Notes under the pieces: model-generated | What the model was told of the DNA's origin: nothing | The model's database searches: none | The model's input: the letters and a program-made list of their open reading frames with translations, nothing else | In this document: positions 1 through 64,000 of the stretch, one piece after another | How the letters are laid out: every line of letters starts with the position of its first letter | How positions within the stretch are numbered: the first letter of the stretch is position 1 | Translations under genes and position numbers: made by a program | Virus record (IMG/VR): IMGVR_UViG_3300043444_000400 | Location: 1 to 64,000 of that record | Length of the DNA: 64,000 nucleotides | Direction: 5' to 3' (one strand) | From: a virus

Positions 1-1
1 G

Positions 2-112
2 TACATCCAAAGTCTACCAACCCGTACTGTAGTTGATATCTTCTGTAAGGCTGTACGAGCACGAGTTCAGACAGAAGAACATTTTGGGAAGTTCTTTGAC
101 TACAAAGGATAG
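2..112 (+). CDS. C-terminal end of a protein starting left of the window
   Basis: The second reading frame is open from the left edge to TAG at 110-112 and encodes 36 residues ending in HFGKFFDYKG. The next gene starts 4 bases after this stop, as elsewhere in this phage. Too little is visible to name a function. A TTG-started reading in another frame (33-317) is also open, but this frame reads more like protein and fits the packing. Confidence 0.55.
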   Translation, partial: YIQSLPTRTVVDIFCKAVRARVQTEEHFGKFFDYKG

Positions 113-116
113 TGTT

Positions 117-317
117 ATGCCCCCTATTTCCTTATTTGTCAAACAACTATGGGCATCTGTCCTAGCAGGTGACTATGAGACTTTCTCAATGAAGGGGTAT
201 ACATTCAGTGTTGTATACCCCGCTTTTATTAAGATTCAGGATGAAACTGAAGACACTCCTTTGTGTGTGGTTTCTTCCTATGAAGAACTGGTCAGTTTCT
301 TTCGTGTGTTTCTATGA
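117..317 (+). CDS. Small protein of unknown function (66 aa)
   Basis: The ATG at 117 lies 4 bases after the preceding stop. The product begins MPPISLFVKQLW and ends in YEELVSFFRVFL. The frame is open further upstream from a TTG at 33, but that part overlaps the preceding gene, so the ATG is preferred. It overlaps the next gene by 4 bases (ATGA), suggesting translational coupling. Not recognised. Confidence 0.6.
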   Translation: MPPISLFVKQLWASVLAGDYETFSMKGYTFSVVYPAFIKIQDETEDTPLCVVSSYEELVSFFRVFL

Positions 318-685
318 AAAAACCATTGACCTCTCACATGAAAAAGAAAAACCGTATGAAGAGTAAAAGTGTTAACGTTTTTGTTGCAACTATTGTGGTT
401 GTAGGATTTCTAGTTACTTTTGTTGGACTGGTAGCTTGGGTTGTTCAGGCTACAGGGTGGCATCCTCCTGCTAATGCTATGCAAGGGGTTCCGGTTAACG
501 GTAAAGTTGCCGGATTCTTTAACGGTTTCTTGGATGGGTTTCTCTGTGTCATCAACCTTATCCTTTCTTGGTTTAACCCTAATGTTAGTATCTACAATGC
601 TAACAATAACGGTGGATGGTATGACTTAGGTTATTACTTGGCTTTAGGGGCATCTATTTCTAAAGCATCTAAGAAGTCTAAGTAG
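314..685 (+). CDS. Membrane protein with two hydrophobic segments (123 aa)
   Basis: After a lysine/arginine-rich N-terminus (residues 1-20) comes a transmembrane segment at about 22-45 (VFVATIVVVGFLVTFVGLVA) and a second around 70-86. The C-terminal half has FNPNVSIYNANNNGGWYDLGYYLALG. From memory, an Asn-Asn-Gly-Gly-Trp-Tyr-Asp stretch after 'FNP' recurs in a family of small bacterial membrane proteins of unknown function; this is a recollection. Overlaps the upstream gene by ATGA. Likely acts in the host inner membrane. Confidence 0.7.
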   Translation: MKKPLTSHMKKKNRMKSKSVNVFVATIVVVGFLVTFVGLVAWVVQATGWHPPANAMQGVPVNGKVAGFFNGFLDGFLCVINLILSWFNPNVSIYNANNNGGWYDLGYYLALGASISKASKKSK

Positions 686-731
686 CTTGTTCCTTGTGTT
701 TCTCCTTCTTACTCAATTTTAGGTAAAAACA

Positions 732-1154
732 ATGGAAGAACTTCAAACTAAGTATCAAATTCTGCAAGAACGAATCAAACTTATTAACCTAATTCCTAAG
801 GCGGATTGGGCTAAGTGTTTTACTCACTTTCACTCTTCCGGTAGCTATGGTGTGTTTCTAGGAGAATCAGAAGATGAGATTCTCACAGTCACTTCTCAAA
901 TTACTAATGAAGGGACTCCTTATATCCAAGCAACTTCTCGAAATGCAACTTGTTCCATCCTTATTGAACCTCAACTTCTAGAGTTTGCAATTAAGAAAGT
1001 TAATCTTCTTAATTACTCAGAAGAAGAACTAATTGAGATTCTGAAGAACACCGTAATCGCTCTCCTAGAATGCCTTGATGACCTCTTTAAGGTACATGAT
1101 AAGCGCAAAAAGCTTCAAAGTATTCTGGATGAACTAAATCAGAATCAGAATTAG
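732..1154 (+). CDS. Unknown protein, helical C-terminus (140 aa)
   Basis: The ATG at 732 follows a 46-base gap. The N-terminus (MEELQTKYQILQERIKLINL) and the last 40 residues are charged and probably alpha-helical; the middle has alternating beta-like stretches. No catalytic motif was seen. Not recognised. Confidence 0.65.
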   Translation: MEELQTKYQILQERIKLINLIPKADWAKCFTHFHSSGSYGVFLGESEDEILTVTSQITNEGTPYIQATSRNATCSILIEPQLLEFAIKKVNLLNYSEEELIEILKNTVIALLECLDDLFKVHDKRKKLQSILDELNQNQN

Positions 1155-1163
1155 TATCCTCTG

Positions 1164-1649
1164 ATGTTTCTCCTTTCGTTGTCTATCATCATGCTTATGT
1201 ACCTAATTCTTCTTCCCAATACAGACACGCTAATTCTCAAGTCTACTCCTACACATCAAGCTTGGGTATCTCGAAGTGAGTTTCCTTATTGGAAATTGAA
1301 TATCTATTTGTCTAAGCTTGACATTCTATGGGTACATGACATGTATGCCTACGAAGAGAATGACATATTATCTAGTGCAAGAGATGACCTAGCCTACATA
1401 GAGAATATTCTGACTCAGTTGTTTCATCCTGTGTATATCCAACTTCCTGAAGGTTACTATGGTGTCCTATATACCGAATATGGTGCCCTGTATGATCCTA
1501 AGTTAAGAACCTGGTTCAAAGCTCTAGATATCTTTGAATTAAGTTACCTTCATAGACATCTCCAAGACAATCCCACTTACCATCTTCATCCCATTCCCGA
1601 AGGATACGATAAGTTCAAGATGTATGCTCTGTCATCCCAATACAACTGA
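1164..1649 (+). CDS. Unknown protein with hydrophobic N-terminus (161 aa)
   Basis: Residues 1-18 (MFLLSLSIIMLMYLILL) form a membrane anchor or signal-like segment; the rest is soluble and rich in Tyr, Leu and Asp. The first codons overlap a CTTTCGT word at 1173. The true start could be one of the ATGs about 10 codons further in, which would shorten the hydrophobic segment. No family recognised. Confidence 0.6.
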   Translation: MFLLSLSIIMLMYLILLPNTDTLILKSTPTHQAWVSRSEFPYWKLNIYLSKLDILWVHDMYAYEENDILSSARDDLAYIENILTQLFHPVYIQLPEGYYGVLYTEYGALYDPKLRTWFKALDIFELSYLHRHLQDNPTYHLHPIPEGYDKFKMYALSSQYN

Positions 1650-1670
1650 AAGGAACGAAAGAGATTTGTT

Positions 1671-1760
1671 ATGATTCTTCTACATGTCTATACCACAGTG
1701 ATGGCTTTATTAGTCCCTATTCTCTTATTCCTTTATGTAGGGCTTAAGAATGTACACTAA
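1671..1760 (+). CDS. Tiny membrane peptide (29 aa)
   Basis: The ATG at 1671 opens a 29-residue reading frame, MILLHVYTTVMALLVPILLF..., that is almost one hydrophobic helix. An AAGGAACGAAAGAG stretch upstream may serve as ribosome site. It fills the gap before the next gene and overlaps an alternative start of that gene. Tiny membrane proteins are common in phages; role unknown. Confidence 0.45.
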   Translation: MILLHVYTTVMALLVPILLFLYVGLKNVH

Positions 1761-1779
1761 CGATCAAGAGGACAAACAG

Positions 1780-2154
1780 ATGGCTGAAGAAAACCTGGGT
1801 AATGCCACTTTTGATTTAATTAAACTCCATTACCCTATTAAGGGGGTTAGAACTAACACAAGTGAATTCACTCCACTAAAGAATATTAGTCTGGGATATA
1901 AAGTTGATGACAAGGGAGAAGCTACCCTTGTTATTAACAAAGATCCCTTCTATGAGGCTATTGTTCTTAGTAATTTTGAGAGCTTTAGTGAAGTGTGTCT
2001 TGTGGTCTACCGTCAATTAAACTTACTTAGCACAGAAGCAACTCCAGACTTTATTCAGCAGTTACAAGAAGTTGTACAACAGCAACTTTCTGGATTACTG
2101 TTCGTTCAACAACAATACGACATGGCTAAGAAGTTGTTGGGTCTAGATGATTAA
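1780..2154 (+). CDS. Unknown protein (124 aa)
   Basis: The start at 1780 (MAEENLGNATFDL) is chosen because AGAGGA lies 7 bases upstream; an in-frame ATG at 1750 would add 10 residues. The C-terminal third is rich in Gln/Leu (about residues 88-115) and could be a coiled coil. No known motif. Confidence 0.65.
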   Translation: MAEENLGNATFDLIKLHYPIKGVRTNTSEFTPLKNISLGYKVDDKGEATLVINKDPFYEAIVLSNFESFSEVCLVVYRQLNLLSTEATPDFIQQLQEVVQQQLSGLLFVQQQYDMAKKLLGLDD

Positions 2155-2223
2155 GACCTAAATAGATGATTAGGTGATAGGATTCCTAGAGTTTCTCTTT
2201 CGTTGTTTCTTAAGGTATATTCT

Positions 2224-2382
2224 GTGTCTAATAATGTAGCTGAAGTAGCGGTTATTCTTGGTTTTCTCTTGTTTGTTTTGGGTTTAATTGCTCTTCCCTC
2301 TGTAGACCGTTGGATGGTTCTTAACTATTGCTCAAGAGCTAATCTGACTGTTGAACAATGTCAATCTCTACTGGGCAAATAA
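2224..2382 (+). CDS. Small single-span membrane protein (52 aa)
   Basis: GTG start at 2224. Residues 7-27 (EVAVILGFLLFVLGLIALPS) are one transmembrane helix, followed by a short polar tail ending SLLGK. The stop lies one base before the next ATG. The upstream gap (2155-2223) carries a CTTTCGT word at 2197. Role unknown. Confidence 0.5.
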   Translation: MSNNVAEVAVILGFLLFVLGLIALPSVDRWMVLNYCSRANLTVEQCQSLLGK

Positions 2383-2383
2383 G

Positions 2384-2728
2384 ATGCAAAAAGTTGGATT
2401 AATTCGGCATACGCAAGACCAATCTTGTGTGACTAAGTACGATGTGGTAATTCAAGATTTACCATTAGGGACAATTGGGTTAGTTGTCATAGTTCAGTTT
2501 AGTCCAGAGTTAAAAGTAATTAACCTGTTCTTAGACGACTATCAAGGAGGAAATGACAACGTTTATCACACTAGTCGATACGAAGGGTTACCCTGTATTC
2601 TTTCGTTGTTAGAGCTATACGGGTATGATGCAACATTCAATGACCCTTTAGAGCAATTAAAAGCTGAACAAGAGGATGATGCTAAATACGCCTGTATCTC
2701 TTGTGATGATGCCCCTGATTATGAGTAG
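2384..2728 (+). CDS. Unknown acidic protein (114 aa)
   Basis: The ATG at 2384 follows the preceding stop by one base and is preferred to an upstream TTG inside that gene. The product has beta-rich segments and a very acidic C-terminus (EQEDDAKYACISCDDAPDYE) with two cysteines. No family recognised. Confidence 0.65.
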   Translation: MQKVGLIRHTQDQSCVTKYDVVIQDLPLGTIGLVVIVQFSPELKVINLFLDDYQGGNDNVYHTSRYEGLPCILSLLELYGYDATFNDPLEQLKAEQEDDAKYACISCDDAPDYE

Positions 2729-2876
2729 AATTGATTACTGCTCATACCTATATGCTTTCCTTCGTATTTCTTATCTCCATGTAGCCTACTTAGCTATGAA
2801 GACGAATGGCACAGTGATGTACTTGGACCAAGATGTAATTCAAGGTTTAGCAGGTGATTCGATTGAAGACATTTAA
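2721..2876 (+). CDS. Small protein of unknown function (51 aa)
   Basis: The ATG at 2721 overlaps the preceding stop in ATGAGTAG. The product starts MSRIDYCSYLYAFLRISYLH and ends GLAGDSIEDI. Position and overlap style support it; sequence alone does not name it. Confidence 0.45.
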   Translation: MSRIDYCSYLYAFLRISYLHVAYLAMKTNGTVMYLDQDVIQGLAGDSIEDI

Positions 2877-3141
2877 TCTAAGGCTACGAACAGCTAAAGG
2901 GTATCAAGACCTAATTCCGGGTCTAAACTATGATGAACAGGCTTCTTTTCTCAGAGGGGTCTTACATCACAAGGTAACGAAAGGAAACCATAGCTATTAC
3001 AGCATGACCTCCTTTAGTGGATACCCACTTCCTTATGAAGCTGTATGTGATAATACGGTAGAGGGCTTATGGTTTACTTTTAAGCCACTAATTCCTCAGG
3101 CTCAATCAACAACACAAAAGATTATCTCTCATTATGTCTAA
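2854..3141 (+). CDS. Unknown protein (95 aa)
   Basis: GTG start at 2854, overlapping the previous gene by 23 bases; a TTG at 2863 is an alternative. The basic N-terminus reads MIRLKTFNLRLRTAKGYQ. The stop overlaps the next start. Not recognised. Confidence 0.55.
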   Translation: MIRLKTFNLRLRTAKGYQDLIPGLNYDEQASFLRGVLHHKVTKGNHSYYSMTSFSGYPLPYEAVCDNTVEGLWFTFKPLIPQAQSTTQKIISHYV

Positions 3142-3274
3142 CAATAACAATCCAACCCCGCCCATCTCTTCTCGTGACCATGACAATAAAAAATCCTCTG
3201 ACCAAGTTGTAATCATCCGAGGACTACATCAAGACTATCTAGTTAAGGCTGATGTAATTGTAGATAAGAAATAA
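3134..3274 (+). CDS. Small polar protein (46 aa)
   Basis: The ATG at 3134 overlaps the previous stop (ATGTCTAA). The N-terminus is Asn/Pro/Ser-rich and probably disordered; the C-terminus QVVIIRGLHQDYLVKADVIV is beta-like. Role unknown. Confidence 0.5.
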   Translation: MSNNNNPTPPISSRDHDNKKSSDQVVIIRGLHQDYLVKADVIVDKK

Positions 3275-3289
3275 TAGTCGGAGTCCGCT

Positions 3290-3760
3290 ATGGTCCCCAT
3301 CAAGTATAAAGGCTTCACCTCTGAAGTAAGTTCAACCTGTGACGGGTATACAGGTACTTTTCAGTTAGATGGAAGTACCTGTGTTTTTATTGCCCCTACC
3401 TTAGAACAAATCATGCCTAAGTTTGTACAGGCTGTAGAAGAAGGGTTAGCGTATATTCGCCGTACCAGTGATAGTGATAGCCTTCAGGATTTTGTTCGTA
3501 AACACAACAAGGGCACACAGAGAGCCTTGTTGATCGAGTACAAACCCTACCACGAAAATGAGTACTTTGCCTATATACCTCGTAAGCATGTGCTATTTGT
3601 TCAAGGGTTCTTAAGTGATGGTGTACCATTCCTAAGTAAGAATGAAGTTGATCAGTTATGTGATAAGTATCCTTTCCAAACTAAGAATACCTACTTAGGT
3701 GAGACAAAGCTATTCCAGGTTATTCCTTGGGAAAGTGTTATTGAGGTTATGAACAAGTGA
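3290..3760 (+). CDS. HicB-like protein (156 aa)
   Basis: Residues 1-55 follow the HicB-like pattern: a 'YKGF' strand (residues 5-9), an inner strand with TGTFQLDG, then 'APTLEQIMPKFVQAVEEGL', where HicB proteins have a helix ending AFHEAVDDY. The other 100 residues are unassigned and include a YIPRKHVLFVQGF stretch. No HicA toxin is adjacent. Related HicB-like modules occur in this window at 12092-14049, so it may be a phage-specific family rather than an antitoxin. Overlaps the next gene by 4 bases. Confidence 0.6.
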   Translation: MVPIKYKGFTSEVSSTCDGYTGTFQLDGSTCVFIAPTLEQIMPKFVQAVEEGLAYIRRTSDSDSLQDFVRKHNKGTQRALLIEYKPYHENEYFAYIPRKHVLFVQGFLSDGVPFLSKNEVDQLCDKYPFQTKNTYLGETKLFQVIPWESVIEVMNK

Positions 3761-4215
3761 AATCACTGTGGCCCTTATCTTTAGCTTTATTAGTTAGCTG
3801 TACCTCTGTTCCTGCACCTTCTGGCTCAACTAGCTACTCTTACTTCTTATCGGTATCCTATGTACTACCTAACGGTGTAACAGTTAATGCTGTAGGTAAT
3901 ACTTTCTCATTTGTTCCTGTGGTATCTTCTGATACTGAATGTCCTTCTAATATTTCAGACTTGCCTCCTGATAACGCTTTTAGTCAGCAAGTTGTACTGT
4001 ATAGAGATGGTAAAACAGGGATTTTCTTTGTAGATGGTCACACACATCCTAAGTTTTGCTTCAGTAATTCTCATAAGATTGAGAACGGACAATGGGTAGA
4101 GCTTAGAGAAAATATAGCTGATGGCTGTTTTATTATTTGGAATGGGGCATTAACAGGCGAAAATTGGTATCTAACTCTGACACAAAATAACAGTTCTAAT
4201 AGTTGTGAACACTAA
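3757..4215 (+). CDS. Phage lipoprotein (152 aa), paralog of the gene at 60569
   Basis: The N-terminus MKSLWPLSLALLVSCTS is a lipoprotein signal: basic start, hydrophobic core, lipobox LVSC with Cys15 as the predicted acylated residue. The mature part has CPSNI, several further cysteines and NGQW, and aligns by eye over its C-terminal half with the lipoprotein at 60569-61069 (CPSxI, CxxNxHxxxxGQW, GCxxxW, LTL). It probably sits in the host envelope. Phage lipoproteins often act in superinfection exclusion, but that role is inference. Coupled to both neighbours by overlaps. Confidence 0.75.
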   Translation: MKSLWPLSLALLVSCTSVPAPSGSTSYSYFLSVSYVLPNGVTVNAVGNTFSFVPVVSSDTECPSNISDLPPDNAFSQQVVLYRDGKTGIFFVDGHTHPKFCFSNSHKIENGQWVELRENIADGCFIIWNGALTGENWYLTLTQNNSSNSCEH

Positions 4216-4994
4216 TGAACATATTCCCCTTTGACCAAGATAAATCCCTGTGTGCTTTATCTTATTGTGACAATTATGTCAATAAGATGAGAACTGAATA
4301 TTGTCAACTCTCATCTACAGCAATCTATGTTTGGGATAAAGAACTCCATACTAAGCTCAGAGAACAAGGATTATGCGCTCCTACCCATGTAAATCACCCT
4401 AGCGCTGTATGGGTGAGAGAAAGTTCATCTAACTTTACCTATTTGCTAGAACTTCTAGAGCTTCTTAATAATAATTGGTTAGAGAAAGGTAAAAACGGTG
4501 ATGCAGCCTCTCTTCATATTAGTTGCTTTCGTGATTTTGTAGAGACTATTGACTACTATGCTCCTCCTACAGAGTTAACTCCACCACCTTTAGCTATGCC
4601 TGATATGGTGAGAGCTAATTATGGAGCGTATAACGAAAGTAAAGGGTATTTTGAGCCTCATTCTTGGGAATCTTGTGTCTCTGCATACCGTGCATACATG
4701 AATCTGAAGGTATTTGCTACCAATCAGAAGACTGCTAAGGGAACAATTAAACCAGTCGATAAAATCGGGATATTCCCTACGTGGAGGCTCAATACAGTTC
4801 CTGAGTGGTATCAACGTACATACTTCCTATCTAATAGTTTGGGTGGGCCTAAGTACACAACTCATATTCCAGATTACAGTCATGATTTGTTTTTCTGGGA
4901 TTGTCAAGATATGAAGCGTCCTTATAAAGTGTTTATTGATGGAAAATATATGAGTGGGTTAGCCTATGAAGAAACATATAAGAACATGTCGTAA
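4215..4994 (+). CDS. Conserved phage protein of the 'HPxxxWxRxSxxN' type (259 aa)
   Basis: The N-terminal half has the order D-x-ALSYCDNYVNKMRTEYCQL (about residues 12-33), then HVNHPSAVWVRESSSNFTYLLELLE (58-82). I remember this arrangement from a phage protein family of unknown function whose members pair an 'NKM..E..QL' helix with 'HP...W.R.S..N..WL'. The C-terminal half has FEPHSWESCVSAYRAYMN and is less familiar. No biochemical role can be assigned. The stop lies inside the first cassette ORF (start 4966), so the cassette array is translationally joined to this gene. Confidence 0.7.
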   Translation: MNIFPFDQDKSLCALSYCDNYVNKMRTEYCQLSSTAIYVWDKELHTKLREQGLCAPTHVNHPSAVWVRESSSNFTYLLELLELLNNNWLEKGKNGDAASLHISCFRDFVETIDYYAPPTELTPPPLAMPDMVRANYGAYNESKGYFEPHSWESCVSAYRAYMNLKVFATNQKTAKGTIKPVDKIGIFPTWRLNTVPEWYQRTYFLSNSLGGPKYTTHIPDYSHDLFFWDCQDMKRPYKVFIDGKYMSGLAYEETYKNMS

Positions 4995-5133
4995 AGGGGG
5001 ACATTGGAGTACCGGAAGTCAAGATAACTGTAAACCCTTATGCTGTGGAGTTTACGCAGACAATAGCCCTAGGAATGGGTTTAGGTTAATGTTAATTGCG
5101 AGGGTATCTAATGCAACCATGGACTTACTATAG
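4966..5133 (+). CDS. FGE/C-type-lectin hairpin cassette 1 (55 aa)
   Basis: The ATG at 4966 overlaps the end of the previous gene by 29 bases. The product has GGHW (residues 11-14), a cysteine-rich middle (CKPLCC) and NGFRLMLI. This is the order found at the C-terminus of FGE-sulfatase domains (GGSW, CRSAxR, GFRL). It has an extra tail after the motif. GAGGGT near its end lies 10 bases before the ATG of cassette 2. Confidence 0.8.
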   Translation: MKKHIRTCRKGGHWSTGSQDNCKPLCCGVYADNSPRNGFRLMLIARVSNATMDLL

Positions 5134-5248
5134 AGGGACCGCTTGGTACTTTCACGCTTTGGATGATTGCGAATTCTGGCCCCCTACCTATGATTATAAC
5201 TACGGAGGTTTTCGTCTCATGTTAGTAAAGGTCACGGAAAATGCTTGA
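5111..5248 (+). CDS. FGE/C-type-lectin hairpin cassette 2 (45 aa)
   Basis: The ATG at 5111 overlaps cassette 1 by 23 bases. The motif order is GTAW, a cysteine in DDC, then GGFRLMLVKV near the C-terminus, with aromatic and Asp residues between. Unlike most junctions, the next cassette starts 32 bases downstream rather than overlapping. Confidence 0.8.
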   Translation: MQPWTYYRGTAWYFHALDDCEFWPPTYDYNYGGFRLMLVKVTENA

Positions 5249-5280
5249 ATCCTTTGAATCCTTGTATAAAGTGAATAGTT

Positions 5281-5433
5281 ATGGGATTAAACCTCTCCGT
5301 ATCACAGGGGGGTTCCTGGCTCATCAATCCGTGGTTCTGTCGGTCTGCGTATCGCAACAGGAGGCGACGCGACAATTCCTACGACAACGGGGGTTTTCGC
5401 TTAATGTTAGTAGAGGCATTCCCTAATGGATAA
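5281..5433 (+). CDS. FGE/C-type-lectin hairpin cassette 3, closest to consensus (50 aa)
   Basis: The ATG at 5281 starts MGLNLSVSQGGSW; the centre reads CRSAYRNRRRRDNSYDN and the end GGFRLMLVEA. This is the textbook FGE-sulfatase C-terminus, also the variable part of retroelement-diversified C-type lectins. A longer ORF in a neighbouring frame (5241-5426) covers the same DNA but lacks the motif. Many variable codons end in C (CTC, ATC, TTC, AAC, TAC, GAC). A run of six G lies just before the GGSW codons. Confidence 0.85.
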   Translation: MGLNLSVSQGGSWLINPWFCRSAYRNRRRRDNSYDNGGFRLMLVEAFPNG

Positions 5434-5509
5434 TTACGACTGTTGTAGAGGTGGTTTTTGGAATAACTCTTCTCAATACAGTATGTCTGCTTACCATATT
5501 GGGGTATGA
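5426..5509 (+). CDS. FGE hairpin cassette 4, first half (27 aa)
   Basis: ATG at 5426, overlapping cassette 3 by 8 bases. The product carries GGFW and SMSAYHIGV and then stops at TGA 5507-5509, before the GFRL part. The missing half continues in another frame from an ATG at 5506 overlapping this stop (ATGA). Either a frameshift broke an ordinary cassette or the two halves are made separately. Confidence 0.6.
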   Translation: MDNYDCCRGGFWNNSSQYSMSAYHIGV

Positions 5510-5721
5510 AATACCTATCTTATAGGAACAAAGGATTTCGCTTAATGCTAGTGGGGGGGGACAAACTAGTGTCTAGATTCTATGACTTTACAGCAGGTTC
5601 TTGGAGCTACTTTGCTGGGGATTGTAAATCTAAGTTCTGTCACTGGAGGCTTTGCGACATTTCCGACAATGATGGTGGATTTCGCTTAATGCTTATCGAA
5701 GTGCAGAATGAAAGACTTTAG
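5506..5721 (+). CDS. FGE hairpin cassette 4 (second half) fused to cassette 5 (71 aa)
   Basis: The ATG at 5506 starts MKYLSYRNKGFRLMLV, the end of cassette 4. Translation then runs through eight G residues (5553-5560) in frame into cassette 5: AGSWSYFAGDCKSKF...DNDGGFRLMLIEV. One base more or less in the G-run would separate them. A GTG at 5569 could start cassette 5 alone. Cassette 5 is close in DNA to cassette 12 (shared TTCTTGGAGCTAC). Confidence 0.75.
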   Translation: MKYLSYRNKGFRLMLVGGDKLVSRFYDFTAGSWSYFAGDCKSKFCHWRLCDISDNDGGFRLMLIEVQNERL

Positions 5722-5872
5722 GTCAAGACCTAACCATACAAACTTTACATATTGTTCTTGGAATGTTGATGCAGAAGACTGGGATGGTAATACCTATAGT
5801 CTTATTCCGTGGCCTACCAAGAAAGATTATTTTGACTTTGGTTTTCGTTTAATGCTAATAGAGGTAAAGTAG
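5708..5872 (+). CDS. FGE/C-type-lectin hairpin cassette 6 (54 aa)
   Basis: ATG at 5708, overlapping the previous stop by 14 bases. The N-terminus is longer than usual; the motif is YCSW instead of GGSW, followed by a divergent middle (no CRSA) and FGFRLMLIEVK. The GAG GTA codons of IEV lie about 10 bases before the next ATG. Confidence 0.75.
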   Translation: MKDFRSRPNHTNFTYCSWNVDAEDWDGNTYSLIPWPTKKDYFDFGFRLMLIEVK

Positions 5873-5874
5873 AT

Positions 5875-6021
5875 ATGCCTAAATTTGTTGATTACGCGGG
5901 TGGCTCTTGTTACAACATCACTAGTTTCACTCGCTCGGCGATCAGGTTCAAGAATCAGAGTGATTACCAGTTCAACCGCTTTGGCTTTCGTCTTACTTTA
6001 GTTGAGAAACCTGATGCGTAA
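5875..6021 (+). CDS. FGE/C-type-lectin hairpin cassette 7 (48 aa)
   Basis: The ATG at 5875 is 2 bases after the previous stop. Motifs: AGGSC, TRSAIRF and FGFRLTLVEK. The middle uses many NNC codons (TAC, AAC, ATC, TTC, CGC), as in cassette 3. Overlaps cassette 8 by 8 bases. Confidence 0.8.
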   Translation: MPKFVDYAGGSCYNITSFTRSAIRFKNQSDYQFNRFGFRLTLVEKPDA

Positions 6022-6163
6022 AATCATTGAATATACTTGGGGTTCCTGCATTAGTGGCCCAGTACTAAATAGGTCTAAGTACCTTTACTATCTTGCTCCT
6101 AGTTATCATGATAAAGCTTTTGGATTCCGTTTGATGTTGATTGAGGCAACTAATTATGGCTAA
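6014..6163 (+). CDS. FGE/C-type-lectin hairpin cassette 8 (49 aa)
   Basis: ATG at 6014. Motifs: TWGSC, NRSKYLYY and FGFRLMLIEA. The Cys normally in CRSA is replaced by Asn while a Cys follows GS. GAGGC lies just before the next ATG (6156). Confidence 0.8.
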   Translation: MRKIIEYTWGSCISGPVLNRSKYLYYLAPSYHDKAFGFRLMLIEATNYG

Positions 6164-6305
6164 GTCTAGTTATATTGACTACATAGGAGGCTCTTGGTTT
6201 ACCTATCGAGTATATTGTAAAGCAATGAATCGAGGTAGGTGGCTTCGTGATGGGTCAGACTATATAGGAGGTTTCCGTCTTATGTTACTTGAGGTTCACA
6301 AATGA
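6156..6305 (+). CDS. FGE/C-type-lectin hairpin cassette 9 (49 aa)
   Basis: ATG at 6156. Motifs: YIGGSW, YCKAMNRGRW and IGGFRLMLLEVHK, close to consensus. The codons for EV provide GAGGT a few bases before the ATG of cassette 10, which overlaps this stop in ATGA. Confidence 0.85.
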   Translation: MAKSSYIDYIGGSWFTYRVYCKAMNRGRWLRDGSDYIGGFRLMLLEVHK

Positions 6306-6436
6306 CTCCATATAGAGGAGGGGGCTTATATAGCTCAGATTGGTTCTGTATCTCTATGAGCATCTCTCAGTGGCCTTCAGAACATAATGGTCGCTACATA
6401 GGTTTTCGTTTGCTGTTAATCGAGGTATACAAATGA
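6302..6436 (+). CDS. FGE/C-type-lectin hairpin cassette 10 (44 aa)
   Basis: ATG at 6302 (ATGA overlap). Motifs: RGGGLYSSDW, FCISMS and IGFRLLLIEVYK. GAGGTATACAA precedes the ATG of the next ORF (6433), giving a well-placed ribosome site. Confidence 0.8.
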   Translation: MTPYRGGGLYSSDWFCISMSISQWPSEHNGRYIGFRLLLIEVYK

Positions 6437-7260
6437 CAGACGGTCAGTTTAACTTCCTTGGTGGGTCATGGGATGGTAATTGCTACGACTACCATGACTC
6501 TTACTTATGCGGCCTATTTGTCAGTGATAATTACATTGGTTTTCGTACTTTGTTAATTCAAGAGGACACAACAATGATTCCCTTTACATTTCTTTCGACT
6601 CTTCCCGGTTCTCGTTTCTATTATCATGAGGGTGCTGAGTATATGGGGCATAAAGCCTCTATGGGGGATACACCAGTAACTCGACGACAATGGAAGTCTA
6701 TTGTGGACCGTTATCCGGAATCGGGTCTGAATCCTGACCCTGCTTGCTTTAAGTCGGTTGCAGAAGAACAGGCGGGTGCTGACCCTTGGGAACTCCCTGT
6801 AGAGTCGGTGAGTTTCCTTGATGTAATCAAATGGCTAGAATTTGCTAATAAAGCTCTAAAAGAGGATTATCCCAATAAAAACTACATGTTCGTAATCCCC
6901 ACATCATATCTGTGGGAACTCTATTGTCGTGCAGGTACTACAACGGCCTTTAACGTAGGGGATACTCTTACGGAGAAGGACGCTAACTTTAACAACCACG
7001 TAGGGCAGACTACGGTGGTTCGGTCATATCTTCCTAATGCCTGGGGTCTGTACGATACGCATGGTAATGTTGGGGAAGCTGTATGTAGTGAAGAAGAACT
7101 ACAGGAGATGTGTCCTGATATCTTCAGTGTATTTCCTAACAAAGTAAAAGAAGAACAAGCTAAACTCGCGCAAGAACAAGCTGAACTGGAAGAGCTTCTG
7201 CGTCAAACTCAACTGACTATGCAAGCTGTCCAAGAAAAGCTGGATAGTCTGAAGATGTAA
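6433..7260 (+). CDS. Cassette 11 fused to an FGE-sulfatase-like core lacking its C-terminal hairpin (275 aa)
   Basis: Residues 1-47 are another cassette (FLGGSW...YIGFRTLLI). An FGE-like core follows, possibly also started internally at the ATG at 6574, which has AAGAGGA upstream. Core features: DTPVTRRQWKSIV, LPVESVSFLDVIKWLEFANK, YMFVIPTSYLWELYCRAGTT and WGLYDTHGNVGEAV. In ordinary FGE domains 'HGNVWEW' leads, some tens of residues later, to GGSW...GFRL. Here the chain instead ends in a coiled coil (about residues 235-275, Glu/Gln/Leu heptads). The hairpin is therefore absent from the core but present 17 times around it. FGE catalytic cysteines are not evident, so a C-type-lectin-like binding role is more likely than enzymatic activity. 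Confidence 0.85.
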   Translation: MTDGQFNFLGGSWDGNCYDYHDSYLCGLFVSDNYIGFRTLLIQEDTTMIPFTFLSTLPGSRFYYHEGAEYMGHKASMGDTPVTRRQWKSIVDRYPESGLNPDPACFKSVAEEQAGADPWELPVESVSFLDVIKWLEFANKALKEDYPNKNYMFVIPTSYLWELYCRAGTTTAFNVGDTLTEKDANFNNHVGQTTVVRSYLPNAWGLYDTHGNVGEAVCSEEELQEMCPDIFSVFPNKVKEEQAKLAQEQAELEELLRQTQLTMQAVQEKLDSLKM

Positions 7261-7266
7261 ATTTGT

Positions 7267-7302
7267 AGGGAATCTGGGCCTCTCTGGGTTCCCTTAATTT
7301 TT
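7267..7302 (+). terminator. Weak terminator-like hairpin after the core gene
   Basis: AGGGAA (7267-7272) can pair with TTCCCT (7289-7294), loop 16 bases, followed by TAATTTTTG. It lies 6 bases after the core stop. The stem is short, so activity is uncertain; it could lower transcription into cassettes 12-17. Confidence 0.4.
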
Positions 7303-7320
7303 GTTAGTAAAGGTAAACCA

Positions 7321-7467
7321 ATGAATTCTTATTGTCACGATAAACGGATGGGTTGTTCTTGGAGCTACGTTGCCGGGGGCTGTTTGTCTGCGAATCGCTA
7401 CAGGTGGCTGCGCGGGGATTCCAGCAGCATCCTAGGTCTTCGTTTAATGTTAGTGGAGTTTAACTAA
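7321..7467 (+). CDS. FGE/C-type-lectin hairpin cassette 12 (48 aa)
   Basis: ATG at 7321. Motifs: GCSWSYVAGGC, LSANRYRW and LGLRLMLVEF. Aligned codon by codon with cassette 3 (5335-5400 against 7381-7440), the frame around TGT, TCT, GCG, CGC and TCC is shared, and most differing codons have an A in one copy and another base in the other. TAC/GAC/AAC in cassette 3 correspond to AGC/AGC/ATC here. Confidence 0.8.
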   Translation: MNSYCHDKRMGCSWSYVAGGCLSANRYRWLRGDSSSILGLRLMLVEFN

Positions 7468-7622
7468 TGACTAAAGAATATATCCCCTATGCTGGGGGTA
7501 CATGGTATCTTATCCCTAGAATCTGTAAGTCTGAGTCTCGTGATTGGTGGCAACGCAGTAATTCCCACGATAACGATAACGGGTTACGGCTAATGTTAAT
7601 TGAGGTACAAAAAGATGAATGA
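7467..7622 (+). CDS. FGE/C-type-lectin hairpin cassette 13 (51 aa)
   Basis: The ATG at 7467 shares a base with the previous stop (TAATG). Motifs: YAGGTW, ICKSESRDWW and NGLRLMLIEVQK. GAGGTACAAAAAG precedes the next ATG. Confidence 0.8.
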   Translation: MTKEYIPYAGGTWYLIPRICKSESRDWWQRSNSHDNDNGLRLMLIEVQKDE

Positions 7623-7758
7623 TTACTATGGTGGTTCCTGGATTTACTTTGCTAAGTTTTGTCGGTCTAATTATTGTTATTTAGCACGACACAACCACTC
7701 CTACAATTATGGTAGTTTCAGATTAATGTTAGTTAGGGTTAACAAAGATGGAAGATAA
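7615..7758 (+). CDS. FGE/C-type-lectin hairpin cassette 14 (47 aa)
   Basis: The ATG at 7615 overlaps cassette 13 by 8 bases. Motifs: YYGGSWIYFAKFCRSNY and YGSFRLMLVRV. The 5' half is close in DNA to cassettes 5 and 12. Confidence 0.8.
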   Translation: MNDYYGGSWIYFAKFCRSNYCYLARHNHSYNYGSFRLMLVRVNKDGR

Positions 7759-7819
7759 GTCTTATAAGTTTGGTCTTAGGTTAGCTTTAGTTGAGGTTAT
7801 TCCTGATGCACTTAGTTAA
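7748..7819 (+). CDS. Vestigial cassette 15, GFRL end only (23 aa)
   Basis: The ATG at 7748 opens a 23-residue frame, MEDKSYKFGLRLALVEV plus a short tail. The GGSW and CRSA parts are missing, as if an internal deletion joined the start to the conserved end. The GAGGT of 'EV' is kept and precedes the ATG of cassette 16. Confidence 0.5.
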   Translation: MEDKSYKFGLRLALVEVIPDALS

Positions 7820-7976
7820 ATACACAGGGGGTTCTTGGGTCTCATTTACTTGGCATTGTCAATCGAACGAATATGGGAAATGTACAAGTTCTAGTAAGAA
7901 TGTATATACGGGATTTCGTTTACTATTGATTGAGGTAAAAAACAATGGTATATATTCATGTAGGTCGTTATCGTAA
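7806..7976 (+). CDS. FGE/C-type-lectin hairpin cassette 16 (56 aa)
   Basis: ATG at 7806 (an upstream GTG at 7791 in frame is less likely). Motifs: YTGGSW, HCQSNEYG and YTGFRLLLIEVKN, followed by an unusually long tail overlapping the start of cassette 17. Confidence 0.8.
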   Translation: MHLVKYTGGSWVSFTWHCQSNEYGKCTSSSKNVYTGFRLLLIEVKNNGIYSCRSLS

Positions 7977-8154
7977 GATTCCTTTCAAGTTATACACAAT
8001 AGCTTTAGGTTCTTGTTGTAAAGGCGGAGGATGGAACAATAGCGCTTGGAACACAAGGTCTAAGTACATAAAAGAACAGGGGAATGGTCATAGTTCAAAT
8101 CGTGGATTCCGCCTTATGTTAATTACGAAAGAAAATGAAAATAACAATCCTTAA
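7945..8154 (+). CDS. FGE/C-type-lectin hairpin cassette 17 (69 aa)
   Basis: The ATG at 7945 lies 8 bases after GAGGT of cassette 16. The N-terminus is longer (about 27 residues) and basic; then GGGWNNSAWNTRSKY and NRGFRLMLI. It ends within the start of the next, unrelated gene (8135). An ACGAAAG word at 8125 lies near its end. Confidence 0.75.
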   Translation: MVYIHVGRYRKIPFKLYTIALGSCCKGGGWNNSAWNTRSKYIKEQGNGHSSNRGFRLMLITKENENNNP

Positions 8155-8437
8155 GCATATTGATATGATGTGTGAAAGAACAGCCCCTGGTGTAGGTTTA
8201 GAAATAGAATGGACTCACTTTTATCCAACTACTTTGAATGTAAGCCCTTATTTTAGAGACCCTGATTTCAGACTAGAGATTTATGAAGATGATATGCCTT
8301 GGTATATCTTAAGAGATTATTATGGTCCTTATGTCATAAATATAAGTGCGGTTGAAGATCATTTAGAAGAAGGTGACATAGAAATTTGTGATGCCCTTCG
8401 TGAATACCTAGTTAGATGGCAGAATGAGGATAACTGA
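8135..8437 (+). CDS. Unknown acidic protein (100 aa)
   Basis: The ATG at 8135 overlaps the last cassette by 20 bases. The product is rich in Asp, Glu, Tyr and Ile, with strands such as MCERTAPGVGLEIEW and a helical acidic end (ICDALREYLVRWQNEDN). No motif recognised. Overlaps the next gene by 14 bases. Confidence 0.6.
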   Translation: MKITILKHIDMMCERTAPGVGLEIEWTHFYPTTLNVSPYFRDPDFRLEIYEDDMPWYILRDYYGPYVINISAVEDHLEEGDIEICDALREYLVRWQNEDN

Positions 8438-8852
8438 TATGGAGCATAATGAGTATGATGGTTTTGAAGCCTTTCTTCCCATAGCAGAAGACTTTGACAC
8501 TAAACATTGGCTTATTACCGATGATTACGGATATGGGATAAGAATTTTAACCAGAACCTATTTTCTAGGACTTGCTTGGGTTAGTGTCGCTATTCAAGAC
8601 CGTAAATCTTATGCAGAGGATGGAACCGAACTTAAGTACAAAGTATTTATTGAAATATATACTTTGATTGGGGCTAATATTAGATTCTGGTGTAAAACCA
8701 ACTACCTGTTTTATCTTAGTAACCCGGATAAGAAATTTGGACCTTTCACTGCATCTAGAGACAGGTTTTTCATTACGCCTAACTTTTGGTTTCACTTAAT
8801 GGATAAAGTGCCTCAACCTATCAACTATATACGGAGCAAATTCAATGTATAA
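8424..8852 (+). CDS. Unknown protein (142 aa)
   Basis: ATG at 8424, with a second in-frame ATG at 8439 (MEHNEYDGF) that would remove five residues. Aromatic-rich and probably beta-rich; no catalytic pattern seen. It overlaps the next gene by 8 bases. Confidence 0.6.
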   Translation: MRITDMEHNEYDGFEAFLPIAEDFDTKHWLITDDYGYGIRILTRTYFLGLAWVSVAIQDRKSYAEDGTELKYKVFIEIYTLIGANIRFWCKTNYLFYLSNPDKKFGPFTASRDRFFITPNFWFHLMDKVPQPINYIRSKFNV

Positions 8853-9534
8853 AGCAATTAGCCTTAGTCTTAAGTTGTTAGCCAATGCACTTGTAGAAAC
8901 TGACCATACAATTGATAATGGTTTACTACTTCAAGACGAATACCTAAATATTTCTTTCGTTATAGATAAATTAGATTCTTCTCATGCGAATCTAATTCGT
9001 ACTAACATAGGGATACATTCGGATTTTCTAGACCCTAAACAGCTTGTTAGCTGGATTTTAGAGACAAAACGGCTAACTATGAATGAACTAATAGAAATGC
9101 CAGAAAGTGAGATTCAAAAAGAGATTAATGAAATAGAACAACAACTTAGAGATATTTTAACCTCAAGTCTTCCTAATTTTCTTTCCTCAGAAGACGTTGA
9201 TAATAGTAAGCTCATGGATTGGTGTCTTAAGTATGCACAAGATAAAGTAGAGCCTCTCTTAGTAGGAGCTATGAATAAGCTATCTGAGACATCTTTAAGC
9301 CTCCCCAGTGGTCATTGCTACCCCGATATGGTACTTCTCTTCACTCCTATTTACGAAGATGATGGTCTTTGTTACTTAAGGTTAACTAAAGAGACTTGCG
9401 AAAATATAGTTAACCAGTTTGGAATCTTTACTTTGTTTCTATCTCTAGCTGATGTAGCAACTAGCCCTAATCACTTTGGTCAACTAATTGTTAATGAGGT
9501 ACTTACAAGCGCGTTAGCTCAACTTATCAAGTAA
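8845..9534 (+). CDS. Unknown helical protein (229 aa)
   Basis: ATG at 8845. Helical overall, with a charged stretch ESEIQKEINEIEQQLRDIL around residues 88-108 and SSEDVDNSKLMDWCLKYAQDK in the middle. No enzyme motif found. It lies in a run of phage-specific genes. Confidence 0.6.
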   Translation: MYKAISLSLKLLANALVETDHTIDNGLLLQDEYLNISFVIDKLDSSHANLIRTNIGIHSDFLDPKQLVSWILETKRLTMNELIEMPESEIQKEINEIEQQLRDILTSSLPNFLSSEDVDNSKLMDWCLKYAQDKVEPLLVGAMNKLSETSLSLPSGHCYPDMVLLFTPIYEDDGLCYLRLTKETCENIVNQFGIFTLFLSLADVATSPNHFGQLIVNEVLTSALAQLIK

Positions 9535-9548
9535 AGTGTGTATTCTTA

Positions 9549-9830
9549 ATGAGAAACAAGCCTAAACGTGAATGCGGAAGTTGCAGACACTGGGTAAAGA
9601 TTAAGAATGAACGATTTGGTAGAGGACTATGCACTCTACTAGATGTTATGTCTAAGGCACAACAAGGTAAGAAATGTAAACACTGGAAGGGGATTAAATA
9701 CAAAATGTCACATTACTACTTTGAATTATCCATGGATGATGAGCAAGACTTAACAGAAGTAGGTCTAGAAGCTTTAGGTCTAACCTTTGTTAAAAGTAAT
9801 GATGTTATTACTAAAGAAGACCTCTTATGA
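9549..9830 (+). CDS. Small protein with a Cys-rich N-terminal module (93 aa)
   Basis: Residues 9-46 contain CGSC, then a Cys in GLC and another in KKC with nearby His (CKHW), a likely single zinc knuckle. The second half, from MSHYYFELSMDDEQDLTEVGLEALGL, looks like a separate acidic domain; it has its own Met and may be a second protein. Function unknown. Confidence 0.6.
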   Translation: MRNKPKRECGSCRHWVKIKNERFGRGLCTLLDVMSKAQQGKKCKHWKGIKYKMSHYYFELSMDDEQDLTEVGLEALGLTFVKSNDVITKEDLL

Positions 9831-9851
9831 TAACCCTAACCTTAGCTGTAT

Positions 9852-10211
9852 ATGATAACTATAACTTTTAAGTCTTTACAAGATGAATTCCCTAAACCAG
9901 GAGATGAAATAGCGTATATTACAAGTGAAGGGGGAATAACTAGTATAAGATTTTCTGAAGTCGTAATGTACTGGATGAAAGAAGAAGGGAATTGTATAGA
10001 GTATATAGATGAAGAGTGTGAAGGGTATACTCCGTTAACATTTCTTTCTGATGGAGAATGTCTAGACAATTACTTACTTGAGGGTGAGACTGATTTGTTC
10101 TATTGGACATATTTTAAGGAGTATTATGAAACAACGAAAGAAATATATGGAAAGGAACCTGAACCATATGATTATCTTAGAAGATTGCTATTTGACCCAA
10201 TAGTAAAGTAA
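9852..10211 (+). CDS. Unknown acidic protein (119 aa)
   Basis: ATG at 9852. The sequence DEFPKPGDEIAYITSEGGITSIRF suggests a small beta domain at the N-terminus; the rest is acidic and aromatic. The stop codon lies inside the first copy of a 22-bp direct repeat (10201-10222). Confidence 0.6.
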   Translation: MITITFKSLQDEFPKPGDEIAYITSEGGITSIRFSEVVMYWMKEEGNCIEYIDEECEGYTPLTFLSDGECLDNYLLEGETDLFYWTYFKEYYETTKEIYGKEPEPYDYLRRLLFDPIVK

Positions 10212-10248
10212 TATAAAGTTGTCCAGTAGTAAAGTAATATAAAGTTGT
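10201..10248. repeat. 22-bp direct repeat, two copies
   Basis: The 22 bases at 10201-10222 recur exactly at 10227-10248 (TAGTAAAGTAATATAAAG plus TTGT), 4 bases apart. The first copy includes the stop of the preceding gene. They lie just upstream of the tmRNA locus. Confidence 0.85.
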
Positions 10249-10252
10249 TGGG

Positions 10253-10280
10253 TATAAGTACACAGTCTTGTATACTTATA
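10253..10280 (+). promoter_or_regulatory. Inverted repeat upstream of the tmRNA
   Basis: TATAAGTA (10253-10260) is complementary to TACTTATA (10273-10280); with one mismatch the stem extends by three more pairs, leaving a four-base loop. It could end upstream transcription or act as an operator for the RNA block. The TTGTAT within it might be a -35 element, but no clear -10 follows. Confidence 0.4.
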
Positions 10281-10290
10281 TTTACGATAT

Positions 10291-10352
10291 GGTACTAAAA
10301 AGTATTAATGGAGTTAGCAAAGACAGCGGTTCAACTCCGCTCACCTCCACCA
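10291..10352 (+). ncRNA. ssrA: tmRNA acceptor piece (3' part of permuted ssrA)
   Basis: Contains a T-arm (AGCGG, TTCAACT, CCGCT at 10325-10341), a 3' acceptor strand CACCTCC (10342-10348), discriminator A and an encoded CCA (10350-10352). CACCTCC pairs over 7 bp with GGGGGTG at 10450-10456, with a G-U at the third pair, the AlaRS identity signal. Upstream segments TTAGCAAA (10314), AGTATT (10301) and GGTAC (10291) pair in order with TTTGTTAA, AATACT and GTACC of the downstream piece, forming helix P2. Acceptor piece before coding piece is the order in circularly permuted two-piece tmRNA genes. Confidence 0.85.
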
Positions 10353-10445
10353 GGGGCAGTAGCTCAATTGGTAGAGCGAGAAGCTTATACCTTCTGTATG
10401 CACCAGATTAGTGCGCGGTTGTGGGTTCGAGTCCCTCCTGCCCTA
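10353..10445 (+). tRNA. tRNA with long variable arm, anticodon UAU by position, inside the tmRNA intervening segment
   Basis: The acceptor stem GGGGCAG/CTGCCCT starts at the base after the tmRNA acceptor CCA and ends 4 bases before the coding piece. D-stem GCTC/GAGC; anticodon stem AGAAG/CTTCT with loop CTTATAC (anticodon TAT, reading AUA); long variable arm with GCAC/GTGC; T-arm GTGGG, TTCGAGT, CCCTC with one mismatch. A long variable arm normally marks Leu, Ser or Tyr tRNAs, so pairing it with an Ile-type anticodon is odd. No CCA is encoded. RNase P cleavage at its 5' end would create the CCA end of the tmRNA acceptor piece. Confidence 0.7.
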
Positions 10446-10449
10446 CCTT

Positions 10450-10661
10450 GGGGGTGTCCTGGTATCGATTTGTTAATGAAGTGAAATACTGTACCCGGTC
10501 TAGAGTCCAGGACCGACCCTATGTATATACTACATAGGTGAAGAAGGACAAAATCGTGTAAATGCGAATCAAATCAAACCTTTTGCTCGTAAGACCTCTC
10601 TTGCTGTAGCATAATCATTGAACTGGGGTAGCTCATAAGGGTTACCCTAGTTCTTCTTTTT
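10450..10661 (+). ncRNA. ssrA: tmRNA coding piece with tag ANQIKPFARKTSLAVA
   Basis: Starts with the 5' acceptor strand GGGGGTG, then a D-like loop (TGGTATCGA) and the P2 strands at 10469-10495. The tag frame runs GCG 10564 to TAA 10612-10614 and encodes ANQIKPFARKTSLAVA. Cyanobacterial tags have the same ANxIxxFARK...A pattern with a hydrophobic end read by Clp proteases. A hairpin CCTATGTA/TACATAGG lies between P2 and the tag. A terminator follows directly, so the downstream pseudoknots of one-piece tmRNAs are missing. It should rescue stalled ribosomes late in infection. Confidence 0.85.
10621..10661 (+). terminator. Rho-independent terminator of the tmRNA transcript
   Basis: AACTGGGGTA (10621-10630) pairs over ten bases with TACCCTAGTT (10643-10652), one pair being G-U; CTTCTTTTT follows. 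It lies 6 bases after the tag stop codon. Confidence 0.8.
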
Positions 10662-10681
10662 GCTGTCATTTGGATTGTCTT

Positions 10682-10849
10682 ATGTTGGATCTTGCTTCGA
10701 TTGGACAACTAGTTCGCCAACTATCTTTTGTTTATGCTGTATTTATGGCCTGTGACAGTACCTATAAAAAGAATATTCATGCACAGATTTTTTTCTGTTC
10801 TATGGCCATAGTTATTCAACTACAACTTATTTTCGTTGGATTACGCTAA
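10682..10849 (+). CDS. Small membrane protein (55 aa)
   Basis: The ATG at 10682 encodes MLDLASIGQLVRQLSFVYAV followed by CDSTYKK and a hydrophobic end (CSMAIVIQLQLIFVGL): two possible membrane helices. It overlaps the next ORF (TAATG). Role unknown. Confidence 0.5.
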   Translation: MLDLASIGQLVRQLSFVYAVFMACDSTYKKNIHAQIFFCSMAIVIQLQLIFVGLR

Positions 10850-10992
10850 TGATGGACTTATCTTTTTGGACTTATCTGGGTATAACTTGTTCTCTCTTTA
10901 ATGCCTTAATTGACTTTGACCGTGAGAATTACTCGTGGTCTCTCTTCTGGGTTGTTTGGACTATCTTGCTAGGAGTGAACAATTTGTATTAA
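10849..10992 (+). CDS. Small membrane protein (47 aa)
   Basis: Starts ATGATG at 10849, overlapping the previous stop. Two hydrophobic stretches (FWTYLGITCSLFNAL and WSLFWVVWTILLGV) flank a short charged loop (DFDREN). Its end lies just upstream of a TATAAT box before the split tRNA. Unknown. Confidence 0.5.
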   Translation: MMDLSFWTYLGITCSLFNALIDFDRENYSWSLFWVVWTILLGVNNLY

Positions 10993-10999
10993 AATGCTG

Positions 11000-11036
11000 T
11001 ATAATTAACAGCAACACCTGTGAAAATCAGGTGTAT
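11000..11036 (+). promoter_or_regulatory. Probable promoter and hairpin before tRNA-Arg
   Basis: TATAAT at 11000-11005 is a perfect -10 box; no good -35 hexamer lies 17 bases upstream. An ACACCTG/CAGGTGT hairpin (about 11014-11034) follows, directly before the tRNA 5' end. Confidence 0.4.
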
Positions 11037-11072
11037 ATGCCCTGGTAGCTCAGTGGATAGAGCAATCGCCTT

Positions 11073-11717
11073 TGCAAAAACACCTAAGTAAGCTATAATT
11101 AACTTAGTTTATAAGGTGAACAAATGGAGCCTATTTGTTGGAAGGTTGAGAAGATTGTAAGTAAAGGTGACTATAACTATGCTGTGGTAAAAGGACACCC
11201 AAAAGCTAATAAGCTAGGGTATATTTTAGAACACAGAGTAGTTATGGAGAATCATCTTGGTAGACTTCTTAACTCTGATGAGGTTGTTCATCATATCAAT
11301 CATGATAGAAAGGACAACAGGGTTGAAAACTTGGAAGTTATGACCGCAAAACAGCATCAACTGCTACATGGAAAAGAGATAGGTAGGAAATACTGTCACT
11401 TAAAATGCCCTGAATGTGGTGTTGAATTTTGTAAAGAAATTAGAGATACTTTCTTACAAAAAGGGGGCAGGTTTACTACTTGTTCGGCAAAGTGTAGAGG
11501 AAAACTTTCAAGAAAAATCCAACTCGGAAGAGAAACTCAAATAGTGGAAGCCGCCATATCGGAGAACATCCTTGCTATTTTCAAAAGATACAAGGGCAAC
11601 TCCGAGGTAACTGTCTTACAACAGGAACCGTAGAGACTATACGCGGCTCACCTGAAATGGTGAAGAAATAGTCCAGCCTACAACTCGAAAGAGGTCATAG
11701 TAATATGATGTGGGATG
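11073..11717 (+). other. Group I intron in tRNA-Arg
   Basis: It starts after an exonic U and ends in G, as group I introns do. The 3' core is visible: a P4-P6-like stretch (GGGCAACTCCGAGGTAACTG), P7 strands ACTAT (11636-11640) and ATAGT (11668-11672), and a P8 hairpin CACC/GGTG (11649-11662). The endonuclease ORF ends inside the core. I could not settle the internal guide sequence, so the 5' boundary may shift by a base. Confidence 0.75.
11124..11633 (+). CDS. Intron-encoded HNH homing endonuclease (169 aa)
   Basis: Residues 35-85 hold the HNH signature: EHRVVMENHLGRLLNSDEVV, then HHINHDRKDNR, then NLEVMTAKQHQLLH. A second zinc-type module follows (CPECGVEFC ... CSAKCRGK, about 95-130). It lies wholly within the tRNA-Arg group I intron, and its 3' end overlaps the ribozyme core. 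Such enzymes cut intronless alleles and spread the intron; activity here is inferred from motif and place. Confidence 0.85.
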   Translation: MEPICWKVEKIVSKGDYNYAVVKGHPKANKLGYILEHRVVMENHLGRLLNSDEVVHHINHDRKDNRVENLEVMTAKQHQLLHGKEIGRKYCHLKCPECGVEFCKEIRDTFLQKGGRFTTCSAKCRGKLSRKIQLGRETQIVEAAISENILAIFKRYKGNSEVTVLQQEP

Positions 11718-11778
11718 CTAAGCGATCGGTCGCAGGTTCGAGTCCTGCCCAGGGCGCTAACTTTAGAGGTTAATAGTG

Positions 11779-12099
11779 ATGGAAAAGATTAAGGTTGTAG
11801 ATTACTATGACCATGAGCCTACTGCTTGGGATTCAGGTCTACGAGAAACCCCTATAGACCTCTATTTTGAGTTTGAGCCATATAGCGGTTTTTCTATAGT
11901 CAAAGGCTATAACTTTACTTGTGGGGAATATACTCTTACAGCTAAATGCCCCTATAGTGACGAGACTTTTGACTTTGTTTATGAAGAATGGTGGGGAACA
12001 TCTCTTCAAGAGTGGTTTGAGGATAGCGTAGATTCTTATCTAAATAAGAACAAAATGTCCCAAATGAAACTTAACTTACAAGGAGAAAATCATGACTAA
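11779..12099 (+). CDS. Unknown acidic protein (106 aa)
   Basis: The ATG at 11779 is preferred to a GTG at 11776 because of its AGAGGT upstream. Acidic and aromatic (WDSGLRETPIDLYFEFEPYS). Overlaps the next gene by 8 bases, with an AAGGAGAAA ribosome site for that gene inside its end. Confidence 0.6.
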   Translation: MEKIKVVDYYDHEPTAWDSGLRETPIDLYFEFEPYSGFSIVKGYNFTCGEYTLTAKCPYSDETFDFVYEEWWGTSLQEWFEDSVDSYLNKNKMSQMKLNLQGENHD

Positions 12100-12715
12100 T
12101 CTGATTACTCTGTTTAAGAATTCTGAGAACGAGATTTCACATTTCAAGATTAACGGGGACCAAGACTTTATTGAGGAGGTTCTTTTTGTTGTTGACTTTA
12201 TTCAATATGAGAAATCAGAAGATGCCCTTACTTCAGGAAAGCCTCTTAGCTTTGATGTAAGTGGATGTTATGGCAATTACTACCTTCTTTTAGCTCTCTC
12301 CTCTATTACTCAGTATTTTGAATTTCAGATTGATGGAGTAACTAAACGAATTCCTTCTACAGTTCTTCCTCCAGCTAAGGAAGTATTCGATAAATACCCT
12401 GATTATGAATATAAGAATTGGGGGAAAGATGACCTTGGGGTGGAGGAAATTCCTTGGCAAGATGTTATCCTTGCTAGCATTATTGAGGATTACATTCTAA
12501 CTAATGAACCAATTGTTCTAGAGTATAAAGGTTTTACTTGTACTCTTACAAAAGACCCTGCGAACGACTGGAATTATACAGCAGTTGTAACTAATCAAGG
12601 TGTTGTTTCTTTTGAAGGTCAAGGTAATTTAACCTATCTTGAGACTCAATTTCCCGAATGTGTAGACTCAAAACTTCAAGGAAAGCGTATTTACACTATG
12701 TCCGTCTACTACTAA
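12092..12715 (+). CDS. Unknown protein with HicB-like C-terminal region (207 aa)
   Basis: A good ribosome site (AAGGAGAAAATC) precedes the ATG. The last 70 residues carry the HicB-like order: LEYKGFTCTLTK, YTAVVTNQGVVSFEGQG, then LETQFPECVD where HicB has its AFHEAVD helix. The N-terminal part is unassigned. It opens a series of such genes (12092-14049) without an adjacent HicA toxin. Confidence 0.6.
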   Translation: MTNLITLFKNSENEISHFKINGDQDFIEEVLFVVDFIQYEKSEDALTSGKPLSFDVSGCYGNYYLLLALSSITQYFEFQIDGVTKRIPSTVLPPAKEVFDKYPDYEYKNWGKDDLGVEEIPWQDVILASIIEDYILTNEPIVLEYKGFTCTLTKDPANDWNYTAVVTNQGVVSFEGQGNLTYLETQFPECVDSKLQGKRIYTMSVYY

Positions 12716-12780
12716 ATTAGTTTTTTGTATTAGGGGTTCTTCATTGAGGAGAACCTCATTCATCAAAAAGGGGATTCACA

Positions 12781-13356
12781 ATGTCAAACTTCTTGTACAT
12801 CAATAAAGATTTTGAGTGTTACGTTAAGGGTGATTCCACTTTTGTCTATGCCTTTATGAAAGCTGTTAAAGCTCAAGGCATAGCAGAGGTTGTGTTGAAT
12901 GAAGAACAGCAAACCATATCCGCTAATTATTACCTCAATGCTCTTTATATCCTAGATATGATAGCAACTATGAAGAAGCTATGTCCTGACTTCAAAGTTG
13001 TGTTTTGTAACGTCACAGACATTATTATGTCTAAGGAATTTCCAGATAAAGAATATCTGGACTTCATTGAATTTAATCATGACATAATTCTGTCCTATAT
13101 TGTTCATGCCAATACGAAGCGAGGAGCTAAAGCATTACGCTTTTGTTTCAACAATGACATGATAGAAGATGTGCTGACATTTAGTTATAAGGATTTTCAG
13201 GTTTCTTCTGTTGAGTATAGCGAGATTTATGACAGTTTTGCAGGACTTGCAAGTCATAAAGATGATGTAACTAAAGAAGTTGCCTTTGTTGGTAAAGATG
13301 TAGAAGACCTAAAACAAGCTTTCCATGGTGCTGTAGATACGTATACGCAGACATAA
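12781..13356 (+). CDS. Unknown protein with HicB-like C-terminal domain (191 aa)
   Basis: The ATG is preceded by AAAAGGGGATT. The C-terminal 60 residues fit the HicB-like fold: FSYKDFQVSSVEYSE, FAGLASHKDD, EVAFVGKDVEDL, then QAFHGAVDTY. The N-terminal 125 residues are a separate unknown region with a DMIATMKKLCPDFKVVF stretch. Related to the genes before and after it. Confidence 0.65.
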   Translation: MSNFLYINKDFECYVKGDSTFVYAFMKAVKAQGIAEVVLNEEQQTISANYYLNALYILDMIATMKKLCPDFKVVFCNVTDIIMSKEFPDKEYLDFIEFNHDIILSYIVHANTKRGAKALRFCFNNDMIEDVLTFSYKDFQVSSVEYSEIYDSFAGLASHKDDVTKEVAFVGKDVEDLKQAFHGAVDTYTQT

Positions 13357-13392
13357 GAGGTATAACAGTACAAAAATAAGAGGTATAACAGT
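13355..13392. repeat. 15-bp direct repeat at a gene junction
   Basis: AAGAGGTATAACAGT occurs at 13355-13369 and 13378-13392. The second copy supplies the AAGAGG ribosome site and runs into the GTG start of the next gene; the first copy looks like a duplicate of the same initiation region. Confidence 0.8.
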
Positions 13393-13834
13393 GTTTGATT
13401 ACATTCAGCCTTATGAAGGATACTCTTTCATCTGGAGTTATGTATGGCCTAGTCTTACACAGAGAGGGCTTTCTACAGAAGTAAAAATACGAATCTGGTT
13501 TCCTTCTACTTCTTATCAACAGTTCTTTTCAACAGTAGACTATGTAAAAGCACATAATCTTAATCAATGGACTTTTAATTCCACCGTGGACTCATATATC
13601 AAGAGAATGGAACAAGAAGAACAAGGAGATTTTACTCTTATTAGCCAAGATGTAGGGATGGTTGATTTATTTACCCCTGTTATTACCCAGAAACACAATG
13701 AGGTATATCAAGGTACAGCTAAAGCAAATGACCTACAAGTTGATTTCTATGGACGTTCAGCGCTAGAATTAAAAGCTAGTTTGTACATGGAAGTACAAAG
13801 TCTATATCGTCGTATTCAAGGTTATGAGGACTAA
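13391..13834 (+). CDS. Unknown protein with HicB-like end (147 aa)
   Basis: GTG start at 13391 with AAGAGG 8 bases upstream. The C-terminus has a HicB-like arrangement (EVYQGTAKANDLQVDFYGRS, then LKASLYMEVQSLY). The N-terminus reads MFDYIQPYEGYSFIWSYVW. Same small family as its neighbours. Confidence 0.6.
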   Translation: MFDYIQPYEGYSFIWSYVWPSLTQRGLSTEVKIRIWFPSTSYQQFFSTVDYVKAHNLNQWTFNSTVDSYIKRMEQEEQGDFTLISQDVGMVDLFTPVITQKHNEVYQGTAKANDLQVDFYGRSALELKASLYMEVQSLYRRIQGYED

Positions 13835-13839
13835 GACGT

Positions 13840-14049
13840 ATGTTTGAATTAGAAGACTATAAAGGATTCCATGTTGAGTGGATTGAACCTAATGATGATG
13901 GTTCTTTTACAGGGAAAGCCACAAAAGATAATTATCAAGTTACTTTCGTTGGTACAGATAAAGATTATCTGGAACAAGCTTTTCATGAATCAGTAGAAGA
14001 TTTGTTTGAGTTTGTTGATGGGTTAGAGCAAGAAGGATTAGATGTATGA
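13840..14049 (+). CDS. HicB-like single-domain protein (69 aa)
   Basis: The whole protein is one HicB-like domain: EDYKGFHVEWIEPNDDGSF, TGKATKDNYQVTFVG, then LEQAFHESVEDLFEF. This is the standard order of HicB antitoxins (YKGY, FxG, VxFxG, AFHEAVDDY). No HicA-like (GSHH) toxin is nearby, so antitoxin action is not supported. Overlaps the next gene by 4 bases. Confidence 0.75.
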   Translation: MFELEDYKGFHVEWIEPNDDGSFTGKATKDNYQVTFVGTDKDYLEQAFHESVEDLFEFVDGLEQEGLDV

Positions 14050-14459
14050 CAGAGAAATTCTTCAGTCTAGAACCTATCGATGGCTGTACCTGTGATTGTT
14101 ATGTGGAAACTTATGAAGACACAAGTACTGTCTACTACGGGCTAGTTCAATTAGTTAACAGTGAAAGTTGTGCTGATATTAGTTCTTATACTTTAGATGG
14201 ACTTAAAGAGAAGTTCAGATTGATTGTAGAGCTAGATGCACAAACTGCTAAATTGAATGAGACCTTGATTTTAGAGCAGGAAAACTGGACAGGTGAAATT
14301 GTAGCTTGCCTTATTGACGGGGTAGTCCTTGGTGTTTTCAAAGACGATTGGTGTAATGGTGAGTTCTTTATCCCGGTAGAGGTACTGAATCACATACAAA
14401 CTTATTTTAAGACAATTGTTAGCTTACTAGAAGTTGGTATCACTGTTTACGGAGATTAA
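14046..14459 (+). CDS. Unknown protein (137 aa)
   Basis: ATGA overlap with the HicB-like gene. Contains CTCDCYVE near the N-terminus and two beta-rich halves. No motif recognised. Confidence 0.6.
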   Translation: MTEKFFSLEPIDGCTCDCYVETYEDTSTVYYGLVQLVNSESCADISSYTLDGLKEKFRLIVELDAQTAKLNETLILEQENWTGEIVACLIDGVVLGVFKDDWCNGEFFIPVEVLNHIQTYFKTIVSLLEVGITVYGD

Positions 14460-14464
14460 TCCTT

Positions 14465-14827
14465 ATGTCTGCTATGGAATCCCCTGCATCTCATTATCTT
14501 AAAAGCCCTCAATTATGGGTGAAGCATCCTAACGGAGAATACTCAATTCTTCCTAACGTACATCACACTATTCCTGTAATTGACCATGTTGATTGGCGTT
14601 CATCTAAACGAGTTCCTGTTCTCTATGATTCAGAACCCTGTACAGGATTTAAGGTCCATAGTATCCCGGATACTTGTGCATTAATCGGATATGCTTGTAA
14701 TGTCTTAGGGTTTGGTTTATATCGTGACGGAGATAAGTTAGACCATGACGCTTTTTGTGCTTCCTTGATGAATGAGTATCTTTCAAAAGGAGAGTCTGAA
14801 GATGAAAATCACCTTCCCCTTGTTTAA
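14465..14827 (+). CDS. Unknown protein (120 aa)
   Basis: ATG at 14465, 5 bases after the previous stop. The N-terminus reads MSAMESPASHYLKSPQLWVK; two cysteines in the middle (CTGF, CALIGYAC). Overlaps the next gene by 26 bases and carries its ribosome site (AAAGGAGA). Confidence 0.6.
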   Translation: MSAMESPASHYLKSPQLWVKHPNGEYSILPNVHHTIPVIDHVDWRSSKRVPVLYDSEPCTGFKVHSIPDTCALIGYACNVLGFGLYRDGDKLDHDAFCASLMNEYLSKGESEDENHLPLV

Positions 14828-15185
14828 TTACACTCTTAGTATTGAGCTAACAACGAAAGAAAACTCTGTTAATCCTTCTGTAGCGGAAGTAGGAAAACAG
14901 ATTCTTGAAGCTGTTTCTCTAACCACAAAGACTAAACCAATTCCATACCACTTAGACATTAAGAATTGGTACACCCCTTATGCCAGTGATTTCATTGTCC
15001 TTAATTCTGTAACCAAGGATATGGTGATTGAGCTAGAGAAATATTTATCTCACCTAGGGATGAATAATAAAGCTCAAGTTTTCCATAATGAAGAAGACCA
15101 CACTGTACGAATTAACTTTGCCTCCTCTTTGTTCAGTCGAGATAACTTTACCCATTACCTACAATACATTCAAAAACATGTCTAA
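14802..15185 (+). CDS. Unknown protein (127 aa)
   Basis: The ATG at 14802 is chosen over an upstream ATG at 14772 because AAAGGAGA lies 9 bases before it. The product begins MKITFPLFNYTLSIEL. ACGAAAG word at 14853. No family recognised. Confidence 0.6.
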   Translation: MKITFPLFNYTLSIELTTKENSVNPSVAEVGKQILEAVSLTTKTKPIPYHLDIKNWYTPYASDFIVLNSVTKDMVIELEKYLSHLGMNNKAQVFHNEEDHTVRINFASSLFSRDNFTHYLQYIQKHV

Positions 15186-15507
15186 AAAACACGCACCATC
15201 TCAACAAATTAAGCCCCTACAAGCTAAGAATACCTCTCACAATCGCTATAGTCGTGTAGGAGATTTGATTATTCCTGGAGTTCTTAAGCCCGGTCAAGTT
15301 GTTGTAGGTAAGTCTCAGTTCTTTGATAAGTGGTTTGTCTATCGAATTACCGATGGCCTCAAACCTCTAGCATCACGTTTTACATTTGACAGTCAACCGG
15401 AGGCTCAACATTATGCAAGTCAATGGACATACACTACAGGACGATGGTTCTTTTCCCCTAAAGTTTATATCCCACAAGATGATTCTTCCTTTGAGGGATT
15501 GGACTAA
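15178..15507 (+). CDS. Unknown basic protein (109 aa)
   Basis: The ATG at 15178 overlaps the previous gene by 8 bases. Basic N-terminus MSKKHAPSQQIKPLQAKNTS, then VGDLIIPGVLKPGQVVVGKS. Not recognised. Confidence 0.6.
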   Translation: MSKKHAPSQQIKPLQAKNTSHNRYSRVGDLIIPGVLKPGQVVVGKSQFFDKWFVYRITDGLKPLASRFTFDSQPEAQHYASQWTYTTGRWFFSPKVYIPQDDSSFEGLD

Positions 15508-15820
15508 TCCAGGGTTATATGGGACTTGGAAAGAAGTTCACCACGATGTCACACAGGATTTTTATCTTTCGTGTGACTTCCCTGTTCTAGGGGTTAGTTT
15601 GAATGGCTCTGAGTTTCTTGCTCCTAATGTAGAACATGGAGTAATTAAGACTCTTGAGAACGGTAAGACTTTGAACCTAAAGATTTCCCCTTGCCATAAC
15701 ATCTACTATCTGCATACGGTGGTAGCTCGTACCCTTGAAGGTACATATGGTATTCATGTAAAAAACGAGACAAAGGAGTACAGTGGTAACCAAAGGAGTG
15801 AACTCGCACTGTTGGTTTGA
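15479..15820 (+). CDS. Unknown protein (113 aa)
   Basis: ATG at 15479 (MILPLRDWTNPGLYGTW); the frame is open further upstream but overlaps the preceding gene. Beta-rich, no motif. An AAAGGAG ribosome site for the next gene lies near its end. Confidence 0.55.
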   Translation: MILPLRDWTNPGLYGTWKEVHHDVTQDFYLSCDFPVLGVSLNGSEFLAPNVEHGVIKTLENGKTLNLKISPCHNIYYLHTVVARTLEGTYGIHVKNETKEYSGNQRSELALLV

Positions 15821-16268
15821 TTCAACCCTGTGTGTAGTTTCTCTAGCTAAGAGCTTAGACTCAAATACACAAGGTGCAATCGGCTTTGTCTATGTTTATG
15901 ATGACACCGTATTTGAGAAATTAGTACAAGTCATCAAGAACATTGCGCCTTTACCTTGTGTAGCTACTAATATAGGGAAAGAATCTCAAATTAAGATATA
16001 TTTCCCTACTACATGGACTGCACATAGGGTTTGTAGATTCCTAGACCAAGTTTCACAAGGAATTAGTAGTAAGGCAAAAGTAAATGTTGATAAACGTTTT
16101 AACTTTCCCTCTACTAAGATAACTAGGTATCAAATCTTCAACAAAGACGTAGATTATCATCCTATTGATAGTTCATTTGTTGAATGGTGTGATGCTGTTC
16201 AAAAATTAGAAAGATTAACGGAGGAAGAAGAAGATGGCGAAGAAGGATTCCAGTTCTTCATCGAATAG
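15783..16268 (+). CDS. Unknown protein (161 aa)
   Basis: The GTG start at 15783 is supported by AAAGGAG six bases upstream. The acidic C-terminus (LTEEEEDGEEGFQFF) is encoded by a GAA-rich stretch that also holds the start of the next gene. Function unknown. Confidence 0.6.
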   Translation: MVTKGVNSHCWFDSTLCVVSLAKSLDSNTQGAIGFVYVYDDTVFEKLVQVIKNIAPLPCVATNIGKESQIKIYFPTTWTAHRVCRFLDQVSQGISSKAKVNVDKRFNFPSTKITRYQIFNKDVDYHPIDSSFVEWCDAVQKLERLTEEEEDGEEGFQFFIE

Positions 16269-16428
16269 CACGAATAGTACCTCTCGTATTGCAATTGTTA
16301 CTTGTAAATGCAATCATGCATTTCAAGACCTAACATACGGGATTAAGCGCCGTGTAGCAAATCGGTGTGGTACTAAAGATAACTACAAATATCGTTGTAC
16401 TGTGTGTCTTACTGAGCATAAGAAATAA
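16234..16428 (+). CDS. Small zinc-ribbon protein (64 aa)
   Basis: After a Ser/Asn-rich linker (residues 5-17) comes CKCNHAFQDLTYG, then RVANRCGTKD and YRCTVCLTEHKK. The Cys pairs (CxC, CxxC) suggest one zinc site. I recall similar 'CxCxHxFQDxxYG...RCTVC' proteins from other phages, function unknown. It overlaps the previous gene by 35 bases and closes this gene group. Confidence 0.7.
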   Translation: MAKKDSSSSSNSTNSTSRIAIVTCKCNHAFQDLTYGIKRRVANRCGTKDNYKYRCTVCLTEHKK

Positions 16429-16440
16429 CAACATGAAACT

Positions 16441-16471
16441 CCAGCTTAGTTATATCCCTAAGCTGGGTTTA
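16441..16471 (+). terminator. Hairpin after the zinc-ribbon gene
   Basis: CCAGCTTAG (16441-16449) pairs perfectly with CTAAGCTGG (16458-16466), loop 8 bases, followed by GTTTATAA. The T-run is short, so it may be a weak terminator or an RNA processing site. Confidence 0.55.
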
Positions 16472-16513
16472 TAACAGGTAATCCTTTGCCCTACATTCTA
16501 ATAGGTAATTCAC

Positions 16514-17101
16514 ATGCCTGTAATTCTTTCTTCCACAACCAAGAGTAGTACATATGACCTTAGTGAAATTCCTAAGGACTGTATACCCTTAGCACTTAAG
16601 GACCAAGAGGTTGCTAAGTTACTTCTTGATGCCTTCTACCAACAATGGTATAAGTTTGGTAGTCCACCATTTATTAAGGAGAAAACTCTTACACAGAACA
16701 AAATGGAGTGGGTATTTGTAGAACCTTACGGATATCTACATTTACCTAAAACCATTGGGCGTTACTTCCTACTTAAGGATAATACTTCAGCTAGTCTACC
16801 TTTACCTTGTCGTAATCTATTAAGCCGACATGATATGGGTACTGTTGACCTTAGTAAAGTAGAGGTTAAGAACTTCTTTCCTGAAGCACATATAAAACCT
16901 TTTGGGCAGGAATGTTCCACAATCTGTCTATATAGCCCTTCCTCCGTTGTTTCTCTTTTAGTTCAAACCCGAAGTTCTCGTCTAGAGAAAATTCTTCTAG
17001 GGTCTACTTTTCTTTCGTTTTTACACAGTCAAGGCTTTGAAGTACCTCTTCAAGGCTATTTTTGGCGCAATCTTAAATCAATGGAGTCCTCAAATGACTA
17101 A
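16514..17101 (+). CDS. Unknown protein, first gene of the JAMM/ThiF group (195 aa)
   Basis: ATG at 16514 after a hairpin-containing gap. Features: QEVAKLLLDAFYQQWYKFG, a YLHLPKTIGRYF stretch and a C-terminal helix-rich region. No enzyme motif seen. It overlaps the next gene by 8 bases and is probably co-transcribed with 17094-21947. Confidence 0.6.
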   Translation: MPVILSSTTKSSTYDLSEIPKDCIPLALKDQEVAKLLLDAFYQQWYKFGSPPFIKEKTLTQNKMEWVFVEPYGYLHLPKTIGRYFLLKDNTSASLPLPCRNLLSRHDMGTVDLSKVEVKNFFPEAHIKPFGQECSTICLYSPSSVVSLLVQTRSSRLEKILLGSTFLSFLHSQGFEVPLQGYFWRNLKSMESSND

Positions 17102-17696
17102 TCTCATGCCGATTTCTGAATGGCTTCCTTCTTTTAATAATGAAGGTCAAGAATTTATTGCTGACCAAATTGCTACATTCTTTATGGACCATGAAGAGAT
17201 TCATAAGGAGTTGATTGCTGTTCGAGGCCGATATAACAGTCTAACGAAAGAAGACCTTGTTAACTGGGTTGAACACGAAGGTAATCTGTATAAGACTGCC
17301 TCTGATATGTCTTGGTTCATCATCCATCCAAACTCCTATCTTTGGACTAATGGGCATTGGAGTGAACGATATAACGCTACGGTTGGTCCACTTCGTACTA
17401 AGTGGTCTAAATCAGTCGGTGACTTAACTCTTTTGGGTTGCATGGAGATTACTCGTGATTGGCCTGAAGCTCAGTTGATCATGACTAAGATGGGAAATGC
17501 AAACCGTCTGTACAGTATGAATAAGGCAACCTTCTACTCTCCTCTGTTTTTGCTCTGTGCATATCTGACAGGTTCTCAAAGTCAGAACTTTATGCACAAT
17601 CACTTTCGTTCGTGGCTCATTAGCAAAGGGTATGATGTAAATTTTCATCCCTACAATGTTAATGAAATCCATGACTTTCTTTATGGGGCGGAGTAG
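17094..17696 (+). CDS. Unknown protein (200 aa)
   Basis: The ATG at 17094 overlaps the previous stop by 8 bases. The second half (SMNKATFYSPLFLLCAYLTG, then FRSWLISKGYDV) weakly resembles the end of the preceding protein, hinting at distant paralogy. Its stop TAG abuts the next ATG. Confidence 0.6.
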   Translation: MTNLMPISEWLPSFNNEGQEFIADQIATFFMDHEEIHKELIAVRGRYNSLTKEDLVNWVEHEGNLYKTASDMSWFIIHPNSYLWTNGHWSERYNATVGPLRTKWSKSVGDLTLLGCMEITRDWPEAQLIMTKMGNANRLYSMNKATFYSPLFLLCAYLTGSQSQNFMHNHFRSWLISKGYDVNFHPYNVNEIHDFLYGAE

Positions 17697-18194
17697 ATGA
17701 CGACGCAAAGCAAGTTGTGGCAGATTTGGGAACAGAATGCTCATTATCCAGAACGGCTAAACATGAATAGCTGTGTTGTAATGCGGGTATTCTGTCCTTC
17801 AGCATTCTCTGAATTTAACTTTAACAAGCTTGATTTTGAGTGTCTTGTTAAAGCAGGTCTGGAAGTTATTACAAAAACTCAGCTTCCTTACTTTGAGAAG
17901 TTAATGGCTGTTCCTGATGAATGTATTTTTATCTCTAGCCCTCTAGAAAAGAATACACAAACACAGGTAGCTAATTCTATCTTTGGTTTGTTTAATCAAG
18001 CTTGGACTATGCATGGAGGAAAATTAACACCTTTCTCCTACTATGTATGGGCTTCGGGGGATAAACCAGAGACAGGTTTCTATGAAGACTTCATTGCATG
18101 GCGTATGCAACAGTGGAGTCATCGTTATCGAGTTCTAGAGCTTTCAAAGAAGTTTAACTTCAATGAGAGTATCTATAAGTTTACTAATGGCTAA
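17697..18194 (+). CDS. Unknown protein (165 aa)
   Basis: The ATG follows the previous stop directly. Contains VFCPSAFSEFNFNKLDFECL and, near the C-terminus, FYEDFIAWRMQQWSHRY. No family recognised. Confidence 0.6.
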   Translation: MTTQSKLWQIWEQNAHYPERLNMNSCVVMRVFCPSAFSEFNFNKLDFECLVKAGLEVITKTQLPYFEKLMAVPDECIFISSPLEKNTQTQVANSIFGLFNQAWTMHGGKLTPFSYYVWASGDKPETGFYEDFIAWRMQQWSHRYRVLELSKKFNFNESIYKFTNG

Positions 18195-18222
18195 CACCTA
18201 CAAATCTTAAGGAGATTATCTC

Positions 18223-18546
18223 ATGTCTTTTCTTTCTAACCTTCTCGGTCGCATTTCTGGTCAGCAAGCTCCTGAGCAACTGAATATCCCTGCTATGGAG
18301 CCTCAGCACTACGTACAGGTAACACTGTCTACCAAATATGATGTGCAACTGACTGAAGAGCAAGAGGGATTGAACCTTGTTACCTATCTGACTGAGTACA
18401 CTGGTCAGAACGTAGCTTCTCATAACCTTGTGATTGTCTTCCCTGAGGGTGAATCTCTCTATGGTGAAGCAGCTAAAGCCTATGTTGTATCTAAGCCCTA
18501 CCCTGTATCTGTCACTACGCAAGATAGCACTCAGGATAATGGGTAA
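18223..18546 (+). CDS. Unknown small protein; candidate ubiquitin-like partner of the JAMM/ThiF pair (107 aa)
   Basis: A strong ribosome site (AAGGAG) precedes the ATG at 18223, suggesting good expression. Secondary structure looks beta-rich (YVQVTLSTKYDVQLT, NLVIVFPEGESL), it is small, and it ends in Gly (DSTQDNG). Size and place next to a JAMM protease and an E1-like protein make it a candidate for the missing ubiquitin-like modifier, but no beta-grasp signature is certain and there is no Gly-Gly end. Inference only. Confidence 0.5.
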   Translation: MSFLSNLLGRISGQQAPEQLNIPAMEPQHYVQVTLSTKYDVQLTEEQEGLNLVTYLTEYTGQNVASHNLVIVFPEGESLYGEAAKAYVVSKPYPVSVTTQDSTQDNG

Positions 18547-18551
18547 ATAAG

Positions 18552-18625
18552 TTCCTAGATTTTCTTTCGTGACATTTCTCTTACGACTACACTTCCTAGA
18601 TTGTTACAAACAAGCTTCCTAGATT
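18552..18625. repeat. Three copies of TTCCTAGATT
   Basis: The decamer occurs at 18552-18561, 18593-18602 and 18616-18625 in the 150-base gap before the JAMM gene. A CTTTCGT word overlaps the first copy's downstream side (18564). Similar TTCCTAGAG and TTCCTGGAT words precede CTTTCGTTG in the gaps at 2180 and 42160. Possibly a binding site set for a regulator. Confidence 0.6.
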
Positions 18626-18642
18626 AACCCTGTGAACTGGTG

Positions 18643-18676
18643 AAGGAACCTCTTTAATTAGGGGTTCCTTTTATTT
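18643..18676 (+). terminator. Rho-independent terminator
   Basis: AAGGAACC (18643-18650) pairs with GGTTCCTT (18663-18670) and the stem extends by two more pairs; TTATTT follows. It separates 18223-18546 from the JAMM gene. Confidence 0.75.
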
Positions 18677-18696
18677 ATAGCTAAGGACTATATATC

Positions 18697-19653
18697 ATGT
18701 TGATTGAAGATGGTGTACTTAACGCTGTTAAAGACCCTTACGGTACGATTTACACAGTACGAGATAGTTTATGGTGTAACTATTTAGACAGAGCTACAAT
18801 TCACGAAATTGTAGAAGCTGCTAAATTAATTGACCCTAACTTCTTTGTTACTAAACTTCCTATTGTTAATGATAATGATTTAACTGAAATTGAATACAAT
18901 CTAGACATCCTTATTCCTAAAGAACAATTTCTTAGTCTTACTGGAATCTTTCTGTTGTATGCGGAAGACCGTTTAGAAGTTGGTGCTTTAGGGTTATATA
19001 GGGAGTCTGATAGAGATTGGCAATATCTTATCCCTAAGCACAAGGTGACGAATTCAGTTAATGTTCAATCGGGTAGTAATACGGAGACTTGGCCTTATGT
19101 AACTTTACAGGGGGAAGAGACTACCTTACGTGATATGTATGCTTCGGGCTATGTAATTGCCTCTCAGGAACATAGTCACCATTACATGTCCCCTACTCCA
19201 AGTGCTCAAGATGATATTGATGAAATCAAATCCTCTAAAGGTATTCGTCTTTGTAGAATCTTTGGTTCCGTTAATCACAGCAAAGGTGTATGGTCTTGGA
19301 AAAACAATTTCACTCTAGCTACCCCTTGGACTCGTTATACGGGATTGAAAGAACAGGATTATGTTGAACCTTATCAACATCATGAAGCTCTAGAGTACTT
19401 TCCAAAAACGAAAGAAGATTTGCCCCCAAAGATTGTTGAATTTATTGAAGCAGGAATTCCTAAATACAAATCATTCTATGCGGGTGGACATTCAAATATT
19501 TCTACCCTTCTTAATGATGAATATGAGGAAGTTTGGGTGCGAAATGAAAAACAGTCGAAGATTCCACCTGAATTTAATCCTTCCGACTACACACGATCTC
19601 AATTGCTAGATATCTCTAGTCTTATCATTAAGGAACTTCGTAAACGTCTATGA
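18697..19653 (+). CDS. JAMM-motif (MPN/JAB) metalloprotease-like protein, PRTRC-A type (318 aa)
   Basis: Residues about 155-171 read SQEHSHHYMSPTPSAQDDID, matching the JAMM metal site HxH-x7-S-x2-D exactly (HSH, seven residues, S, two residues, D). The upstream glutamate partner is probably one of those around residues 140-155. JAB-domain proteins cleave isopeptide bonds of ubiquitin-like tags in eukaryotes and are linked in bacteria and plasmids to ThiF/E1-like proteins, as in PRTRC systems. Here the ThiF-like gene is two genes downstream, and the gene between resembles PRTRC protein B. The last gene overlap is ATGA. Confidence 0.75.
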   Translation: MLIEDGVLNAVKDPYGTIYTVRDSLWCNYLDRATIHEIVEAAKLIDPNFFVTKLPIVNDNDLTEIEYNLDILIPKEQFLSLTGIFLLYAEDRLEVGALGLYRESDRDWQYLIPKHKVTNSVNVQSGSNTETWPYVTLQGEETTLRDMYASGYVIASQEHSHHYMSPTPSAQDDIDEIKSSKGIRLCRIFGSVNHSKGVWSWKNNFTLATPWTRYTGLKEQDYVEPYQHHEALEYFPKTKEDLPPKIVEFIEAGIPKYKSFYAGGHSNISTLLNDEYEEVWVRNEKQSKIPPEFNPSDYTRSQLLDISSLIIKELRKRL

Positions 19654-20366
19654 ATATTGTGCTACCAACGGGAAAGCGTAAACCTGTAGCTTACGCTGTC
19701 AAAGAGAGTTATATTTACTTTGTTTTTGATGAGCGTGATGATCAATTCATTGTAAAGTCAAATAACAAAAGTACGTTCTTCTTTGATAATTGTCGAGATT
19801 GTCAGTTACTACTTAAAGGTCTATGTAGTGGGGGAAGTCCTACACCTCCTCCAATTATTCCTGACTCAACAATACGAGTTCCTTGTACTTATTATTATAA
19901 GTACGATGATAAACCCGTATTCTTTCGTGCCAAGTTACTACCCCATGTCTTTCGTTTCTACTGTGGGTCTAGCTTAAATTATTCTCGTGTGAATTTCTAC
20001 TTTGTTGGGTCTACTTCTACTACAGAATGTCTAGACTTATCCCCCTACCTAATTGGTAACATGATTGATACAGGACAACTATGTACTGAGGCAAGAGCTA
20101 CTAATAATGATGTAGGTCTTTGTATTGATACTCTATTTGACAAATGCGTCTGGAATGCTGACCATTGTGGTTATTGGTTAGACATCATTCAGCACCATTC
20201 AAAATCCGAAAAAGGAATCGATTATTCATCTCAGCTTCAGATTGAGTGGATTAAGGAGTTTAGTAATAATTCTCCTTTGGTACAAGAAACTTATCCGAAG
20301 ATGGATTACATCAAATGTGATGACTTAGTTGAGATTGAAGCAAATCAAACACACATCAGCGTCTAA
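19650..20366 (+). CDS. PRTRC protein B-like (possible E2-like) protein (238 aa)
   Basis: It lies between the JAMM and ThiF genes, overlapping the former by 4 bases. The stretch LSPYLIGNMIDTGQLCTEAR (about residues 135-154) resembles the 'PxFNVxxxGxxCLG' core of PRTRC system protein B, with the Cys conserved. PRTRC-B has been discussed as E2-like, which would make this Cys a possible thioester carrier; this is recollection plus inference. A proline-rich linker (SPTPPPIIP) sits near residue 65. Confidence 0.5.
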   Translation: MNIVLPTGKRKPVAYAVKESYIYFVFDERDDQFIVKSNNKSTFFFDNCRDCQLLLKGLCSGGSPTPPPIIPDSTIRVPCTYYYKYDDKPVFFRAKLLPHVFRFYCGSSLNYSRVNFYFVGSTSTTECLDLSPYLIGNMIDTGQLCTEARATNNDVGLCIDTLFDKCVWNADHCGYWLDIIQHHSKSEKGIDYSSQLQIEWIKEFSNNSPLVQETYPKMDYIKCDDLVEIEANQTHISV

Positions 20367-20387
20367 GAACCTATATCCTTATACAAT

Positions 20388-21410
20388 ATGACACGCAACA
20401 TTGACATTTATCTAGTTGGCTGCGGTGGAATCGGTGCCAATTTTTTATCTAGTTTTTCTCAATTCATTCATGGTACAGTTGACCTTCAGAACAGACTTCG
20501 TACTTTCTATCTTTATGACGGTGATGTAATTGAGGGTAAAAACTTACAGCGTACCCCATTTGCACCTTATCAAGTTGGTAAGGCTAAGACTCAAGCCCTA
20601 TATCAGAATTACAACAATACAAATCTACTCCCTCTGACTCCCTGTAATGTCTTTATCAATGCTGAAAACATTAATCTTGTTTTTGAACGCTCAAATGATG
20701 AAGATGTTGATTTATTGGCTCTAGTTGTTACAGACCATGTATGGGAACGTGCCTATATTCTTAATTACCTTATGAACTCTATGGTAAATAAGAACATTAT
20801 GTGGGCTACAGCGGGGAATTCTTTGGATAAGGGTACAGCTTTGTCTTGGATTAAGAAAGATGGAGTAAATAACCCATTTGAATACAGTACTCCATTTGAT
20901 TTCTCTGAGAAGTATCGAGATATGTTGAATTATCCTGGACGTGACCATTTAGGCGGTTTAGGGTGTGGCATGACTTGGGGTACAGAGCAAGAAGCAGGTC
21001 AGAGTCTTATGATTAACCTCATGTCTCAACTTGCCTTACTCTATATCGTTAAAGAGTACTTCACATCAAGACGCTGGGTTCCTTTCGTTGAATACCAGGA
21101 TATTGATGGTCAGATTCAGCTAATTAATAAGCCTGGATGGGAACCTGTAAACCTAGATGACGATGCTAGCTGCTTATGCACTATTAAGGAAGAACCTCCT
21201 TTTACAGCCCTTGCGTTGTTACGAGAGCTAGGAGTAACTTTTGATGACCCTTCTGATGAAGAGGAGGGTGACCTTTACACAGAGGAAGACCGTGAATTAT
21301 ACGATGATATGGAAGACGAGGACGATGACCCAGATTACAGAGATTACCCTGATGAAGACTTAGATTACCCAGAAGCCTATGACATGACTGACCTAGACTA
21401 TATGAACTAA
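20388..21410 (+). CDS. ThiF/E1-like (PRTRC ThiF-type) protein (340 aa)
   Basis: The N-terminus has the nucleotide-binding glycine loop LVGCGGIGANFLSSF (about residues 9-23), then DGDVIEGKNLQRTPF and QVGKAKTQAL, the order of E1/ThiF/MoeB adenylyltransferases. A CLC motif appears near residue 263. The last 60 residues are an extreme Asp/Glu/Tyr tail (SDEEEGDLYTEEDRELYDD...), unusual for the family. It would adenylate the C-terminus of a small modifier. With the JAMM gene it forms a likely conjugation/deconjugation pair. Confidence 0.8.
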   Translation: MTRNIDIYLVGCGGIGANFLSSFSQFIHGTVDLQNRLRTFYLYDGDVIEGKNLQRTPFAPYQVGKAKTQALYQNYNNTNLLPLTPCNVFINAENINLVFERSNDEDVDLLALVVTDHVWERAYILNYLMNSMVNKNIMWATAGNSLDKGTALSWIKKDGVNNPFEYSTPFDFSEKYRDMLNYPGRDHLGGLGCGMTWGTEQEAGQSLMINLMSQLALLYIVKEYFTSRRWVPFVEYQDIDGQIQLINKPGWEPVNLDDDASCLCTIKEEPPFTALALLRELGVTFDDPSDEEEGDLYTEEDRELYDDMEDEDDDPDYRDYPDEDLDYPEAYDMTDLDYMN

Positions 21411-21443
21411 TAGACTCTCTAGAATATACAAGGAGAAATCACC

Positions 21444-21947
21444 ATGACTAAGCTCACCGAATTACTAACTGCTGAACAAATTCAACAACTTAAGGAGGGT
21501 ATCATCACTATTGACCAGATTGTAATTGCTACTCCTGAAAAATCTGAAGATAAATCTAAAAAGTACTATGATGTACTTGAAGGATGGCTTCAACAAGTGA
21601 CGAAAGGAAAAACACCTGATGATAGCTGTGCTGAGTTCTGGTTCGTTCTATCCACTATTGGACGGATTAATTACCTAGAAGATAAGTTTAATAAAGAAGA
21701 GGAGTTGAGAGATTTCTCTTCTTTCGTTTCTGCTATTGAAGCAGAACATACGACAGCAGAAATCTTTGAAGCTTTAGTAAATACAGTTTCTCTGCATCCT
21801 AAATTCCTTAAGAGTTTAGTCAATAGTAGTTTGGTTACTAAACCTCGTCGTAAGCGAAATGAGGTTAAGCAACCTATCGCTAATTCTGAACCCGTAGAAC
21901 TTACTAAAGCTACAGAAGTTGTTTCTGATACACCATTTATTGCGTAA
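21444..21947 (+). CDS. Unknown helical protein (167 aa)
   Basis: A good ribosome site (AAGGAGAAATC) precedes the ATG. Helical, with a basic patch KPRRKRNE near residue 133. PRTRC loci contain several small accessory proteins, but no clear match is seen. Ends with the ribosome site of the next gene (AAGGAG). Confidence 0.6.
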   Translation: MTKLTELLTAEQIQQLKEGIITIDQIVIATPEKSEDKSKKYYDVLEGWLQQVTKGKTPDDSCAEFWFVLSTIGRINYLEDKFNKEEELRDFSSFVSAIEAEHTTAEIFEALVNTVSLHPKFLKSLVNSSLVTKPRRKRNEVKQPIANSEPVELTKATEVVSDTPFIA

Positions 21948-21960
21948 GGAGATTTATAAG

Positions 21961-22272
21961 GTGGGTTATAAAACTAATTATTACCCACCGCAACCTTTGT
22001 CTGAGAGTATTAAGCCTAAAGATAAAGTTATTGCGGTTCGTCAAGACATACCCTTCAACCCAAAGGATGATACTACTTATAGACCTGATATTGGTGATAA
22101 AAGCTGTTATCGTATCTACACAGTTCAACAGGTTTATGATACTTGGATTAAATTGTATCAAGTAGATGTGAATTTTAGTCGTAGTACAGGGGAACCCCTT
22201 CTACAAGATACTTCTTTTGTTTCTTTAGACTACAGATTTTGGGATAACTACACTATAAAAAGTCTATGTTAA
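21961..22272 (+). CDS. Unknown protein (103 aa)
   Basis: The GTG start at 21961 lies 9 bases after AGGAG. Product MGYKTNYYPPQPLSESIKPK...; beta-rich with a YRIYTVQQVYDTWIKLYQVD stretch. Overlaps the next gene by 7 bases. Confidence 0.6.
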   Translation: MGYKTNYYPPQPLSESIKPKDKVIAVRQDIPFNPKDDTTYRPDIGDKSCYRIYTVQQVYDTWIKLYQVDVNFSRSTGEPLLQDTSFVSLDYRFWDNYTIKSLC

Positions 22273-23048
22273 TTTCAATTCTTAATGCAGACTGTTCAGC
22301 TAGTGAGTTCATTATTGGTACTCCCAATGGTGAGCTAAGGCAAAAACATAATGTAAGAAAGCTTTACAGTGATGTAACTTTTGTAGCACAGGCACTCCTG
22401 AACAACCCTGCTTTTAGTAATAAGCCTCTTTTTGTAGAAGCTCTTATGCGAAATAAGATGCTAGATTCCTCATACTCTATCCTTGAAAGGTCTATTAAAG
22501 AGAGCTTTAACCATAGGGGTATTAATGTAGAGACCTTTAAGGAAAAAGTAGGTAGACACAGATGTTATAAGCTAGTAGAGAATCTATATAGAGGAGTATA
22601 TAACCCTTATGTTTGGGATTTATACAGCCATCTAACTTCTGTTAATCTACAGACTCTTCTATCTGATGAACTATATATTACTGATACAGGAATGGTTGTT
22701 GGCTACCTTAAAACATCTGCTAAAGGACACTTTAACGGAGGACAGGTAGTTCTTGATAACGAGGTATATAGGATTGAATCAGAGGGACTTATTAAGGGGA
22801 TTGTCTTTAGTCCTATAACAAAATCTAGTTTAGATGGAGGTAAATGTTATGTCTGTCTAATTCCTATCTTTGCTTTTCGTGAAGATGGTATTGCAGCATT
22901 AAGAATTATTGGTCTACAACAAGATTCAATAACAAATACTAAAGTTAAAGCTAGTCAAATGGAAAGTACAAAAGACCTTTCTTTTGATACAATGGTTCAG
23001 TCATACACAGACGTGCCAAGTATTTACACAAGCTTTTGGCACAATTAA
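22266..23048 (+). CDS. Unknown protein (260 aa) before ssb
   Basis: ATG at 22266. No catalytic motif recognised; features include HRCYKLVENLYRGVYNPYVWD and a C-terminal stretch DLSFDTMVQSYTDV. It lies directly upstream of ssb and the nuclease, so a role in DNA metabolism is possible. Confidence 0.6.
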   Translation: MLISILNADCSASEFIIGTPNGELRQKHNVRKLYSDVTFVAQALLNNPAFSNKPLFVEALMRNKMLDSSYSILERSIKESFNHRGINVETFKEKVGRHRCYKLVENLYRGVYNPYVWDLYSHLTSVNLQTLLSDELYITDTGMVVGYLKTSAKGHFNGGQVVLDNEVYRIESEGLIKGIVFSPITKSSLDGGKCYVCLIPIFAFREDGIAALRIIGLQQDSITNTKVKASQMESTKDLSFDTMVQSYTDVPSIYTSFWHN

Positions 23049-23068
23049 CGAAAGAAAAGGAACAAACT

Positions 23069-23509
23069 ATGTCAGTTGAAAATAAAATTACTGCTACTTT
23101 CTGGGTTACAGGTAAGAGTAAGCAGGTTAAGAATGTTAACGGGAAAACTCTTGTTAGCTTTTCCGGTGGTAAATTCGTGAGTGCTAAGACTTCCGAGTAT
23201 CTTAAGAGTAAGAACCAATACCCTGAATACATTAATGTCAGTGTTTGGGAAGGAGATAAGATGTTCGATGAAGTTAATGCTATCGAACTTGGTGAAAATG
23301 AAAGTCGATTGATGAAAGTCACCGGAGGTTTTGAAACTCGTGCATATATTGGTAAAGACCAAACTGCTAAAGCTCAACTAGATATCAAGTTTCTTGAGTC
23401 TATTGAATTGCTTGAAGCTAAGGGAGATACAAATAACAGCATGAGTAGTCGTGCAGCAGGAGCAGCTAGTCAAGCAGCAAATGCAGCTTCTGACGATATT
23501 CCCTTCTAA
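23069..23509 (+). CDS. ssb: Single-stranded DNA-binding protein-like (146 aa)
   Basis: ATG at 23069 with AAAAGGAAC upstream. The protein is a beta-rich OB-like domain (about 1-115), an Ala/Ser-rich linker (SSRAAGAASQAANAA) and the tip DDIPF. A flexible linker ending in DDIPF is the hallmark of bacterial SSB, whose tip recruits replication and repair proteins. The OB part is divergent from E. coli SSB. It sits at the head of the replication genes. Confidence 0.75.
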   Translation: MSVENKITATFWVTGKSKQVKNVNGKTLVSFSGGKFVSAKTSEYLKSKNQYPEYINVSVWEGDKMFDEVNAIELGENESRLMKVTGGFETRAYIGKDQTAKAQLDIKFLESIELLEAKGDTNNSMSSRAAGAASQAANAASDDIPF

Positions 23510-23587
23510 TTAACCCTTCCCTCTTAATATCTACGTCAAACGGTTAGGCCATGGTAGTATGTAGCTAACATTTAGTTACTTATTATC

Positions 23588-24529
23588 ATGGCTATTTCAA
23601 AATTAAGCGATATTGTGACCACTACAGACCCTGAAACAGGTATTCGGTCTTACATAGATAAAAACTCTCTAGAAACTCAATATAAGTCTGTAACAACTAT
23701 TATTGGTAAGTTTGAAGACAAAGAGTTTCTAAAGGTATGGAGAAATCAAGTAGGAGAAGATGCTGCAAAAGAAATTATGCAGAACTCAGCTTCTTTAGGG
23801 ACTAGAGTACATAAAGCAAATGAGTTATATTTTACTTCCCCTTCAGATAAATACTTAAGTTATACTCATGACCTTGATACTCAAACTTATACTCGTCATC
23901 GTTGTTATTTACCTTTATTGGCAAACTTAACTGTTCTAGGACATTATGATACTCCTCTGCTAGAACAGAAGTTAATTACTGAAGTTGTTATTGAAGGTTC
24001 TAAATATGGATTTGGAGGGACACCCGATTTAGTTGGAACAATGGCAATTGATAGAGCTTGTAAATTGTTCTACCCTAATTGGCACCTTAAGAACACGATT
24101 GATGAATCTTTCTTTAATAAGCATGACTTAGAAAGAAAGCAAATTACTTTCGTTGCTGACTATAAGAACTGGAGAGGTAATAGTAAAGGAAGTTCTGATT
24201 TACTTAAAACTTTCCTTCAGTTATCCGCCTATATGATTCTTGTTAATCAGTTCGTTGATGACCCATTTAAGGTTCGTCATGGTTTTATCTTTGGGACTAC
24301 AGGGGATAACAAGTTAGCAATTTATTATTTGAACTTTACCAAGATGTGCTGGTACGCACAATGGTTTTTATATTTCTGTAAAGCTTTCTATGATGATACT
24401 CCTATGAGTTGGTCTGATTTTAAGTACGAATCATTCAAAGACAATAAATACAAACCTGTGAGGTTATATGTCAAAGGCGTTAACATGGGAGAAGATGAAG
24501 ACCCTGATTCCACAGAATCTTCTGCATGA
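23588..24529 (+). CDS. PD-(D/E)XK nuclease (Cas4/MGME1-like) (313 aa)
   Basis: Motif order of this superfamily: GTRVHKANELYFT (helix before the active site, residues about 74-86), GFGGTPDLVG with the first catalytic Asp, FVADYKNWRG with the D-x-K pair, then LLKTFLQLSAYMILV with the QxxxY helix. Such exonucleases process DNA ends in recombination and replication. The neighbouring ssb, primase and helicase genes support this. The gene overlaps the next by about 60 bases. Confidence 0.8.
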   Translation: MAISKLSDIVTTTDPETGIRSYIDKNSLETQYKSVTTIIGKFEDKEFLKVWRNQVGEDAAKEIMQNSASLGTRVHKANELYFTSPSDKYLSYTHDLDTQTYTRHRCYLPLLANLTVLGHYDTPLLEQKLITEVVIEGSKYGFGGTPDLVGTMAIDRACKLFYPNWHLKNTIDESFFNKHDLERKQITFVADYKNWRGNSKGSSDLLKTFLQLSAYMILVNQFVDDPFKVRHGFIFGTTGDNKLAIYYLNFTKMCWYAQWFLYFCKAFYDDTPMSWSDFKYESFKDNKYKPVRLYVKGVNMGEDEDPDSTESSA

Positions 24530-25331
24530 ACTAGACCCTGTATTAGCATTACTTAAATCCTATAATTATCGAGTATTTATCTCTGGAGGCACTCTAACAA
24601 TTGGGTGCCTTAATTATTTCTGTAATAGGGAAATCCCTGATTCTCATATTGAAGACTTAGATATCTTTGTTATAGGAGGTTATACTCAATCTTTTTATAA
24701 AGCTCTTAATGATATTGGTCTATATGAGGATAAGTATAATAACTCTTATCGGTATGCAAGTACCTTTGCAAATTATAAGACAAGAGACCACAAAATCAAT
24801 GTTCTGTTATACGAAAGTAAATATGATGAAGAAGGAATACTGAATAGATTTGATTTGTTCTGTAATCAGATTGGATATAACGTAACTAATGAGTGCTTTC
24901 ATTTTAGTAATCAGTTTATTAACTTTCTAGATACTGATGACCTATTAGTTCATAAGTGGCATGATAACAGAACATTTGCAAGGATGTTTTATAAGCAAGC
25001 ACAGTATAAGCTTAAGCCTAACTGTATGGACCCTTATCTGCTAAGCTTTATCACACCTGGGTATTTTACACTTAACTACAATAACAAGAGTAATGAATGG
25101 TTAAAAGCTAGTGCTATTCTTTCCATTAATACTTGGGTACAGGATAAACCTTATGTATCAGTTGAAAAAAGCAGTACTAATATGGTTCTTGTTTTTGATG
25201 AAGACAAATTCCCCGAAGACCTACATGTGCCAAAGCGAACTGTTACTTTTGATGAGGCTGGATCCTCCGAAGACTTATATAGATCAAAGCGAACTGTTAT
25301 TTTCTATAGAGAACCTAGTCTAGACTTATAA
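24468..25331 (+). CDS. Nucleotidyltransferase-like protein (287 aa)
   Basis: Residues 34-70 show the pol-beta-type signature: VFISGGTLTIGCLN then HIEDLDIFVIGG (GG ... DxD). The rest includes HKWHDNRTFARMFYKQAQYK. It may transfer nucleotides to RNA or protein, but the substrate is unknown. The C-terminus has a tandem duplication: PEDLHVPKRTVTFDE followed by SEDLYRSKRTVIF, also visible in the DNA (25200-25310). The N-terminus overlaps the nuclease gene; an in-frame ATG at 24495 is an alternative start. Confidence 0.65.
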   Translation: MSKALTWEKMKTLIPQNLLHELDPVLALLKSYNYRVFISGGTLTIGCLNYFCNREIPDSHIEDLDIFVIGGYTQSFYKALNDIGLYEDKYNNSYRYASTFANYKTRDHKINVLLYESKYDEEGILNRFDLFCNQIGYNVTNECFHFSNQFINFLDTDDLLVHKWHDNRTFARMFYKQAQYKLKPNCMDPYLLSFITPGYFTLNYNNKSNEWLKASAILSINTWVQDKPYVSVEKSSTNMVLVFDEDKFPEDLHVPKRTVTFDEAGSSEDLYRSKRTVIFYREPSLDL

Positions 25332-25335
25332 AATT

Positions 25336-26205
25336 ATGTTTAGACTTATTGACCATATACACCTACTGGATGTACAAGAACGAAAGAATAGCTATGTAAA
25401 AGCTGTATGTCCAGTATGTCAAGGAATAATTAAGTTCAACACCAATACTCATAGTTCTTATTATGGTGCTTATAGTTGTTATTCACAAGGATGTAGTTCT
25501 AAGGACATACGAAAAGCTTTAGGGTTAGTAGAAGATAATCCTTACGATTTCTATGTATCTTCAACACCTAATGAATTTATTCCTTCCCCTATAGATATAC
25601 AAAAACCCGTTATTCTATGTAAGGTAACTAATTATGCTAAACCTAAGCAGTATTCTTTTTTCTCAATTGATTATCAAAACAATATTAACCTTACATATTA
25701 TAAGTACACGGATAAAGTTAGAGTTAAGCGTATTGATACTCCAGATGAAAAAATCCCTGTATTTGAAATCTTTGTAGATGGTCAATGGGTTAGCAAAGAT
25801 ACCGCTAAGTACATGGACTTATACCCTCTATATACAAATGGTACAGACCTAAGTACAGGTAATACAGTATTTATGGCAGAAGGTGAGAAGACTACAGATT
25901 ATCTTTGTAGTTTAGGTCTACCTTGTTTTACACCTTGTGTAATTGGTTTTAACGTTGATTATCTTTCGTTAACTCTTCAATCCTATTACGCAAGACACAT
26001 AAAGAATGTGTATTATTTTCCTGATAATGACTTAGCCGGTGAGAGGAAAGCTAAAATAGTATTACATGCTTGTTGGAATTCAGGCATAGGAGCTAAATCT
26101 ATAAGCTTAAACGAGCTATTTCCTACTAAAGAGCTATTCAAAGGTATGGACTTAGCTGATATAGATAAAGAAGAATTATTATGTAATCTTAATGGATATT
26201 TTTAA
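25336..26205 (+). CDS. DNA primase with zinc finger and TOPRIM domain (289 aa)
   Basis: The N-terminus has a zinc ribbon (CPVC at about residue 25 and YSCYSQGCSS at about 47). The TOPRIM part shows VFMAEGEKTTDYL (catalytic Glu) and YYFPDNDLAGERKA (DxD-like). It should make RNA primers for the phage fork, acting with the helicase encoded immediately downstream. It is short for a full primase because no helicase domain is fused. Confidence 0.85.
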   Translation: MFRLIDHIHLLDVQERKNSYVKAVCPVCQGIIKFNTNTHSSYYGAYSCYSQGCSSKDIRKALGLVEDNPYDFYVSSTPNEFIPSPIDIQKPVILCKVTNYAKPKQYSFFSIDYQNNINLTYYKYTDKVRVKRIDTPDEKIPVFEIFVDGQWVSKDTAKYMDLYPLYTNGTDLSTGNTVFMAEGEKTTDYLCSLGLPCFTPCVIGFNVDYLSLTLQSYYARHIKNVYYFPDNDLAGERKAKIVLHACWNSGIGAKSISLNELFPTKELFKGMDLADIDKEELLCNLNGYF

Positions 26206-27844
26206 CATGGAAGAAAATATTTTTAACCCTAAAGAAGAACGGTCTTTTGTTATAACGAAAGAGAATATTGCTCTGCTATCAGATGATGAACGTTTAGCAA
26301 TATTTGAAGCCCAGTGTAAAAGTATTGGTTCTGTTAAGGATATTCTAAAGAGAAAGTTCCTAATCAAGAAACTAGCTAGTTTGTTCTGGAATACTTTAGG
26401 GTTTAATGAGAAAGATATTAGAGATTGGATTCTTCTTAGTGAAAGAGAAGAAGAACGAGCTAAGTTTAAGCGTTTATGGAGTCTACAAGATATTGTTGAC
26501 CATGATGTAACTTCAGCTTCCGATATTCTTCCAGGGGTCTTCCGTGATGGAGGACTACTCTATATTTTTGGAGGTAAAGCTAAGACTGGAAAAACTATTC
26601 TACTCTATTACATTGCAAGCTGTATTGTTCAAGGTAAAGAGTGCCTTGGTAGACCAGTGAAACGAGGTAAAGTTGATATCTTTCAGTTGGAAGAACCCCC
26701 TGGTCTATTTGTTAAGCGTCTACAAGAGGGTGGACTGGATAAAGACCAGCCTATTATTAAAGAACTTATTGATAATGATTATTTAAGAGTACATACAGAT
26801 TTTAATATCACAACTGATTTACAGTGGCTTAAAGATTATTTGCTTGAGCGTAAACCACGTCTTGTCATTGTTGATTCCTTTCGTGCTGCTACACGCGATA
26901 GTGAGGTTAGTGAGAATAGTGCTGACTTTGGTAAATACGCCTATGCTCTACAGCGAATTGCTTCTATTACAGGGGTAACCATTGTTGTTATCCATCACCT
27001 TAACAAAAGTGCTGACCCTAGTAAAGGTGCGGATGGATTATCTGGTACAGGTTCTCTTGCGGGTGCTAATGATGGTATGGTGTTTCTCTACCCAGGTAAT
27101 TCTGAATACAAGACTGATGAATGTACTCATGTAGTTGAATTATTGACAATTCCTCGTGAAGGTATTCCTTGTCATTTGGTTATTGGAAGAGACCCATATA
27201 GTAACCCTCATGGCTACTGGGAATATAAAGTACTTGATGAACTTAATGTAGACCCTGATATTGTTAAATTCTCCAACCGTATTCTTAGTGTTCTATGTCG
27301 TCATGTTAATGAGCTTCTGTCTAAACATGATTTAGCTCAGAAACTTGGTATTGATTCAAGTAATAAACCCTTTAACTTTGCCTTAAGTCGTTTAGTTGAA
27401 GGTTGTCAAATTAATCGTACTAAGGAAAGAACCAATACGGGAACTATTTTTTATTACGGTGTAGATGATAATAACCCTTGGCCCTCGTACTTTAAGGGTT
27501 CTAGAGCTATGATTAATGACCTTGCTGATAAGGCTACGAGAATTACTACGGAGCAAGAGGCTAAGGATTTTGTAGGTAAGTTAACTCGTAGTGAACAAGC
27601 TTCTTTATGGGATGCCCTAGAAGAATCTGAACGTAATCGTTTCCTAAGACTTTATAATCCACCTAAGTTTATTGAAGGTCAATGGGTGAGAAATACTGAA
27701 GGGGACATCTTATTGGTTACGAAAGTAGAGTTCTGTAATACTGCTAAAGTATGGAATTTCTATTGTGATAACAGTATGGATAAAAGTTATACAGCAGATA
27801 TTCTTTCGTTAGAAACTAATTATAGTGAGGCAGCAGTTTTGTAA
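26192..27844 (+). CDS. RepA-like hexameric helicase/AAA_25 ATPase (550 aa)
   Basis: Walker A is GGKAKTGKT (about residue 130), Walker B RLVIVDSFRAA (about 227), then VVIHHLNKSAD and the glycine-rich SGTGSLAGANDG loop typical of RepA/RecA-like helicases. The C-terminal 150 residues look like a winged-helix region (NELLSKHDLAQKLGID). A start at 26207 is also possible. It most likely unwinds DNA ahead of the polymerase, paired with the primase that it overlaps. Confidence 0.8.
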   Translation: MDIFNMEENIFNPKEERSFVITKENIALLSDDERLAIFEAQCKSIGSVKDILKRKFLIKKLASLFWNTLGFNEKDIRDWILLSEREEERAKFKRLWSLQDIVDHDVTSASDILPGVFRDGGLLYIFGGKAKTGKTILLYYIASCIVQGKECLGRPVKRGKVDIFQLEEPPGLFVKRLQEGGLDKDQPIIKELIDNDYLRVHTDFNITTDLQWLKDYLLERKPRLVIVDSFRAATRDSEVSENSADFGKYAYALQRIASITGVTIVVIHHLNKSADPSKGADGLSGTGSLAGANDGMVFLYPGNSEYKTDECTHVVELLTIPREGIPCHLVIGRDPYSNPHGYWEYKVLDELNVDPDIVKFSNRILSVLCRHVNELLSKHDLAQKLGIDSSNKPFNFALSRLVEGCQINRTKERTNTGTIFYYGVDDNNPWPSYFKGSRAMINDLADKATRITTEQEAKDFVGKLTRSEQASLWDALEESERNRFLRLYNPPKFIEGQWVRNTEGDILLVTKVEFCNTAKVWNFYCDNSMDKSYTADILSLETNYSEAAVL

Positions 27845-28095
27845 TGAATAAATTTGAATTCTTTCTAACTGAGTGTAAATTATATAATCCTAATATTTTA
27901 TCTGGGTATAAGTTATGTGCAGGTACAGAAGAAGCAAGAGTGTATAACAACAACAAATATAACCTACATATTAATCTTCGTAATGATGGAACTGTTACTG
28001 CTAGGGTTACTGAGCTATATACAAGTAAAACTAAGAGTTATGAATCTAAGCTATGTCCAACTAAGTTCGTAGAGTTTATGAAACCTTATGCTTAA
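27844..28095 (+). CDS. Unknown protein (83 aa)
   Basis: TAATG overlap with the helicase gene and an 8-base overlap with the polymerase gene. Two cysteines and a beta-rich centre (YNLHINLRNDGTVTARV). Sitting between helicase and polymerase, it may be an accessory factor, but no motif shows this. Confidence 0.6.
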   Translation: MNKFEFFLTECKLYNPNILSGYKLCAGTEEARVYNNNKYNLHINLRNDGTVTARVTELYTSKTKSYESKLCPTKFVEFMKPYA

Positions 28096-30295
28096 GCAGC
28101 AATTAACTTGGAGTGACATTATTTCTCCTGATACTCCTCTACTCCCAAATATCTACTACCCATCCAATACAGAAGAATACAAGGAAGTTCTTACTGTTTT
28201 TAAGAACTCTAACGTTATTGCTTTTGATATTGAGACTTTTGGTGCTGAAAGTTGGGAAGCTCTATATGCTTGGAAAGGTAAGATTAGGTCTTTTCAAATT
28301 GGAATTAAATCAGATACACAGACATATGTAATTATTGTTGATTTAGGCGGTTGGAAAGACCAGACTAATAAAACAACGAAAGAAAGAGTAGCTGAGCTTT
28401 GTGAAGACCCTATTTACAAAGAAACCATTGATACTCTAGAACAAAAACTATTTGATATTAATGTTCAAGTTATTGGAGCTAATCTGGTCTTTGATGGTAC
28501 TTATGTAAGAGTTCATCTGGGTTGGATTATTAGACAGATTAGAGATGTTGTAGTTTTATCTAGAGTTCTATGGGGAGGGGTTGGTAGCCGTAAGATTGAC
28601 ACTAAAGCAGTATGTGACTTATCTCATAGTTTCAAAGCTATTGCCTCTAGAGTTGGTATCAACATTGAGAAAGGTTTTGGTGCAAGTAACTGGGGATGGA
28701 CTTTATCCAATGCTCAAGTTAACTATCAAGCCGAAGACGTTATATATCTCTTTCCCGTGTATGAACGTCTTAAGTCTTTAATTATTCAAGCTGGTTGTGT
28801 TTATTCTGCTTATGTAGAGTGCCAATTTGTCACTACGGTTATTGAAATGCAGTATCAAGGTTTTCCAGTTGACTTAGAGTTAGCGGAAGAGTTTGTTACT
28901 AATAATAAATTACAAGTAGATAAATTAGTTGCTCTATGGGAAGAATGCTTTCCTAATATCTCTTATAGTTCTAATCCTCAAGTTCTTGATTGTCTTAACT
29001 CTAAGCTTACTCATAAGATTATGAGTGTAGATAAACAAGTTCTTAATACTCTAGATACAGAAGGTCTTAGTGATAAGGAGATAGAAGCTGTTGAAGGCTT
29101 AAAGAAAATTCGTAAGTTAGAAGTTTCTATTAAATACGTCCAAGGTATTTTAGATTATGCTTTTGACGGTGGTACTGGTAGAGTTGCTGTAAGAACACAA
29201 TTTCATCAGAATGCTCCTGCTGGTACAGGTAGAACTTCTGTTACAGCTTCTATTGATAAACATCCCATCGGGGTTCAATTACAGAATCCCGCTAAAGATA
29301 TCCGTTATCTCTTTCGTCATACCAATCCTGATAAGGTCTTATTTACCTATGATGCCTCTGGTAGTCATATGCGTATTGCGGCTCAATATGCGGCTGATTA
29401 TTGGTCCTCACTAGGTAATGACCCCTCTGAAATGCTTATTGTTAAGATTTTCAGAGATGACTTTGATGGGCACTCTGTATTTGGAGTAGATATTGCTAAT
29501 CGTTTATTTGGTAAGAACTGGACTGAAGCTCAGTTCATGGCTAAACGAAAGGAAACTGATGCGGATGGTAACCCTACAGCAGATGCAGTGATTGCTAAGT
29601 TTTGTAGAGAGAAAGGAGCTAAACCAGGATTTTATTCTTGTATTAATGGAGCAGGATGGAATAAGAATTTATCTACTTTTGTAGCTAATGGTTTTACTTG
29701 TGATGTAGAAGATGCTAAGTATATTACTTCTAGATTGGAATATCATCACCCTGGTCTCTTAGGTTTTATTAAATCTAGACCAGAAGTAATTAATAGTATT
29801 GATATATTATTCCCTTTCGTTGATCGTAATGGGAATGATATGAGTTCACAAAAGTATTCCTACGTTCAAGCTCTTACGGGTAGACGACAATATTTGCGAA
29901 AATATCCTAAACGTAAATATGATAGAGACCTTAAGAGATTTCTTGATAATGAATATGAGGTTAATAACAAGGGAGAGATTATTTATGAGGTTAACTATAC
30001 CAATAGTATTGCTGCTCATTGGTTATTAGTAGAATCTGATGTTATGAAAGAGGTAGCTGCTAGACTTCAGAATGAATTTCATGAACATCCTGAATGGGGT
30101 GCGGTTATCTTTAATATGGTTCATGATGAATTTAATGGGGAGTGTAATGTAGAGTATAAAGAAGTTGTAGGTAAGTTAATTCAGACAATCTTCAGAGAAT
30201 GTTTCTCTAAGTGGGTTAAGATTATTCCTGTCCTTGATGAAAAGTTTGAAGAAGACCCTTGTTGCGGTTTTATGGCTAGTTGGGATGAAAAATAA
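28088..30295 (+). CDS. polA: Family A DNA polymerase with 3'-5' exonuclease (735 aa)
   Basis: Exonuclease domain: VIAFDIETFG (ExoI DxE, about residues 39-48) and VIGANLVFDG (ExoII). Polymerase domain: GRTSVTASIDKHPIGVQLQN, motif A LFTYDASGSHMRIAA, O-helix region KFCREKGAKPGFYSCINGAG and motif C NMVHDEFNGE. Motif A has ASGSHM where most family A enzymes have SQIE, a noticeable deviation. Length fits a phage polymerase with no 5' nuclease domain. It replicates the phage genome. Confidence 0.9.
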   Translation: MLKQQLTWSDIISPDTPLLPNIYYPSNTEEYKEVLTVFKNSNVIAFDIETFGAESWEALYAWKGKIRSFQIGIKSDTQTYVIIVDLGGWKDQTNKTTKERVAELCEDPIYKETIDTLEQKLFDINVQVIGANLVFDGTYVRVHLGWIIRQIRDVVVLSRVLWGGVGSRKIDTKAVCDLSHSFKAIASRVGINIEKGFGASNWGWTLSNAQVNYQAEDVIYLFPVYERLKSLIIQAGCVYSAYVECQFVTTVIEMQYQGFPVDLELAEEFVTNNKLQVDKLVALWEECFPNISYSSNPQVLDCLNSKLTHKIMSVDKQVLNTLDTEGLSDKEIEAVEGLKKIRKLEVSIKYVQGILDYAFDGGTGRVAVRTQFHQNAPAGTGRTSVTASIDKHPIGVQLQNPAKDIRYLFRHTNPDKVLFTYDASGSHMRIAAQYAADYWSSLGNDPSEMLIVKIFRDDFDGHSVFGVDIANRLFGKNWTEAQFMAKRKETDADGNPTADAVIAKFCREKGAKPGFYSCINGAGWNKNLSTFVANGFTCDVEDAKYITSRLEYHHPGLLGFIKSRPEVINSIDILFPFVDRNGNDMSSQKYSYVQALTGRRQYLRKYPKRKYDRDLKRFLDNEYEVNNKGEIIYEVNYTNSIAAHWLLVESDVMKEVAARLQNEFHEHPEWGAVIFNMVHDEFNGECNVEYKEVVGKLIQTIFRECFSKWVKIIPVLDEKFEEDPCCGFMASWDEK

Positions 30296-30573
30296 TGACA
30301 AAAGAAGATTTTATTACTGAAATACTCCCTATACTTGGTACTTTGGGTATTTCCAAAAATTATGTAGAGAAAAATACAGTTATTCAAGAAATGGAGTATA
30401 GAGGGAAGCCGATGCTGCGGTATAATTTGGCTTTCGGTAACTGTGATTTATTTGTTGACGTAGGGGATGCAATATCTGCAACTTGGTACTTCTATAATGG
30501 CCGCTATGGGACTACCGGCTCTTCATTCAAACAAGTATTTATTGGTTATGCCTCTATAGTTAGTGAGACCTAA
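30295..30573 (+). CDS. Small paralog family A, member 1 (92 aa)
   Basis: TAATG overlap with the polymerase gene. Starts MTKEDFITEILPILGTLGIS, nearly the same as the next gene's start. The pattern of an N-terminal helix, a GNCDLFV-type strand and a C-terminal helix is shared. Unknown function. Confidence 0.65.
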   Translation: MTKEDFITEILPILGTLGISKNYVEKNTVIQEMEYRGKPMLRYNLAFGNCDLFVDVGDAISATWYFYNGRYGTTGSSFKQVFIGYASIVSET

Positions 30574-30578
30574 GTTGT

Positions 30579-30878
30579 ATGACAAAAGAAGATTTTATTA
30601 CTGTGATATGCCCGGTACTTAATCTTTTAGGTATTACGAAAGAAGATATTGAGAATCTTACTGAAGCTCGTACTTATAAAGAGAAAGAACGGCTGTGGAT
30701 AATCTATGGGTTTCACTATGGCCACTGTAGTATTGAGGCTCATTCACAAGAAGGTAGACCTGTAGGTTGGTCTATAACTAACAATCATGATAGATGTGAA
30801 ATACAAGGCAATTCTTTTAATAGTTGTATTCTTGGTATGTTTGGCCTAGAATCCACTACTCTGTTTCATTTCTTTTAA
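30579..30878 (+). CDS. Small paralog family A, member 2 (99 aa)
   Basis: Starts MTKEDFITVICPVLNLLGIT; its first 20 residues and its GHCSIEA/GNSFNS pattern match the gene before it. This tandem duplication accounts for two of several small paralogs here. Function unknown. Confidence 0.65.
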   Translation: MTKEDFITVICPVLNLLGITKEDIENLTEARTYKEKERLWIIYGFHYGHCSIEAHSQEGRPVGWSITNNHDRCEIQGNSFNSCILGMFGLESTTLFHFF

Positions 30879-30881
30879 TTT

Positions 30882-31181
30882 ATGGGCACTAAAACTAGAC
30901 GCACTATAGCTTTGGGTTTATTCTATAGCCCATTAAGTATACAGAATACGTATAATAATTTTCTTATGTGCGCAATTGATGTATACGATGACCTTTGGAC
31001 TAAGTATGATGTTAACTGGAATTTTTGTTTTTATTCAGAAAAAGAGCGTAACATAACCTCTCATAATTGGGTTAGTTGGCATGATGACAATAGGTATGAA
31101 GGGTTTGTCTTAAGCCTAACGACACCCATTCTTAAAGTTATATTCTATTTTGGTAAAGATACAGGTGGGCCAGGATTTTGA
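30882..31181 (+). CDS. Unknown protein (99 aa)
   Basis: ATG at 30882, 3 bases after the previous stop. Its layout (N-terminal helix, WNFCFYS strand, terminal strand) loosely resembles its neighbours. Not recognised. Confidence 0.55.
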   Translation: MGTKTRRTIALGLFYSPLSIQNTYNNFLMCAIDVYDDLWTKYDVNWNFCFYSEKERNITSHNWVSWHDDNRYEGFVLSLTTPILKVIFYFGKDTGGPGF

Positions 31182-31204
31182 TGATTTCCTAAGAGAAGAT
31201 AATA

Positions 31205-31250
31205 CCCTAGATGAATGTACTAAGGTTGCTTTATCTAGGGTTAATTTTTT
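31205..31250 (+). terminator. Rho-independent terminator
   Basis: CCCTAGAT (31205-31212) pairs with ATCTAGGG (31233-31240), followed by TTAATTTTTT. The loop is 20 bases. It lies 24 bases after a stop codon, in an otherwise empty 100-base gap. Confidence 0.75.
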
Positions 31251-31282
31251 CTGTAAATTAGTATTTTTTATTTTTATGATTA

Positions 31283-31582
31283 ATGAGCCATAAAGCTTTT
31301 ACTAAAAACTTATCTAGAGTCTTAGACATCTTAGAGCTTAAGCTTAAGGATGGTGAACTATATATTAATTCCAATACTAGATGTGGTGTGCTAAGTGAAT
31401 ACAGTTATGCTTGGACTTCAAAAGATAAAAATTTCCATGTGAGAGTTTTCTTAGCTGATTGGTATTCCCCTTTTACTCAAGCTTTATGGGAATTCTTTTA
31501 TAAGGATAAGTTTATCTTTAGTAATGATTACTTTGTACAGTTCTTAATTGAATTAAGGAAATGGAAAGATGAGTATAGTTGA
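31283..31582 (+). CDS. Unknown protein (99 aa), likely related to family A
   Basis: ATG at 31283. Starts MSHKAFTKNLSRVLDILELK with a similar N-terminal helix to the 30295/30579 pair. Overlaps the next gene by 14 bases. Function unknown. Confidence 0.6.
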   Translation: MSHKAFTKNLSRVLDILELKLKDGELYINSNTRCGVLSEYSYAWTSKDKNFHVRVFLADWYSPFTQALWEFFYKDKFIFSNDYFVQFLIELRKWKDEYS

Positions 31583-31880
31583 ATTTATATCCGGTATTAA
31601 GATCATTATTAATAAACTTAAACTTCCTGTTGAAACCGACAACTTAATTGTTACCACTTCTCTTAAGGATATTAAGAGCTTTAATAGTAAAGGTGAATGT
31701 ATAGATTGTATTGGCCCTTATGAAATCTTCGAGTGGGGGTTCGGTAACATAGAGATTCGCACTACTAAGTATGATGAATGGGTCTTTATTGTTCGCCCTA
31801 GCGATGAAGTTTTAGCAATCTCAAACATTGGGGTTGACCACTTTATTAGTCTTTTGATGAAGAAGAAAAAAAGCGATTAA
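31569..31880 (+). CDS. Unknown protein (103 aa)
   Basis: ATG at 31569, overlapping the previous gene. Starts MSIVEFISGIKIIINKLKL, again the helix-first layout of the small paralogs around it. Lysine-rich end KKKKSD. Unknown. Confidence 0.6.
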   Translation: MSIVEFISGIKIIINKLKLPVETDNLIVTTSLKDIKSFNSKGECIDCIGPYEIFEWGFGNIEIRTTKYDEWVFIVRPSDEVLAISNIGVDHFISLLMKKKKSD

Positions 31881-31892
31881 GGAACTTATACT

Positions 31893-32708
31893 GTGAGTAA
31901 TAACAATGTAGCAGTAATCAGTGATATTCACCTTGAATATAGAACTGAAGATAATGTTAATGAGGTTCTTGAATACCTAAGGTCTCTTAGCGGTAAAGCT
32001 ATTTTTGTAGCAGGGGATGTATGTCCTGTAACAGCTCCTTGGTATAAAGACTTCTTTCTTTCGTTGTCTAACTTTAATCAAGTATTCTATGTCCCTGGTA
32101 ATCATGAATACTATGGAACAACCTTAAGTGAAGGGAATAAGGTAATTAGTTCTGTGTTTAAGGAGTTAGGAAGTAAATATGTACGAGTTGAGTCTACTCG
32201 ACAATACTTGTTAACTGTAGACCGGGCTGAGTATCATCCTTTATTACCTGAACAATACCTAGTGTTAGGTGATACCTTATGGTACGGGGGTACGGATAAT
32301 AGATTTAGCCCTAAAGAAGATGGAAGTTACACTCTATATAATCCTGACTGTTATCTATTACAAGATAACCTTAATGATTTTAGACATATTAAAGACTGTA
32401 CTGTTAATGATTTCTTAAACTTAGGAACACAACAAATTAATAACATCTTAAGCTTAAGAGATAATACACAAGATGTAATTCTCTTTACACATCATATTCC
32501 TTTCTCTTTTGCTGTATCAGATAAATATAAAGGTGAAAGACTTAACTGCTATTTTGTTAATCACATTAGTAATAACTTTTATCCTAAAGTTGTTATTCAT
32601 GGACATACACATGAAAAGCGATGTCACGAATATTTGTCCAACGGTAGCCTATTGATGTGTAATCCTCAGCCTTACAAAGATGTTTGTGTAGAGTGGTTTA
32701 ATCTTTAG
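31893..32708 (+). CDS. Metallophosphoesterase (271 aa)
   Basis: GTG start at 31893. All calcineurin-like phosphoesterase motifs are present in order: ISDIHLE, FVAGDV, VPGNHEYYG, LFTHHIP and IHGHTHE. These bind two metal ions. The substrate could be a nucleotide, nucleic acid end or phosphoprotein; the replication and repair neighbourhood favours nucleic acid or nucleotides. Confidence 0.85.
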   Translation: MSNNNVAVISDIHLEYRTEDNVNEVLEYLRSLSGKAIFVAGDVCPVTAPWYKDFFLSLSNFNQVFYVPGNHEYYGTTLSEGNKVISSVFKELGSKYVRVESTRQYLLTVDRAEYHPLLPEQYLVLGDTLWYGGTDNRFSPKEDGSYTLYNPDCYLLQDNLNDFRHIKDCTVNDFLNLGTQQINNILSLRDNTQDVILFTHHIPFSFAVSDKYKGERLNCYFVNHISNNFYPKVVIHGHTHEKRCHEYLSNGSLLMCNPQPYKDVCVEWFNL

Positions 32709-32711
32709 CTT

Positions 32712-33185
32712 ATGGGAAGTATAGAGTTTGTTCTGTCTATTGTTAAAGATAGAGGGATGATACATCAAGCTACTTTGTTTGATTTAGCACGTACTGAGTT
32801 TCCAGGTTCTATTGCCTATGAAGCTATGATTAGGCTGTTAGAAGAAGGTAAATTCCTAAAAGTTGGGTCGTACTTTGTATTTTTGGAAGACATCCACGGT
32901 GAGAAGTATCTAAAAGTAAAGGAGCCAAGACATCAAATGCCTACTGACGAAGATTTAACACCTGTAGAAAAGTTTGTTGCTGATGAAGTCTATTCTTTTG
33001 GATATAGACGAGATTATGAACTATACCAGGAAGCAGCGTTAAACTATTCAATGAAAGAAATTGACCAAGCTATCAAAAAGTTAGGTCTTGTAGAGGTTGA
33101 ATACCCAACCCCATTTATGCCCGTTCCTTACAGGACATGTAAGATGTATTTTCCTAAAGGTACGAAAGTAAACTTTAACAACTAG
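32712..33185 (+). CDS. Unknown protein, winged-helix-like layout (157 aa)
   Basis: ATG at 32712. The N-terminal 60 residues (MIHQATLFDLARTEFPGSIA ... LEEGKFLKVGSYFVF) look like a helix-turn-helix with beta wing; DNA binding is possible but not proven. The C-terminus has a second helix set (MKEIDQAIKKLGLVEVEY), perhaps a repeat of the same fold. Confidence 0.55.
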   Translation: MGSIEFVLSIVKDRGMIHQATLFDLARTEFPGSIAYEAMIRLLEEGKFLKVGSYFVFLEDIHGEKYLKVKEPRHQMPTDEDLTPVEKFVADEVYSFGYRRDYELYQEAALNYSMKEIDQAIKKLGLVEVEYPTPFMPVPYRTCKMYFPKGTKVNFNN

Positions 33186-33195
33186 GAGACCTGGT

Positions 33196-34215
33196 ATGTT
33201 TGCAATTCAAGGTTCTGACTACACGCATTTTGTTCCTCCTACAGGTGTTACAAATAATCTTCCTGTTGGAATCTACCACTATTCTTACAATACTGTACGT
33301 GAACAGCATAGCTTATCATTAGAGACTAGTCAGCTTTGTGTTAAGAAAGACATTTATGGTTTTCATACACATTTTGAACAACGTATTCTTAATACGTGGA
33401 ATAAAACAAGTAAGAATCTGGGAGTTATGCTATATGGTCCACGAGGAGTTGGTAAATCATTCTTTCTTAATAACTTACTAGCTAAGTTGAGTCTTCCTGC
33501 CATCATCATAAATGATGGTGTATATGATAATTTAGAAGCCTTTACCAAATTTCTTTCGTGGTATCCTGAACAGAGTTTTGTTCTTTTGTTTGAAGAGTTT
33601 GATAAGCAAAGCTTAGATAATGGGTACTCTTGGCCTCTTTTAGGTATTCTTGATGGAGCTAATAATACAGCCCGTCTTCTCAGTATCTTCACTACTAATC
33701 ATTATCGACTTAATGAGAGGATAAGCTTTGTTATTAACTTGACTAATCGTCCTGGGCGGATTCGTTATAAGTTCTACTTCAAACCTCTTAGTGAACAACA
33801 GGTTAGTCAGATTACAGATAGCTTAACTTTAGACCCTGATATTAAAGCTAAAGCATTAACTGTAATTAGCAAGTTAGATACAGCTTCTTTTGATTTGGTA
33901 AGTACTATTGTTAACGAAATCATTCTGTATCCTGACTTATCGGTTTCTGAAATTCTAGACACTCTTTGTATCTACACACAGAGTACTATTCTAATCCAGA
34001 GAAACTACTCAACAATCGGACATGTTTTAGGGGTTAATAAAGTTAGTGACTTGTATTACAAAAATGTAATTAAGTATTTTGAATACACAACAAACTCTAC
34101 TCTCTCTTTTCAGGTTACAGAAAAATGGAAAGACACAAATGATGAATTGGTCGCAACTATAAATGTAGGTGAGGATGTCTACACTTTTGTATACGACAAT
34201 GGCTTGAATGATTAA
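33196..34215 (+). CDS. AAA+ ATPase (339 aa)
   Basis: GPRGVGKS at about residue 80 is the Walker A loop; FVLLFEEFDK at about 129 is Walker B. Then FTTNHYRLNERISFVINLTN and GRIRYKFYFKPL (sensor/arginine-finger region) follow the AAA+ order, close to the AAA domain of BCS1-like and related proteins. The substrate is not evident. A ribosome site (AGGAGACC) precedes the ATG. Confidence 0.8.
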   Translation: MFAIQGSDYTHFVPPTGVTNNLPVGIYHYSYNTVREQHSLSLETSQLCVKKDIYGFHTHFEQRILNTWNKTSKNLGVMLYGPRGVGKSFFLNNLLAKLSLPAIIINDGVYDNLEAFTKFLSWYPEQSFVLLFEEFDKQSLDNGYSWPLLGILDGANNTARLLSIFTTNHYRLNERISFVINLTNRPGRIRYKFYFKPLSEQQVSQITDSLTLDPDIKAKALTVISKLDTASFDLVSTIVNEIILYPDLSVSEILDTLCIYTQSTILIQRNYSTIGHVLGVNKVSDLYYKNVIKYFEYTTNSTLSFQVTEKWKDTNDELVATINVGEDVYTFVYDNGLND

Positions 34216-34233
34216 CTAACCAAAGGTAAAACA

Positions 34234-34398
34234 ATGAAAGGGTGGTCTTTGTTTTTATTCAGCATCAAGTGTGCATTTATCTATACAGTGGTAGGTAGCA
34301 TAGGAATACGTATGTTACAATACGACATAAACCCATTCCAAAGTATGCTTATTCTGTTGTTGATGTATATTGCTGTAGCGATTACCTACAAAGCATAG
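34234..34398 (+). CDS. Small membrane protein (54 aa)
   Basis: AAAGGTAAAACA precedes the ATG at 34234. Two hydrophobic segments (LFLFSIKCAFIYTVVGSIG and MLILLLMYIAVAITY). Function unknown. Confidence 0.55.
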   Translation: MKGWSLFLFSIKCAFIYTVVGSIGIRMLQYDINPFQSMLILLLMYIAVAITYKA

Positions 34399-34422
34399 TA
34401 AGAGTAATCACCTATATTATGT

Positions 34423-34620
34423 ATGATAAGGCTTCAAATCAAATTCTATAACAAACCAACGTATCTCCCTCTAGCAGCTAAGATTCTTCCTGATAACGTT
34501 GTAGAGTTTACGTTGCCTTATCATACTGACTTACCTAAATTTGAACAATTAGTTAGTTCTTGGGATACGTCTGGTAGAAAACCTGTAGTACAAAAGATAA
34601 TTTATGAAACAGAATCATGA
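34423..34620 (+). CDS. Unknown protein (65 aa)
   Basis: ATG at 34423. Product MIRLQIKFYNKPTYLPLAAK...; small, mixed alpha/beta. ATGA overlap with the next gene. Not recognised. Confidence 0.55.
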   Translation: MIRLQIKFYNKPTYLPLAAKILPDNVVEFTLPYHTDLPKFEQLVSSWDTSGRKPVVQKIIYETES

Positions 34621-34967
34621 TTAATACAATTTTAGCTTTAGGAATTACTTTCGTTGGACCCTATAACCAAGCTCTGTATGAACGGTCCCCTAGTCCAATG
34701 TATAGACCTGAGTATTATTTATGTTCAAATCTTCATACTAATTATGGACATTGCTATAAAGTAACGAATATTCCCGTAACAAATAAGCCTTACCCCTTTA
34801 CAACTAACTTTCCTTATCAGCTACAGTTTACTTGCAATACCTATACATACTCGGTGTATGATAGTAGGTTTAATGCTAATGGTTATTACTTCTATACAGA
34901 TTGGTTTAACAATAATCCACCAGCAAAGCTTATTACAGACTGTACTGGTGGAGGATTACAATTTTAA
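34617..34967 (+). CDS. Unknown, possibly exported protein (116 aa)
   Basis: ATG at 34617. The N-terminus MINTILALGITFVG is short and hydrophobic; the remainder has four cysteines and many Tyr, Asn and Thr residues, like an extracytoplasmic protein with disulfides. It ends 4 bases into the convergent hsp20 gene. Confidence 0.55.
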   Translation: MINTILALGITFVGPYNQALYERSPSPMYRPEYYLCSNLHTNYGHCYKVTNIPVTNKPYPFTTNFPYQLQFTCNTYTYSVYDSRFNANGYYFYTDWFNNNPPAKLITDCTGGGLQF

Positions 34968-35260
34968 TCAACTACAATCTTATACCCTTTACTAGACTCC
35001 TTTTTATTCATAATTACAGTGAGCATTCCATCTTGGTATGAAGCTGTAATTCTTTTTGTGTCTACAGAACTAGGGATACTATAGAGACCTGAGTTCTTTA
35101 CATGCAGATAAGGACGTTCATCGTAGAAACGAACATTAACCTCTACATCTTCTTTCTTAGTACCAGCAATATTAAATTTAGCTGTAAAGGCATCTTTAGT
35201 TTCGTTATAAGAAGAAGTGAACATAGAATCGATTACATCAAATAAAGTGTAGTATTTCAT
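34964..35260 (-). CDS. Small heat-shock protein Hsp20 (98 aa)
   Basis: Minus strand. Alpha-crystallin domain layout: AFTAKFNIAGTKKEDVEVNV, then YLHVKN, then ITASYQDGMLTVIMNKK (the 'DGxLTVxxxK' end of Hsp20 proteins). Short N-terminal arm. Small Hsp20 genes are well known in cyanophages and hold unfolded proteins, for example during head assembly or photosystem stress. It is one of only three minus-strand genes in the window. Confidence 0.85.
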   Translation of the reverse strand: MKYYTLFDVIDSMFTSSYNETKDAFTAKFNIAGTKKEDVEVNVRFYDERPYLHVKNSGLYSIPSSVDTKRITASYQDGMLTVIMNKKESSKGYKIVVD

Positions 35261-35349
35261 AATGCTTATCGGTATAGATTATCTTTAACCATATCGTATT
35301 TTATATTAACCATAAAGACAAGTAGAGTTTACCGTAATTGAGGTTTACC
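35261..35349. promoter_or_regulatory. Divergent intergenic region with likely promoters
   Basis: 89 bases between the minus-strand hsp20 start and the + strand gene at 35350, very AT-rich. Both transcripts should start here or nearby; I see no clear pair of -35/-10 hexamers. Confidence 0.35.
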
Positions 35350-35604
35350 ATGTGGAATAAATTAGAGGATTGTTATTTTAAGCTTGATTGTTACCTTGAT
35401 AAAGTAGTATTTGAATTAAAGTCTAATGCTATTTTGTGGCATATTTACATCTTTCATATGCCAGAAGATGAGGATTTACAAAAAGCTTTCTTTAATATTC
35501 TCATGAATGCTCCTACTGTCTTCACGGATTATTATTTTTTTATTGCCTACATTCGTAAAGACTCTTATCTTAATCATAAATTTTGGCTTAAGGATAAACT
35601 TTAA
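35350..35604 (+). CDS. Unknown protein (84 aa)
   Basis: ATG at 35350 with GAGG upstream. Aromatic-rich; the segment ILWHIYIFHMPEDEDLQKAF hints at kinship with the 36831/37268 proteins (LWYRIxF). TAATG overlap with the next gene. Confidence 0.55.
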   Translation: MWNKLEDCYFKLDCYLDKVVFELKSNAILWHIYIFHMPEDEDLQKAFFNILMNAPTVFTDYYFFIAYIRKDSYLNHKFWLKDKL

Positions 35605-36062
35605 TGAACAAGAATAAACAAGAACAATTAGAAGCTAACGGATGGAAAGTTGGGACTGTAGCAGAGTTCTTAGGGTTAACACCTGAGGAAGAAGACATGG
35701 TAGAGGAGCAACTTTATAATCAAGACTCTAACCTTTTAATTGGTATTGACCACGTACTTAGTTTCCTAAGTAGTATTTACCATTGGCCCTACAAAGTTGC
35801 TTGGGAGGTTGATCGTTGGGTAACGAATTCTTTTCGCTTTGATTGTCTTCTGTGGTATCGATATATGTTTCATACGGACCATGAAGAGTATCATAATAGA
35901 GCCTATTTTGATCAGCTAGGTAATTTTGATTATTATGAAGAAAAAGAAGGCTATGCTGATGCCTGGTGTAATTTTCTTGATGATGTAGAGGCTAGATTCG
36001 ACTGGGACCATCCAGAAAATGAATTTAACTTATTGAAACCCACAACTACACACTTTAGATAA
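35604..36062 (+). CDS. XRE-like N-terminus fused to a phage-specific domain (152 aa)
   Basis: Residues 1-34 (KQEQLEANGWKVGTVAEFLG and LTPEEEDMVE) closely follow the N-terminus of XRE/HigA-like antitoxins common in cyanobacteria (KRLEAAGWKVGTVAEFLGLT). The rest does not continue as a helix-turn-helix but as PYKVAWEVDRWVTNSFRFDC and LLWYRYMF, resembling the paralogs at 36831 and 37268. This looks like a fusion of a captured host fragment with a phage family domain. Confidence 0.65.
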   Translation: MNKNKQEQLEANGWKVGTVAEFLGLTPEEEDMVEEQLYNQDSNLLIGIDHVLSFLSSIYHWPYKVAWEVDRWVTNSFRFDCLLWYRYMFHTDHEEYHNRAYFDQLGNFDYYEEKEGYADAWCNFLDDVEARFDWDHPENEFNLLKPTTTHFR

Positions 36063-36081
36063 ATATGTTATAGTGGTCAAT

Positions 36082-36154
36082 AGCGGAGTGACGCAGTGGT
36101 TAGCGTGACGGGTTCATACCCCGTAAGTCCTAGGTTCAAATCCTAGCTCCGCCA
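36082..36154 (+). tRNA. tRNA-Met(CAU) with initiator features
   Basis: 73 bases. Acceptor pairs GCGGAG/CTCCGC with an A1-C72 mismatch at the end; D-stem ACGC/GCGT; anticodon stem ACGGG/CCCGT with loop TTCATAC (anticodon CAT at 36115-36117); T-arm CTAGG, TTCAAAT, CCTAG; discriminator A. The unpaired 1-72 position and three G-C pairs next to the anticodon loop are hallmarks of formylmethionine initiator tRNA. The 11-24 pair is C-G, unlike most initiators. No CCA is encoded. Confidence 0.8.
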
Positions 36155-36155
36155 C

Positions 36156-36260
36156 GACTAGGTGCCGGAGTGGTTGAACGGTGATACATACTAAAGACTC
36201 TTGAGGGAGGTATGATACTCAATTCTTAGGAGTCCCTGGGTTCGGATCCCAGTCTAGTCT
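36156..36260 (+). tRNA. Type II tRNA-like gene with abnormal anticodon arm
   Basis: Acceptor GACTAGG/TCTAGTC (last pair G-U), D-arm CCG/CGG like Ser/Leu tRNAs, a long variable arm with ACTC/GAGT, T-arm CTGGG, TTCGGAT, CCCAG. Between D-arm and variable arm are extra bases: CATAC and GTATG pair but enclose 18 bases instead of 7. TGA within it could be a Ser anticodon, but the loop cannot be drawn normally. It may be degenerate, contain an insertion, or not function as a tRNA. Confidence 0.5.
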
Positions 36261-36289
36261 TTTCATAAACTTAATATGAGGTTTCACCA

Positions 36290-36421
36290 ATGGAAATTGC
36301 TCCTTTTGTGATTGCATTCTTTCTGTTTTGGGATTTTTCCAAACCAACGAAAGAAAAGAAGAAACCAAAGAAAGAAGCTCTTTACACAATTGAAGTCTAC
36401 GAAAATAAGGAGTCTAAGTAA
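36290..36421 (+). CDS. Small membrane-anchored basic protein (43 aa)
   Basis: ATG at 36290 with GAGG upstream. Residues 1-15 (MEIAPFVIAFFLFWD) are hydrophobic, followed by a Lys-rich tail (KPTKEKKKPKKEA). Shares its stop base with the next start (TAATG). Role unknown. Confidence 0.55.
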   Translation: MEIAPFVIAFFLFWDFSKPTKEKKKPKKEALYTIEVYENKESK

Positions 36422-36828
36422 TGGCTATCCAGTTTCTTAAAGTAGAAGTTACTAAGTACGCTAAGTGTGGAACTATTAACCCTTATTCAGACCAATGCTG
36501 TGTTGTTAAGATTTGGTCTCGTTGGATAGAGGGTACAGAAGCTCTTAGCACTGTGTATGCTCCTAGCTATAAGCCTGTTCTTTATTACGATTCAGACTTA
36601 GAAGTTGTTGATTGGGATACTACATCTAAACAATACTGGATTGAACATCCTACTATGCCTTATCTACGAACTCGTAATGACCTGATTAAATACCAAGAGT
36701 ATATTCAACTTAACCCAATTACTACAACTACTCTTGACTTAATTAGTGAACACATTAAGAAGAAAGACCAATTAGACAATCGTAGTTGGTTGGAGTTAAT
36801 TCGAGTCCTTGATATATTTTTGGATTAA
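36421..36828 (+). CDS. Unknown protein (135 aa)
   Basis: TAATG start with AAGGAG upstream. Contains KYAKCGTINPYSDQCC near the N-terminus and a helical C-terminus. No family recognised. Confidence 0.6.
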   Translation: MAIQFLKVEVTKYAKCGTINPYSDQCCVVKIWSRWIEGTEALSTVYAPSYKPVLYYDSDLEVVDWDTTSKQYWIEHPTMPYLRTRNDLIKYQEYIQLNPITTTTLDLISEHIKKKDQLDNRSWLELIRVLDIFLD

Positions 36829-36830
36829 TA

Positions 36831-37271
36831 ATGCATAACTTTCTAATTACTTGTGTTAAGCATAATTTTGTAACGGTTGGACTTAGAGAGAATCTAGACA
36901 ATCTTCACTTCTGGTTAAAACTAATGTTCACATTGGAATCAGATGTTAGATATAGTAGAGTATTTTTTGATTGGTTAGCCGGTGAATATGATACTACGGA
37001 GGATTATCCTGAGTGTGACCCTTTCCATATGAACTATATTGACTTTCTAGATGATTCTGATACATCTCATCCAGTAGGGGTTATTGCTCATGAATTAAGT
37101 CATTTTACAAATGATTTAATCTTTACCCTAGTTCTTTGGTATAGGATTGTTTTCTTTCGTGGGGGTGAAAACTTTACGGAGTTGTTCTATTATTTTTTAG
37201 GGCATACCCCATGCAATGACTTATACAATACTCCTCTGCGTAACCAATATATGTTTTGGAATCATCTATGA
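36831..37271 (+). CDS. Paralog family B, member 1 (146 aa)
   Basis: Shares with the next gene the order LRENLDNLHFWLKLMFTL, YSRVFFDWLAGEY, YPECDPF, LWYRIVFFRGGENFTELFYY and NQYMFWNHL. Part of the same pattern occurs in 35604. No function can be assigned. Overlaps the next gene by 4 bases. Confidence 0.65.
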   Translation: MHNFLITCVKHNFVTVGLRENLDNLHFWLKLMFTLESDVRYSRVFFDWLAGEYDTTEDYPECDPFHMNYIDFLDDSDTSHPVGVIAHELSHFTNDLIFTLVLWYRIVFFRGGENFTELFYYFLGHTPCNDLYNTPLRNQYMFWNHL

Positions 37272-37708
37272 ACAATTCCCTAATCTCAGGTCTTTCAGAT
37301 AATCTTGAAAACTTCAGTGCCTGGTTACGCCTACTCTGGACTTTAGATACAGACCCTAAGTACACTAGAGTGTTTTTTAATCTCATATCAGGTGAGTATT
37401 CTCTATCTGAATATCCTGATAGTGACCCTTTTAGTGAAGACTATATGGATTTTATCCGTGATTGCTACTATGACCATCCGGTATGGCCAATTGCTTATGA
37501 GCTAGGTTGGTTCATGGATGACTTAGTTCTTACTATTCGTCTTTGGTATCGAATCATTTTCTTTCGGGATGGTGAGAATTATACAGACCTACTGTATTAC
37601 TATCTGGGTCATACACGATGTGGGAACTTAGATGATGATTGTGGCATCTTAGGACATCAGTATATGTTCTGGGACTATGTTTGGTGGTGTGATACGTACT
37701 TTATCTAA
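37268..37708 (+). CDS. Paralog family B, member 2 (146 aa)
   Basis: ATG at 37268. Nearly collinear with 36831: LSDNLENFSAWLRLLWTLD, YTRVFFNLISGEY, LWYRIIFFRDGENYTDLLYY, HQYMFWDYVW. A recent tandem duplication. Acidic; function unknown. Confidence 0.65.
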   Translation: MNNSLISGLSDNLENFSAWLRLLWTLDTDPKYTRVFFNLISGEYSLSEYPDSDPFSEDYMDFIRDCYYDHPVWPIAYELGWFMDDLVLTIRLWYRIIFFRDGENYTDLLYYYLGHTRCGNLDDDCGILGHQYMFWDYVWWCDTYFI

Positions 37709-37723
37709 GAAGGGGTTATTACC

Positions 37724-39061
37724 ATGAGCTATGAAGCTATTGTTTGTCGAATTAAGACCTACCCTCATCCTAATGCGGATAAGATTCAGTTAGGGATGGC
37801 TCAGGGTAGTCAAGTTGTGATTGGTCTTGATATTAAAGACCAACAGTTAGGGGTATTCTTTCCTTCTGATGGTGCATTGACGGATGAGTTCTGTACGGCC
37901 AACAACCTATATCCCATATATGATGAGAATGGAAAAAAGACTGGAGGAGGTTTTATTGATCCTAAGCAGCGACGTGTTAAAGCTCAAACTTTTCGAGGTC
38001 AACGTTCTGAAGGATTCTGGTTACCTTTATCTCATTTCACCTATACGGGATATCCTCTAGGCGCATTTCGAGAGGGGTATACGTTTACAAGTCTTAACGG
38101 GCATGAGATTTGTTACAAGTATGTTGTACCTAGTGAAAGGCTACATATATCTCATTTCTCATCTACCGGGTATCTCCTAGGGGCATTTCAAGGAAGAAAG
38201 ATTCTTTCTAATAAGAAAGAGCTAACTCAGCTTCCTATGCACTTAGAGACTAAGAAGTTCCGATATGAAGTAGAGGCACTTAAGCACAAAAAGAATTGTA
38301 CTTTCTATGTTACAGAGAAGCTACATGGTACATCGGGTCGTACAGGGTATGTACAGGTAGAACGAAAGAAAACTTGGTGGATGAATCTACTTGAGAAATA
38401 TCTGAAAATTAAGATTGATACAAATGAGTATCAACTAGTTACAGGTACACGACAAACACTCCAATTTGGTTATTCTGGACGTGATTCTTATCGTTATCTT
38501 GTAAGTGATGTTCTTGCTCCTTTTATCAAGAAAGGAGAATCCGTTTATTATGAGATTCTAGGGTATAAGTTGGATGGGGGTAAGATTCAACATGATATGT
38601 CCCCTAAGGCAGTAGATAAGGAGTTTGCTGAACAATGGGGTGACAGTATGAACTGGTGTTATGGGCGTACACCAGAATCCCCCCTATTGGTAGCAATTTA
38701 TAACTGGACCCTTATTACAGAGACAGGAACTAAATTTACTTACCCTTGGGACTACATTACCTACAGAGTGAATAAGATTGCTCAAGTTCTAAATAATCCT
38801 AAAGTTGAGGTAATTACTGTGCCTATGCTACACAGGTTCACCTCAGAGGATTTGAATATTATGAACTTATCGGGTTTCATTGAACTGCTAACAGAACAAC
38901 CTTCTACTTTTAATACATGTTATCGAGAAGGTGTCTGTATCCGAGTAGAACGGAATGGAACTCTGTATGATATTTACAAGAACAAATCTTTTCCCTTTCG
39001 TATGATGGAACAAGGGAATAAGGATAAAGATATTATTGACATTGAAGAAACCGAGGGATAA
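37724..39061 (+). CDS. RNA ligase (445 aa)
   Basis: The nucleotidyltransferase motif TEKLHGTS (about residue 197) has the KxHGT form, Lys being the AMP acceptor. Later motifs YYEILGYKLDGG and EGVCIRVERNG, then a final KNKSFPFRM (motif V-type), complete the order. The N-terminus (IKTYPHPNADKIQLGMAQGS) is the OB/tRNA-binding-like module found in DRB0094-type ligases. It may repair host-cleaved tRNAs or rRNA. An internal duplication, LSHFTYTGYPLGAF and ISHFSSTGYLLGAF, lies around residues 101-115 and 141-155. Confidence 0.8.
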   Translation: MSYEAIVCRIKTYPHPNADKIQLGMAQGSQVVIGLDIKDQQLGVFFPSDGALTDEFCTANNLYPIYDENGKKTGGGFIDPKQRRVKAQTFRGQRSEGFWLPLSHFTYTGYPLGAFREGYTFTSLNGHEICYKYVVPSERLHISHFSSTGYLLGAFQGRKILSNKKELTQLPMHLETKKFRYEVEALKHKKNCTFYVTEKLHGTSGRTGYVQVERKKTWWMNLLEKYLKIKIDTNEYQLVTGTRQTLQFGYSGRDSYRYLVSDVLAPFIKKGESVYYEILGYKLDGGKIQHDMSPKAVDKEFAEQWGDSMNWCYGRTPESPLLVAIYNWTLITETGTKFTYPWDYITYRVNKIAQVLNNPKVEVITVPMLHRFTSEDLNIMNLSGFIELLTEQPSTFNTCYREGVCIRVERNGTLYDIYKNKSFPFRMMEQGNKDKDIIDIEETEG

Positions 39062-39440
39062 TTCTAATCCAATAAGGTATACCAGAAACTTAAAAGACGG
39101 TATACATTATTTCACACCTTATTACAATGAGGAGAAAAACAATTTGGATGTTACATTACCATCTAAATTAGTTGAGTTTATAGCTTCCTGTGATAGCCCT
39201 TGCATATCTATAGACTTACATGACAGAACTCTTAGATTAAATATTAACCATGATGAACTTTGCCTAGAGCTTAGTTTTGATAATCTTACTAACGAGAGTT
39301 TCTTGCACGAACTAAAGCTAAAAGTTAGTGCTCTTATGGAATCAGAATATGTCTGTTTTATAGACCTACTAAATGATGACCATGTTTTTCTTAAGTATCT
39401 AGTTGAGAATGAGGTTCTAAATGGAAATCACCATCCCTGA
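39036..39440 (+). CDS. Unknown protein (134 aa)
   Basis: The frame is open from a TTG at 39036, overlapping the ligase end by 26 bases; no ATG is available until far into the gene, so a TTG start is likely. Beta-rich (HYFTPYYNEEKNNLDVTLPS). Overlaps the next gene by 20 bases. Unknown. Confidence 0.5.
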   Translation: MTLKKPRDNSNPIRYTRNLKDGIHYFTPYYNEEKNNLDVTLPSKLVEFIASCDSPCISIDLHDRTLRLNINHDELCLELSFDNLTNESFLHELKLKVSALMESEYVCFIDLLNDDHVFLKYLVENEVLNGNHHP

Positions 39441-40605
39441 AACTATTGCGTCATGGTTAAAGCTATTCCCTAACAGTGAACTAGGAGTAGACTTCGAGGA
39501 GATTTATCTTAATTTTGGAGGCTATATTATTGTAAGAGTTGATAGAGGGAAAGACTTAGAATTTCCTCTAGTTGATGGTCTTAAGCACTATGTGGATTGT
39601 GTACGTTCTTCAAAGAATGAAGAGCTAAAAAAGATGAGTATTCCAGAAAAATCTCTGGAACAAATATTTACTAAAGAACAATTTGACTTTCTATGTTCTT
39701 TAGGAGTGATTACCCTTAGTAAAGAATACATTATTGCACCTTATATGGAGAACCAAATTATGCCTTTACAATTACCTACTGCTCCTCTTGCTCCTACTAA
39801 CTTAGAGCCTTCCTTAATGCTTCTTTCTGGTCCTCCTAAATTAGGTAAGACCTCTGCAACCTTACAACTTCCTAATAGTTTTCTTATTGACTTAGAAGGT
39901 AGTGCTACTAAGTTTGGAGGGAATTACATTAATCTTATTGAACAACTTCCTTTAATTAACCACGAAAGAAAATTGGCTAAACAATCACCTGTAGGTCTTG
40001 GTACTCTATACTTTGAAAGTATAGAGCTTATTAAGACTGCTAATATTGACGCGGGTAAACCCATTTATGACTTCATTATTCTAGATAATACTTCTGTAAT
40101 TGGTGAACTAGCTTATCCTTTAGCTACAAAGATGTATAAGGAGACACTAGCGGGTAAGAATTTTAGAGGGTCTGATGTTACAGCAGAACTTCCTATGGGT
40201 GCTGGATGGAATTGGTATTCCAAAGCTTTTCTTTCGTTAGTTAAACCTTTAGAGTCTCTTGCTAATAAGTGTGTAATTATTCTTGCTCATACTAAGAATA
40301 CTGAGGTTACTAAAAATGGGTATGGGACTTTCTCTATTACAGACCTAGAGATTTCTGGTAATAAGAGTAAAGCGAGTATTCTTCGTAATTGTGATACTCA
40401 AGGACTACTGGTTCGTGCTAAAGAGTTAACTGATGATGGACGATACCAGAATATGATTACCTTCCGTAGTCGTGATGAAGGTGACATTATTGGTTGTCGG
40501 TCTCCCTACCTAGCTAATAAAGACATTATTATCTCTGATTGGCATCCTGAGACCTATGAGGTACGGACTTACTGGGAACGTATTTTTCCTTCTATTAAGG
40601 AGTAG
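39421..40605 (+). CDS. RecA-like ATPase (AAA_24/Sak4-type) (394 aa)
   Basis: Walker A SGPPKLGKTS (about residue 138), then FLIDLEGSA, Walker B YDFIILDNTSVIG (about 219), VIILAHTKNTEV and a final strand region. This matches phage AAA_24 proteins that include Sak4-type single-strand annealing recombinases. The N-terminal 130 residues are an extra unknown domain. It probably works with SSB in recombination. Confidence 0.7.
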   Translation: MEITIPETIASWLKLFPNSELGVDFEEIYLNFGGYIIVRVDRGKDLEFPLVDGLKHYVDCVRSSKNEELKKMSIPEKSLEQIFTKEQFDFLCSLGVITLSKEYIIAPYMENQIMPLQLPTAPLAPTNLEPSLMLLSGPPKLGKTSATLQLPNSFLIDLEGSATKFGGNYINLIEQLPLINHERKLAKQSPVGLGTLYFESIELIKTANIDAGKPIYDFIILDNTSVIGELAYPLATKMYKETLAGKNFRGSDVTAELPMGAGWNWYSKAFLSLVKPLESLANKCVIILAHTKNTEVTKNGYGTFSITDLEISGNKSKASILRNCDTQGLLVRAKELTDDGRYQNMITFRSRDEGDIIGCRSPYLANKDIIISDWHPETYEVRTYWERIFPSIKE

Positions 40606-40610
40606 TTTTT

Positions 40611-41534
40611 ATGCATGAAGCTTACAAGGTTTGGAAGTCTCTTATGTTCGTTAAAGGGCAAACTGAAAGTGGGACTAACTGGAGACGGGATAAGTTCTTT
40701 AAGGTTCTAAATCAGCCTTTTTACCAAAGAGATTATAAGTATGGACCTAAGAAAGCATTTACTGAAGCTGTATGGGTATTTGTTAAGTTTATCTCAAAGG
40801 ATGTAATAACCCCTAAAGTAGAAGACCTGGTATACCTATATTTCAAACACTTTGATTTTGTTGCTGACCTTTTAGAAAGAGAACACTGGGATAGGGTATA
40901 TTATATTTACTTCCTTTTAGGTCTTCCTTTTAAGAACTTTAATAGCTGGAAATGCCTGATTTGCAATAAAGATATTAAGTCTCTTTACTTATATCGAAAT
41001 AGTTTTTGGAATTACCTTAATTTTGGTTATTTTGAAATAATTCATGAAGTTGGATACTCTAATGATATTTATCATCAAGGTATTCCAATCATTCATCATC
41101 TTCCTAGTGATAGAGCTTTATCTTGGGAAGAGTGGGTTGAATACTATGGGGCTTATGAAGATGAACAGAGTCTACAGAGTCTTAGGTATTTCTACAATAA
41201 AACTAACTCTACCGGCTATCTTGAGAACGGTATTGTTAGATGTTGGGATGACTTTACTCAGAGCCACACGACCTTTGATGGTTTAGACTGGGGTATCTTA
41301 GAGCTACGAGATTGGAATCCTGGATATGAATATAGTAGAAAGTATGGCATAGAGGTAGACACATCGGGTAAATATCAATTTACAGTGACTATCCGAGGTA
41401 TTGATGATTATAGTTGGACTAAGGACCATACTACTTTAGAAGAAGCTTATGAAACACATAGGTTAGTAGCTAAAGCTCAACCCATTACTTATGGGTATCT
41501 TGTTAAGGATTTAGGTTTTCACTTCAGTAACTAG
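40611..41534 (+). CDS. Unknown protein (307 aa)
   Basis: AAGGAG lies upstream of the ATG at 40611. Aromatic-rich; contains one CLIC pair and LSWEEWVEYYGAYEDEQSLQ in the middle. The C-terminal 70 residues (YQFTVTIRGIDDYSWTKDHT) look like a small beta domain. Not recognised. Confidence 0.6.
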   Translation: MHEAYKVWKSLMFVKGQTESGTNWRRDKFFKVLNQPFYQRDYKYGPKKAFTEAVWVFVKFISKDVITPKVEDLVYLYFKHFDFVADLLEREHWDRVYYIYFLLGLPFKNFNSWKCLICNKDIKSLYLYRNSFWNYLNFGYFEIIHEVGYSNDIYHQGIPIIHHLPSDRALSWEEWVEYYGAYEDEQSLQSLRYFYNKTNSTGYLENGIVRCWDDFTQSHTTFDGLDWGILELRDWNPGYEYSRKYGIEVDTSGKYQFTVTIRGIDDYSWTKDHTTLEEAYETHRLVAKAQPITYGYLVKDLGFHFSN

Positions 41535-41535
41535 T

Positions 41536-41835
41536 ATGATTTTTATATCTTTAGCATCAGGTGGATGTGATTACAGATGTGTAGGTTTTGATATAGAGGT
41601 CTTACAGCTTATTGACTTACTTAAGGATAACTACATTGAGTGGGATGACATATTTCACCGAGTAAATGTAGAAATCTACGATATAGTGATTACCCCAGAT
41701 GTAGGACTACATGTAACTATGGAATCTTTTATCAATAGCCTAAAGGATAAGAAAGTTCATGAGAGGCTAGTTAAATATCAAGAGACGGCTTTTCTAGATA
41801 AGTTGGAAGAATTAGGTGTTAACCCATGGGAATAA
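41536..41835 (+). CDS. Paralog family C, member 1 (99 aa)
   Basis: Follows the previous stop by 1 base. Shares with the next gene the order 'DxExxxLxxxL', a beta pair, 'ESFINSLKD', then YQETAFLDKLEELG. Unknown. Confidence 0.6.
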   Translation: MIFISLASGGCDYRCVGFDIEVLQLIDLLKDNYIEWDDIFHRVNVEIYDIVITPDVGLHVTMESFINSLKDKKVHERLVKYQETAFLDKLEELGVNPWE

Positions 41836-42146
41836 GCTATCTACGTATTCCATTTGAAGAAAATACCCCTGTTTATTTGGATTGTCGAATTGTAGAACTT
41901 CTCTCTTATTTGAACTATCCAAAGATTATTAATGCGGGGTCTTTGCTCTTAGAGATTGAGCTAACAGACTATACGAGTATCCATTTCTATATATGTGACC
42001 AAGGAAAAATCACATTAGAAGCTTTTCTAGATAGACTGAAAGATGTTTATGACCATCTGCTTGATTATGGAGAGACACGATTTCTTGATAGACTAGTTGA
42101 GCTTGGTCACTTAAAAACTAATATCGTGTACGAGTGGCCTCAATAA
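41826..42146 (+). CDS. Paralog family C, member 2 (106 aa)
   Basis: ATG at 41826, overlapping the first paralog by 10 bases. The shared end motif is YGETRFLDRLVELG (YQETAFLDKLEELG in the neighbour). Tandem duplication; function unknown. Confidence 0.6.
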   Translation: MGISYLRIPFEENTPVYLDCRIVELLSYLNYPKIINAGSLLLEIELTDYTSIHFYICDQGKITLEAFLDRLKDVYDHLLDYGETRFLDRLVELGHLKTNIVYEWPQ

Positions 42147-42198
42147 TATAAGGTAACTTCCTGGATATTTCTCTTTCGTTGTTTGTATATTAGATTTT

Positions 42199-45100
42199 AT
42201 GACTTTTAATCTTTCTAATCCATTAACTCGTTATCCTGTAAATGCTCGTACTTATCGACGAATTGAGGACCGATGGGAGTTTCTAGAGCAAGACCAAAAG
42301 AAAAGACAACTTGATTTCACTCTTCGTATGGGAGAGTATACACAGGAACAAGAAGAACTTGTATCTGATTTCTTTAATAAGGAAATTTCTAATACTAGTG
42401 GACGTGTTTGGTGGGCAGCCGGTAGTAATAAAGAGAATGACCCGTTTGGTTATTATGCTTTCTATAACTGCTCAGGAACTATGTTTGTTAGTTTCTATGA
42501 TTTTATTCGGTCTTTTAACAATCTATTTCTGGGTTGTGGACAAGGTGAGGTTATTCGAGAAGTTAATCTTAAGAAGCTTTCTAAAGTAGTAAATGTATTT
42601 AATCTTGAATTTACAGGTTATTTTGGTGAATACGGATTTGATAACCCTTCCTACACTGAACACACTAAGTTATATCTAAGTGAAGACCAATCCTTAATCA
42701 CTATTGAAGTTGGTGATAGTAGAGAAGGTTGGGCAAGTGCAACTAATGCATTGTTTGAGCTTTACACAAATGGAGCATACTTTTTAGAGGATAAAGATAA
42801 ACTTGGTATCCCTTTACTTACGAATGTAACGAAAGAAAAATTACAAGAGGCTCTTCTTAATGGGTACACCATCCATGTATGTCTAAGTTCTATTCGTCCT
42901 TACGGTACTCCCTGTAAAGGATTTGGTGGAATTGCTAATCCTGTATATACGGAAGAGTTCTTTACACGACTAACTAATATTCTTAACCGTGTAGCACTTA
43001 CTGAATCCCAACAAATCAATACTTTAGATTGTGCTCTTATTAATAATGAGTTTGCAGCATGGGCTGTAGCGGGAGGACAGCGACGAAGTGCAAAGATTGA
43101 ACAGTTTGACTTTGATGACCCTACGGCTGATGCCAAGATGAATCTGTGGACTCAGCTTGATGATGGGACTTGGGTAGCTGATGAAGAGAAGAAATCACTC
43201 AAGTTCTCTAACTTTACTAAGTTGTATTTTCATAAACCTACACTAGAAGAAGTAGAGAATGCAGTTCGTACACAATTTATTTGTGGTGAAGGAGCTATTC
43301 AGTACGTACCCGTAGCTTTAGCACGAGCAAATGTTGATTTGTTTGAAAATGAAGATGCAATTGTTAAAGTTAACGAAGCTGTAGATAATCAAATTAGTTT
43401 TGAAGAACTATTTAGTACAGCATATAAGGATAAGTTTGGTAAGGAAATTGATGAACGAGAGTTAACCCATAGAGTCAGTAGATATCAGCTTAACCCTTGT
43501 TTTGCTCCCGGTACTATTGTAATGACTCGTGAGGGCTACTTCCCTATTGAAACTCTCGTAGGTAAGGAAGTTGAAGTTTATGATGGTACAGAATGGCGTA
43601 AAGTAGATAACTTCCGTGTTACAGCTACCGACCAAGATGTTTATGATGTAGAACTTCATGATGGGTCTATTATCACAGCAACCGCATACCATAAGTTTAT
43701 TCTTGTTGATGGTACTGAAAAACAACTTAAAGACTTGGAAGTTGGTGATGAGTTAATGACCACAGATATTCCTCCTGTAGAAGGTACTATTAAAGCTAAA
43801 GGAGCTTACCTTAAAGGTTTCCTTATTGGTGATGGTACTAGTTCAAATGGAAAAGGTGCCATGTGTAAAATCTATGCACCAAAGATGGTCTGTCTTGACC
43901 GGCTATTTGCCTCCCAACGTGAAATGAATGGCCGTACAGGTAGTTATGAAGTTGGACTTACACCTTCAGATCGTCTGAAAAGCCTAACTGCTGTAGAAGA
44001 AGACCTTAATCCTTGGTGTTACAAGTATAAGCATGAATTCCCTTACGAAGTTCTTAACTGGGACAACGAAAGTAAAGCTAATTTTATTGCAGGTTTGTTT
44101 GATGCTGATGGAACTGCTCAAGATAGCAATAGTGGTTTCCGTTATCAACTTACAAGTATCTCTCGTCCATTCTTAGAGGGTCTAGTCTTACTCCTCCGTA
44201 CTCTAGGAATTAATTCTAAGATTGGGCCTGCTCGTAAAGGAGGTGTTAAGGATTTTGGTCCTGAAAGAGGAGGTTTGTGTAACTGTAAAGATACTTATCG
44301 GATTAGTCTAAGTCAAAAAGATTCCATTAAGCTTGGTCAATTGTGTACTTTTGAACGGCTTAAGGACTTAGGAGACAAAGCTACTCTTAATAGCTTTAAG
44401 AATAAGACAAACCAAGTTAAACAGATTTCTTTTAACAGTAATGCTCCTGAAGTCTATTGTTGTACTGTAGAAGGGACCAACAGATTCAGTATTCATGCGG
44501 GTTTGTTAGTGGGCAACTGTGGTGAAGTAGAAGGTAGTGACTTCATGTGCAACTTATCTTCTACCCACTTACGCCCTCTTATTAGAGAATTTATTGTTAA
44601 CAAACTTAATGCTAGTGACTTAGCACCTCTAATGTATAAGGCTTTCTATGCTTCTGCTTTGATTATGACCCCATTGCTTAAGCATAAATTTCCTGATGAG
44701 AAATTTGCCTACTCACGAGAGATTGACCCTATTGTCCTTGCAAGCTTCACAGAGGGCTTTGAATTCTTCTCATGGCTATTCGGACCTAAGTGGTGTGAAT
44801 GGTGGCTTGCTGCGCCTTCTGGATACGAATCAGACGATATTACATGTCCTCCAGAATTGTATGGAAGACCTGATGAGTGGGTTCAAGAACATTATGATTT
44901 TAGTGAGGAAGAACATGAGCGAATTTCTTTCGTCACCTCTGTAGTTAAGACTATTCTGTCTAGTAAACCAGAAGTTAAAGAGCTACTTAAAAATGATGTA
45001 AGCTTTAATATTTTTGATACAATTGACTCCTTCTTATCTAATAAGAGTTGGGGTCTAGATTTGGGTTGGATGTTCACTACTTATGAACGTATTATCCTTA

Positions 45101-45816
45101 CCTATTGGAAATTAGCTGTACGAGATGGTGTATTTGATTATTGTGATGAACAAGGTCTAAAGCGCCCTAATCGTTATAGTGGGTTAAAGCCTGAAGGTTC
45201 TCAAACTCTTCTTACTGGATACACTAATAGCTGGGAACCCCCTAAAGCTGCTTACTATATCCGTCGTATTACGATGGACCCTGCAACGGCTGTAGCTAAA
45301 GCATGTTATGACTTTGGTTATGAAGTAGTACCTGGACAAACTGATACCGATGAGAATGGTGTTCTTCTTAACGACCCATTTGACCCTCGTGTTAAGACTT
45401 GGCTCGTAGAAATTCCAATTCATGTAGACACAGTTCCTGATTGGTTTGATGGTAGTGAAGTTAGTGCATTAGCTCAATATAAGTTCTGGATGCAATGTCA
45501 GACCTACTATACGACTCATAATACGTCGAGTACGATTTTGCTTAAGGAGAATGAGGTTGAAACTCTAGCGGCTCAAATCTACGCTGATATTCATAACAAC
45601 AAACCCTATATTTCTACAGCCCTACTTTCTCGTATGGGAGATACATTCCCTCGTCTACCCTATGAGAAGTGTACGAAAGAAGAATATGAGCGGCGTATGA
45701 ATAAAATTGATACATCGATTGATTTCTACAAGTTAGTTGCTAAATATGATTCAGCTAAGGACTCCTTTAGTGGCCCTAGTGGATGTGATAGTGACTTCTG
45801 TGAAATTAAGTTTTAA
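42199..45816 (+). CDS. nrdJ: Class II ribonucleotide reductase with intein (1205 aa)
   Basis: The N-part has GRVWWAAGSNKENDPF and YNCSGT, the core NPCGEVEGSDFMCNL and RPNRYSGLKPEGSQTLL; this is the monomeric, B12-dependent RTPR type. The C-terminus carries the redox Cys pair CDSDFCE. An intein interrupts 'NP|C': it begins CFAPGTIVMTREGYFPIETL (Cys434) and ends HAGLLVGN (Asn773) before Cys774, which is also the conserved catalytic Cys. Removing it leaves 865 residues. The enzyme supplies deoxynucleotides together with ThyX and dUTPase. Confidence 0.9.
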   Translation: MTFNLSNPLTRYPVNARTYRRIEDRWEFLEQDQKKRQLDFTLRMGEYTQEQEELVSDFFNKEISNTSGRVWWAAGSNKENDPFGYYAFYNCSGTMFVSFYDFIRSFNNLFLGCGQGEVIREVNLKKLSKVVNVFNLEFTGYFGEYGFDNPSYTEHTKLYLSEDQSLITIEVGDSREGWASATNALFELYTNGAYFLEDKDKLGIPLLTNVTKEKLQEALLNGYTIHVCLSSIRPYGTPCKGFGGIANPVYTEEFFTRLTNILNRVALTESQQINTLDCALINNEFAAWAVAGGQRRSAKIEQFDFDDPTADAKMNLWTQLDDGTWVADEEKKSLKFSNFTKLYFHKPTLEEVENAVRTQFICGEGAIQYVPVALARANVDLFENEDAIVKVNEAVDNQISFEELFSTAYKDKFGKEIDERELTHRVSRYQLNPCFAPGTIVMTREGYFPIETLVGKEVEVYDGTEWRKVDNFRVTATDQDVYDVELHDGSIITATAYHKFILVDGTEKQLKDLEVGDELMTTDIPPVEGTIKAKGAYLKGFLIGDGTSSNGKGAMCKIYAPKMVCLDRLFASQREMNGRTGSYEVGLTPSDRLKSLTAVEEDLNPWCYKYKHEFPYEVLNWDNESKANFIAGLFDADGTAQDSNSGFRYQLTSISRPFLEGLVLLLRTLGINSKIGPARKGGVKDFGPERGGLCNCKDTYRISLSQKDSIKLGQLCTFERLKDLGDKATLNSFKNKTNQVKQISFNSNAPEVYCCTVEGTNRFSIHAGLLVGNCGEVEGSDFMCNLSSTHLRPLIREFIVNKLNASDLAPLMYKAFYASALIMTPLLKHKFPDEKFAYSREIDPIVLASFTEGFEFFSWLFGPKWCEWWLAAPSGYESDDITCPPELYGRPDEWVQEHYDFSEEEHERISFVTSVVKTILSSKPEVKELLKNDVSFNIFDTIDSFLSNKSWGLDLGWMFTTYERIILTYWKLAVRDGVFDYCDEQGLKRPNRYSGLKPEGSQTLLTGYTNSWEPPKAAYYIRRITMDPATAVAKACYDFGYEVVPGQTDTDENGVLLNDPFDPRVKTWLVEIPIHVDTVPDWFDGSEVSALAQYKFWMQCQTYYTTHNTSSTILLKENEVETLAAQIYADIHNNKPYISTALLSRMGDTFPRLPYEKCTKEEYERRMNKIDTSIDFYKLVAKYDSAKDSFSGPSGCDSDFCEIKF
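43498..44517 (+). mobile_element. Intein with LAGLIDADG homing endonuclease (340 aa) inside nrdJ
   Basis: N-terminal splice block CFAPGTIVMTREGYFPIETL, block B around VELHDGSIITATAYHKFI, two dodecapeptide motifs (YLKGFLIGDGTS and FIAGLFDADGTA) and the C-terminal HAGLLVGN with final Asn, followed by Cys. All splicing residues appear intact, so it should splice. Insertion at the catalytic Cys of a reductase is a classic intein site. Confidence 0.9.
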
Positions 45817-45834
45817 CCAATAGAATCCAATATG

Positions 45835-45872
45835 TACCCTCTAGGAAGTACCCTCTTAGAGGGTATATTTTA
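45835..45872 (+). terminator. Rho-independent terminator after nrdJ
   Basis: TACCCTCT occurs at 45835-45842 and 45849-45856 and either copy can pair with AGAGGGTA (45858-45865); the first gives a proper loop. TATTTTAT follows. Confidence 0.7.
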
Positions 45873-45891
45873 TAGTTACAGGAAGGAATAA

Positions 45892-46167
45892 ATGACGACA
45901 ACATTACAGACTTTGCATTACACAAAAGAGGGCTTGTCTATGCCTATTGCTACTATGACTGACCAGCATTTAGTAGCAACTATCAAGCTGAAATGTTCTC
46001 AAATTAAAAACCTACGCAAAGCCGACACCTCGACTATTCCTAATCACTTAAAGGTATTTGTTAAAGAGACTGCTATGACAGAGGAGCAGTTAGAAAAAGA
46101 AATGCTTAAGGAGACTGATAGACTTCTTCCTTACTTGTTTTTTTGCAATTCTTCGTCCATCAATTAA
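45892..46167 (+). CDS. Unknown protein, frame broken at a T-run (91 aa as read)
   Basis: ATG at 45892 with AGGAAGG upstream. The product is helical (AMTEEQLEKEMLKETDRLLP). At seven T residues (46138-46144) the sequence turns into CNSSSIN and stops. The +1 frame continues as AILRPSIKDDVISLVYDALG and ends TYF at 46238-46240, exactly overlapping the next start (TAATG). The intact protein would be about 115 residues. Either one extra T was gained or a programmed +1 shift occurs. Confidence 0.6.
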   Translation: MTTTLQTLHYTKEGLSMPIATMTDQHLVATIKLKCSQIKNLRKADTSTIPNHLKVFVKETAMTEEQLEKEMLKETDRLLPYLFFCNSSSIN

Positions 46168-46240
46168 AGATGACGTGATTAGTCTAGTTTATGACGCTCT
46201 TGGAGTAGTTGAACCTGAACCTGCGGAGACCTACTTTTAA
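46145..46240 (+). other. Downstream frame of the gene at 45892 (last 31 residues)
   Basis: In the +1 frame relative to 45892 the reading continues AILRPSIKDDVISLVYDALG VVEPEPAETYF and stops at TAA 46238-46240. The acidic helical character and TAATG junction to the next gene indicate that this is the true C-terminus. Confidence 0.55.
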
Positions 46241-46638
46241 TGGTAAGAAAAATCTATGTCTGTGAAATTTGCCAAGAGGAATATGATACGGAGGAAGAAG
46301 CACTAGAGTGTGAAGCTCAAGGGTATATCCCCGCATTATTCCCTATTGGTACAGTACTAGAGTTACATGAGCGTTATCCTAAAGACTCTGATAATCCTTA
46401 TGTAGAACGTACAATTGTTGAGATTGTAAAGGGTTATGTAGAGAATTACACTTGTTATCTAGGACGTAAGCCTGTACATGAACAGGGGTATATACTTGAT
46501 GAGGAAATTCAGATTGGTAAAGAGCTATATGTAGGAGAAAATATTCCTCTATTAGACTCACATATTAAATGGGTGGGTAAACATACAAATGAAGTAGACG
46601 CTTTTACCTACATTAAAACTAAAAACAATTTACCTTAG
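46240..46638 (+). CDS. Small zinc-finger-like protein (132 aa)
   Basis: The N-terminus has CEICQEEYDTEEEALECEAQ, a CxxC plus a later Cys, similar to a short C2H2-type or ribbon finger. The rest is beta-rich. TAATG overlap with the preceding frame. Unknown function. Confidence 0.6.
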   Translation: MVRKIYVCEICQEEYDTEEEALECEAQGYIPALFPIGTVLELHERYPKDSDNPYVERTIVEIVKGYVENYTCYLGRKPVHEQGYILDEEIQIGKELYVGENIPLLDSHIKWVGKHTNEVDAFTYIKTKNNLP

Positions 46639-46646
46639 GAGTAGTT

Positions 46647-47057
46647 ATGCGAATTAAACAGATTGATGATACGGTTGTTTTTGATAACGGTGCGGTACTC
46701 TCTTATTTTCATGACCAGGATTGCTGTGAATATGTTGAAGCTGATTTCAGCTATTTGAAAGTTCCTAATTACCCTTATTCTATCTATGATGAGTACTTTG
46801 ATGACGATTTAGTAATTAAGAAGGTGGATAATATAGGGTTCTGCCTAGTTGGAATTACAGGAAATAAATGGTTAGTCCCTTGTTATAATGTGCAGAATGG
46901 TTATTACAATGATGCTTTGGATTTGATTTTTGAAGCTCCCGGAAAAGAGAAAGTTGTTATCGATGTTTCTGACTGCACTTCCGAAGAAGAGTATGATGAC
47001 TCACAGGAGGCTCTGTTAAAAGAAGCTCTGGCCTTATTTCCGTTTGAAGAAGTATAA
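46647..47057 (+). CDS. Unknown protein with HDQDCCE motif (136 aa)
   Basis: AGGAG precedes the ATG at 46647. The segment LSYFHDQDCCEYVEADFSYL (about residues 19-38) resembles the 'HxQDCCExV' centre of a small phage domain I recall as DUF7448. The C-terminus is strongly acidic. Function unknown. Confidence 0.6.
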   Translation: MRIKQIDDTVVFDNGAVLSYFHDQDCCEYVEADFSYLKVPNYPYSIYDEYFDDDLVIKKVDNIGFCLVGITGNKWLVPCYNVQNGYYNDALDLIFEAPGKEKVVIDVSDCTSEEEYDDSQEALLKEALALFPFEEV

Positions 47058-47087
47058 ACTGTAAATAATACTAAAGAGGATGATTCC

Positions 47088-47315
47088 ATGGACCAAGCAC
47101 TTAAAGTTTTATTAGCACACAAGACACAGCAAGCTAAGAAGAAGGTCATTGCAATGCGTAATGTTCTTAATGCTGTTGAATATACACCTCCTACACTCTA
47201 TGTTGTAGAGGATAAGATGGTAGAAGTTACTGATGTTCAAGAACCTGTAAAACATCCTTTACTTTCGTGGTCTGGAATTAAGGCACTTGTAGTAAAACTT
47301 ATTTTAGCTAACTAA
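47088..47315 (+). CDS. Unknown protein (75 aa)
   Basis: AGAGGATG lies upstream of the ATG at 47088. Basic N-terminal helix (KTQQAKKKVIAMRN), Val-rich centre. Not recognised. Confidence 0.55.
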   Translation: MDQALKVLLAHKTQQAKKKVIAMRNVLNAVEYTPPTLYVVEDKMVEVTDVQEPVKHPLLSWSGIKALVVKLILAN

Positions 47316-47328
47316 CAGAGGTAAATTG

Positions 47329-48138
47329 ATGGGGCTAGATACTGATTCTAGCCTTACTCGTATTCATACCGGATACAGTAAGGTTACAGCGAATGCAAAG
47401 ATTTTAGGATGTTCTACTCTATTACGAGGAAATAAGATTGCTAAGTCTGACCCTGCATGTAAAGCTTATAGCAATACAGAATGGTTAAGAATTTGTGCAT
47501 CTAAGTGTTTAAGTCTTCCTCTATTTAATGAATATGAGTATCTAAATCTCGATATTGACCAGCCTAACGTAACATATCTTCTTCATTGGGTTGAAGAGAA
47601 TATTATTGGTTTAGGCTCATACCTCTTTAATAAAGGAAACACTGACCGATATCATTTTCCTGGTACGCTGTTATCTTTTCTCAACGAAAGAAAAGCTTAC
47701 TATGAGGAAGAGTTCTATAAAGGTACAGGTAAACAAGGGATGAACTTCCCTATTGTTACAGACCCACAGTTACGTCAGCTAGATGAATTTAGAGTCTATG
47801 TTAGAGAACTAGAATCTAACTATGTACAGTGGTTAACTGATTCTCGTGTAGTTCTAGATTTATTCACTTCATTTAGTAAACCTTTAGACTCTCTTGTATT
47901 AGAGACTAGTGAAGTTGATGAAGTTAAGGATAATGAAGAACTTCATGTAGTTCTATACCGTACAGCTAGTATGATTAGGTCTCAGAAGATTCTTAATGAC
48001 CTCAGTAACTTCTTCTGGTGGTATACTCAGTTTGCTTGGTTAAAGATGTACCCTCAATCACCTATGAGGGAATGGACAAACACATATAACCCAGTGTTTG
48101 ACCCAACTAAAAACAATACAGAGAATAAGAATGATTAA
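47329..48138 (+). CDS. Unknown protein (269 aa)
   Basis: The ATG at 47329 has AGAGG upstream; a TTG at 47326 is in frame. Contains a helical, acidic region (LVLETSEVDEVKDNEELHVV) and aromatic C-terminal part (FFWWYTQFAWLKMYPQSP). No family recognised. Overlaps dut by 8 bases. Confidence 0.6.
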   Translation: MGLDTDSSLTRIHTGYSKVTANAKILGCSTLLRGNKIAKSDPACKAYSNTEWLRICASKCLSLPLFNEYEYLNLDIDQPNVTYLLHWVEENIIGLGSYLFNKGNTDRYHFPGTLLSFLNERKAYYEEEFYKGTGKQGMNFPIVTDPQLRQLDEFRVYVRELESNYVQWLTDSRVVLDLFTSFSKPLDSLVLETSEVDEVKDNEELHVVLYRTASMIRSQKILNDLSNFFWWYTQFAWLKMYPQSPMREWTNTYNPVFDPTKNNTENKND

Positions 48139-48718
48139 TTTTACCTACGAACTAGTAACAGAAACAGCTAAGGTTCCTACTAAAGCACATGATAGTGATT
48201 ATTGCTATGACGTATTTGCAAGTCTTACAGCGGGAAGAAAGCTAGAGTTTATTGTTGGGGATAAACCTGATAATGCGGGAACTATGCATGTTGTTCCCTT
48301 TCGTGATAAAGATGACCAGTTATATATTGATATTGCTCCTAATCATCATGTACAGATTCCTTTGGGTTTCAAAGCTCAATTATCTCCCTGTACTGTGTAT
48401 GTACCCTATAAGGTAACGCTTGATGATACCGAACTTTCCTATATGCCGGTAACTTTAGGGGCTAAGATGTATGTCCGGTCTAGTACAGCTATTATTAAGG
48501 GTTTACAGTTACAAAATAGTGTAGGTGTTATTGATTCCACTTATCCTAATGAGTGGATTATGTGGGCACGAAATACGAGTACTCGTGTTATTCGTCTGTA
48601 TGATGGGCATAAAGTAGCTCAAGTTGAATTTGGCTTCTCTCTAAATCCTAATTTTGTACAAGGTGAGGTTACGGTGAAAGACCGTACAGGTGGTTTTGGT
48701 TCTACGGGAACAGTATAA
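48131..48718 (+). CDS. dut: dUTPase (195 aa)
   Basis: Motifs in order: AHDSDYCYDVFAS (1), MYVRSSTAIIKGLQL (2), NSVGVIDSTYPNEW (3), HKVAQVEF (4) and DRTGGFGSTG (5, glycine-rich P-loop-like end). Longer than typical (about 150) through insertions between motifs 1 and 2. Hydrolyses dUTP to dUMP, the substrate of ThyX, and keeps uracil out of DNA. Confidence 0.9.
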   Translation: MINFTYELVTETAKVPTKAHDSDYCYDVFASLTAGRKLEFIVGDKPDNAGTMHVVPFRDKDDQLYIDIAPNHHVQIPLGFKAQLSPCTVYVPYKVTLDDTELSYMPVTLGAKMYVRSSTAIIKGLQLQNSVGVIDSTYPNEWIMWARNTSTRVIRLYDGHKVAQVEFGFSLNPNFVQGEVTVKDRTGGFGSTGTV

Positions 48719-48720
48719 AA

Positions 48721-49038
48721 ATGTCCTATCTCTGGTTAATTAAACAAGTTAATACACTTAATAACCAGATGTTTGATGCCGTCCCACAGAGATATTCTGA
48801 TAGAAAGAAATTTCTGTGGGATTGTTTATGCTTGCTCTATAGTGAGGGGTTAACAGAGATTGAGAAAGAAAGAATCTTACAATCTGAGTATTATCCTTGT
48901 CTTAAGAAATTATTTCCTGGCATTAAAATTAGTTCTGCTTTATTAAGTGTCTCTATTCTTTCGTTTTCACATCCTAGACTTAAGCATGTTAAGTATTGGG
49001 ATTGTAGAAGTAACAAAACAGCAAAGTGTGATTTGTGA
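48721..49038 (+). CDS. Unknown protein (105 aa)
   Basis: ATG at 48721, two bases after dut. Helical, with five cysteines. No motif recognised. It lies 3 bases before a kinase-like gene. Confidence 0.55.
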   Translation: MSYLWLIKQVNTLNNQMFDAVPQRYSDRKKFLWDCLCLLYSEGLTEIEKERILQSEYYPCLKKLFPGIKISSALLSVSILSFSHPRLKHVKYWDCRSNKTAKCDL

Positions 49039-49041
49039 TAT

Positions 49042-49716
49042 ATGATTTATCTTTTTCTTGGTTTATCAGCATCAGGGAAGACTACGGCGGCAAACCTACT
49101 TGATAAAATGTGTAAGCATGACTTAGTTTGTGCTGTTCTAGAAATTATCCACCCTTTTGATGAAGGAAAACGATTTCTAGAAAAAGTATATGGGTTACAG
49201 CTAGGGTTCTTAGATGACCAAAATAAGAAACATCAACTTGTATTAGGTTTAGATGGTATGCCTATGATATGGAATGATGGCCATAGTCCTACTTATCAAG
49301 ACTTAATGGTTAAAGAGTATTTGTTTCGTGAAGAAGTAGACCCATTCTTTTCTAGTAGATATTTGAAACGTAAACTAGAGGCATACTTTAAGGTTAAGGA
49401 TTACGGTGTTAATCATTTAGCTATTCACGGAGTACGAAAGAAAGAAGAGGTTGAACTTCTTGTTGATTTTAATAACTTTGATGCAAACTATAGTGGTTAT
49501 TACAAGAATGAAGTAGAAGTATTATATTTCACTAGAGATACGGAATACGCTAAACCTAGTGATATTAATCTTCAAGATAATCTGAAATACCTTAAGGATA
49601 ATGGTATTAAGGTGTATGAGATTGAGAATAACTTTACAACAGAAGATGAACTTAAGCATTACTTAGGTCATCTGTTATTTCCTAAGCGGGATTTTCTAAA
49701 AGAGAGTCGAGTCTAA
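49042..49716 (+). CDS. P-loop kinase-like protein (224 aa)
   Basis: N-terminal P-loop GLSASGKTT (residues 7-15) in the context MIYLFLGLSASGKTTAANLL; the middle contains HGVRKKEEVELLVDF and VEVLYFTRDTEYAK. The layout is like deoxynucleoside monophosphate kinases of phages. With dut, thyX and nrdJ nearby a role in nucleotide supply is plausible. Confidence 0.65.
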   Translation: MIYLFLGLSASGKTTAANLLDKMCKHDLVCAVLEIIHPFDEGKRFLEKVYGLQLGFLDDQNKKHQLVLGLDGMPMIWNDGHSPTYQDLMVKEYLFREEVDPFFSSRYLKRKLEAYFKVKDYGVNHLAIHGVRKKEEVELLVDFNNFDANYSGYYKNEVEVLYFTRDTEYAKPSDINLQDNLKYLKDNGIKVYEIENNFTTEDELKHYLGHLLFPKRDFLKESRV

Positions 49717-49921
49717 GAATATAGTCAAGATGATGAGGGCAAAGTATTTGTTTATAGTCTTTTTCTAAAGTCTTAAGCTTAATATGTTTTGTACTCCCTT
49801 GACTATCAATTAGAAATACTCTAGTTTCACAACTGTTAGACAATAGGCTTCTGGTCTCTACTATATCTTGTAGAAACCAGAGCTTATTATTCTTGTCAAT
49901 AAATGTAGTTTCGTTATCCAT
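49682..49921 (-). CDS. Small antisense-strand protein (79 aa)
   Basis: Minus strand, ATG at 49921-49919, one base away from the divergent ATG at 49923. Sequence MDNETTFIDKNNKLWFLQDI...FLIDSQGSTKHIKLKTLEKD has normal protein character. It overlaps the 3' end of the kinase-like gene by 35 bases. No room exists for separate promoters between the two divergent starts, so transcription signals must lie inside the neighbouring genes. Confidence 0.5.
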   Translation of the reverse strand: MDNETTFIDKNNKLWFLQDIVETRSLLSNSCETRVFLIDSQGSTKHIKLKTLEKDYKQILCPHHLDYILRLDSLLENPA

Positions 49922-49922
49922 T

Positions 49923-50744
49923 ATGACTTTCAAATTACCTTCCCTCCCTGTATTTGATTTATCTTTAGTATTTTATGTTGATTCTAACACAAAGGAATTC
50001 GTTAAGCCTAAGAATCACATTTTCCCTAATGCTTACTGGATTAGCTCTGAGATTACCGATGAAAATCAACATCTCTTTTTAGGATTTAATAAAGAAGAAA
50101 TTGGAAATTGGGTTAGTAACGACTATGAGCTTAAAGCCAGTATTAACTCTAGACTTAGAGATGGCGGAGGCTTATACTTAAGCTTTAGCAAATACCCAGA
50201 ATATTACTATCCTTATCTTCATATTGCTACTGACTTATTCATTGTTGAATTACAAGAGTCAGAGTATGAAGAGAAGTATCATTATACTTCTATGCCTTAT
50301 GTAGATAACACCTTTATCCTTAAGGATGCGGAAGAACATTTTAATTTATTTCCAGACCACCCTAATATTAGTGATTATACGAATGTTACGTATTATCAGA
50401 ACATTAATTACACTTATGATGACTCTACTTCTCTTCTAGCTCCTACTATTCCTAAAGTTTTAGACTTAGAACTAACTAAGAAGTGTTTAGTTCTACAAGT
50501 TGATAATCTTACCCACTTATATGTGAATAATACTTTGTGTGGTACTAAGATTAACGATGTTTGGTTCTTTATCTATGGTAGTGATATTCTTCAGTCCTCT
50601 TGTGTAAGAGACTTCAATAAACTAACGAAAGATAATGGCTATATGACTGTGCGTAGTGAATTTGAATTACTAGATAGAGAGATTCCTAATCAACAAGCTA
50701 ATATTCTACGTAGCTATCTGTTAGCTATTTTACAAGTTCTATAG
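49923..50744 (+). CDS. Unknown protein (273 aa)
   Basis: The ATG at 49923 is chosen; an upstream GTG-type extension would overlap the divergent gene. Beta-rich and Tyr/Asn-rich (TNVTYYQNINYTYDDS). No motif recognised. Confidence 0.6.
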   Translation: MTFKLPSLPVFDLSLVFYVDSNTKEFVKPKNHIFPNAYWISSEITDENQHLFLGFNKEEIGNWVSNDYELKASINSRLRDGGGLYLSFSKYPEYYYPYLHIATDLFIVELQESEYEEKYHYTSMPYVDNTFILKDAEEHFNLFPDHPNISDYTNVTYYQNINYTYDDSTSLLAPTIPKVLDLELTKKCLVLQVDNLTHLYVNNTLCGTKINDVWFFIYGSDILQSSCVRDFNKLTKDNGYMTVRSEFELLDREIPNQQANILRSYLLAILQVL

Positions 50745-50769
50745 TGAGATATTTTAGTTAAGAGGTCAT

Positions 50770-51837
50770 ATGTTCTTAAGTGTTCTAGATACAAAGGTCT
50801 TTGTTAGTCAGATTAAGCTACTTAATCATTGCAAAGAGGATAAATTATTTCTTTCGTTCTATCCTGATAAGTTTGTCTTTGGTAATAACACATTATGTTT
50901 TATTTATTATCAGGACAATACTAATGGTGTTCTTGATAACACTTACGAATCTTGTACCTTTATCCTTGATAGCCAGATGCTAATTAAGGCTAAGGATACT
51001 AAAACTCCTAAAGGTAATTCTTATCTATTTGTAGATGAAGAGACCTTACAAGGAGGCTTATATGTTGAGTGTCAAGGTACAGGGTATCAGTTAGCATTAG
51101 AGACTATAGAGAATACAGAGATAACAATTACCAACATTTCTTCTGAGAGTAGTAAGATTATCCTTTCTCCTCAAGCTCTAACTAATCTGTATAACCTTAG
51201 TCGTAATTATGGTAAGGCTTATCTAACTTCTTCCTATTTAGTAGGTTTCTCTGATATAGCTTGTGGCTTTTCTAAATTAGGACTAGCAGATGAAGAGTTC
51301 TGTTATTCCTTTGAACTTAAAGCTTCTCTAATTAATGGACTGAATAAGCTTACAGACTTCTTTTTTCTTTCGTTAGAAGATAATGTTAAATTCTTTGATA
51401 ACATTGAACGTCCAAGTTTTATCTTTATCAATGGTGTACAAGATAGTTTGGATGAGACACAAAAGCTTATCTTAGAGTTATTTAACAGTATTGAACAATG
51501 TACGAAAGTTGAACTTGGTTCAGGTAAAGAATTCTATAGTATTATCAATACGGCTAAGTCTTTCTCTGATACTCTAGTTCTTACCGAGACTGGGAGTATT
51601 GGGTATATTCAAGATAGCCAAGTTATTGAATATGCCAATATTGATATAGTACTTGAGCGGGATTTGTATTTTAGTCAAAAAGAATTAGATAAGTGTCTGT
51701 ATAACTTTAAGGCAAGTAAAGCCTTATCTATGTATTACGATTCTTTGGTATTCTTTAGTGCTGATAATAACTCACATTATGAGGTTATAATACCTTACAG
51801 AGTTATTAATATACATAATGAGAATACTGGGAATTGA
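50770..51837 (+). CDS. Unknown protein, possibly sliding-clamp-like (355 aa)
   Basis: AAGAGG precedes the ATG at 50770. Repeated short beta segments with a helix between (LSPQALTNLYNLSRN, FSQKELDKCLYNFKASKALS) and an end YEVIIPYRVI recall the three-part layout of DNA polymerase clamps, and the length is typical (about 366). The phage polymerase and RuvC nearby would fit. This rests on layout only and is weak. Confidence 0.45.
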   Translation: MFLSVLDTKVFVSQIKLLNHCKEDKLFLSFYPDKFVFGNNTLCFIYYQDNTNGVLDNTYESCTFILDSQMLIKAKDTKTPKGNSYLFVDEETLQGGLYVECQGTGYQLALETIENTEITITNISSESSKIILSPQALTNLYNLSRNYGKAYLTSSYLVGFSDIACGFSKLGLADEEFCYSFELKASLINGLNKLTDFFFLSLEDNVKFFDNIERPSFIFINGVQDSLDETQKLILELFNSIEQCTKVELGSGKEFYSIINTAKSFSDTLVLTETGSIGYIQDSQVIEYANIDIVLERDLYFSQKELDKCLYNFKASKALSMYYDSLVFFSADNNSHYEVIIPYRVINIHNENTGN

Positions 51838-52261
51838 TATAGGTACTGTGAATCTAGGGTTTGCTGTACTAGAGTTATCTAATAAAGAACTTATACACTC
51901 TAGTACGGTTAAGCTTGATAATAAAACATCATTAGGGGATAGATTAGTTAAGTTAGAATCTATCTTTAAGACTTATATAGATAAGAACAAAGTTAATGGT
52001 GTGATTATAGAAAAGCCTAATATACCTAAGGTTAACCTCTATTATCCTTGTGGCTTATTCTGTTACCTTAGTGCTAAGTCTAAATTAGAGTATCAAGAAG
52101 TTGGACCTACACAAGTTAAGAAGTTAGTTTGTGGTAACGGTAAAGCAACGAAAGAAGAATTAGAAGACTCAATCAGATTATCAGTAAATAACATTCCCTC
52201 TGTATTTAGTAGTAATCATGAAAGTGACTCTGTAGGAATTGCACTATGTTGGAAGATTTAA
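51818..52261 (+). CDS. ruvC: RuvC-like Holliday junction resolvase (147 aa)
   Basis: RNase H-like fold motifs: GIDIGTVNLGFAVLE (first Asp), VIIEKPNIPK (Glu), EVGPTQVKKLVCGNGKATKE (the 'GxGxATKEE' stretch) and HESDSVGIAL (final acidic pair). It resolves branched DNA before packaging. It overlaps the previous gene by 20 bases. Confidence 0.85.
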   Translation: MRILGIDIGTVNLGFAVLELSNKELIHSSTVKLDNKTSLGDRLVKLESIFKTYIDKNKVNGVIIEKPNIPKVNLYYPCGLFCYLSAKSKLEYQEVGPTQVKKLVCGNGKATKEELEDSIRLSVNNIPSVFSSNHESDSVGIALCWKI

Positions 52262-52445
52262 TAATGCAACATCTGTATTTGTAGTTTTAAGTAAAGATGC
52301 AACTAAACCCTGGGAATTAGGATTATGTGAACCTTATTATGAACTAGAGACAGAAGCTGAAGAGATGTGTAAGCAACTAAATCTTACAGCAGATAAGACT
52401 ATAGCTCCTTATTTTGTCGGCACTAAATTACTTTACGATTTTTAA
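52239..52445 (+). CDS. Unknown protein (68 aa)
   Basis: TTG start at 52239, overlapping ruvC by 23 bases; no other start is available before conserved-looking sequence (VFVVLSKDATKPWELGLCEP, then YYELETEAEEMCKQL). Function unknown. Confidence 0.55.
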   Translation: MHYVGRFNNATSVFVVLSKDATKPWELGLCEPYYELETEAEEMCKQLNLTADKTIAPYFVGTKLLYDF

Positions 52446-52446
52446 T

Positions 52447-52668
52447 ATGACTTGGAAACCTGGAAACCCTGACATTGTTTGGTTTATTTCTAAAAAGTAT
52501 AAATTTCCAACACCAATAGGTGAATATTATTGGAAAGACTTAGGTATTGGGGATGAATATACTGACTACTTTGATGATTATGATAAGGCTAAAGAAATTT
52601 TAGATTTCTTTATTAGAGAAGGTTATTATGTTGAGGTTTTACCCGGTTTGAAAGATGAAAATATCTAA
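52447..52668 (+). CDS. Unknown protein (73 aa)
   Basis: The ATG at 52447 follows the previous stop by 1 base. MTWKPGNPDIVWFISKKYKF; a small mixed domain with DYDKAKEILDFFIREGYYVE at the end. Overlaps the next gene by 14 bases. Confidence 0.55.
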   Translation: MTWKPGNPDIVWFISKKYKFPTPIGEYYWKDLGIGDEYTDYFDDYDKAKEILDFFIREGYYVEVLPGLKDENI

Positions 52669-52873
52669 ACTTAAGTCTGATATTCTAAGTGATAATCTTC
52701 TTCTTTTAACAGAAGAAGAAAAAGATTGTGCATACAGCTTAGAGAAAATGTTAGCTTGGCAAGAAGACTACAGTGAGAATGTAGAGTGGGATGAGTTTAA
52801 TCACTCTTACCTACAATGTCCTTATTGTTCTCACTGGGATGATAGCCCTTGTATCTGTTATGCAAGATACTAA
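52655..52873 (+). CDS. Small zinc-binding protein (72 aa)
   Basis: C-terminal LQCPYCSHWDDSPCICYARY contains CxxC and CxC, likely a single zinc site; the N-terminus is helical (SLEKMLAWQEDYSENVEW). Function unknown. Confidence 0.55.
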   Translation: MKISKLKSDILSDNLLLLTEEEKDCAYSLEKMLAWQEDYSENVEWDEFNHSYLQCPYCSHWDDSPCICYARY

Positions 52874-52875
52874 TT

Positions 52876-53271
52876 ATGAAAGTCTTTAGTATATACCTTG
52901 AAGATAATCCTCATTATTTTCGAGTTAAGTCATCTAGAGAAGATGACCCTAATAAGCCTCACTATCAGATATTAGCTTCATCCTATGATGAAGCTTATGC
53001 TATGGCTTTAAGTAAGCATCAGTATGGAATTAATCTACCGGCTATGGCACCTGATGTTTTTGATAGAGAGGGGGTATTTCATATTCGTAAATCCTTTCGT
53101 CTGTCAGATACATCTTATACAGGTCCACGTTGGGATGTAGCTGGTATTAGAGACAAATGTAAGCCTTTCTATACAAGTTATAAAGAGGCTATGGATTTAT
53201 GTGATTTATTGAATGAAGCTAATGGTGTTCCAATTTACAAAGTATATGAGGTTAAAAATGATGAACTATAA
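52876..53271 (+). CDS. Unknown protein (131 aa)
   Basis: The ATG at 52876 follows the previous stop by 2 bases. The start MKVFSIYLEDNPHYFRVKSS and the helix SYDEAYAMALSKHQYG are the main features. CTTTCGT at 53094 within the gene. Not recognised. Confidence 0.55.
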   Translation: MKVFSIYLEDNPHYFRVKSSREDDPNKPHYQILASSYDEAYAMALSKHQYGINLPAMAPDVFDREGVFHIRKSFRLSDTSYTGPRWDVAGIRDKCKPFYTSYKEAMDLCDLLNEANGVPIYKVYEVKNDEL

Positions 53272-53338
53272 CGAAGTTAATAATTTTGAACATCGTGGAA
53301 GTGGACGATAGAGGCATATTGATATAGGAGTACATAGG

Positions 53339-53443
53339 ATGTTAACTATGAAAGATAAAGACGATCAGAGTAAACCTATTAAGCGGGATGATAAATGGAA
53401 ACCCGGACCTAAAGACCCTAAACCTAAACCTAAAGACAAATAA
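53339..53443 (+). CDS. Lys/Pro-rich peptide (34 aa)
   Basis: TAGGAG lies 7 bases before the ATG at 53339. Sequence MLTMKDKDDQSKPIKRDDKW then KPGPKDPKPKPKDK: highly charged, disordered, with a proline-lysine repeat. Stop followed 2 bases later by the methylase start. The 67 bases upstream hold no other convincing gene. Confidence 0.5.
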   Translation: MLTMKDKDDQSKPIKRDDKWKPGPKDPKPKPKDK

Positions 53444-53445
53444 CA

Positions 53446-54288
53446 ATGAAAGCCCCCTGTAAATGGACAGGAGGTAAATCAAGGGAAGCTACCAACATTA
53501 TTAGGTACTTCCCTTCTACTATGCCTACAAACTATTATGAACCCTTTGTAGGCATGGGTAGTTTACTTCTTGCATATAAACCAACAAACCATATCTATCT
53601 CAATGACATTAACTCTTTTGTTAACCTACTGTGGAGATGCTTAAGGAATAAAGAACTACTTCATATAATGCTATATGAGTTAGATTGTCTCTTTCTTTTA
53701 TCTAATACAGAGGAAGAATATTATAAACAGAGAGATATCTTTAATAAGTATGGAAGTTTAGATAATTCTCTAGAAGAGAATATATTTCCTAAGTTAGCAG
53801 AACAATCTGCTAGATTTATTTATCTCTTAAACTTTGGTTATAACGGTCTCTGTAGATTTAATAAACAAGGTAAGTTTAATGTTCCTTACGGTAAACAATC
53901 CCCTAACATTGACCCTATAGTAAATAACTTAGTAAAAATTCATAATTATCTAAACTCCGTAGACTTAGTAATAACAAATACAAGCTATAGTCAAGTAGAT
54001 ACAGAGTTTGACCTTAGTAGTAGCTTCTTCTACCTAGACCCTCCTTATGACCAAACCTTTAACTCTTACTGGAATGATTCTGTATTTGATCAAGTTCAAT
54101 TATTTAATTGGATAAACCATAGTCTAAATAAAGCTAAATGGTTAATGACTAACTCAGGAACTGATTTAATACGAGAACTATATAGAGATTATGAGATTAT
54201 TGACTTATCTTCCTTTCGTTGTGTTGGTGCTACTAAAGAGAGTAGAGTTAAGGTTAATGATGTGATTATTAGAAATTATAAAGACTAG
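53446..54288 (+). CDS. dam: D12-class DNA adenine methylase (280 aa)
   Basis: Motifs: KWTGGKSREA (N-terminal motif X), YYEPFVGMGSLLLAY (motif I, AdoMet), NDINSFVNLLW and FFYLDPPYDQT (motif IV, DPPY catalytic). FNVPYGK lies between, in the target-recognition part. It methylates adenine N6; the site is unknown and few GATC are visible in this window. Probably protects phage DNA from restriction or marks it for packaging. Confidence 0.85.
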   Translation: MKAPCKWTGGKSREATNIIRYFPSTMPTNYYEPFVGMGSLLLAYKPTNHIYLNDINSFVNLLWRCLRNKELLHIMLYELDCLFLLSNTEEEYYKQRDIFNKYGSLDNSLEENIFPKLAEQSARFIYLLNFGYNGLCRFNKQGKFNVPYGKQSPNIDPIVNNLVKIHNYLNSVDLVITNTSYSQVDTEFDLSSSFFYLDPPYDQTFNSYWNDSVFDQVQLFNWINHSLNKAKWLMTNSGTDLIRELYRDYEIIDLSSFRCVGATKESRVKVNDVIIRNYKD

Positions 54289-54296
54289 TATCAGGT

Positions 54297-54989
54297 ATGA
54301 AATATATGGGAAGTAAGTCTAGATTAGTTAAGGACATAGTTCCACTAATGCTAGCTTATAGACAACCTGATGATGTATGGGTAGAACCATTTGTAGGAGG
54401 GGCTAATGTATTTAGTCAAGTAGCTAATCCTAGACTTGGTTCTGATGCTAATCCTTATACAATCCAAGCTCTTATCTCTATAAGAGATTATGTTAATGAA
54501 CTTCCTAAGAATAACTTAGAGTTTACTGAGGAAGACTATAGAAAGCTTAGACATAGTGATGCTTATCCTCATAAGGGTTTTGCTTCATTTACTTATAGTT
54601 ATGGTGCTAAGTTTTTAGGGGGATGGGCTAGGAATAAATCCAATAGAGATTACGTTACCGAAGCATATAATAGTGCGGTTAAACAATCTCCTTTACTACA
54701 AGGAAGTGATTTAATTTGTTGTGATTATAAAGATTTAGTTATTCCTTCCAATGCAATTGTGTATTGTGACCCACCTTATAAGAACACAACTCAATACAGT
54801 AAGATAGCTAAGTTTAATCATGATGAGTTCTGGGATTGGTGTAGAAACCTACCCTGTAAAGTCTTCGTTAGTGAATATGAAGCACCCGATGATTTTACCT
54901 GTATTTACGAAAGAGAAATTGACACTTGGGTAAATAAGAAAGAGGGTAAGTATAAGAAAGCTAGTGAGAAATTATTTACTTATGCGTAA
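54297..54989 (+). CDS. Second D12-class DNA adenine methylase (230 aa)
   Basis: KYMGSKSRL (motif X), VWVEPFVGGANVFSQV (motif I), SDANPYTIQAL and VYCDPPYKNTTQY (motif IV). A shorter, different D12 subtype from the gene 8 bases upstream, so the two probably have different targets. Confidence 0.85.
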   Translation: MKYMGSKSRLVKDIVPLMLAYRQPDDVWVEPFVGGANVFSQVANPRLGSDANPYTIQALISIRDYVNELPKNNLEFTEEDYRKLRHSDAYPHKGFASFTYSYGAKFLGGWARNKSNRDYVTEAYNSAVKQSPLLQGSDLICCDYKDLVIPSNAIVYCDPPYKNTTQYSKIAKFNHDEFWDWCRNLPCKVFVSEYEAPDDFTCIYEREIDTWVNKKEGKYKKASEKLFTYA

Positions 54990-55158
54990 TCGTTATAAAT
55001 ATAAACTATCTTCTAGAAGTAGATATCAAGGATTTTGTTCTTATTGTGATAGATGTTATGTAGAGAATAATAAGAAATGTGACCTTTGTGGAAGACGTAA
55101 TAAAGAGAGTAAGAGCAGAGTTAAACCTCCTAAATCTTGTTTACTAGGAAATTGGTAG
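54982..55158 (+). CDS. Small zinc-ribbon protein (58 aa)
   Basis: ATG at 54982, overlapping the methylase stop by 8 bases. FCSYCDRCYVENNKKCDLCG gives two CxxC pairs typical of a zinc ribbon, between basic ends. Possibly nucleic-acid binding. Unknown. Confidence 0.6.
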   Translation: MRNRYKYKLSSRSRYQGFCSYCDRCYVENNKKCDLCGRRNKESKSRVKPPKSCLLGNW

Positions 55159-55183
55159 CCTATGATATGGAAATTGATAGTTT

Positions 55184-55912
55184 ATGGTAGAGTATAAAGT
55201 TTTTAATCTTAGAAACAAGGATTCTATCTTAGGATTTAGATGTGATAGAGGTAGTTCTTTAGGTAATCCTTATAAATTAACTAGAGATACAGAAGAGAAT
55301 AGAGCTAAGGTTATTAACTTACATAATCAGTACTTTAGAGCTATCTTATTAGGAAGTTCTATCGAGGTTGATTCTTCTCTATTAAGCTCTAAATATAAGC
55401 CCTGTGATAGATATAATTATCTTTCGTTGTTAGGTAAAGCTTTCCAAACTAATGGTTTCTCATGTTGGTGTAATCCACAACCTTGTCATTGTGATACTTA
55501 TTTAGAATTTGCTAATTCTCCTAGAGTCTGTATTTCAGGTTCTAGAACTATTAAGGATAAAGATAAGATTTATTCTATTTTAGATAAATATTTAGTAAAT
55601 CTTAATACACAAGCTACTAAGAGATATATTATCGGAGGAGACTGTAGTACAGGGGTGGATGCTGTACTAAGAGAATATGCAGAAGCTAATGAGTATATGT
55701 ATGTGCCCGTAGCTGCAAAGTGGAATGAACTTGGTAGAAGTGCTGGTATGCAAAGGAATCAAGTCCTAGTTAACTTATGCAATTACTTTATTGCTGTATG
55801 GGATGGACAAAGTAAGGGTACAGAAAATGCTATTAAGTTAGCTAGAAACAACGAAAGTAAAGGTACAATTAAACGTTTAGCAATAGAGGTACTAACTAAT
55901 GAGTGTAAATGA
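55184..55912 (+). CDS. DUF4326-SLOG (YspA-like) two-domain protein (242 aa)
   Basis: Residues 1-105 resemble DUF4326: VFNLRNKDSILGFRCDRGSS, LGNPYKL, and a CWCNPQPCHCDTYLEF Cys cluster. The C-terminal domain is SLOG/YspA-like: PRVCISGSRTI, RYIIGGDCSTGVDAVLREYA, PVAAKWNELGRSAGMQRNQV and NYFIAVWDGQSKGT. SLOG domains bind nucleotides or nucleotide-derived ligands and are linked to signalling or defence. The fusion in a phage suggests a nucleotide-sensing or base-modifying role; unproven. Confidence 0.7.
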   Translation: MVEYKVFNLRNKDSILGFRCDRGSSLGNPYKLTRDTEENRAKVINLHNQYFRAILLGSSIEVDSSLLSSKYKPCDRYNYLSLLGKAFQTNGFSCWCNPQPCHCDTYLEFANSPRVCISGSRTIKDKDKIYSILDKYLVNLNTQATKRYIIGGDCSTGVDAVLREYAEANEYMYVPVAAKWNELGRSAGMQRNQVLVNLCNYFIAVWDGQSKGTENAIKLARNNESKGTIKRLAIEVLTNECK

Positions 55913-56372
55913 GATTCCTAAAGTTAAGCTATATAAGATTGTAGATAGTACTCAGTTGTATGAGTTTGAAAGTATAGATTTTAAGCATCTTAAGACAACT
56001 ACACGTTCCGTTCTCTATGGTCTAGGATTAGATGATGGAGAAGAAGATGTTATATATACCTTTAAGAATTTAGAAGATGCACAGTATGCTGTTGATAATG
56101 TCACAGTAGATAGTGATACTTATGAGGAATATACGTTAGGCTCTAAATGGTATATGCGTTACTATGGCCAACAAACTATTCATGTAAAAGTTACTGAAAA
56201 TGTTTGGATTCTAGAATCTGATGGCATGTTACACGATAACATAGACCCGATATTCCTATGTAAGCTAATTGTGGTTAAAGATAAAGAGGGTTGTAGCTAT
56301 TCTCTTACTTCTATTAATGATGAAATTAGAACTAATTTGAAAAAAGAAATTAAGGAATTTGGTAATGAATAA
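55899..56372 (+). CDS. Paralog family D, member 1 (157 aa)
   Basis: ATG at 55899, overlapping the previous gene by 14 bases. Shares with 56516 and 57041 the order 'IxTFxxLEDAQYAVDN', 'YTLGSKWYMRYYG', a middle strand and a charged C-terminal helix. Unknown. Confidence 0.6.
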   Translation: MSVNEIPKVKLYKIVDSTQLYEFESIDFKHLKTTTRSVLYGLGLDDGEEDVIYTFKNLEDAQYAVDNVTVDSDTYEEYTLGSKWYMRYYGQQTIHVKVTENVWILESDGMLHDNIDPIFLCKLIVVKDKEGCSYSLTSINDEIRTNLKKEIKEFGNE

Positions 56373-56502
56373 ACAAGATAGTAAAGTAATGATAAATAAA
56401 CAAGATAACTGGCTATTTCTTAAGCTATTATTAGCCGCTTTAACTCTTACGAGCTTAATTATTGTTCCTGTAATTGGTTTAGCTTTAATTCTTAACCCTT
56501 AA
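56365..56502 (+). CDS. Small membrane protein (45 aa)
   Basis: ATG at 56365, overlapping the previous stop by 8 bases. Polar start (MNKQDSKVMINKQDNW), then one or two membrane helices (KLLLAALTLTSLIIVPVIGL). The N-terminus has a small internal duplication (NKQD). Unknown. Confidence 0.55.
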   Translation: MNKQDSKVMINKQDNWLFLKLLLAALTLTSLIIVPVIGLALILNP

Positions 56503-56515
56503 GTTGTAAAGGTAT

Positions 56516-56989
56516 ATGTGTATTGAGATTGTTAGAGATTATATAGATATTGAAATTGTTAGTATTAAGAAACAGATTAAAACAATTATTGGTAATGTAG
56601 AAAATATTAGTGAAATTATAGATGGGTACCAATTAGTTATTGATGGTGAACTTCTTGATTATGAATTTCTAACAGAAGAATCAGCACAACAAGCTAGTCA
56701 GAATGTAATTGATAAACGACTCCCTGTAGACCATCCTTATCAAGTAGGGTCAGAGTGGTACTATTACACACATCGTAAGAACTTAAATAAAATTGTTAAG
56801 GTTACTGTTACTAACGTAGTACCTTGGCATACGTGGGAAGAAGACGATGATGAAGTTTATCACTTATATCTAGGTAACCTTATTAGCTGGGTAGACAAAT
56901 ATGGTGAAGACTATAGTGCAAGAACTGCATATGGAAATGATGTAACCGAGATTTTACGAAAAAATATTGAGGATTTCATTGATGTCTAA
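56516..56989 (+). CDS. Paralog family D, member 2 (157 aa)
   Basis: ATG at 56516. Matches family D in FLTEESAQQASQNVIDKR, YQVGSEWYYYTHRK and LRKNIEDFIDV. Same length as member 1. Unknown. Confidence 0.6.
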   Translation: MCIEIVRDYIDIEIVSIKKQIKTIIGNVENISEIIDGYQLVIDGELLDYEFLTEESAQQASQNVIDKRLPVDHPYQVGSEWYYYTHRKNLNKIVKVTVTNVVPWHTWEEDDDEVYHLYLGNLISWVDKYGEDYSARTAYGNDVTEILRKNIEDFIDV

Positions 56990-57044
56990 TAAGAATAAGG
57001 AAAAAGTTATCAAAACTGAAGCCAGAGGAATTTATTCGCTATGA
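56982..57044 (+). CDS. Very short possible ORF (20 aa)
   Basis: ATG at 56982 overlaps the previous stop (ATGTCTAA) and its stop overlaps the next start (ATGA). It encodes MSNKNKEKVIKTEARGIYSL. Junctions fit the phage style, but length gives little support. Confidence 0.3.
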   Translation: MSNKNKEKVIKTEARGIYSL

Positions 57045-57517
57045 ATAGGTATGGTGCCCGTGGGGAAAAGATTATCTATACTGAACCTTTCGTGTCTAAC
57101 AATAGAGACTTTACTTTATGTCAATATGAAGAAGACTATTGGGTATATGCATTAGGGGATAGTTATACTGAAGTCGCTTTTGAAAGTAAAGAAGAGGCAA
57201 TTAAACATATTGAATCTCTTATCTACATTGATGACGTTCCCGACTACTTTACCGTAGGGTCTGAATGGTGGGTATCCGTACTACTTAACCGTAAGCCAAT
57301 TATTACTAAAGCAGAGATTTTTGATATCACTACAATTTTTTGTGAGAATTACTTAGGCTTACAGGTTACCTATACTTTTGGTTCAGAATACCGGAAGTTC
57401 TACAATATAGATTTTGAGAGAGTATGTGAAGGATATTGGGCTAAAGATAGGAAAACCCCTATTGTAGAGTTAAGTGATTTCTTTAAGTCTAATCCAGAAG
57501 ATTTTATAGTTCCTTAA
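57041..57517 (+). CDS. Paralog family D, member 3 (158 aa)
   Basis: Shares FESKEEAIKHIESLI, YFTVGSEWWVSVLLN and FKSNPEDFIV with the family. Third tandem copy, showing repeated duplication in this region. Unknown. Confidence 0.6.
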   Translation: MNRYGARGEKIIYTEPFVSNNRDFTLCQYEEDYWVYALGDSYTEVAFESKEEAIKHIESLIYIDDVPDYFTVGSEWWVSVLLNRKPIITKAEIFDITTIFCENYLGLQVTYTFGSEYRKFYNIDFERVCEGYWAKDRKTPIVELSDFFKSNPEDFIVP

Positions 57518-57565
57518 AGTCAAGGTGCATCTACATCAAACACCTACACATACATATACCTAATA

Positions 57566-58798
57566 ATGAAAAGTTTTGTAATTGAGACTTCTTATCCCAA
57601 TCTAAGTATCGTTGGTTTAGAGAACGAAAGTAATCAGAGAGTTCAGAGATTTTTTACCCCAAAGAATGAAAATGAAGGTCTTACAGGTGAGGATTTCTGT
57701 TTTGTAGCCGCACGATATTCACGTTCTGATAAGAATGTACTTGGAATTATAGACGAGATTGTAGACAAGAGTGTATCTATGTCTGAGAGAGCAAGTAAGA
57801 TTGCTATTGACTACGGGCATTCTTCAGTAGCTGAGTTTGCTCAAGTTGGTATCTCCTTTGAAGGAGTGAGTGAGCTACTAGCTATGTTTATGTTAAATAA
57901 AATTAATACTTATGGGGCTTCACAACGAAGTACAAGATATCAAAAAATGGATACAGAAGGTCTTATCGGAACTAAATCTGATACAGACTTCTATAGAGAA
58001 GTACTGGAACGAGCCAAACCCTATGGTAAAGATGCTTATGATTCTATTAGATATCTACTTCTTATGGGTACTCGTACCTCTTTGTGGATTAGCACTAACC
58101 TACGTGAGTGGGCTATGCTTATTAGTCTTCTCAAAGGTTATGATGAGCTAGAGGAATTCGTAAGTATTGGAAATCTTATTGAAGAATTACTGACGAAAGA
58201 AATTGAGGGTGTTAGTCCTCCAGGAGCTAATCTTGTTCGTCATACTGAACCTCATGACTATAAGAAAGACGTAGCTTTTACTGAAGAACTAAGCAAACGG
58301 TATCGATTGGATGACCATAATAGAGATGGGTTACTGGAATTAGTACAATCATATTACCCTCACCACTATGATGTAGTCCCTGGAATCATCGAGTTATATG
58401 CTAATCCCCTTAGCACTAACTACATGGCAACAATTCTAGACTTAGGACAGATTAGAGATTGGAATCGTCATCGTTCCCTATTACGCTACATTCCCTTTAT
58501 TGAATATGGTTGTAATAAAGAACAATTATTTGAACTAGGTATTGATATTGGTATCTCTGTAGTTAATGATAAGGTAGATACTAAGTTTAATAATTATATT
58601 GAAGAGGTGTTAGCTCATGTATATTCTTTCGTTAATCCCAGTAATTTATACTCTTATCCTATGGGATTCCATACACCAATCTACATTTCAGGCCCGATTA
58701 GCAAACAGTATTATACATATAAGTTAAGAAGTAATGATGGTGGACATACAGCTTATCGTCAGCAAGCCGCTAAGTTTCTTGCTACGTTGTTTGCTTAA
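57566..58798 (+). CDS. thyX: ThyX-like flavin-dependent thymidylate synthase with duplicated domain (410 aa)
   Basis: First half: DYGHSSVAEFAQVGISFEGV, INTYGASQRSTRYQKM (in place of the RHRxxSxNExSxRY signature) and TNLREWAMLISLL. Second half: ATILDLGQIRDWNRHRSLLR and a related end. ThyX proteins are usually near 230 residues as tetramers; this is a tandem of two such domains, the first with a degraded signature. It should convert dUMP to dTMP with FAD and methylene-tetrahydrofolate. Synergy with dut and nrdJ is evident. Confidence 0.8.
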   Translation: MKSFVIETSYPNLSIVGLENESNQRVQRFFTPKNENEGLTGEDFCFVAARYSRSDKNVLGIIDEIVDKSVSMSERASKIAIDYGHSSVAEFAQVGISFEGVSELLAMFMLNKINTYGASQRSTRYQKMDTEGLIGTKSDTDFYREVLERAKPYGKDAYDSIRYLLLMGTRTSLWISTNLREWAMLISLLKGYDELEEFVSIGNLIEELLTKEIEGVSPPGANLVRHTEPHDYKKDVAFTEELSKRYRLDDHNRDGLLELVQSYYPHHYDVVPGIIELYANPLSTNYMATILDLGQIRDWNRHRSLLRYIPFIEYGCNKEQLFELGIDIGISVVNDKVDTKFNNYIEEVLAHVYSFVNPSNLYSYPMGFHTPIYISGPISKQYYTYKLRSNDGGHTAYRQQAAKFLATLFA

Positions 58799-58952
58799 TG
58801 TAGAACTTCATTATGACGACTCTCTAGTTATATCTCGCTTTCCTATATATGTTATGTACCACAAAGGGTATATGTACGTGGGTAGGTCTTTATGGGGTGT
58901 AATTAGAGAGTTTATTATTGAATTTCAAGATGATAAACATTTAGTTGGGTAA
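58791..58952 (+). CDS. Unknown protein (53 aa)
   Basis: Probable TTG start at 58791 overlapping the thyX end by 8 bases. LNVELHYDDSLVISRFPIYV reads like a normal small protein. Start uncertain. Confidence 0.45.
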   Translation: MLNVELHYDDSLVISRFPIYVMYHKGYMYVGRSLWGVIREFIIEFQDDKHLVG

Positions 58953-58957
58953 ATCCT

Positions 58958-59191
58958 ATGTTTGATGATTTTGTATCTATTCGTCGATATACCAGTGACA
59001 GTGACTCTTTATTAGATGGGTACTATACACTAGGAGAATTTATCCCTAGCCCAGACCCCGTAAATATTAGTTGTACTCTAGAAACTAAATATGTTCATGT
59101 GGCTAAAGAACAATTAGCTAAATGGCAAGAAGTTTTTAGCCTGTGGAAACAATTGCAAGAGGAAATGTACGAGGTTTATTGGAAGGATTGA
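58958..59191 (+). CDS. Paralog family E, member 1 (77 aa)
   Basis: ATG at 58958. Its C-terminal helix (KEQLAKWQEVFSLWKQLQEE) parallels the ends of the next two proteins. Unknown. Confidence 0.55.
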   Translation: MFDDFVSIRRYTSDSDSLLDGYYTLGEFIPSPDPVNISCTLETKYVHVAKEQLAKWQEVFSLWKQLQEEMYEVYWKD

Positions 59192-59196
59192 ATTTG

Positions 59197-59418
59197 ATGC
59201 CTAAAATCTATATTCATGAGAGTGATGCTGTCTACTGTTATTTTGAGACAGCGGAAGACTTTGAGAAAGAATGGGGTGTTCCTTATGATGAAGACTTACA
59301 TGGAAGTGTGAGTGTTAATGTTAGTGATGAGTTATTAGAAAAGTATCGACAAATCACGAAAGAATATAGTGATATGCAATCTTTTCTATTTCAAGCTAAA
59401 AGAGATTTTTATGAGTAA
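59197..59418 (+). CDS. Paralog family E, member 2 (73 aa)
   Basis: ATG at 59197. KIYIHESDAVYCYFETAEDF then VNVSDELLEKYRQITKEYSD and MQSFLFQ, closely matched by the next gene. Unknown. Confidence 0.6.
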   Translation: MPKIYIHESDAVYCYFETAEDFEKEWGVPYDEDLHGSVSVNVSDELLEKYRQITKEYSDMQSFLFQAKRDFYE

Positions 59419-59632
59419 AATCCATATCTTTATAAATGACAAAGATGATTATGATTTTGATACAAATTCTGTTTATACTGATTTCTGGGGTTCAGACATA
59501 GAAGAACATATCCCAGGGGTAATTGCTGAGTTAGATGATGATTTAATACTTAAGTATAAAGAAATTATGTCTGGTTATGAACAGATGCAGAATCATTTGT
59601 GGAAATTGTATTTTCAGAATAAATCTAAATAA
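59411..59632 (+). CDS. Paralog family E, member 3 (73 aa)
   Basis: ATG at 59411. KIHIFINDKDDYDFD..., then LDDDLILKYKEIMSGYEQMQ: same length and layout as member 2. Tandem duplication. Unknown. Confidence 0.6.
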   Translation: MSKIHIFINDKDDYDFDTNSVYTDFWGSDIEEHIPGVIAELDDDLILKYKEIMSGYEQMQNHLWKLYFQNKSK

Positions 59633-59644
59633 GAGGTGTAAGTA

Positions 59645-59797
59645 ATGCTTTACATTAATGATATTGATAAGAAACTTTCCTTTCGTTGTAACACTAATCG
59701 TCAAAGTGTAGCAACATCACAAGCAGAAGAGTTAGATATTATAAACTTTACAATTACATCGACCCCAGACTATAAAGTTTTTGTACTAGAGGATTAA
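59645..59797 (+). CDS. Unknown small protein (50 aa)
   Basis: AGAGGTGTAAGTA precedes the ATG at 59645. MLYINDIDKKLSFRCNTNRQ..., ends VFVLED. CTTTCGT word at 59680 in frame. Unknown. Confidence 0.5.
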   Translation: MLYINDIDKKLSFRCNTNRQSVATSQAEELDIINFTITSTPDYKVFVLED

Positions 59798-59817
59798 ATA
59801 GAGGATTATATTTGATT

Positions 59818-60084
59818 ATGATGTTAGAGTTAAGCTCTTGTTATTACAAGGATAATGATTATAAGGCAGTACAGATTAAGCTTAATCGTTGTCTCTTGTA
59901 TATGAGTTATGAAACTTGTATTGCTTTCTTTAAGCGAGATGAACAAATTCTTTATGTTTTAGACACTAAGATTAGTAACACTACGAGTAGACATCGGAAA
60001 TCTATTACGGATAGATATGTTATGAATCAGATTGTTAATCTTAAGACAGAAGAATTTAAGGAACGTTTAGCAGAGGTTATTTAA
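59818..60084 (+). CDS. Unknown protein (88 aa)
   Basis: ATG at 59818 (double ATG; TTG at 59812 also in frame) with GAGGAT upstream. Basic, SRHRKSITDRYVMNQIV. TAATG overlap with the next gene. Unknown. Confidence 0.55.
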   Translation: MMLELSSCYYKDNDYKAVQIKLNRCLLYMSYETCIAFFKRDEQILYVLDTKISNTTSRHRKSITDRYVMNQIVNLKTEEFKERLAEVI

Positions 60085-60392
60085 TGTTAGGGCTTTATAA
60101 GTTTGAATACAATGTTTCTAGGTTTGGAACTCTTAGTGGGTTATTTATTGTTAGTAAAGAAGATTTAGATAGAGCTAATGAAATTTATCCTACAATTGGA
60201 TTTTCTGAATGTCTGGGTAAGCACTCTGAGTTTGATGTTGACTGGTTTGAACACGTAACCCTAGTTAGTGAAGATGAAGAACTAATTGATAAGCTTCTTA
60301 AGACTTTTCAAAGTACAACACTAATAGGGTATGACCCTTTTGAACGAGCATTAGACCAATACCAGTATTCTATAGAGGATGAGGATGATTAA
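60084..60392 (+). CDS. Conserved phage protein with LGKHSE motif (102 aa)
   Basis: YKFEYNVSRFGTLSGLFIVS then ECLGKHSEFDVDW and LVSEDEELIDK. I recall small phage proteins with 'RxGxLxGLF' and 'LGKHSE' but no known function. Acidic end. Confidence 0.65.
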   Translation: MLGLYKFEYNVSRFGTLSGLFIVSKEDLDRANEIYPTIGFSECLGKHSEFDVDWFEHVTLVSEDEELIDKLLKTFQSTTLIGYDPFERALDQYQYSIEDEDD

Positions 60393-60564
60393 CAATTTAC
60401 AGTGGTTTATTAAGACTTCCTTACTTCTAGGGTTCCTATATGGTTCTCTAGAACGTACATCTGTGTTTATGAGCGATAATGTATTAGTAGCTACCGAAAT
60501 CGCTCAATTGGTTTTAGTTGCTCTTTGTCTAGTCGGGATTATGTTCCTGTATATTAAGGATTAA
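60385..60564 (+). CDS. Small membrane protein (59 aa)
   Basis: The ATG at 60385 is chosen over 60379 because GAGG is then 6 bases upstream. Two hydrophobic segments (FIKTSLLLGFLYGSL and AQLVLVALCLVGIMFLYI). It precedes the lipoprotein by 4 bases and may be a membrane partner of it. Confidence 0.55.
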   Translation: MINNLQWFIKTSLLLGFLYGSLERTSVFMSDNVLVATEIAQLVLVALCLVGIMFLYIKD

Positions 60565-60568
60565 AAAT

Positions 60569-61069
60569 ATGAAGATTAAAAATACTGTGCTTAGTCTTAG
60601 TTTGATTGGTCTATCAAGTTTTCTAGTGTCTTGTGAGGATGATCGATATGAGAACTATGATAGTACACCATCGGGAAGTACAGAATTTACTCCCCCTGTA
60701 AATAAAGCTGAGTTTACTATTGAAGTTGCTGTAGTTGGAAATGAAGGTCAGATTGTAAGTGCTGTAGGACATCCTTTTGTAGCTGTACCTACAACTGAGG
60801 GTTCTTGTCCTTCTGATATTACAACTCTAGATGCTTCTATGGCAATTCCTCTATCTCTTAAGTCTAACAATACAGCAACTTTTAGCTCAGGTACAGCTAA
60901 CGATAATAATTATTGTGTAACCAATACACATACAGTTAGTGGAGGCCAATGGATTCCTAATGACGCTCAAATCAATGGGTGTTCTTATTATTGGACCACT
61001 ATGTTAACCTTCCAAGGCTCTAGCGTTGTTCTAACGAAAGAGGATGCCTCTGTAGAGATTTGTTTGTAA
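60569..61069 (+). CDS. Phage lipoprotein (166 aa), paralog of the gene at 3757
   Basis: Signal MKIKNTVLSLSLIGLSSFLV then the lipobox LVSC with Cys22. The mature N-terminus is acidic and Ser/Pro-rich (linker), followed by a domain with CPSDI, YCVTNTHTVSGGQW, GCSYYWTTMLTF and EICL. The same Cys and Trp spacing occurs in the lipoprotein at 3757, 57 kb away. Predicted anchored in the host membrane or outer envelope. A superinfection-exclusion role is possible. Confidence 0.75.
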   Translation: MKIKNTVLSLSLIGLSSFLVSCEDDRYENYDSTPSGSTEFTPPVNKAEFTIEVAVVGNEGQIVSAVGHPFVAVPTTEGSCPSDITTLDASMAIPLSLKSNNTATFSSGTANDNNYCVTNTHTVSGGQWIPNDAQINGCSYYWTTMLTFQGSSVVLTKEDASVEICL

Positions 61070-61082
61070 TACATGTAGTGTC

Positions 61083-62486
61083 TTACATTTGCCCATACAT
61101 AGCTTGGTTAACCATAGTCTGTTTAGCAATATCTCTTTGTACTTGATAAGCCCAATCTGTTTCTGTTAGTGTAGGAACATCTAGCAGAGATAACAAGCTA
61201 TTGATTACATTAAGGTTAGTTGTAGGGATAACCTGAGCAGACATAGCAGAAATTAGACTCTGAATGCGAATATTTGCTACTTCAGGGTCTAATGTTCTGT
61301 CTGATTGAAATTCACCAAAGTCATCCTTAATTCCAAAGTTATATACCAATAGGGGACGTACTATCTTTTCAATTAGTTGGTCCTGTAGTTGTTGTACTAA
61401 ACTTTCAATCTGTGCATCCAGTACCGTACTATGTTGTTTTCCTAAACTATTCATACCCATACTGCTACTTCCTTCCTCAAACATAAGAGATGGGATACCG
61501 TAGGCTCTTTGAATATGCTTATTTAGAATTTCAATACTCATATTCCAGAAACCTTCACTTGTAGGCATGATTAGTGGAGTTACATTGTTCTTATTATCAG
61601 TAACAATTACAGAATTATTCTCAGTAGCAATAAGTTGTCTTAGTAAGTTCATTGCAGCCGGTTCAGTCTTACTTTGACCATCATTACCTACAATAGGTTT
61701 ACCTTGAGCATCAGTCATCTCAACCCATTCATTACTATCAACTTTCCCTAGCAATATCCCTGTAGCATTATTCTTAGCTGCAATCATCATCTCAGCAAGA
61801 ATAGCTTGTTTAGCTAGATAATATTTATACGCAGTTTTAGCTTCAGGGTCACCAAATACGAAGTCTGAATTATATATATTAGACGAATACCCATTTACTA
61901 GATGTAAACAACTCTCATAAGGGACACGAGTTTTTACATTCTTACCATCTCTATAGACCAGATATTTGACTTCACCATCAAGACCTTCAAAAGTAGTTCT
62001 AGTTTGATCGAGTACGTTAAGACCCTTAAGTCTCCATTGCCCTTTATGTCCAGGAATCTTAGCACTAAAGATAATCTCTGCATTAGAGAATCCGTAGGCC
62101 ATAGCTGAACCTAATCTACCTACAATATGGTGTAGACGACCGTTAATGTTATCAAAATTACTTCTAACCCAAGCTTGTATGGAAGCATCACTATGGGTAT
62201 ACTTTCCAATCTTATTTGCTAAACGTAAACACTTAAGTTCTTGACAACTACGGATATAGGAGTCGGTCTTAGCTGCTTCAATATATTTAGGAAGGTCTCG
62301 ATCATTATTAAATAACTCTTGTAGAAAGTTTTGAGTAAGCCTATTAATAGTTCGAGTACGTTGACCTTCATGAGGTACAGGGATAGAAGGTTTGAATTCT
62401 CGTAGTCTAATTCCTTGCTTCTCTCTTTCTTCAGCACTATAAGAGGGTCTGTTAGTCTCAGAATTATCCATATTTCTAGTTGACAT
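61083..62486 (-). CDS. Portal protein, DUF935/Mu gp29-like (467 aa)
   Basis: Minus strand. Features: AMAYGFSNAEIIFSAKIPGH, a middle domain with VKYLVYRDGKNVKTRVPYES, the KNNATGILLGKV region, NKHIQRAYGIPSLMFEEGSS and SMGMNSLGKQHSTVLDAQIE followed by a long helix. This fits Mu-like portal proteins, which form the dodecameric ring for DNA entry and the head-tail joint. It marks the start of the structural genes, transcribed opposite to the rest. Confidence 0.8.
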   Translation of the reverse strand: MSTRNMDNSETNRPSYSAEEREKQGIRLREFKPSIPVPHEGQRTRTINRLTQNFLQELFNNDRDLPKYIEAAKTDSYIRSCQELKCLRLANKIGKYTHSDASIQAWVRSNFDNINGRLHHIVGRLGSAMAYGFSNAEIIFSAKIPGHKGQWRLKGLNVLDQTRTTFEGLDGEVKYLVYRDGKNVKTRVPYESCLHLVNGYSSNIYNSDFVFGDPEAKTAYKYYLAKQAILAEMMIAAKNNATGILLGKVDSNEWVEMTDAQGKPIVGNDGQSKTEPAAMNLLRQLIATENNSVIVTDNKNNVTPLIMPTSEGFWNMSIEILNKHIQRAYGIPSLMFEEGSSSMGMNSLGKQHSTVLDAQIESLVQQLQDQLIEKIVRPLLVYNFGIKDDFGEFQSDRTLDPEVANIRIQSLISAMSAQVIPTTNLNVINSLLSLLDVPTLTETDWAYQVQRDIAKQTMVNQAMYGQM

Positions 62487-62539
62487 AATTGTTTTTACTG
62501 TATGATATCTTCAGACATTATAACTCTATAGATATTTAA
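62487..62539. promoter_or_regulatory. Divergent region between portal gene and the last gene
   Basis: 53 bases between the minus-strand ATG at 62486 and the GTG at 62540. AT-rich, with TATGATAT and TATAACTCTATAG; each could be part of a -10 box. It should hold promoters for both directions, but no -35 is convincing. Confidence 0.35.
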
Positions 62540-64000
62540 GTGAATACTGAACAGAGAAACCTACTACGAAGCCTGATTGAACCTTTAATTAAAAATACCA
62601 ATGATAATTTAGTTATAAATGCTACGGTAGGATGTAAAGCTAATAATTCCTTTCGTTATCAAGGTTTATCAGTTACAGCTTTATGTGACATATATCCAGG
62701 AAATAAAGTATGGGTATTTAGAGATACCAAGAATGGTACGTACTATGGGGTGAGAGAAGAGTTTAATCCCGTACTTAACGAAAGAACATTTACAAGGAAG
62801 TATATTGCTCCAGAGCCTGTACGACGAAACATAGTGCCTTCTGTGGGATTGCTGTATCGGTATGTGCCTAGTATCAGACGGGATGAGATGGTGACCCCTA
62901 CATTCAACCCGTACTATGAACAAAACCCTGAACTCCTAAATGATATTGAAATTTATCTACTAATTGATGGCAAATACACACTGGCCACGTCAATACCTTT
63001 GGAATGGAGAGACTTGGGGACGCTAGAGTTTGTTGGGGGAGTTAGTATTGGTAGCATCTTCCCCGTTGGTCCTCCCCCTACTGGCTCAGCAACATTCAAT
63101 CAAACGGGTAATTCAGTCTCGATATCTACGAGCGCATCTATGGGCACTGATACGACAGGGTGGTTTATAGAGGCCACTTACTCAGCAACGTTCAGCGGGC
63201 TAGCACTTAGGGGGTCTGTTAGTGCATCACGGTCTTTTGCAATATCGTCCGAGAATAATGGAGGGTCTGCTATTGAACTGATTCCTTTTGAAAGTCAAAC
63301 TGACGTAGGTGCTTTCTTTGATGGAGTAAACACGATCGGGGGGTCATCATTCGATTTTGCGTTTACAGGGCAAAGTTCAGATACCGCGCCTTATGTTGAC
63401 GAATTCAGGATCCACGCTCTGTCTAGTCTCGATTCAGCCGCAACCCTAATTATTGATGCCAGTGCTAGCGCCAGTATCAGCCTGTCCGATGTTGAAATAT
63501 TGTGTGATCGTCAATGGGGTCGGTCATGGTCATACATAGACTCTCAGGGGTGGATTACGTGGGTAATTGTTTATGAAACTCCATCAGGGTCTGCTGGATA
63601 CCCCACAGAGGAAGTCAGAACAGATGGCCCTAGCTACCTAGAGGAGCGAATCTACGGATTTTACGGCAAGAAGAACATCCAACGCCGTAAAATATATGCT
63701 CGTCGCTACTACGACGATGGAACCTCACAGTATGCCGAAGGTCAAGCCTTAGAGGATTTGGTCTTCAGCCCTGATCCTGTCACCCTTGAGGACTTCCGGG
63801 ATAATCCCAAGAGCGTAAACCTGGAATGGGGGGCAACGGTTACCCCTCCGGTGTCCCCTGATGAGTGCCTGAACGATTATCAGACTGACCGATTACTCAA
63901 CTATCTACCAACCCGACGCAAAGCCTACGACCCCCCCACGTTCGGCATAATCAATGACAGCATCATCTCTGGGGATCCCCTCACTATCGAAGGCTATCGG
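62540..64000 (+). CDS. Probable virion (tail/baseplate) protein, incomplete at right edge (487+ aa)
   Basis: GTG start at 62540; the frame stays open to the last base. The N-terminus (MNTEQRNLLRSLIEPLIKNT) is helical; residues about 150-320 are a Ser/Thr/Gly/Ala-rich beta region (NSVSISTSASMGTDTTGW, SASRSFAISS) typical of tail or fiber proteins; later DRQWGRSWSYIDSQGWITWV and RRKIYARRYYDDG. Base composition rises sharply in G+C after about 62980, and the ACGAAAG word disappears, as if this part had a different origin. Confidence 0.65.
   Translation, partial: MNTEQRNLLRSLIEPLIKNTNDNLVINATVGCKANNSFRYQGLSVTALCDIYPGNKVWVFRDTKNGTYYGVREEFNPVLNERTFTRKYIAPEPVRRNIVPSVGLLYRYVPSIRRDEMVTPTFNPYYEQNPELLNDIEIYLLIDGKYTLATSIPLEWRDLGTLEFVGGVSIGSIFPVGPPPTGSATFNQTGNSVSISTSASMGTDTTGWFIEATYSATFSGLALRGSVSASRSFAISSENNGGSAIELIPFESQTDVGAFFDGVNTIGGSSFDFAFTGQSSDTAPYVDEFRIHALSSLDSAATLIIDASASASISLSDVEILCDRQWGRSWSYIDSQGWITWVIVYETPSGSAGYPTEEVRTDGPSYLEERIYGFYGKKNIQRRKIYARRYYDDGTSQYAEGQALEDLVFSPDPVTLEDFRDNPKSVNLEWGATVTPPVSPDECLNDYQTDRLLNYLPTRRKAYDPPTFGIINDSIISGDPLTIEGYR

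What the first reader, a model, noticed from the sequence alone, without database searches (positions are those of the whole stretch)
4966..8154. Tandem array of 17 mini-ORFs each encoding only the FGE/C-type-lectin C-terminal hairpin
Between 4966 and 8154 the DNA is a head-to-tail series of 44-71-codon ORFs, most showing GGSW (or a variant), a central CRSAxR-like stretch and GFRLMLIEV, with the residues between almost entirely different. In known FGE-sulfatase and DGR variable proteins this hairpin is the C-terminal part of one large domain. Here it appears as free-standing genes, with their own starts and stops, around one core gene that lacks it. The idea: the phage makes many interchangeable peptides that complete a split receptor-binding fold, or keeps a bank for recombination into another gene. 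I know of no described system like this.
Basis: partly seen in the sequence, partly recalled or inferred. Interest (0 to 1): 0.96.

Follow-up and report, generated by a model that had tools for sequence, protein, structure and literature searches.

The report
Phage receptor fold with spare hairpins
This phage encodes one scaffold protein of the FGE/C-type-lectin kind with its variable binding hairpin cut off, and beside it about 17 tiny genes that each encode a different version of that hairpin; the same split-and-multiplied design recurs in many other phages, which makes it look like a new way for a virus to display many binding surfaces on one scaffold.

Summary
Between 4966 and 8154 lie 17 head-to-tail hairpins (15 intact, one frameshifted, one truncated) around a truncated FGE-fold gene (6574-7260). 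Core and hairpins match complementary parts of the same families. The mini-ORFs look translated: starts overlap stops, Shine-Dalgarno sites sit in the preceding tail, and the GFRLMLIEV codons vary mostly synonymously. The design recurs in unrelated IMG/VR phages: the core stops near position 211 of PF03781, and several to 16 hairpins lie nearby as separate mini-ORFs, as fusions to the core's N terminus, or in the -1 frame behind a CTG_GGA_AAG or CTG_GGG_GAG site. Hairpins are hypervariable while cores are nearly constant; one phage pair differs only at codon positions 1 and 2 (28:0), the signature of a diversity-generating retroelement (DGR). No reverse transcriptase was found in any viral record searched. 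Best reading: one scaffold with many DGR-derived alternative hairpins, probably acting inside the host cell. Docking in this phage is inferred; AlphaFold did not confirm it. The recombination-bank reading is disfavoured, and the tail-receptor role lacks support.

The parts
4966..5133 (+). hairpin mini-ORF 1 (GGHW..NCKP..GFRLMLIARV)
   Evidence: E 3e-15, profile includes it
5111..5248 (+). hairpin mini-ORF 2
   Evidence: start overlaps the previous ORF by 23 nt
5281..5433 (+). hairpin mini-ORF 3 (c03), DGR-like: QGGSWLINPWFCRSAYRNRRRRDNSYDNGGFRLMLVE
   Evidence: phrog_18508 C-terminus E=2e-6; DNA resembles cyanobacterial DGR template repeats
5426..5568 (+). hairpin 4, broken by a frameshift: stop at about 5507, restart ATGA at 5506, then a G8 run
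5569..5721 (+). hairpin mini-ORF 5 (GTG start; in frame with the 3' half of hairpin 4)
5708..5872 (+). hairpin mini-ORF 6 (degenerate middle)
5875..6021 (+). hairpin mini-ORF 7
6014..6163 (+). hairpin mini-ORF 8
6156..6305 (+). hairpin mini-ORF 9
6302..6436 (+). hairpin mini-ORF 10 (ATGA junctions)
6433..6573 (+). hairpin 11, fused in frame to the N terminus of the core (order permuted relative to normal FGE)
   Evidence: ORF 6433-7260; the same arrangement in L165, L168, L160, L152, L158
6574..7260 (+). FGE-fold core that stops after GLYDTHGNVGEAV, then a coiled-coil-like tail; lacks the C-terminal hairpin; own ATG with GAGG 8 nt upstream
   Evidence: PF03781 38-191 of 255, E=1e-12; phrog_18508 54-196 of 266, E=2e-20
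7267..7294 (+). terminator-like stem-loop with T tail between core and downstream hairpins
7321..7467 (+). hairpin mini-ORF 12 (c13), DGR-like; its upstream TTGTTAGTAAAGGT resembles a cassette tail
   Evidence: template A/non-A mismatch 17/27 vs 11/45, p=0.002
7467..7622 (+). hairpin mini-ORF 13
7615..7758 (+). hairpin mini-ORF 14
7748..7819 (+). hairpin 15, truncated to the GLRLALVEV tail (23 aa)
7806..7976 (+). hairpin mini-ORF 16
7945..8154 (+). hairpin mini-ORF 17

Best explanation
The locus is a split, hairpin-multiplied FGE-fold (C-type-lectin-like) binding-protein system. One gene makes the scaffold up to the GNVWEW motif. An overlapping operon makes about 15 different 24-residue variable hairpins, each with its GFR strand, by coupled re-initiation of translation (shown as sequence anatomy). 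A scaffold is completed by one hairpin at a time, so one core yields many binding surfaces. In this phage one hairpin is linked covalently at the N terminus (permuted order) and the others are inferred to add in trans. In relatives the hairpins are linked by N-terminal fusion or, apparently, by -1 frameshifting. The hairpins are descended from DGR variable repeats: their variety arose by adenine mutagenesis and cassette swapping (shown in relatives, traceable in two cassettes here). The reverse transcriptase is not in any phage record found, so diversification is inferred to come from a host DGR acting in trans or from capture of host repeats. The likely role is binding of host proteins inside the cell, plausibly host FGE-type antigen sensors, rather than adsorption.
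For: Complementary profile matches of core and hairpins. Protein-level selection on GFRLMLIEV: codon-position differences 0.35/0.14/0.51 against 0.69/0.61/0.63 in the variable core. Shine-Dalgarno sites and overlapping starts. Recurrence in phages that share only the module: L030 (12 hairpins, junctions nearly all -1/-4), L165 (about 16), L168/L155, L169/L151, L160, L152/L158, L271/L274, L277. Cores in those records stop near 191-211 of PF03781, and separate hairpins match about 200-255. DGR signature: L152 vs L158 hairpins differ at 28 sites within the 24-codon cores (31 with flanks), none at codon position 3, while the compared core segments differ at 4 of 201 nt; over 6 phage pairs the hairpins carry 187 differences, the core segments 25. 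c13 and c03 mismatch a cyanobacterial template repeat preferentially at A (p=0.002, 0.03). No RVT_1 match in G000, 37 other IMG/VR records or 3 isolate phages. In 15 loci the first hairpin after the core is in the -1 frame (1 in +1); a CTGGGRRAG site lies 14-29 nt before it in all 13 examined, and that motif is nearly absent elsewhere in these loci. Neighbours are DNA-metabolism and packaging genes. Host FGE/CLec DGR targets are proposed antigen sensors of anti-phage systems (PMC10907252, PMC7159879).
Against: AlphaFold of the hairpin-core fusion of this phage gave pLDDT 71.5, pTM 0.67, with the hairpin loop poorly predicted and no FGE match in the PDB, so docking is unproven. Most cassettes here are too diverged to show a DGR signature. 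No template repeat or reverse transcriptase is in the 71-kb record, but every record is a possible fragment. 45 of 78 viral FGE loci found with a core query are ordinary, with a single C-terminal hairpin. The frameshift loci are related to each other, so they are not 13 independent events.
Confidence: 0.6

Rival explanations
1. Silent cassette bank: the hairpins are stored for gene conversion into a full-length FGE gene elsewhere.
For: Hairpins are swapped between near-identical phages (L228 vs L229: 35 of 72 nt differ with 1 core difference; L271 vs L274). Young GC-rich cassettes sit among old AT-rich ones in L030 (GC 0.23 to 0.54).
Against: No full-length FGE in G000 or G001. Conserved ends vary at synonymous positions, so they are not DNA-level recombination sites; no flanking inverted repeats. 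Each cassette has its own start and usually a Shine-Dalgarno site.
Confidence: 0.12
2. Stand-alone decoy or inhibitor peptides: each hairpin acts alone on host FGE/CLec sensors or other host proteins, and the core is a vestige or a separate gene.
For: Free mini-ORFs greatly outnumber the core; G002 has fused hairpins and no core in its 26.8-kb fragment; hosts carry DGR-diversified FGE sensors (PMC10907252).
Against: The truncated core sits next to or inside the array in most other arrays and keeps its profile; in several related phages hairpins are fused covalently to the core, and in others apparently joined by frameshift.
Confidence: 0.2
3. Receptor-binding (tail) variability like BPP-1 Mtd: the hairpins change adsorption specificity.
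For: The C-type-lectin fold and DGR-type variation are typical of phage tail proteins (PMC10743442, listed).
Against: Neighbours in relatives are helicase/primase, dCTP deaminase, thymidylate kinase, RNR and terminase genes. In G000 the array sits among small unknown genes near 5-8 kb, while the portal and a long fibre-like ORF are on the opposite strand beyond 61 kb. No tail-attachment domain was seen.
Confidence: 0.1
4. Neutral tandem duplication in decay.
For: One hairpin is frameshifted and one truncated; similarity between cassettes is low.
Against: 15 of 17 frames are open with starts; GGSW and GFRLMLIEV are kept at protein level; the same design is found in several unrelated phages.
Confidence: 0.05

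Closest known systems
DGR variable proteins of the FGE/C-type-lectin type (Treponema TvpA, Bordetella phage Mtd, cyanobacterial FGE targets)
   Same: Same fold family; hypervariable segment of 24 codons between GGSW and GFR, same length as cyanobacterial template repeats; adenine-type variation.
   Different: In known cases the variable repeat is the C-terminal end of one chain with TR and RT in the same genome; here it is cut off, multiplied and expressed as separate mini-genes, with no RT or TR in the record.
Full-length FGE proteins of Microcystis phages (LMM01 gp062, MaMV; phrog_18508 'kinase')
   Same: Core and hairpin are homologous to the two parts of these proteins; their hairpins also differ between strains.
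   Different: Single chain with one C-terminal hairpin.
Host FGE/CLec antigen-sensor domains in STAND and VMAP ternary conflict systems (PMC10907252, PMC7159879)
   Same: Same domain and same kind of diversification; common in cyanobacteria.
   Different: Fused to effector or vWA domains in hosts; the phage versions are bare, split and multiplied.
Alternative C-termini of phage genes (shufflons, Mu/P1 invertible tail fibres; from general knowledge)
   Same: One constant part with interchangeable variable ends.
   Different: No inverted repeats around cassettes; choice appears to be at translation or assembly level, not DNA inversion.
Lambda gpG/gpGT -1 frameshift (GGGAAAG slippery site; from general knowledge)
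   Same: The related phages have G_GGA_AAG in the right frame just before the out-of-frame hairpin.
   Different: There it tunes a tail chaperone; here it would select among variable binding hairpins. Not present in this window.

Membership tests
FGE-sulfatase (PF03781) | Match of the domain core over the curated cut-off | tested here: met
   48.6 bits against 23.3, positions 38-191
FGE-sulfatase (PF03781) | C-terminal GGSW...GFR hairpin in the same chain | tested here: not met
   Missing at the C terminus of the core; present as separate mini-ORFs and one N-terminal fusion
FGE-sulfatase (PF03781) | Catalytic cysteine pair of formylglycine-generating enzyme in the GGS..C....C segment | tested here: not met
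   Hairpins have at most the single CRSA cysteine at the common position; motif from general knowledge
FGE-sulfatase (PF03781) | FGE three-dimensional fold | tested here: inconclusive
   Model pTM 0.67; no PDB match at E<=0.001
Diversity-generating retroelement | Reverse transcriptase | tested here: not met
   No RVT_1 in the 71-kb record or in 37 other IMG/VR records; records may be fragments
Diversity-generating retroelement | Template repeat | tested here: not met
   No second copy outside the array in the held record
Diversity-generating retroelement | Variable repeats differing from the template at adenines | tested here: inconclusive
   Met for c13 and c03 against a related cyanobacterial TR, saturated in most others; clearly met in the relatives L152/L158
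Diversity-generating retroelement | IMH element at the 3' end of the variable repeat | tested here: not met
   The 3' flank is LMLIEV coding/SD sequence, unlike the TR/VR flanks of cyanobacteria
Invertible or site-specific cassette systems (shufflon, integron) | Recombination sites flanking cassettes | tested here: not met
   Only coding-level direct repeats, mostly at 60-79% identity; no inverted repeats bordering cassettes
-1 programmed frameshifting | Slippery heptamer in frame before an overlapping -1 ORF | tested here: inconclusive
   8 of 13 related loci have G_GGA_AAG, 5 have the near-variant CTG_GGG_GAG; not seen in this window; no expression data

The most novel reading that the evidence does not exclude
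Phages have evolved a constant-scaffold, interchangeable-hairpin recognition system: one FGE core is completed by any of many DGR-diversified hairpins, supplied in trans as mini-genes, by permuted fusion, or chosen during translation by -1 frameshifting. The hairpins are diversified by the host's own DGR machinery and turned against host FGE-type immune sensors.
Probability: 0.3. Interest if true: 0.96.

Novelty: categorically new. Interest (0 to 1): 0.9.

Why it matters
Known ways to vary a binding protein mutate one gene or invert one end of it. Here the hypervariable hairpin of a known receptor fold has become a family of separate mini-genes around one scaffold, repeatedly and in unrelated phages. 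Relatives suggest that the hairpin can be chosen during translation. If the pieces assemble, it is a compact natural display library of immediate interest for protein engineering. Because the same hypervariable domain serves as a proposed antigen sensor in cyanobacteria and other multicellular bacteria, it also makes a direct test possible of whether phages copy or block that sensor system. The literature searches found no description of split FGE or hairpin arrays; they cover open-access papers only.

Tried and rejected
Scans for close relatives of the core, the polymerase and the strict GFRLMLIE motif in IMG/VR gave nothing; the cassette alignment alone had no block long enough. tblastn of one cassette (typed with one residue changed) against isolate phages gave nothing. 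A genome-contig scan with the triple GFR pattern gave 111 stretches; the 80 listed were checked with the cassette profile and none had an array. Pfam is too weak on single 50-residue mini-ORFs, so profile and complementary-position evidence was used. Two AlphaFold runs on the hairpin-core fusion (13 and 57 sequences) improved from pLDDT 65 to 71.5 but gave no FGE fold match. The L169/L151 mismatch cluster lies at a contig end and is not used as evidence. L158 hairpin DNA gave only partial hits in cyanobacteria, so its template was not identified. Considered and rejected: shufflon/integron (no sites) and a DGR locus proper (no RT or TR).
Full report
THE OBSERVATION. The window is bases 1-64,000 of a 71,060-bp IMG/VR virus record. 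On the + strand, 4966-8154 holds 17 head-to-tail hairpins of the form GGSW / C.S. / GFRLMLIEV. Fifteen are intact mini-ORFs of about 44-69 codons, one is broken by a frameshift (5426-5568) and one is a 23-residue tail (7748-7819). None occurs elsewhere in the record. Between hairpins 11 and 12 lies a core gene (6574-7260).

CORE AND HAIRPINS ARE TWO PARTS OF ONE DOMAIN. The core matches PF03781 at positions 38-191 and phrog_18508 at 54-196; mini-ORF 5281-5430 matches the same phrog at 222-263. A profile of the 15 cassettes, run over three Microcystis phages, finds only the C-terminal ends of complete FGE proteins (E 2e-7 to 4e-4). In the PDB all seven weak hits are at the C-terminal end of their chains, including residues 258-290 of the DGR protein TvpA, while the FGE-core profile of phage relatives matches TvpA up to residue 240. 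The core of this window stops just after the GNVGE motif, where the hairpin would begin.

THE MINI-ORFS LOOK TRANSLATED. Most starts overlap the previous stop by 1-32 nt, and 12 of 20 starts have at least four consecutive Shine-Dalgarno bases against 19% of other ATGs. The SD (usually GAGG) is the ...IEV... part of the preceding tail. Across cassettes GFRLMLIEV differs mainly at codon position 3 (0.35/0.14/0.51) whereas the variable core is saturated (0.69/0.61/0.63). This is protein-level selection and argues that the conserved ends are not DNA recombination sites. A terminator-like stem-loop separates the core from the downstream six hairpins.

THE DESIGN RECURS. Spaced GFR patterns in IMG/VR found further arrays. 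L030 (99-kb record) has a truncated core followed by 12 mini-ORFs, junctions nearly all -1 or -4 nt. L165 has about 16 hairpins and a core. L168/L155, L169/L151, L160, L157, L154 and L027 have more. Where a core was found it covers roughly PF03781 5-211 and stops, and separate hairpins match about 200-255. In G000, L165, L168 and L160 the last upstream hairpin is fused in frame to the N terminus of the core. In L152 and L158 four and three hairpins precede the core in one ORF, and in L271 and L274 two do. Of 78 FGE loci from a core query, 45 are ordinary single-chain proteins.

A THIRD ARRANGEMENT: FRAMESHIFT. In 15 loci the first hairpin after the core is in the -1 frame (one in +1, p=0.0005), and the unshifted core frame usually runs on to a second, in-frame hairpin. 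All 13 examined have CTG_GGA_AAG or CTG_GGG_GAG in the core frame 14-29 nt before the hairpin. L258 has five such sites, each before its own out-of-frame hairpin, with a sixth hairpin in frame. CTGGGAAAG followed closely by a hairpin was found in viral contigs only in these contigs. These loci are 66-96% identical around the core, so they are not independent. Frameshifting itself is inferred.

WHERE THE VARIETY COMES FROM. Between L152 and L158 the two comparable hairpins differ at 28 sites within the 24-codon cores (31 with flanks), all at codon positions 1 and 2, while a 201-nt core segment differs at 4. That is what AAC-to-NNC adenine mutagenesis by a DGR gives. Other pairs show DGR-like change (L264/L270) or whole-hairpin replacement (L228/L229). 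In this window, DNA of c03 finds DGR template/variable repeat loci in cyanobacteria, several with an RT-like ORF nearby. Template core and cassette are both 24 codons long. Against one template, c13 mismatches at 17 of 27 adenines and 11 of 45 other bases (p=0.002), c03 at 12 of 27 and 9 of 45 (p=0.03); most other cassettes are saturated. So the array mixes recent and old hairpins of DGR origin. No RT was found in G000, 37 other IMG/VR records or three isolate phages, and no template in G000. Diversification by a host DGR in trans, or capture of host repeats, is inferred.

LIKELY ROLE. Identifiable neighbours in relatives are helicase/primase, dCTP deaminase, thymidylate kinase, RNR and terminase genes; in G000 the array lies among small unknown genes, and the portal and a long fibre-like ORF lie at the other end. 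This favours an intracellular role over adsorption. Host FGE/CLec domains diversified by DGRs are proposed antigen sensors in anti-phage conflict systems, notably in cyanobacteria (PMC10907252, PMC7159879). Binding or mimicking such sensors is the most economical guess; it is not shown. The host of G000 is probably a cyanobacterium.

WHAT IS SHOWN AND WHAT IS NOT. Shown by sequence: the array, the homology, coding signals, recurrence, N-terminal fusions, -1 frame geometry with slippery-like sites in relatives, and hypervariation with a DGR signature in relatives. Inferred: that a hairpin docks on the core in this phage, that frameshifting occurs, that host DGRs act in trans, and the biological target. 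AlphaFold of the native hairpin-core fusion (pLDDT 71.5, pTM 0.67) did not give an FGE match, so docking stays open.

NOVELTY. The module (FGE/CLec fold, DGR-type variable hairpin) is known. What has no described counterpart that I could find is the system built from it: a scaffold separated from its hypervariable hairpin, with many hairpins kept and expressed side by side, in three different linkages across phages. I therefore rate it categorically new as a system while noting that its parts are familiar and that my literature search covers open-access papers only.

Noticed in passing
window 10291-10614 (tRNA-Ile 10353-10447): Permuted tmRNA (Rfam RF04321, E=6e-16) with a tRNA-Ile gene nested inside it, apparently as its intervening segment.
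   Followed up: partly
window 11041-11757: What looks like a tRNA gene split by an insert carrying an HNH-like endonuclease ORF (11124-11633), possibly an intron; ARAGORN and Rfam did not report it.
   Followed up: no
window 42199-45816: Ribonucleotide reductase-like ORF of 1205 aa that appears to contain an intein (CFAPGTIVMTREG...).
   Followed up: no
L258 4486-5570 (IMGVR_UViG_3300020197_000087): Core frame open through five out-of-frame hairpins, each preceded by CTG_GGA_AAG, to a sixth in-frame hairpin: candidate translational selector of variable hairpins.
   Followed up: partly
L235 1-8564 (IMGVR_UViG_3300040801_004793): Up to nine consecutive FGE-like genes in tandem, most with their own variable hairpin.
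   Followed up: no
L228 / L229 near 4595: Two phages whose compared core segments differ at one base but whose hairpins differ at 35 of 72 nt: whole-hairpin replacement rather than point mutation.
   Followed up: no
L150:3795-4334 (G002): Hairpin [34 protein letters not shown] that reads like a nearly unmutated DGR template, in a phage fragment without RT or FGE core.
   Followed up: no
window 5549-5558: Run of eight G at the end of the broken hairpin, fusing it in frame to the next hairpin; could be decay, slippage or a sequencing error.
   Followed up: no
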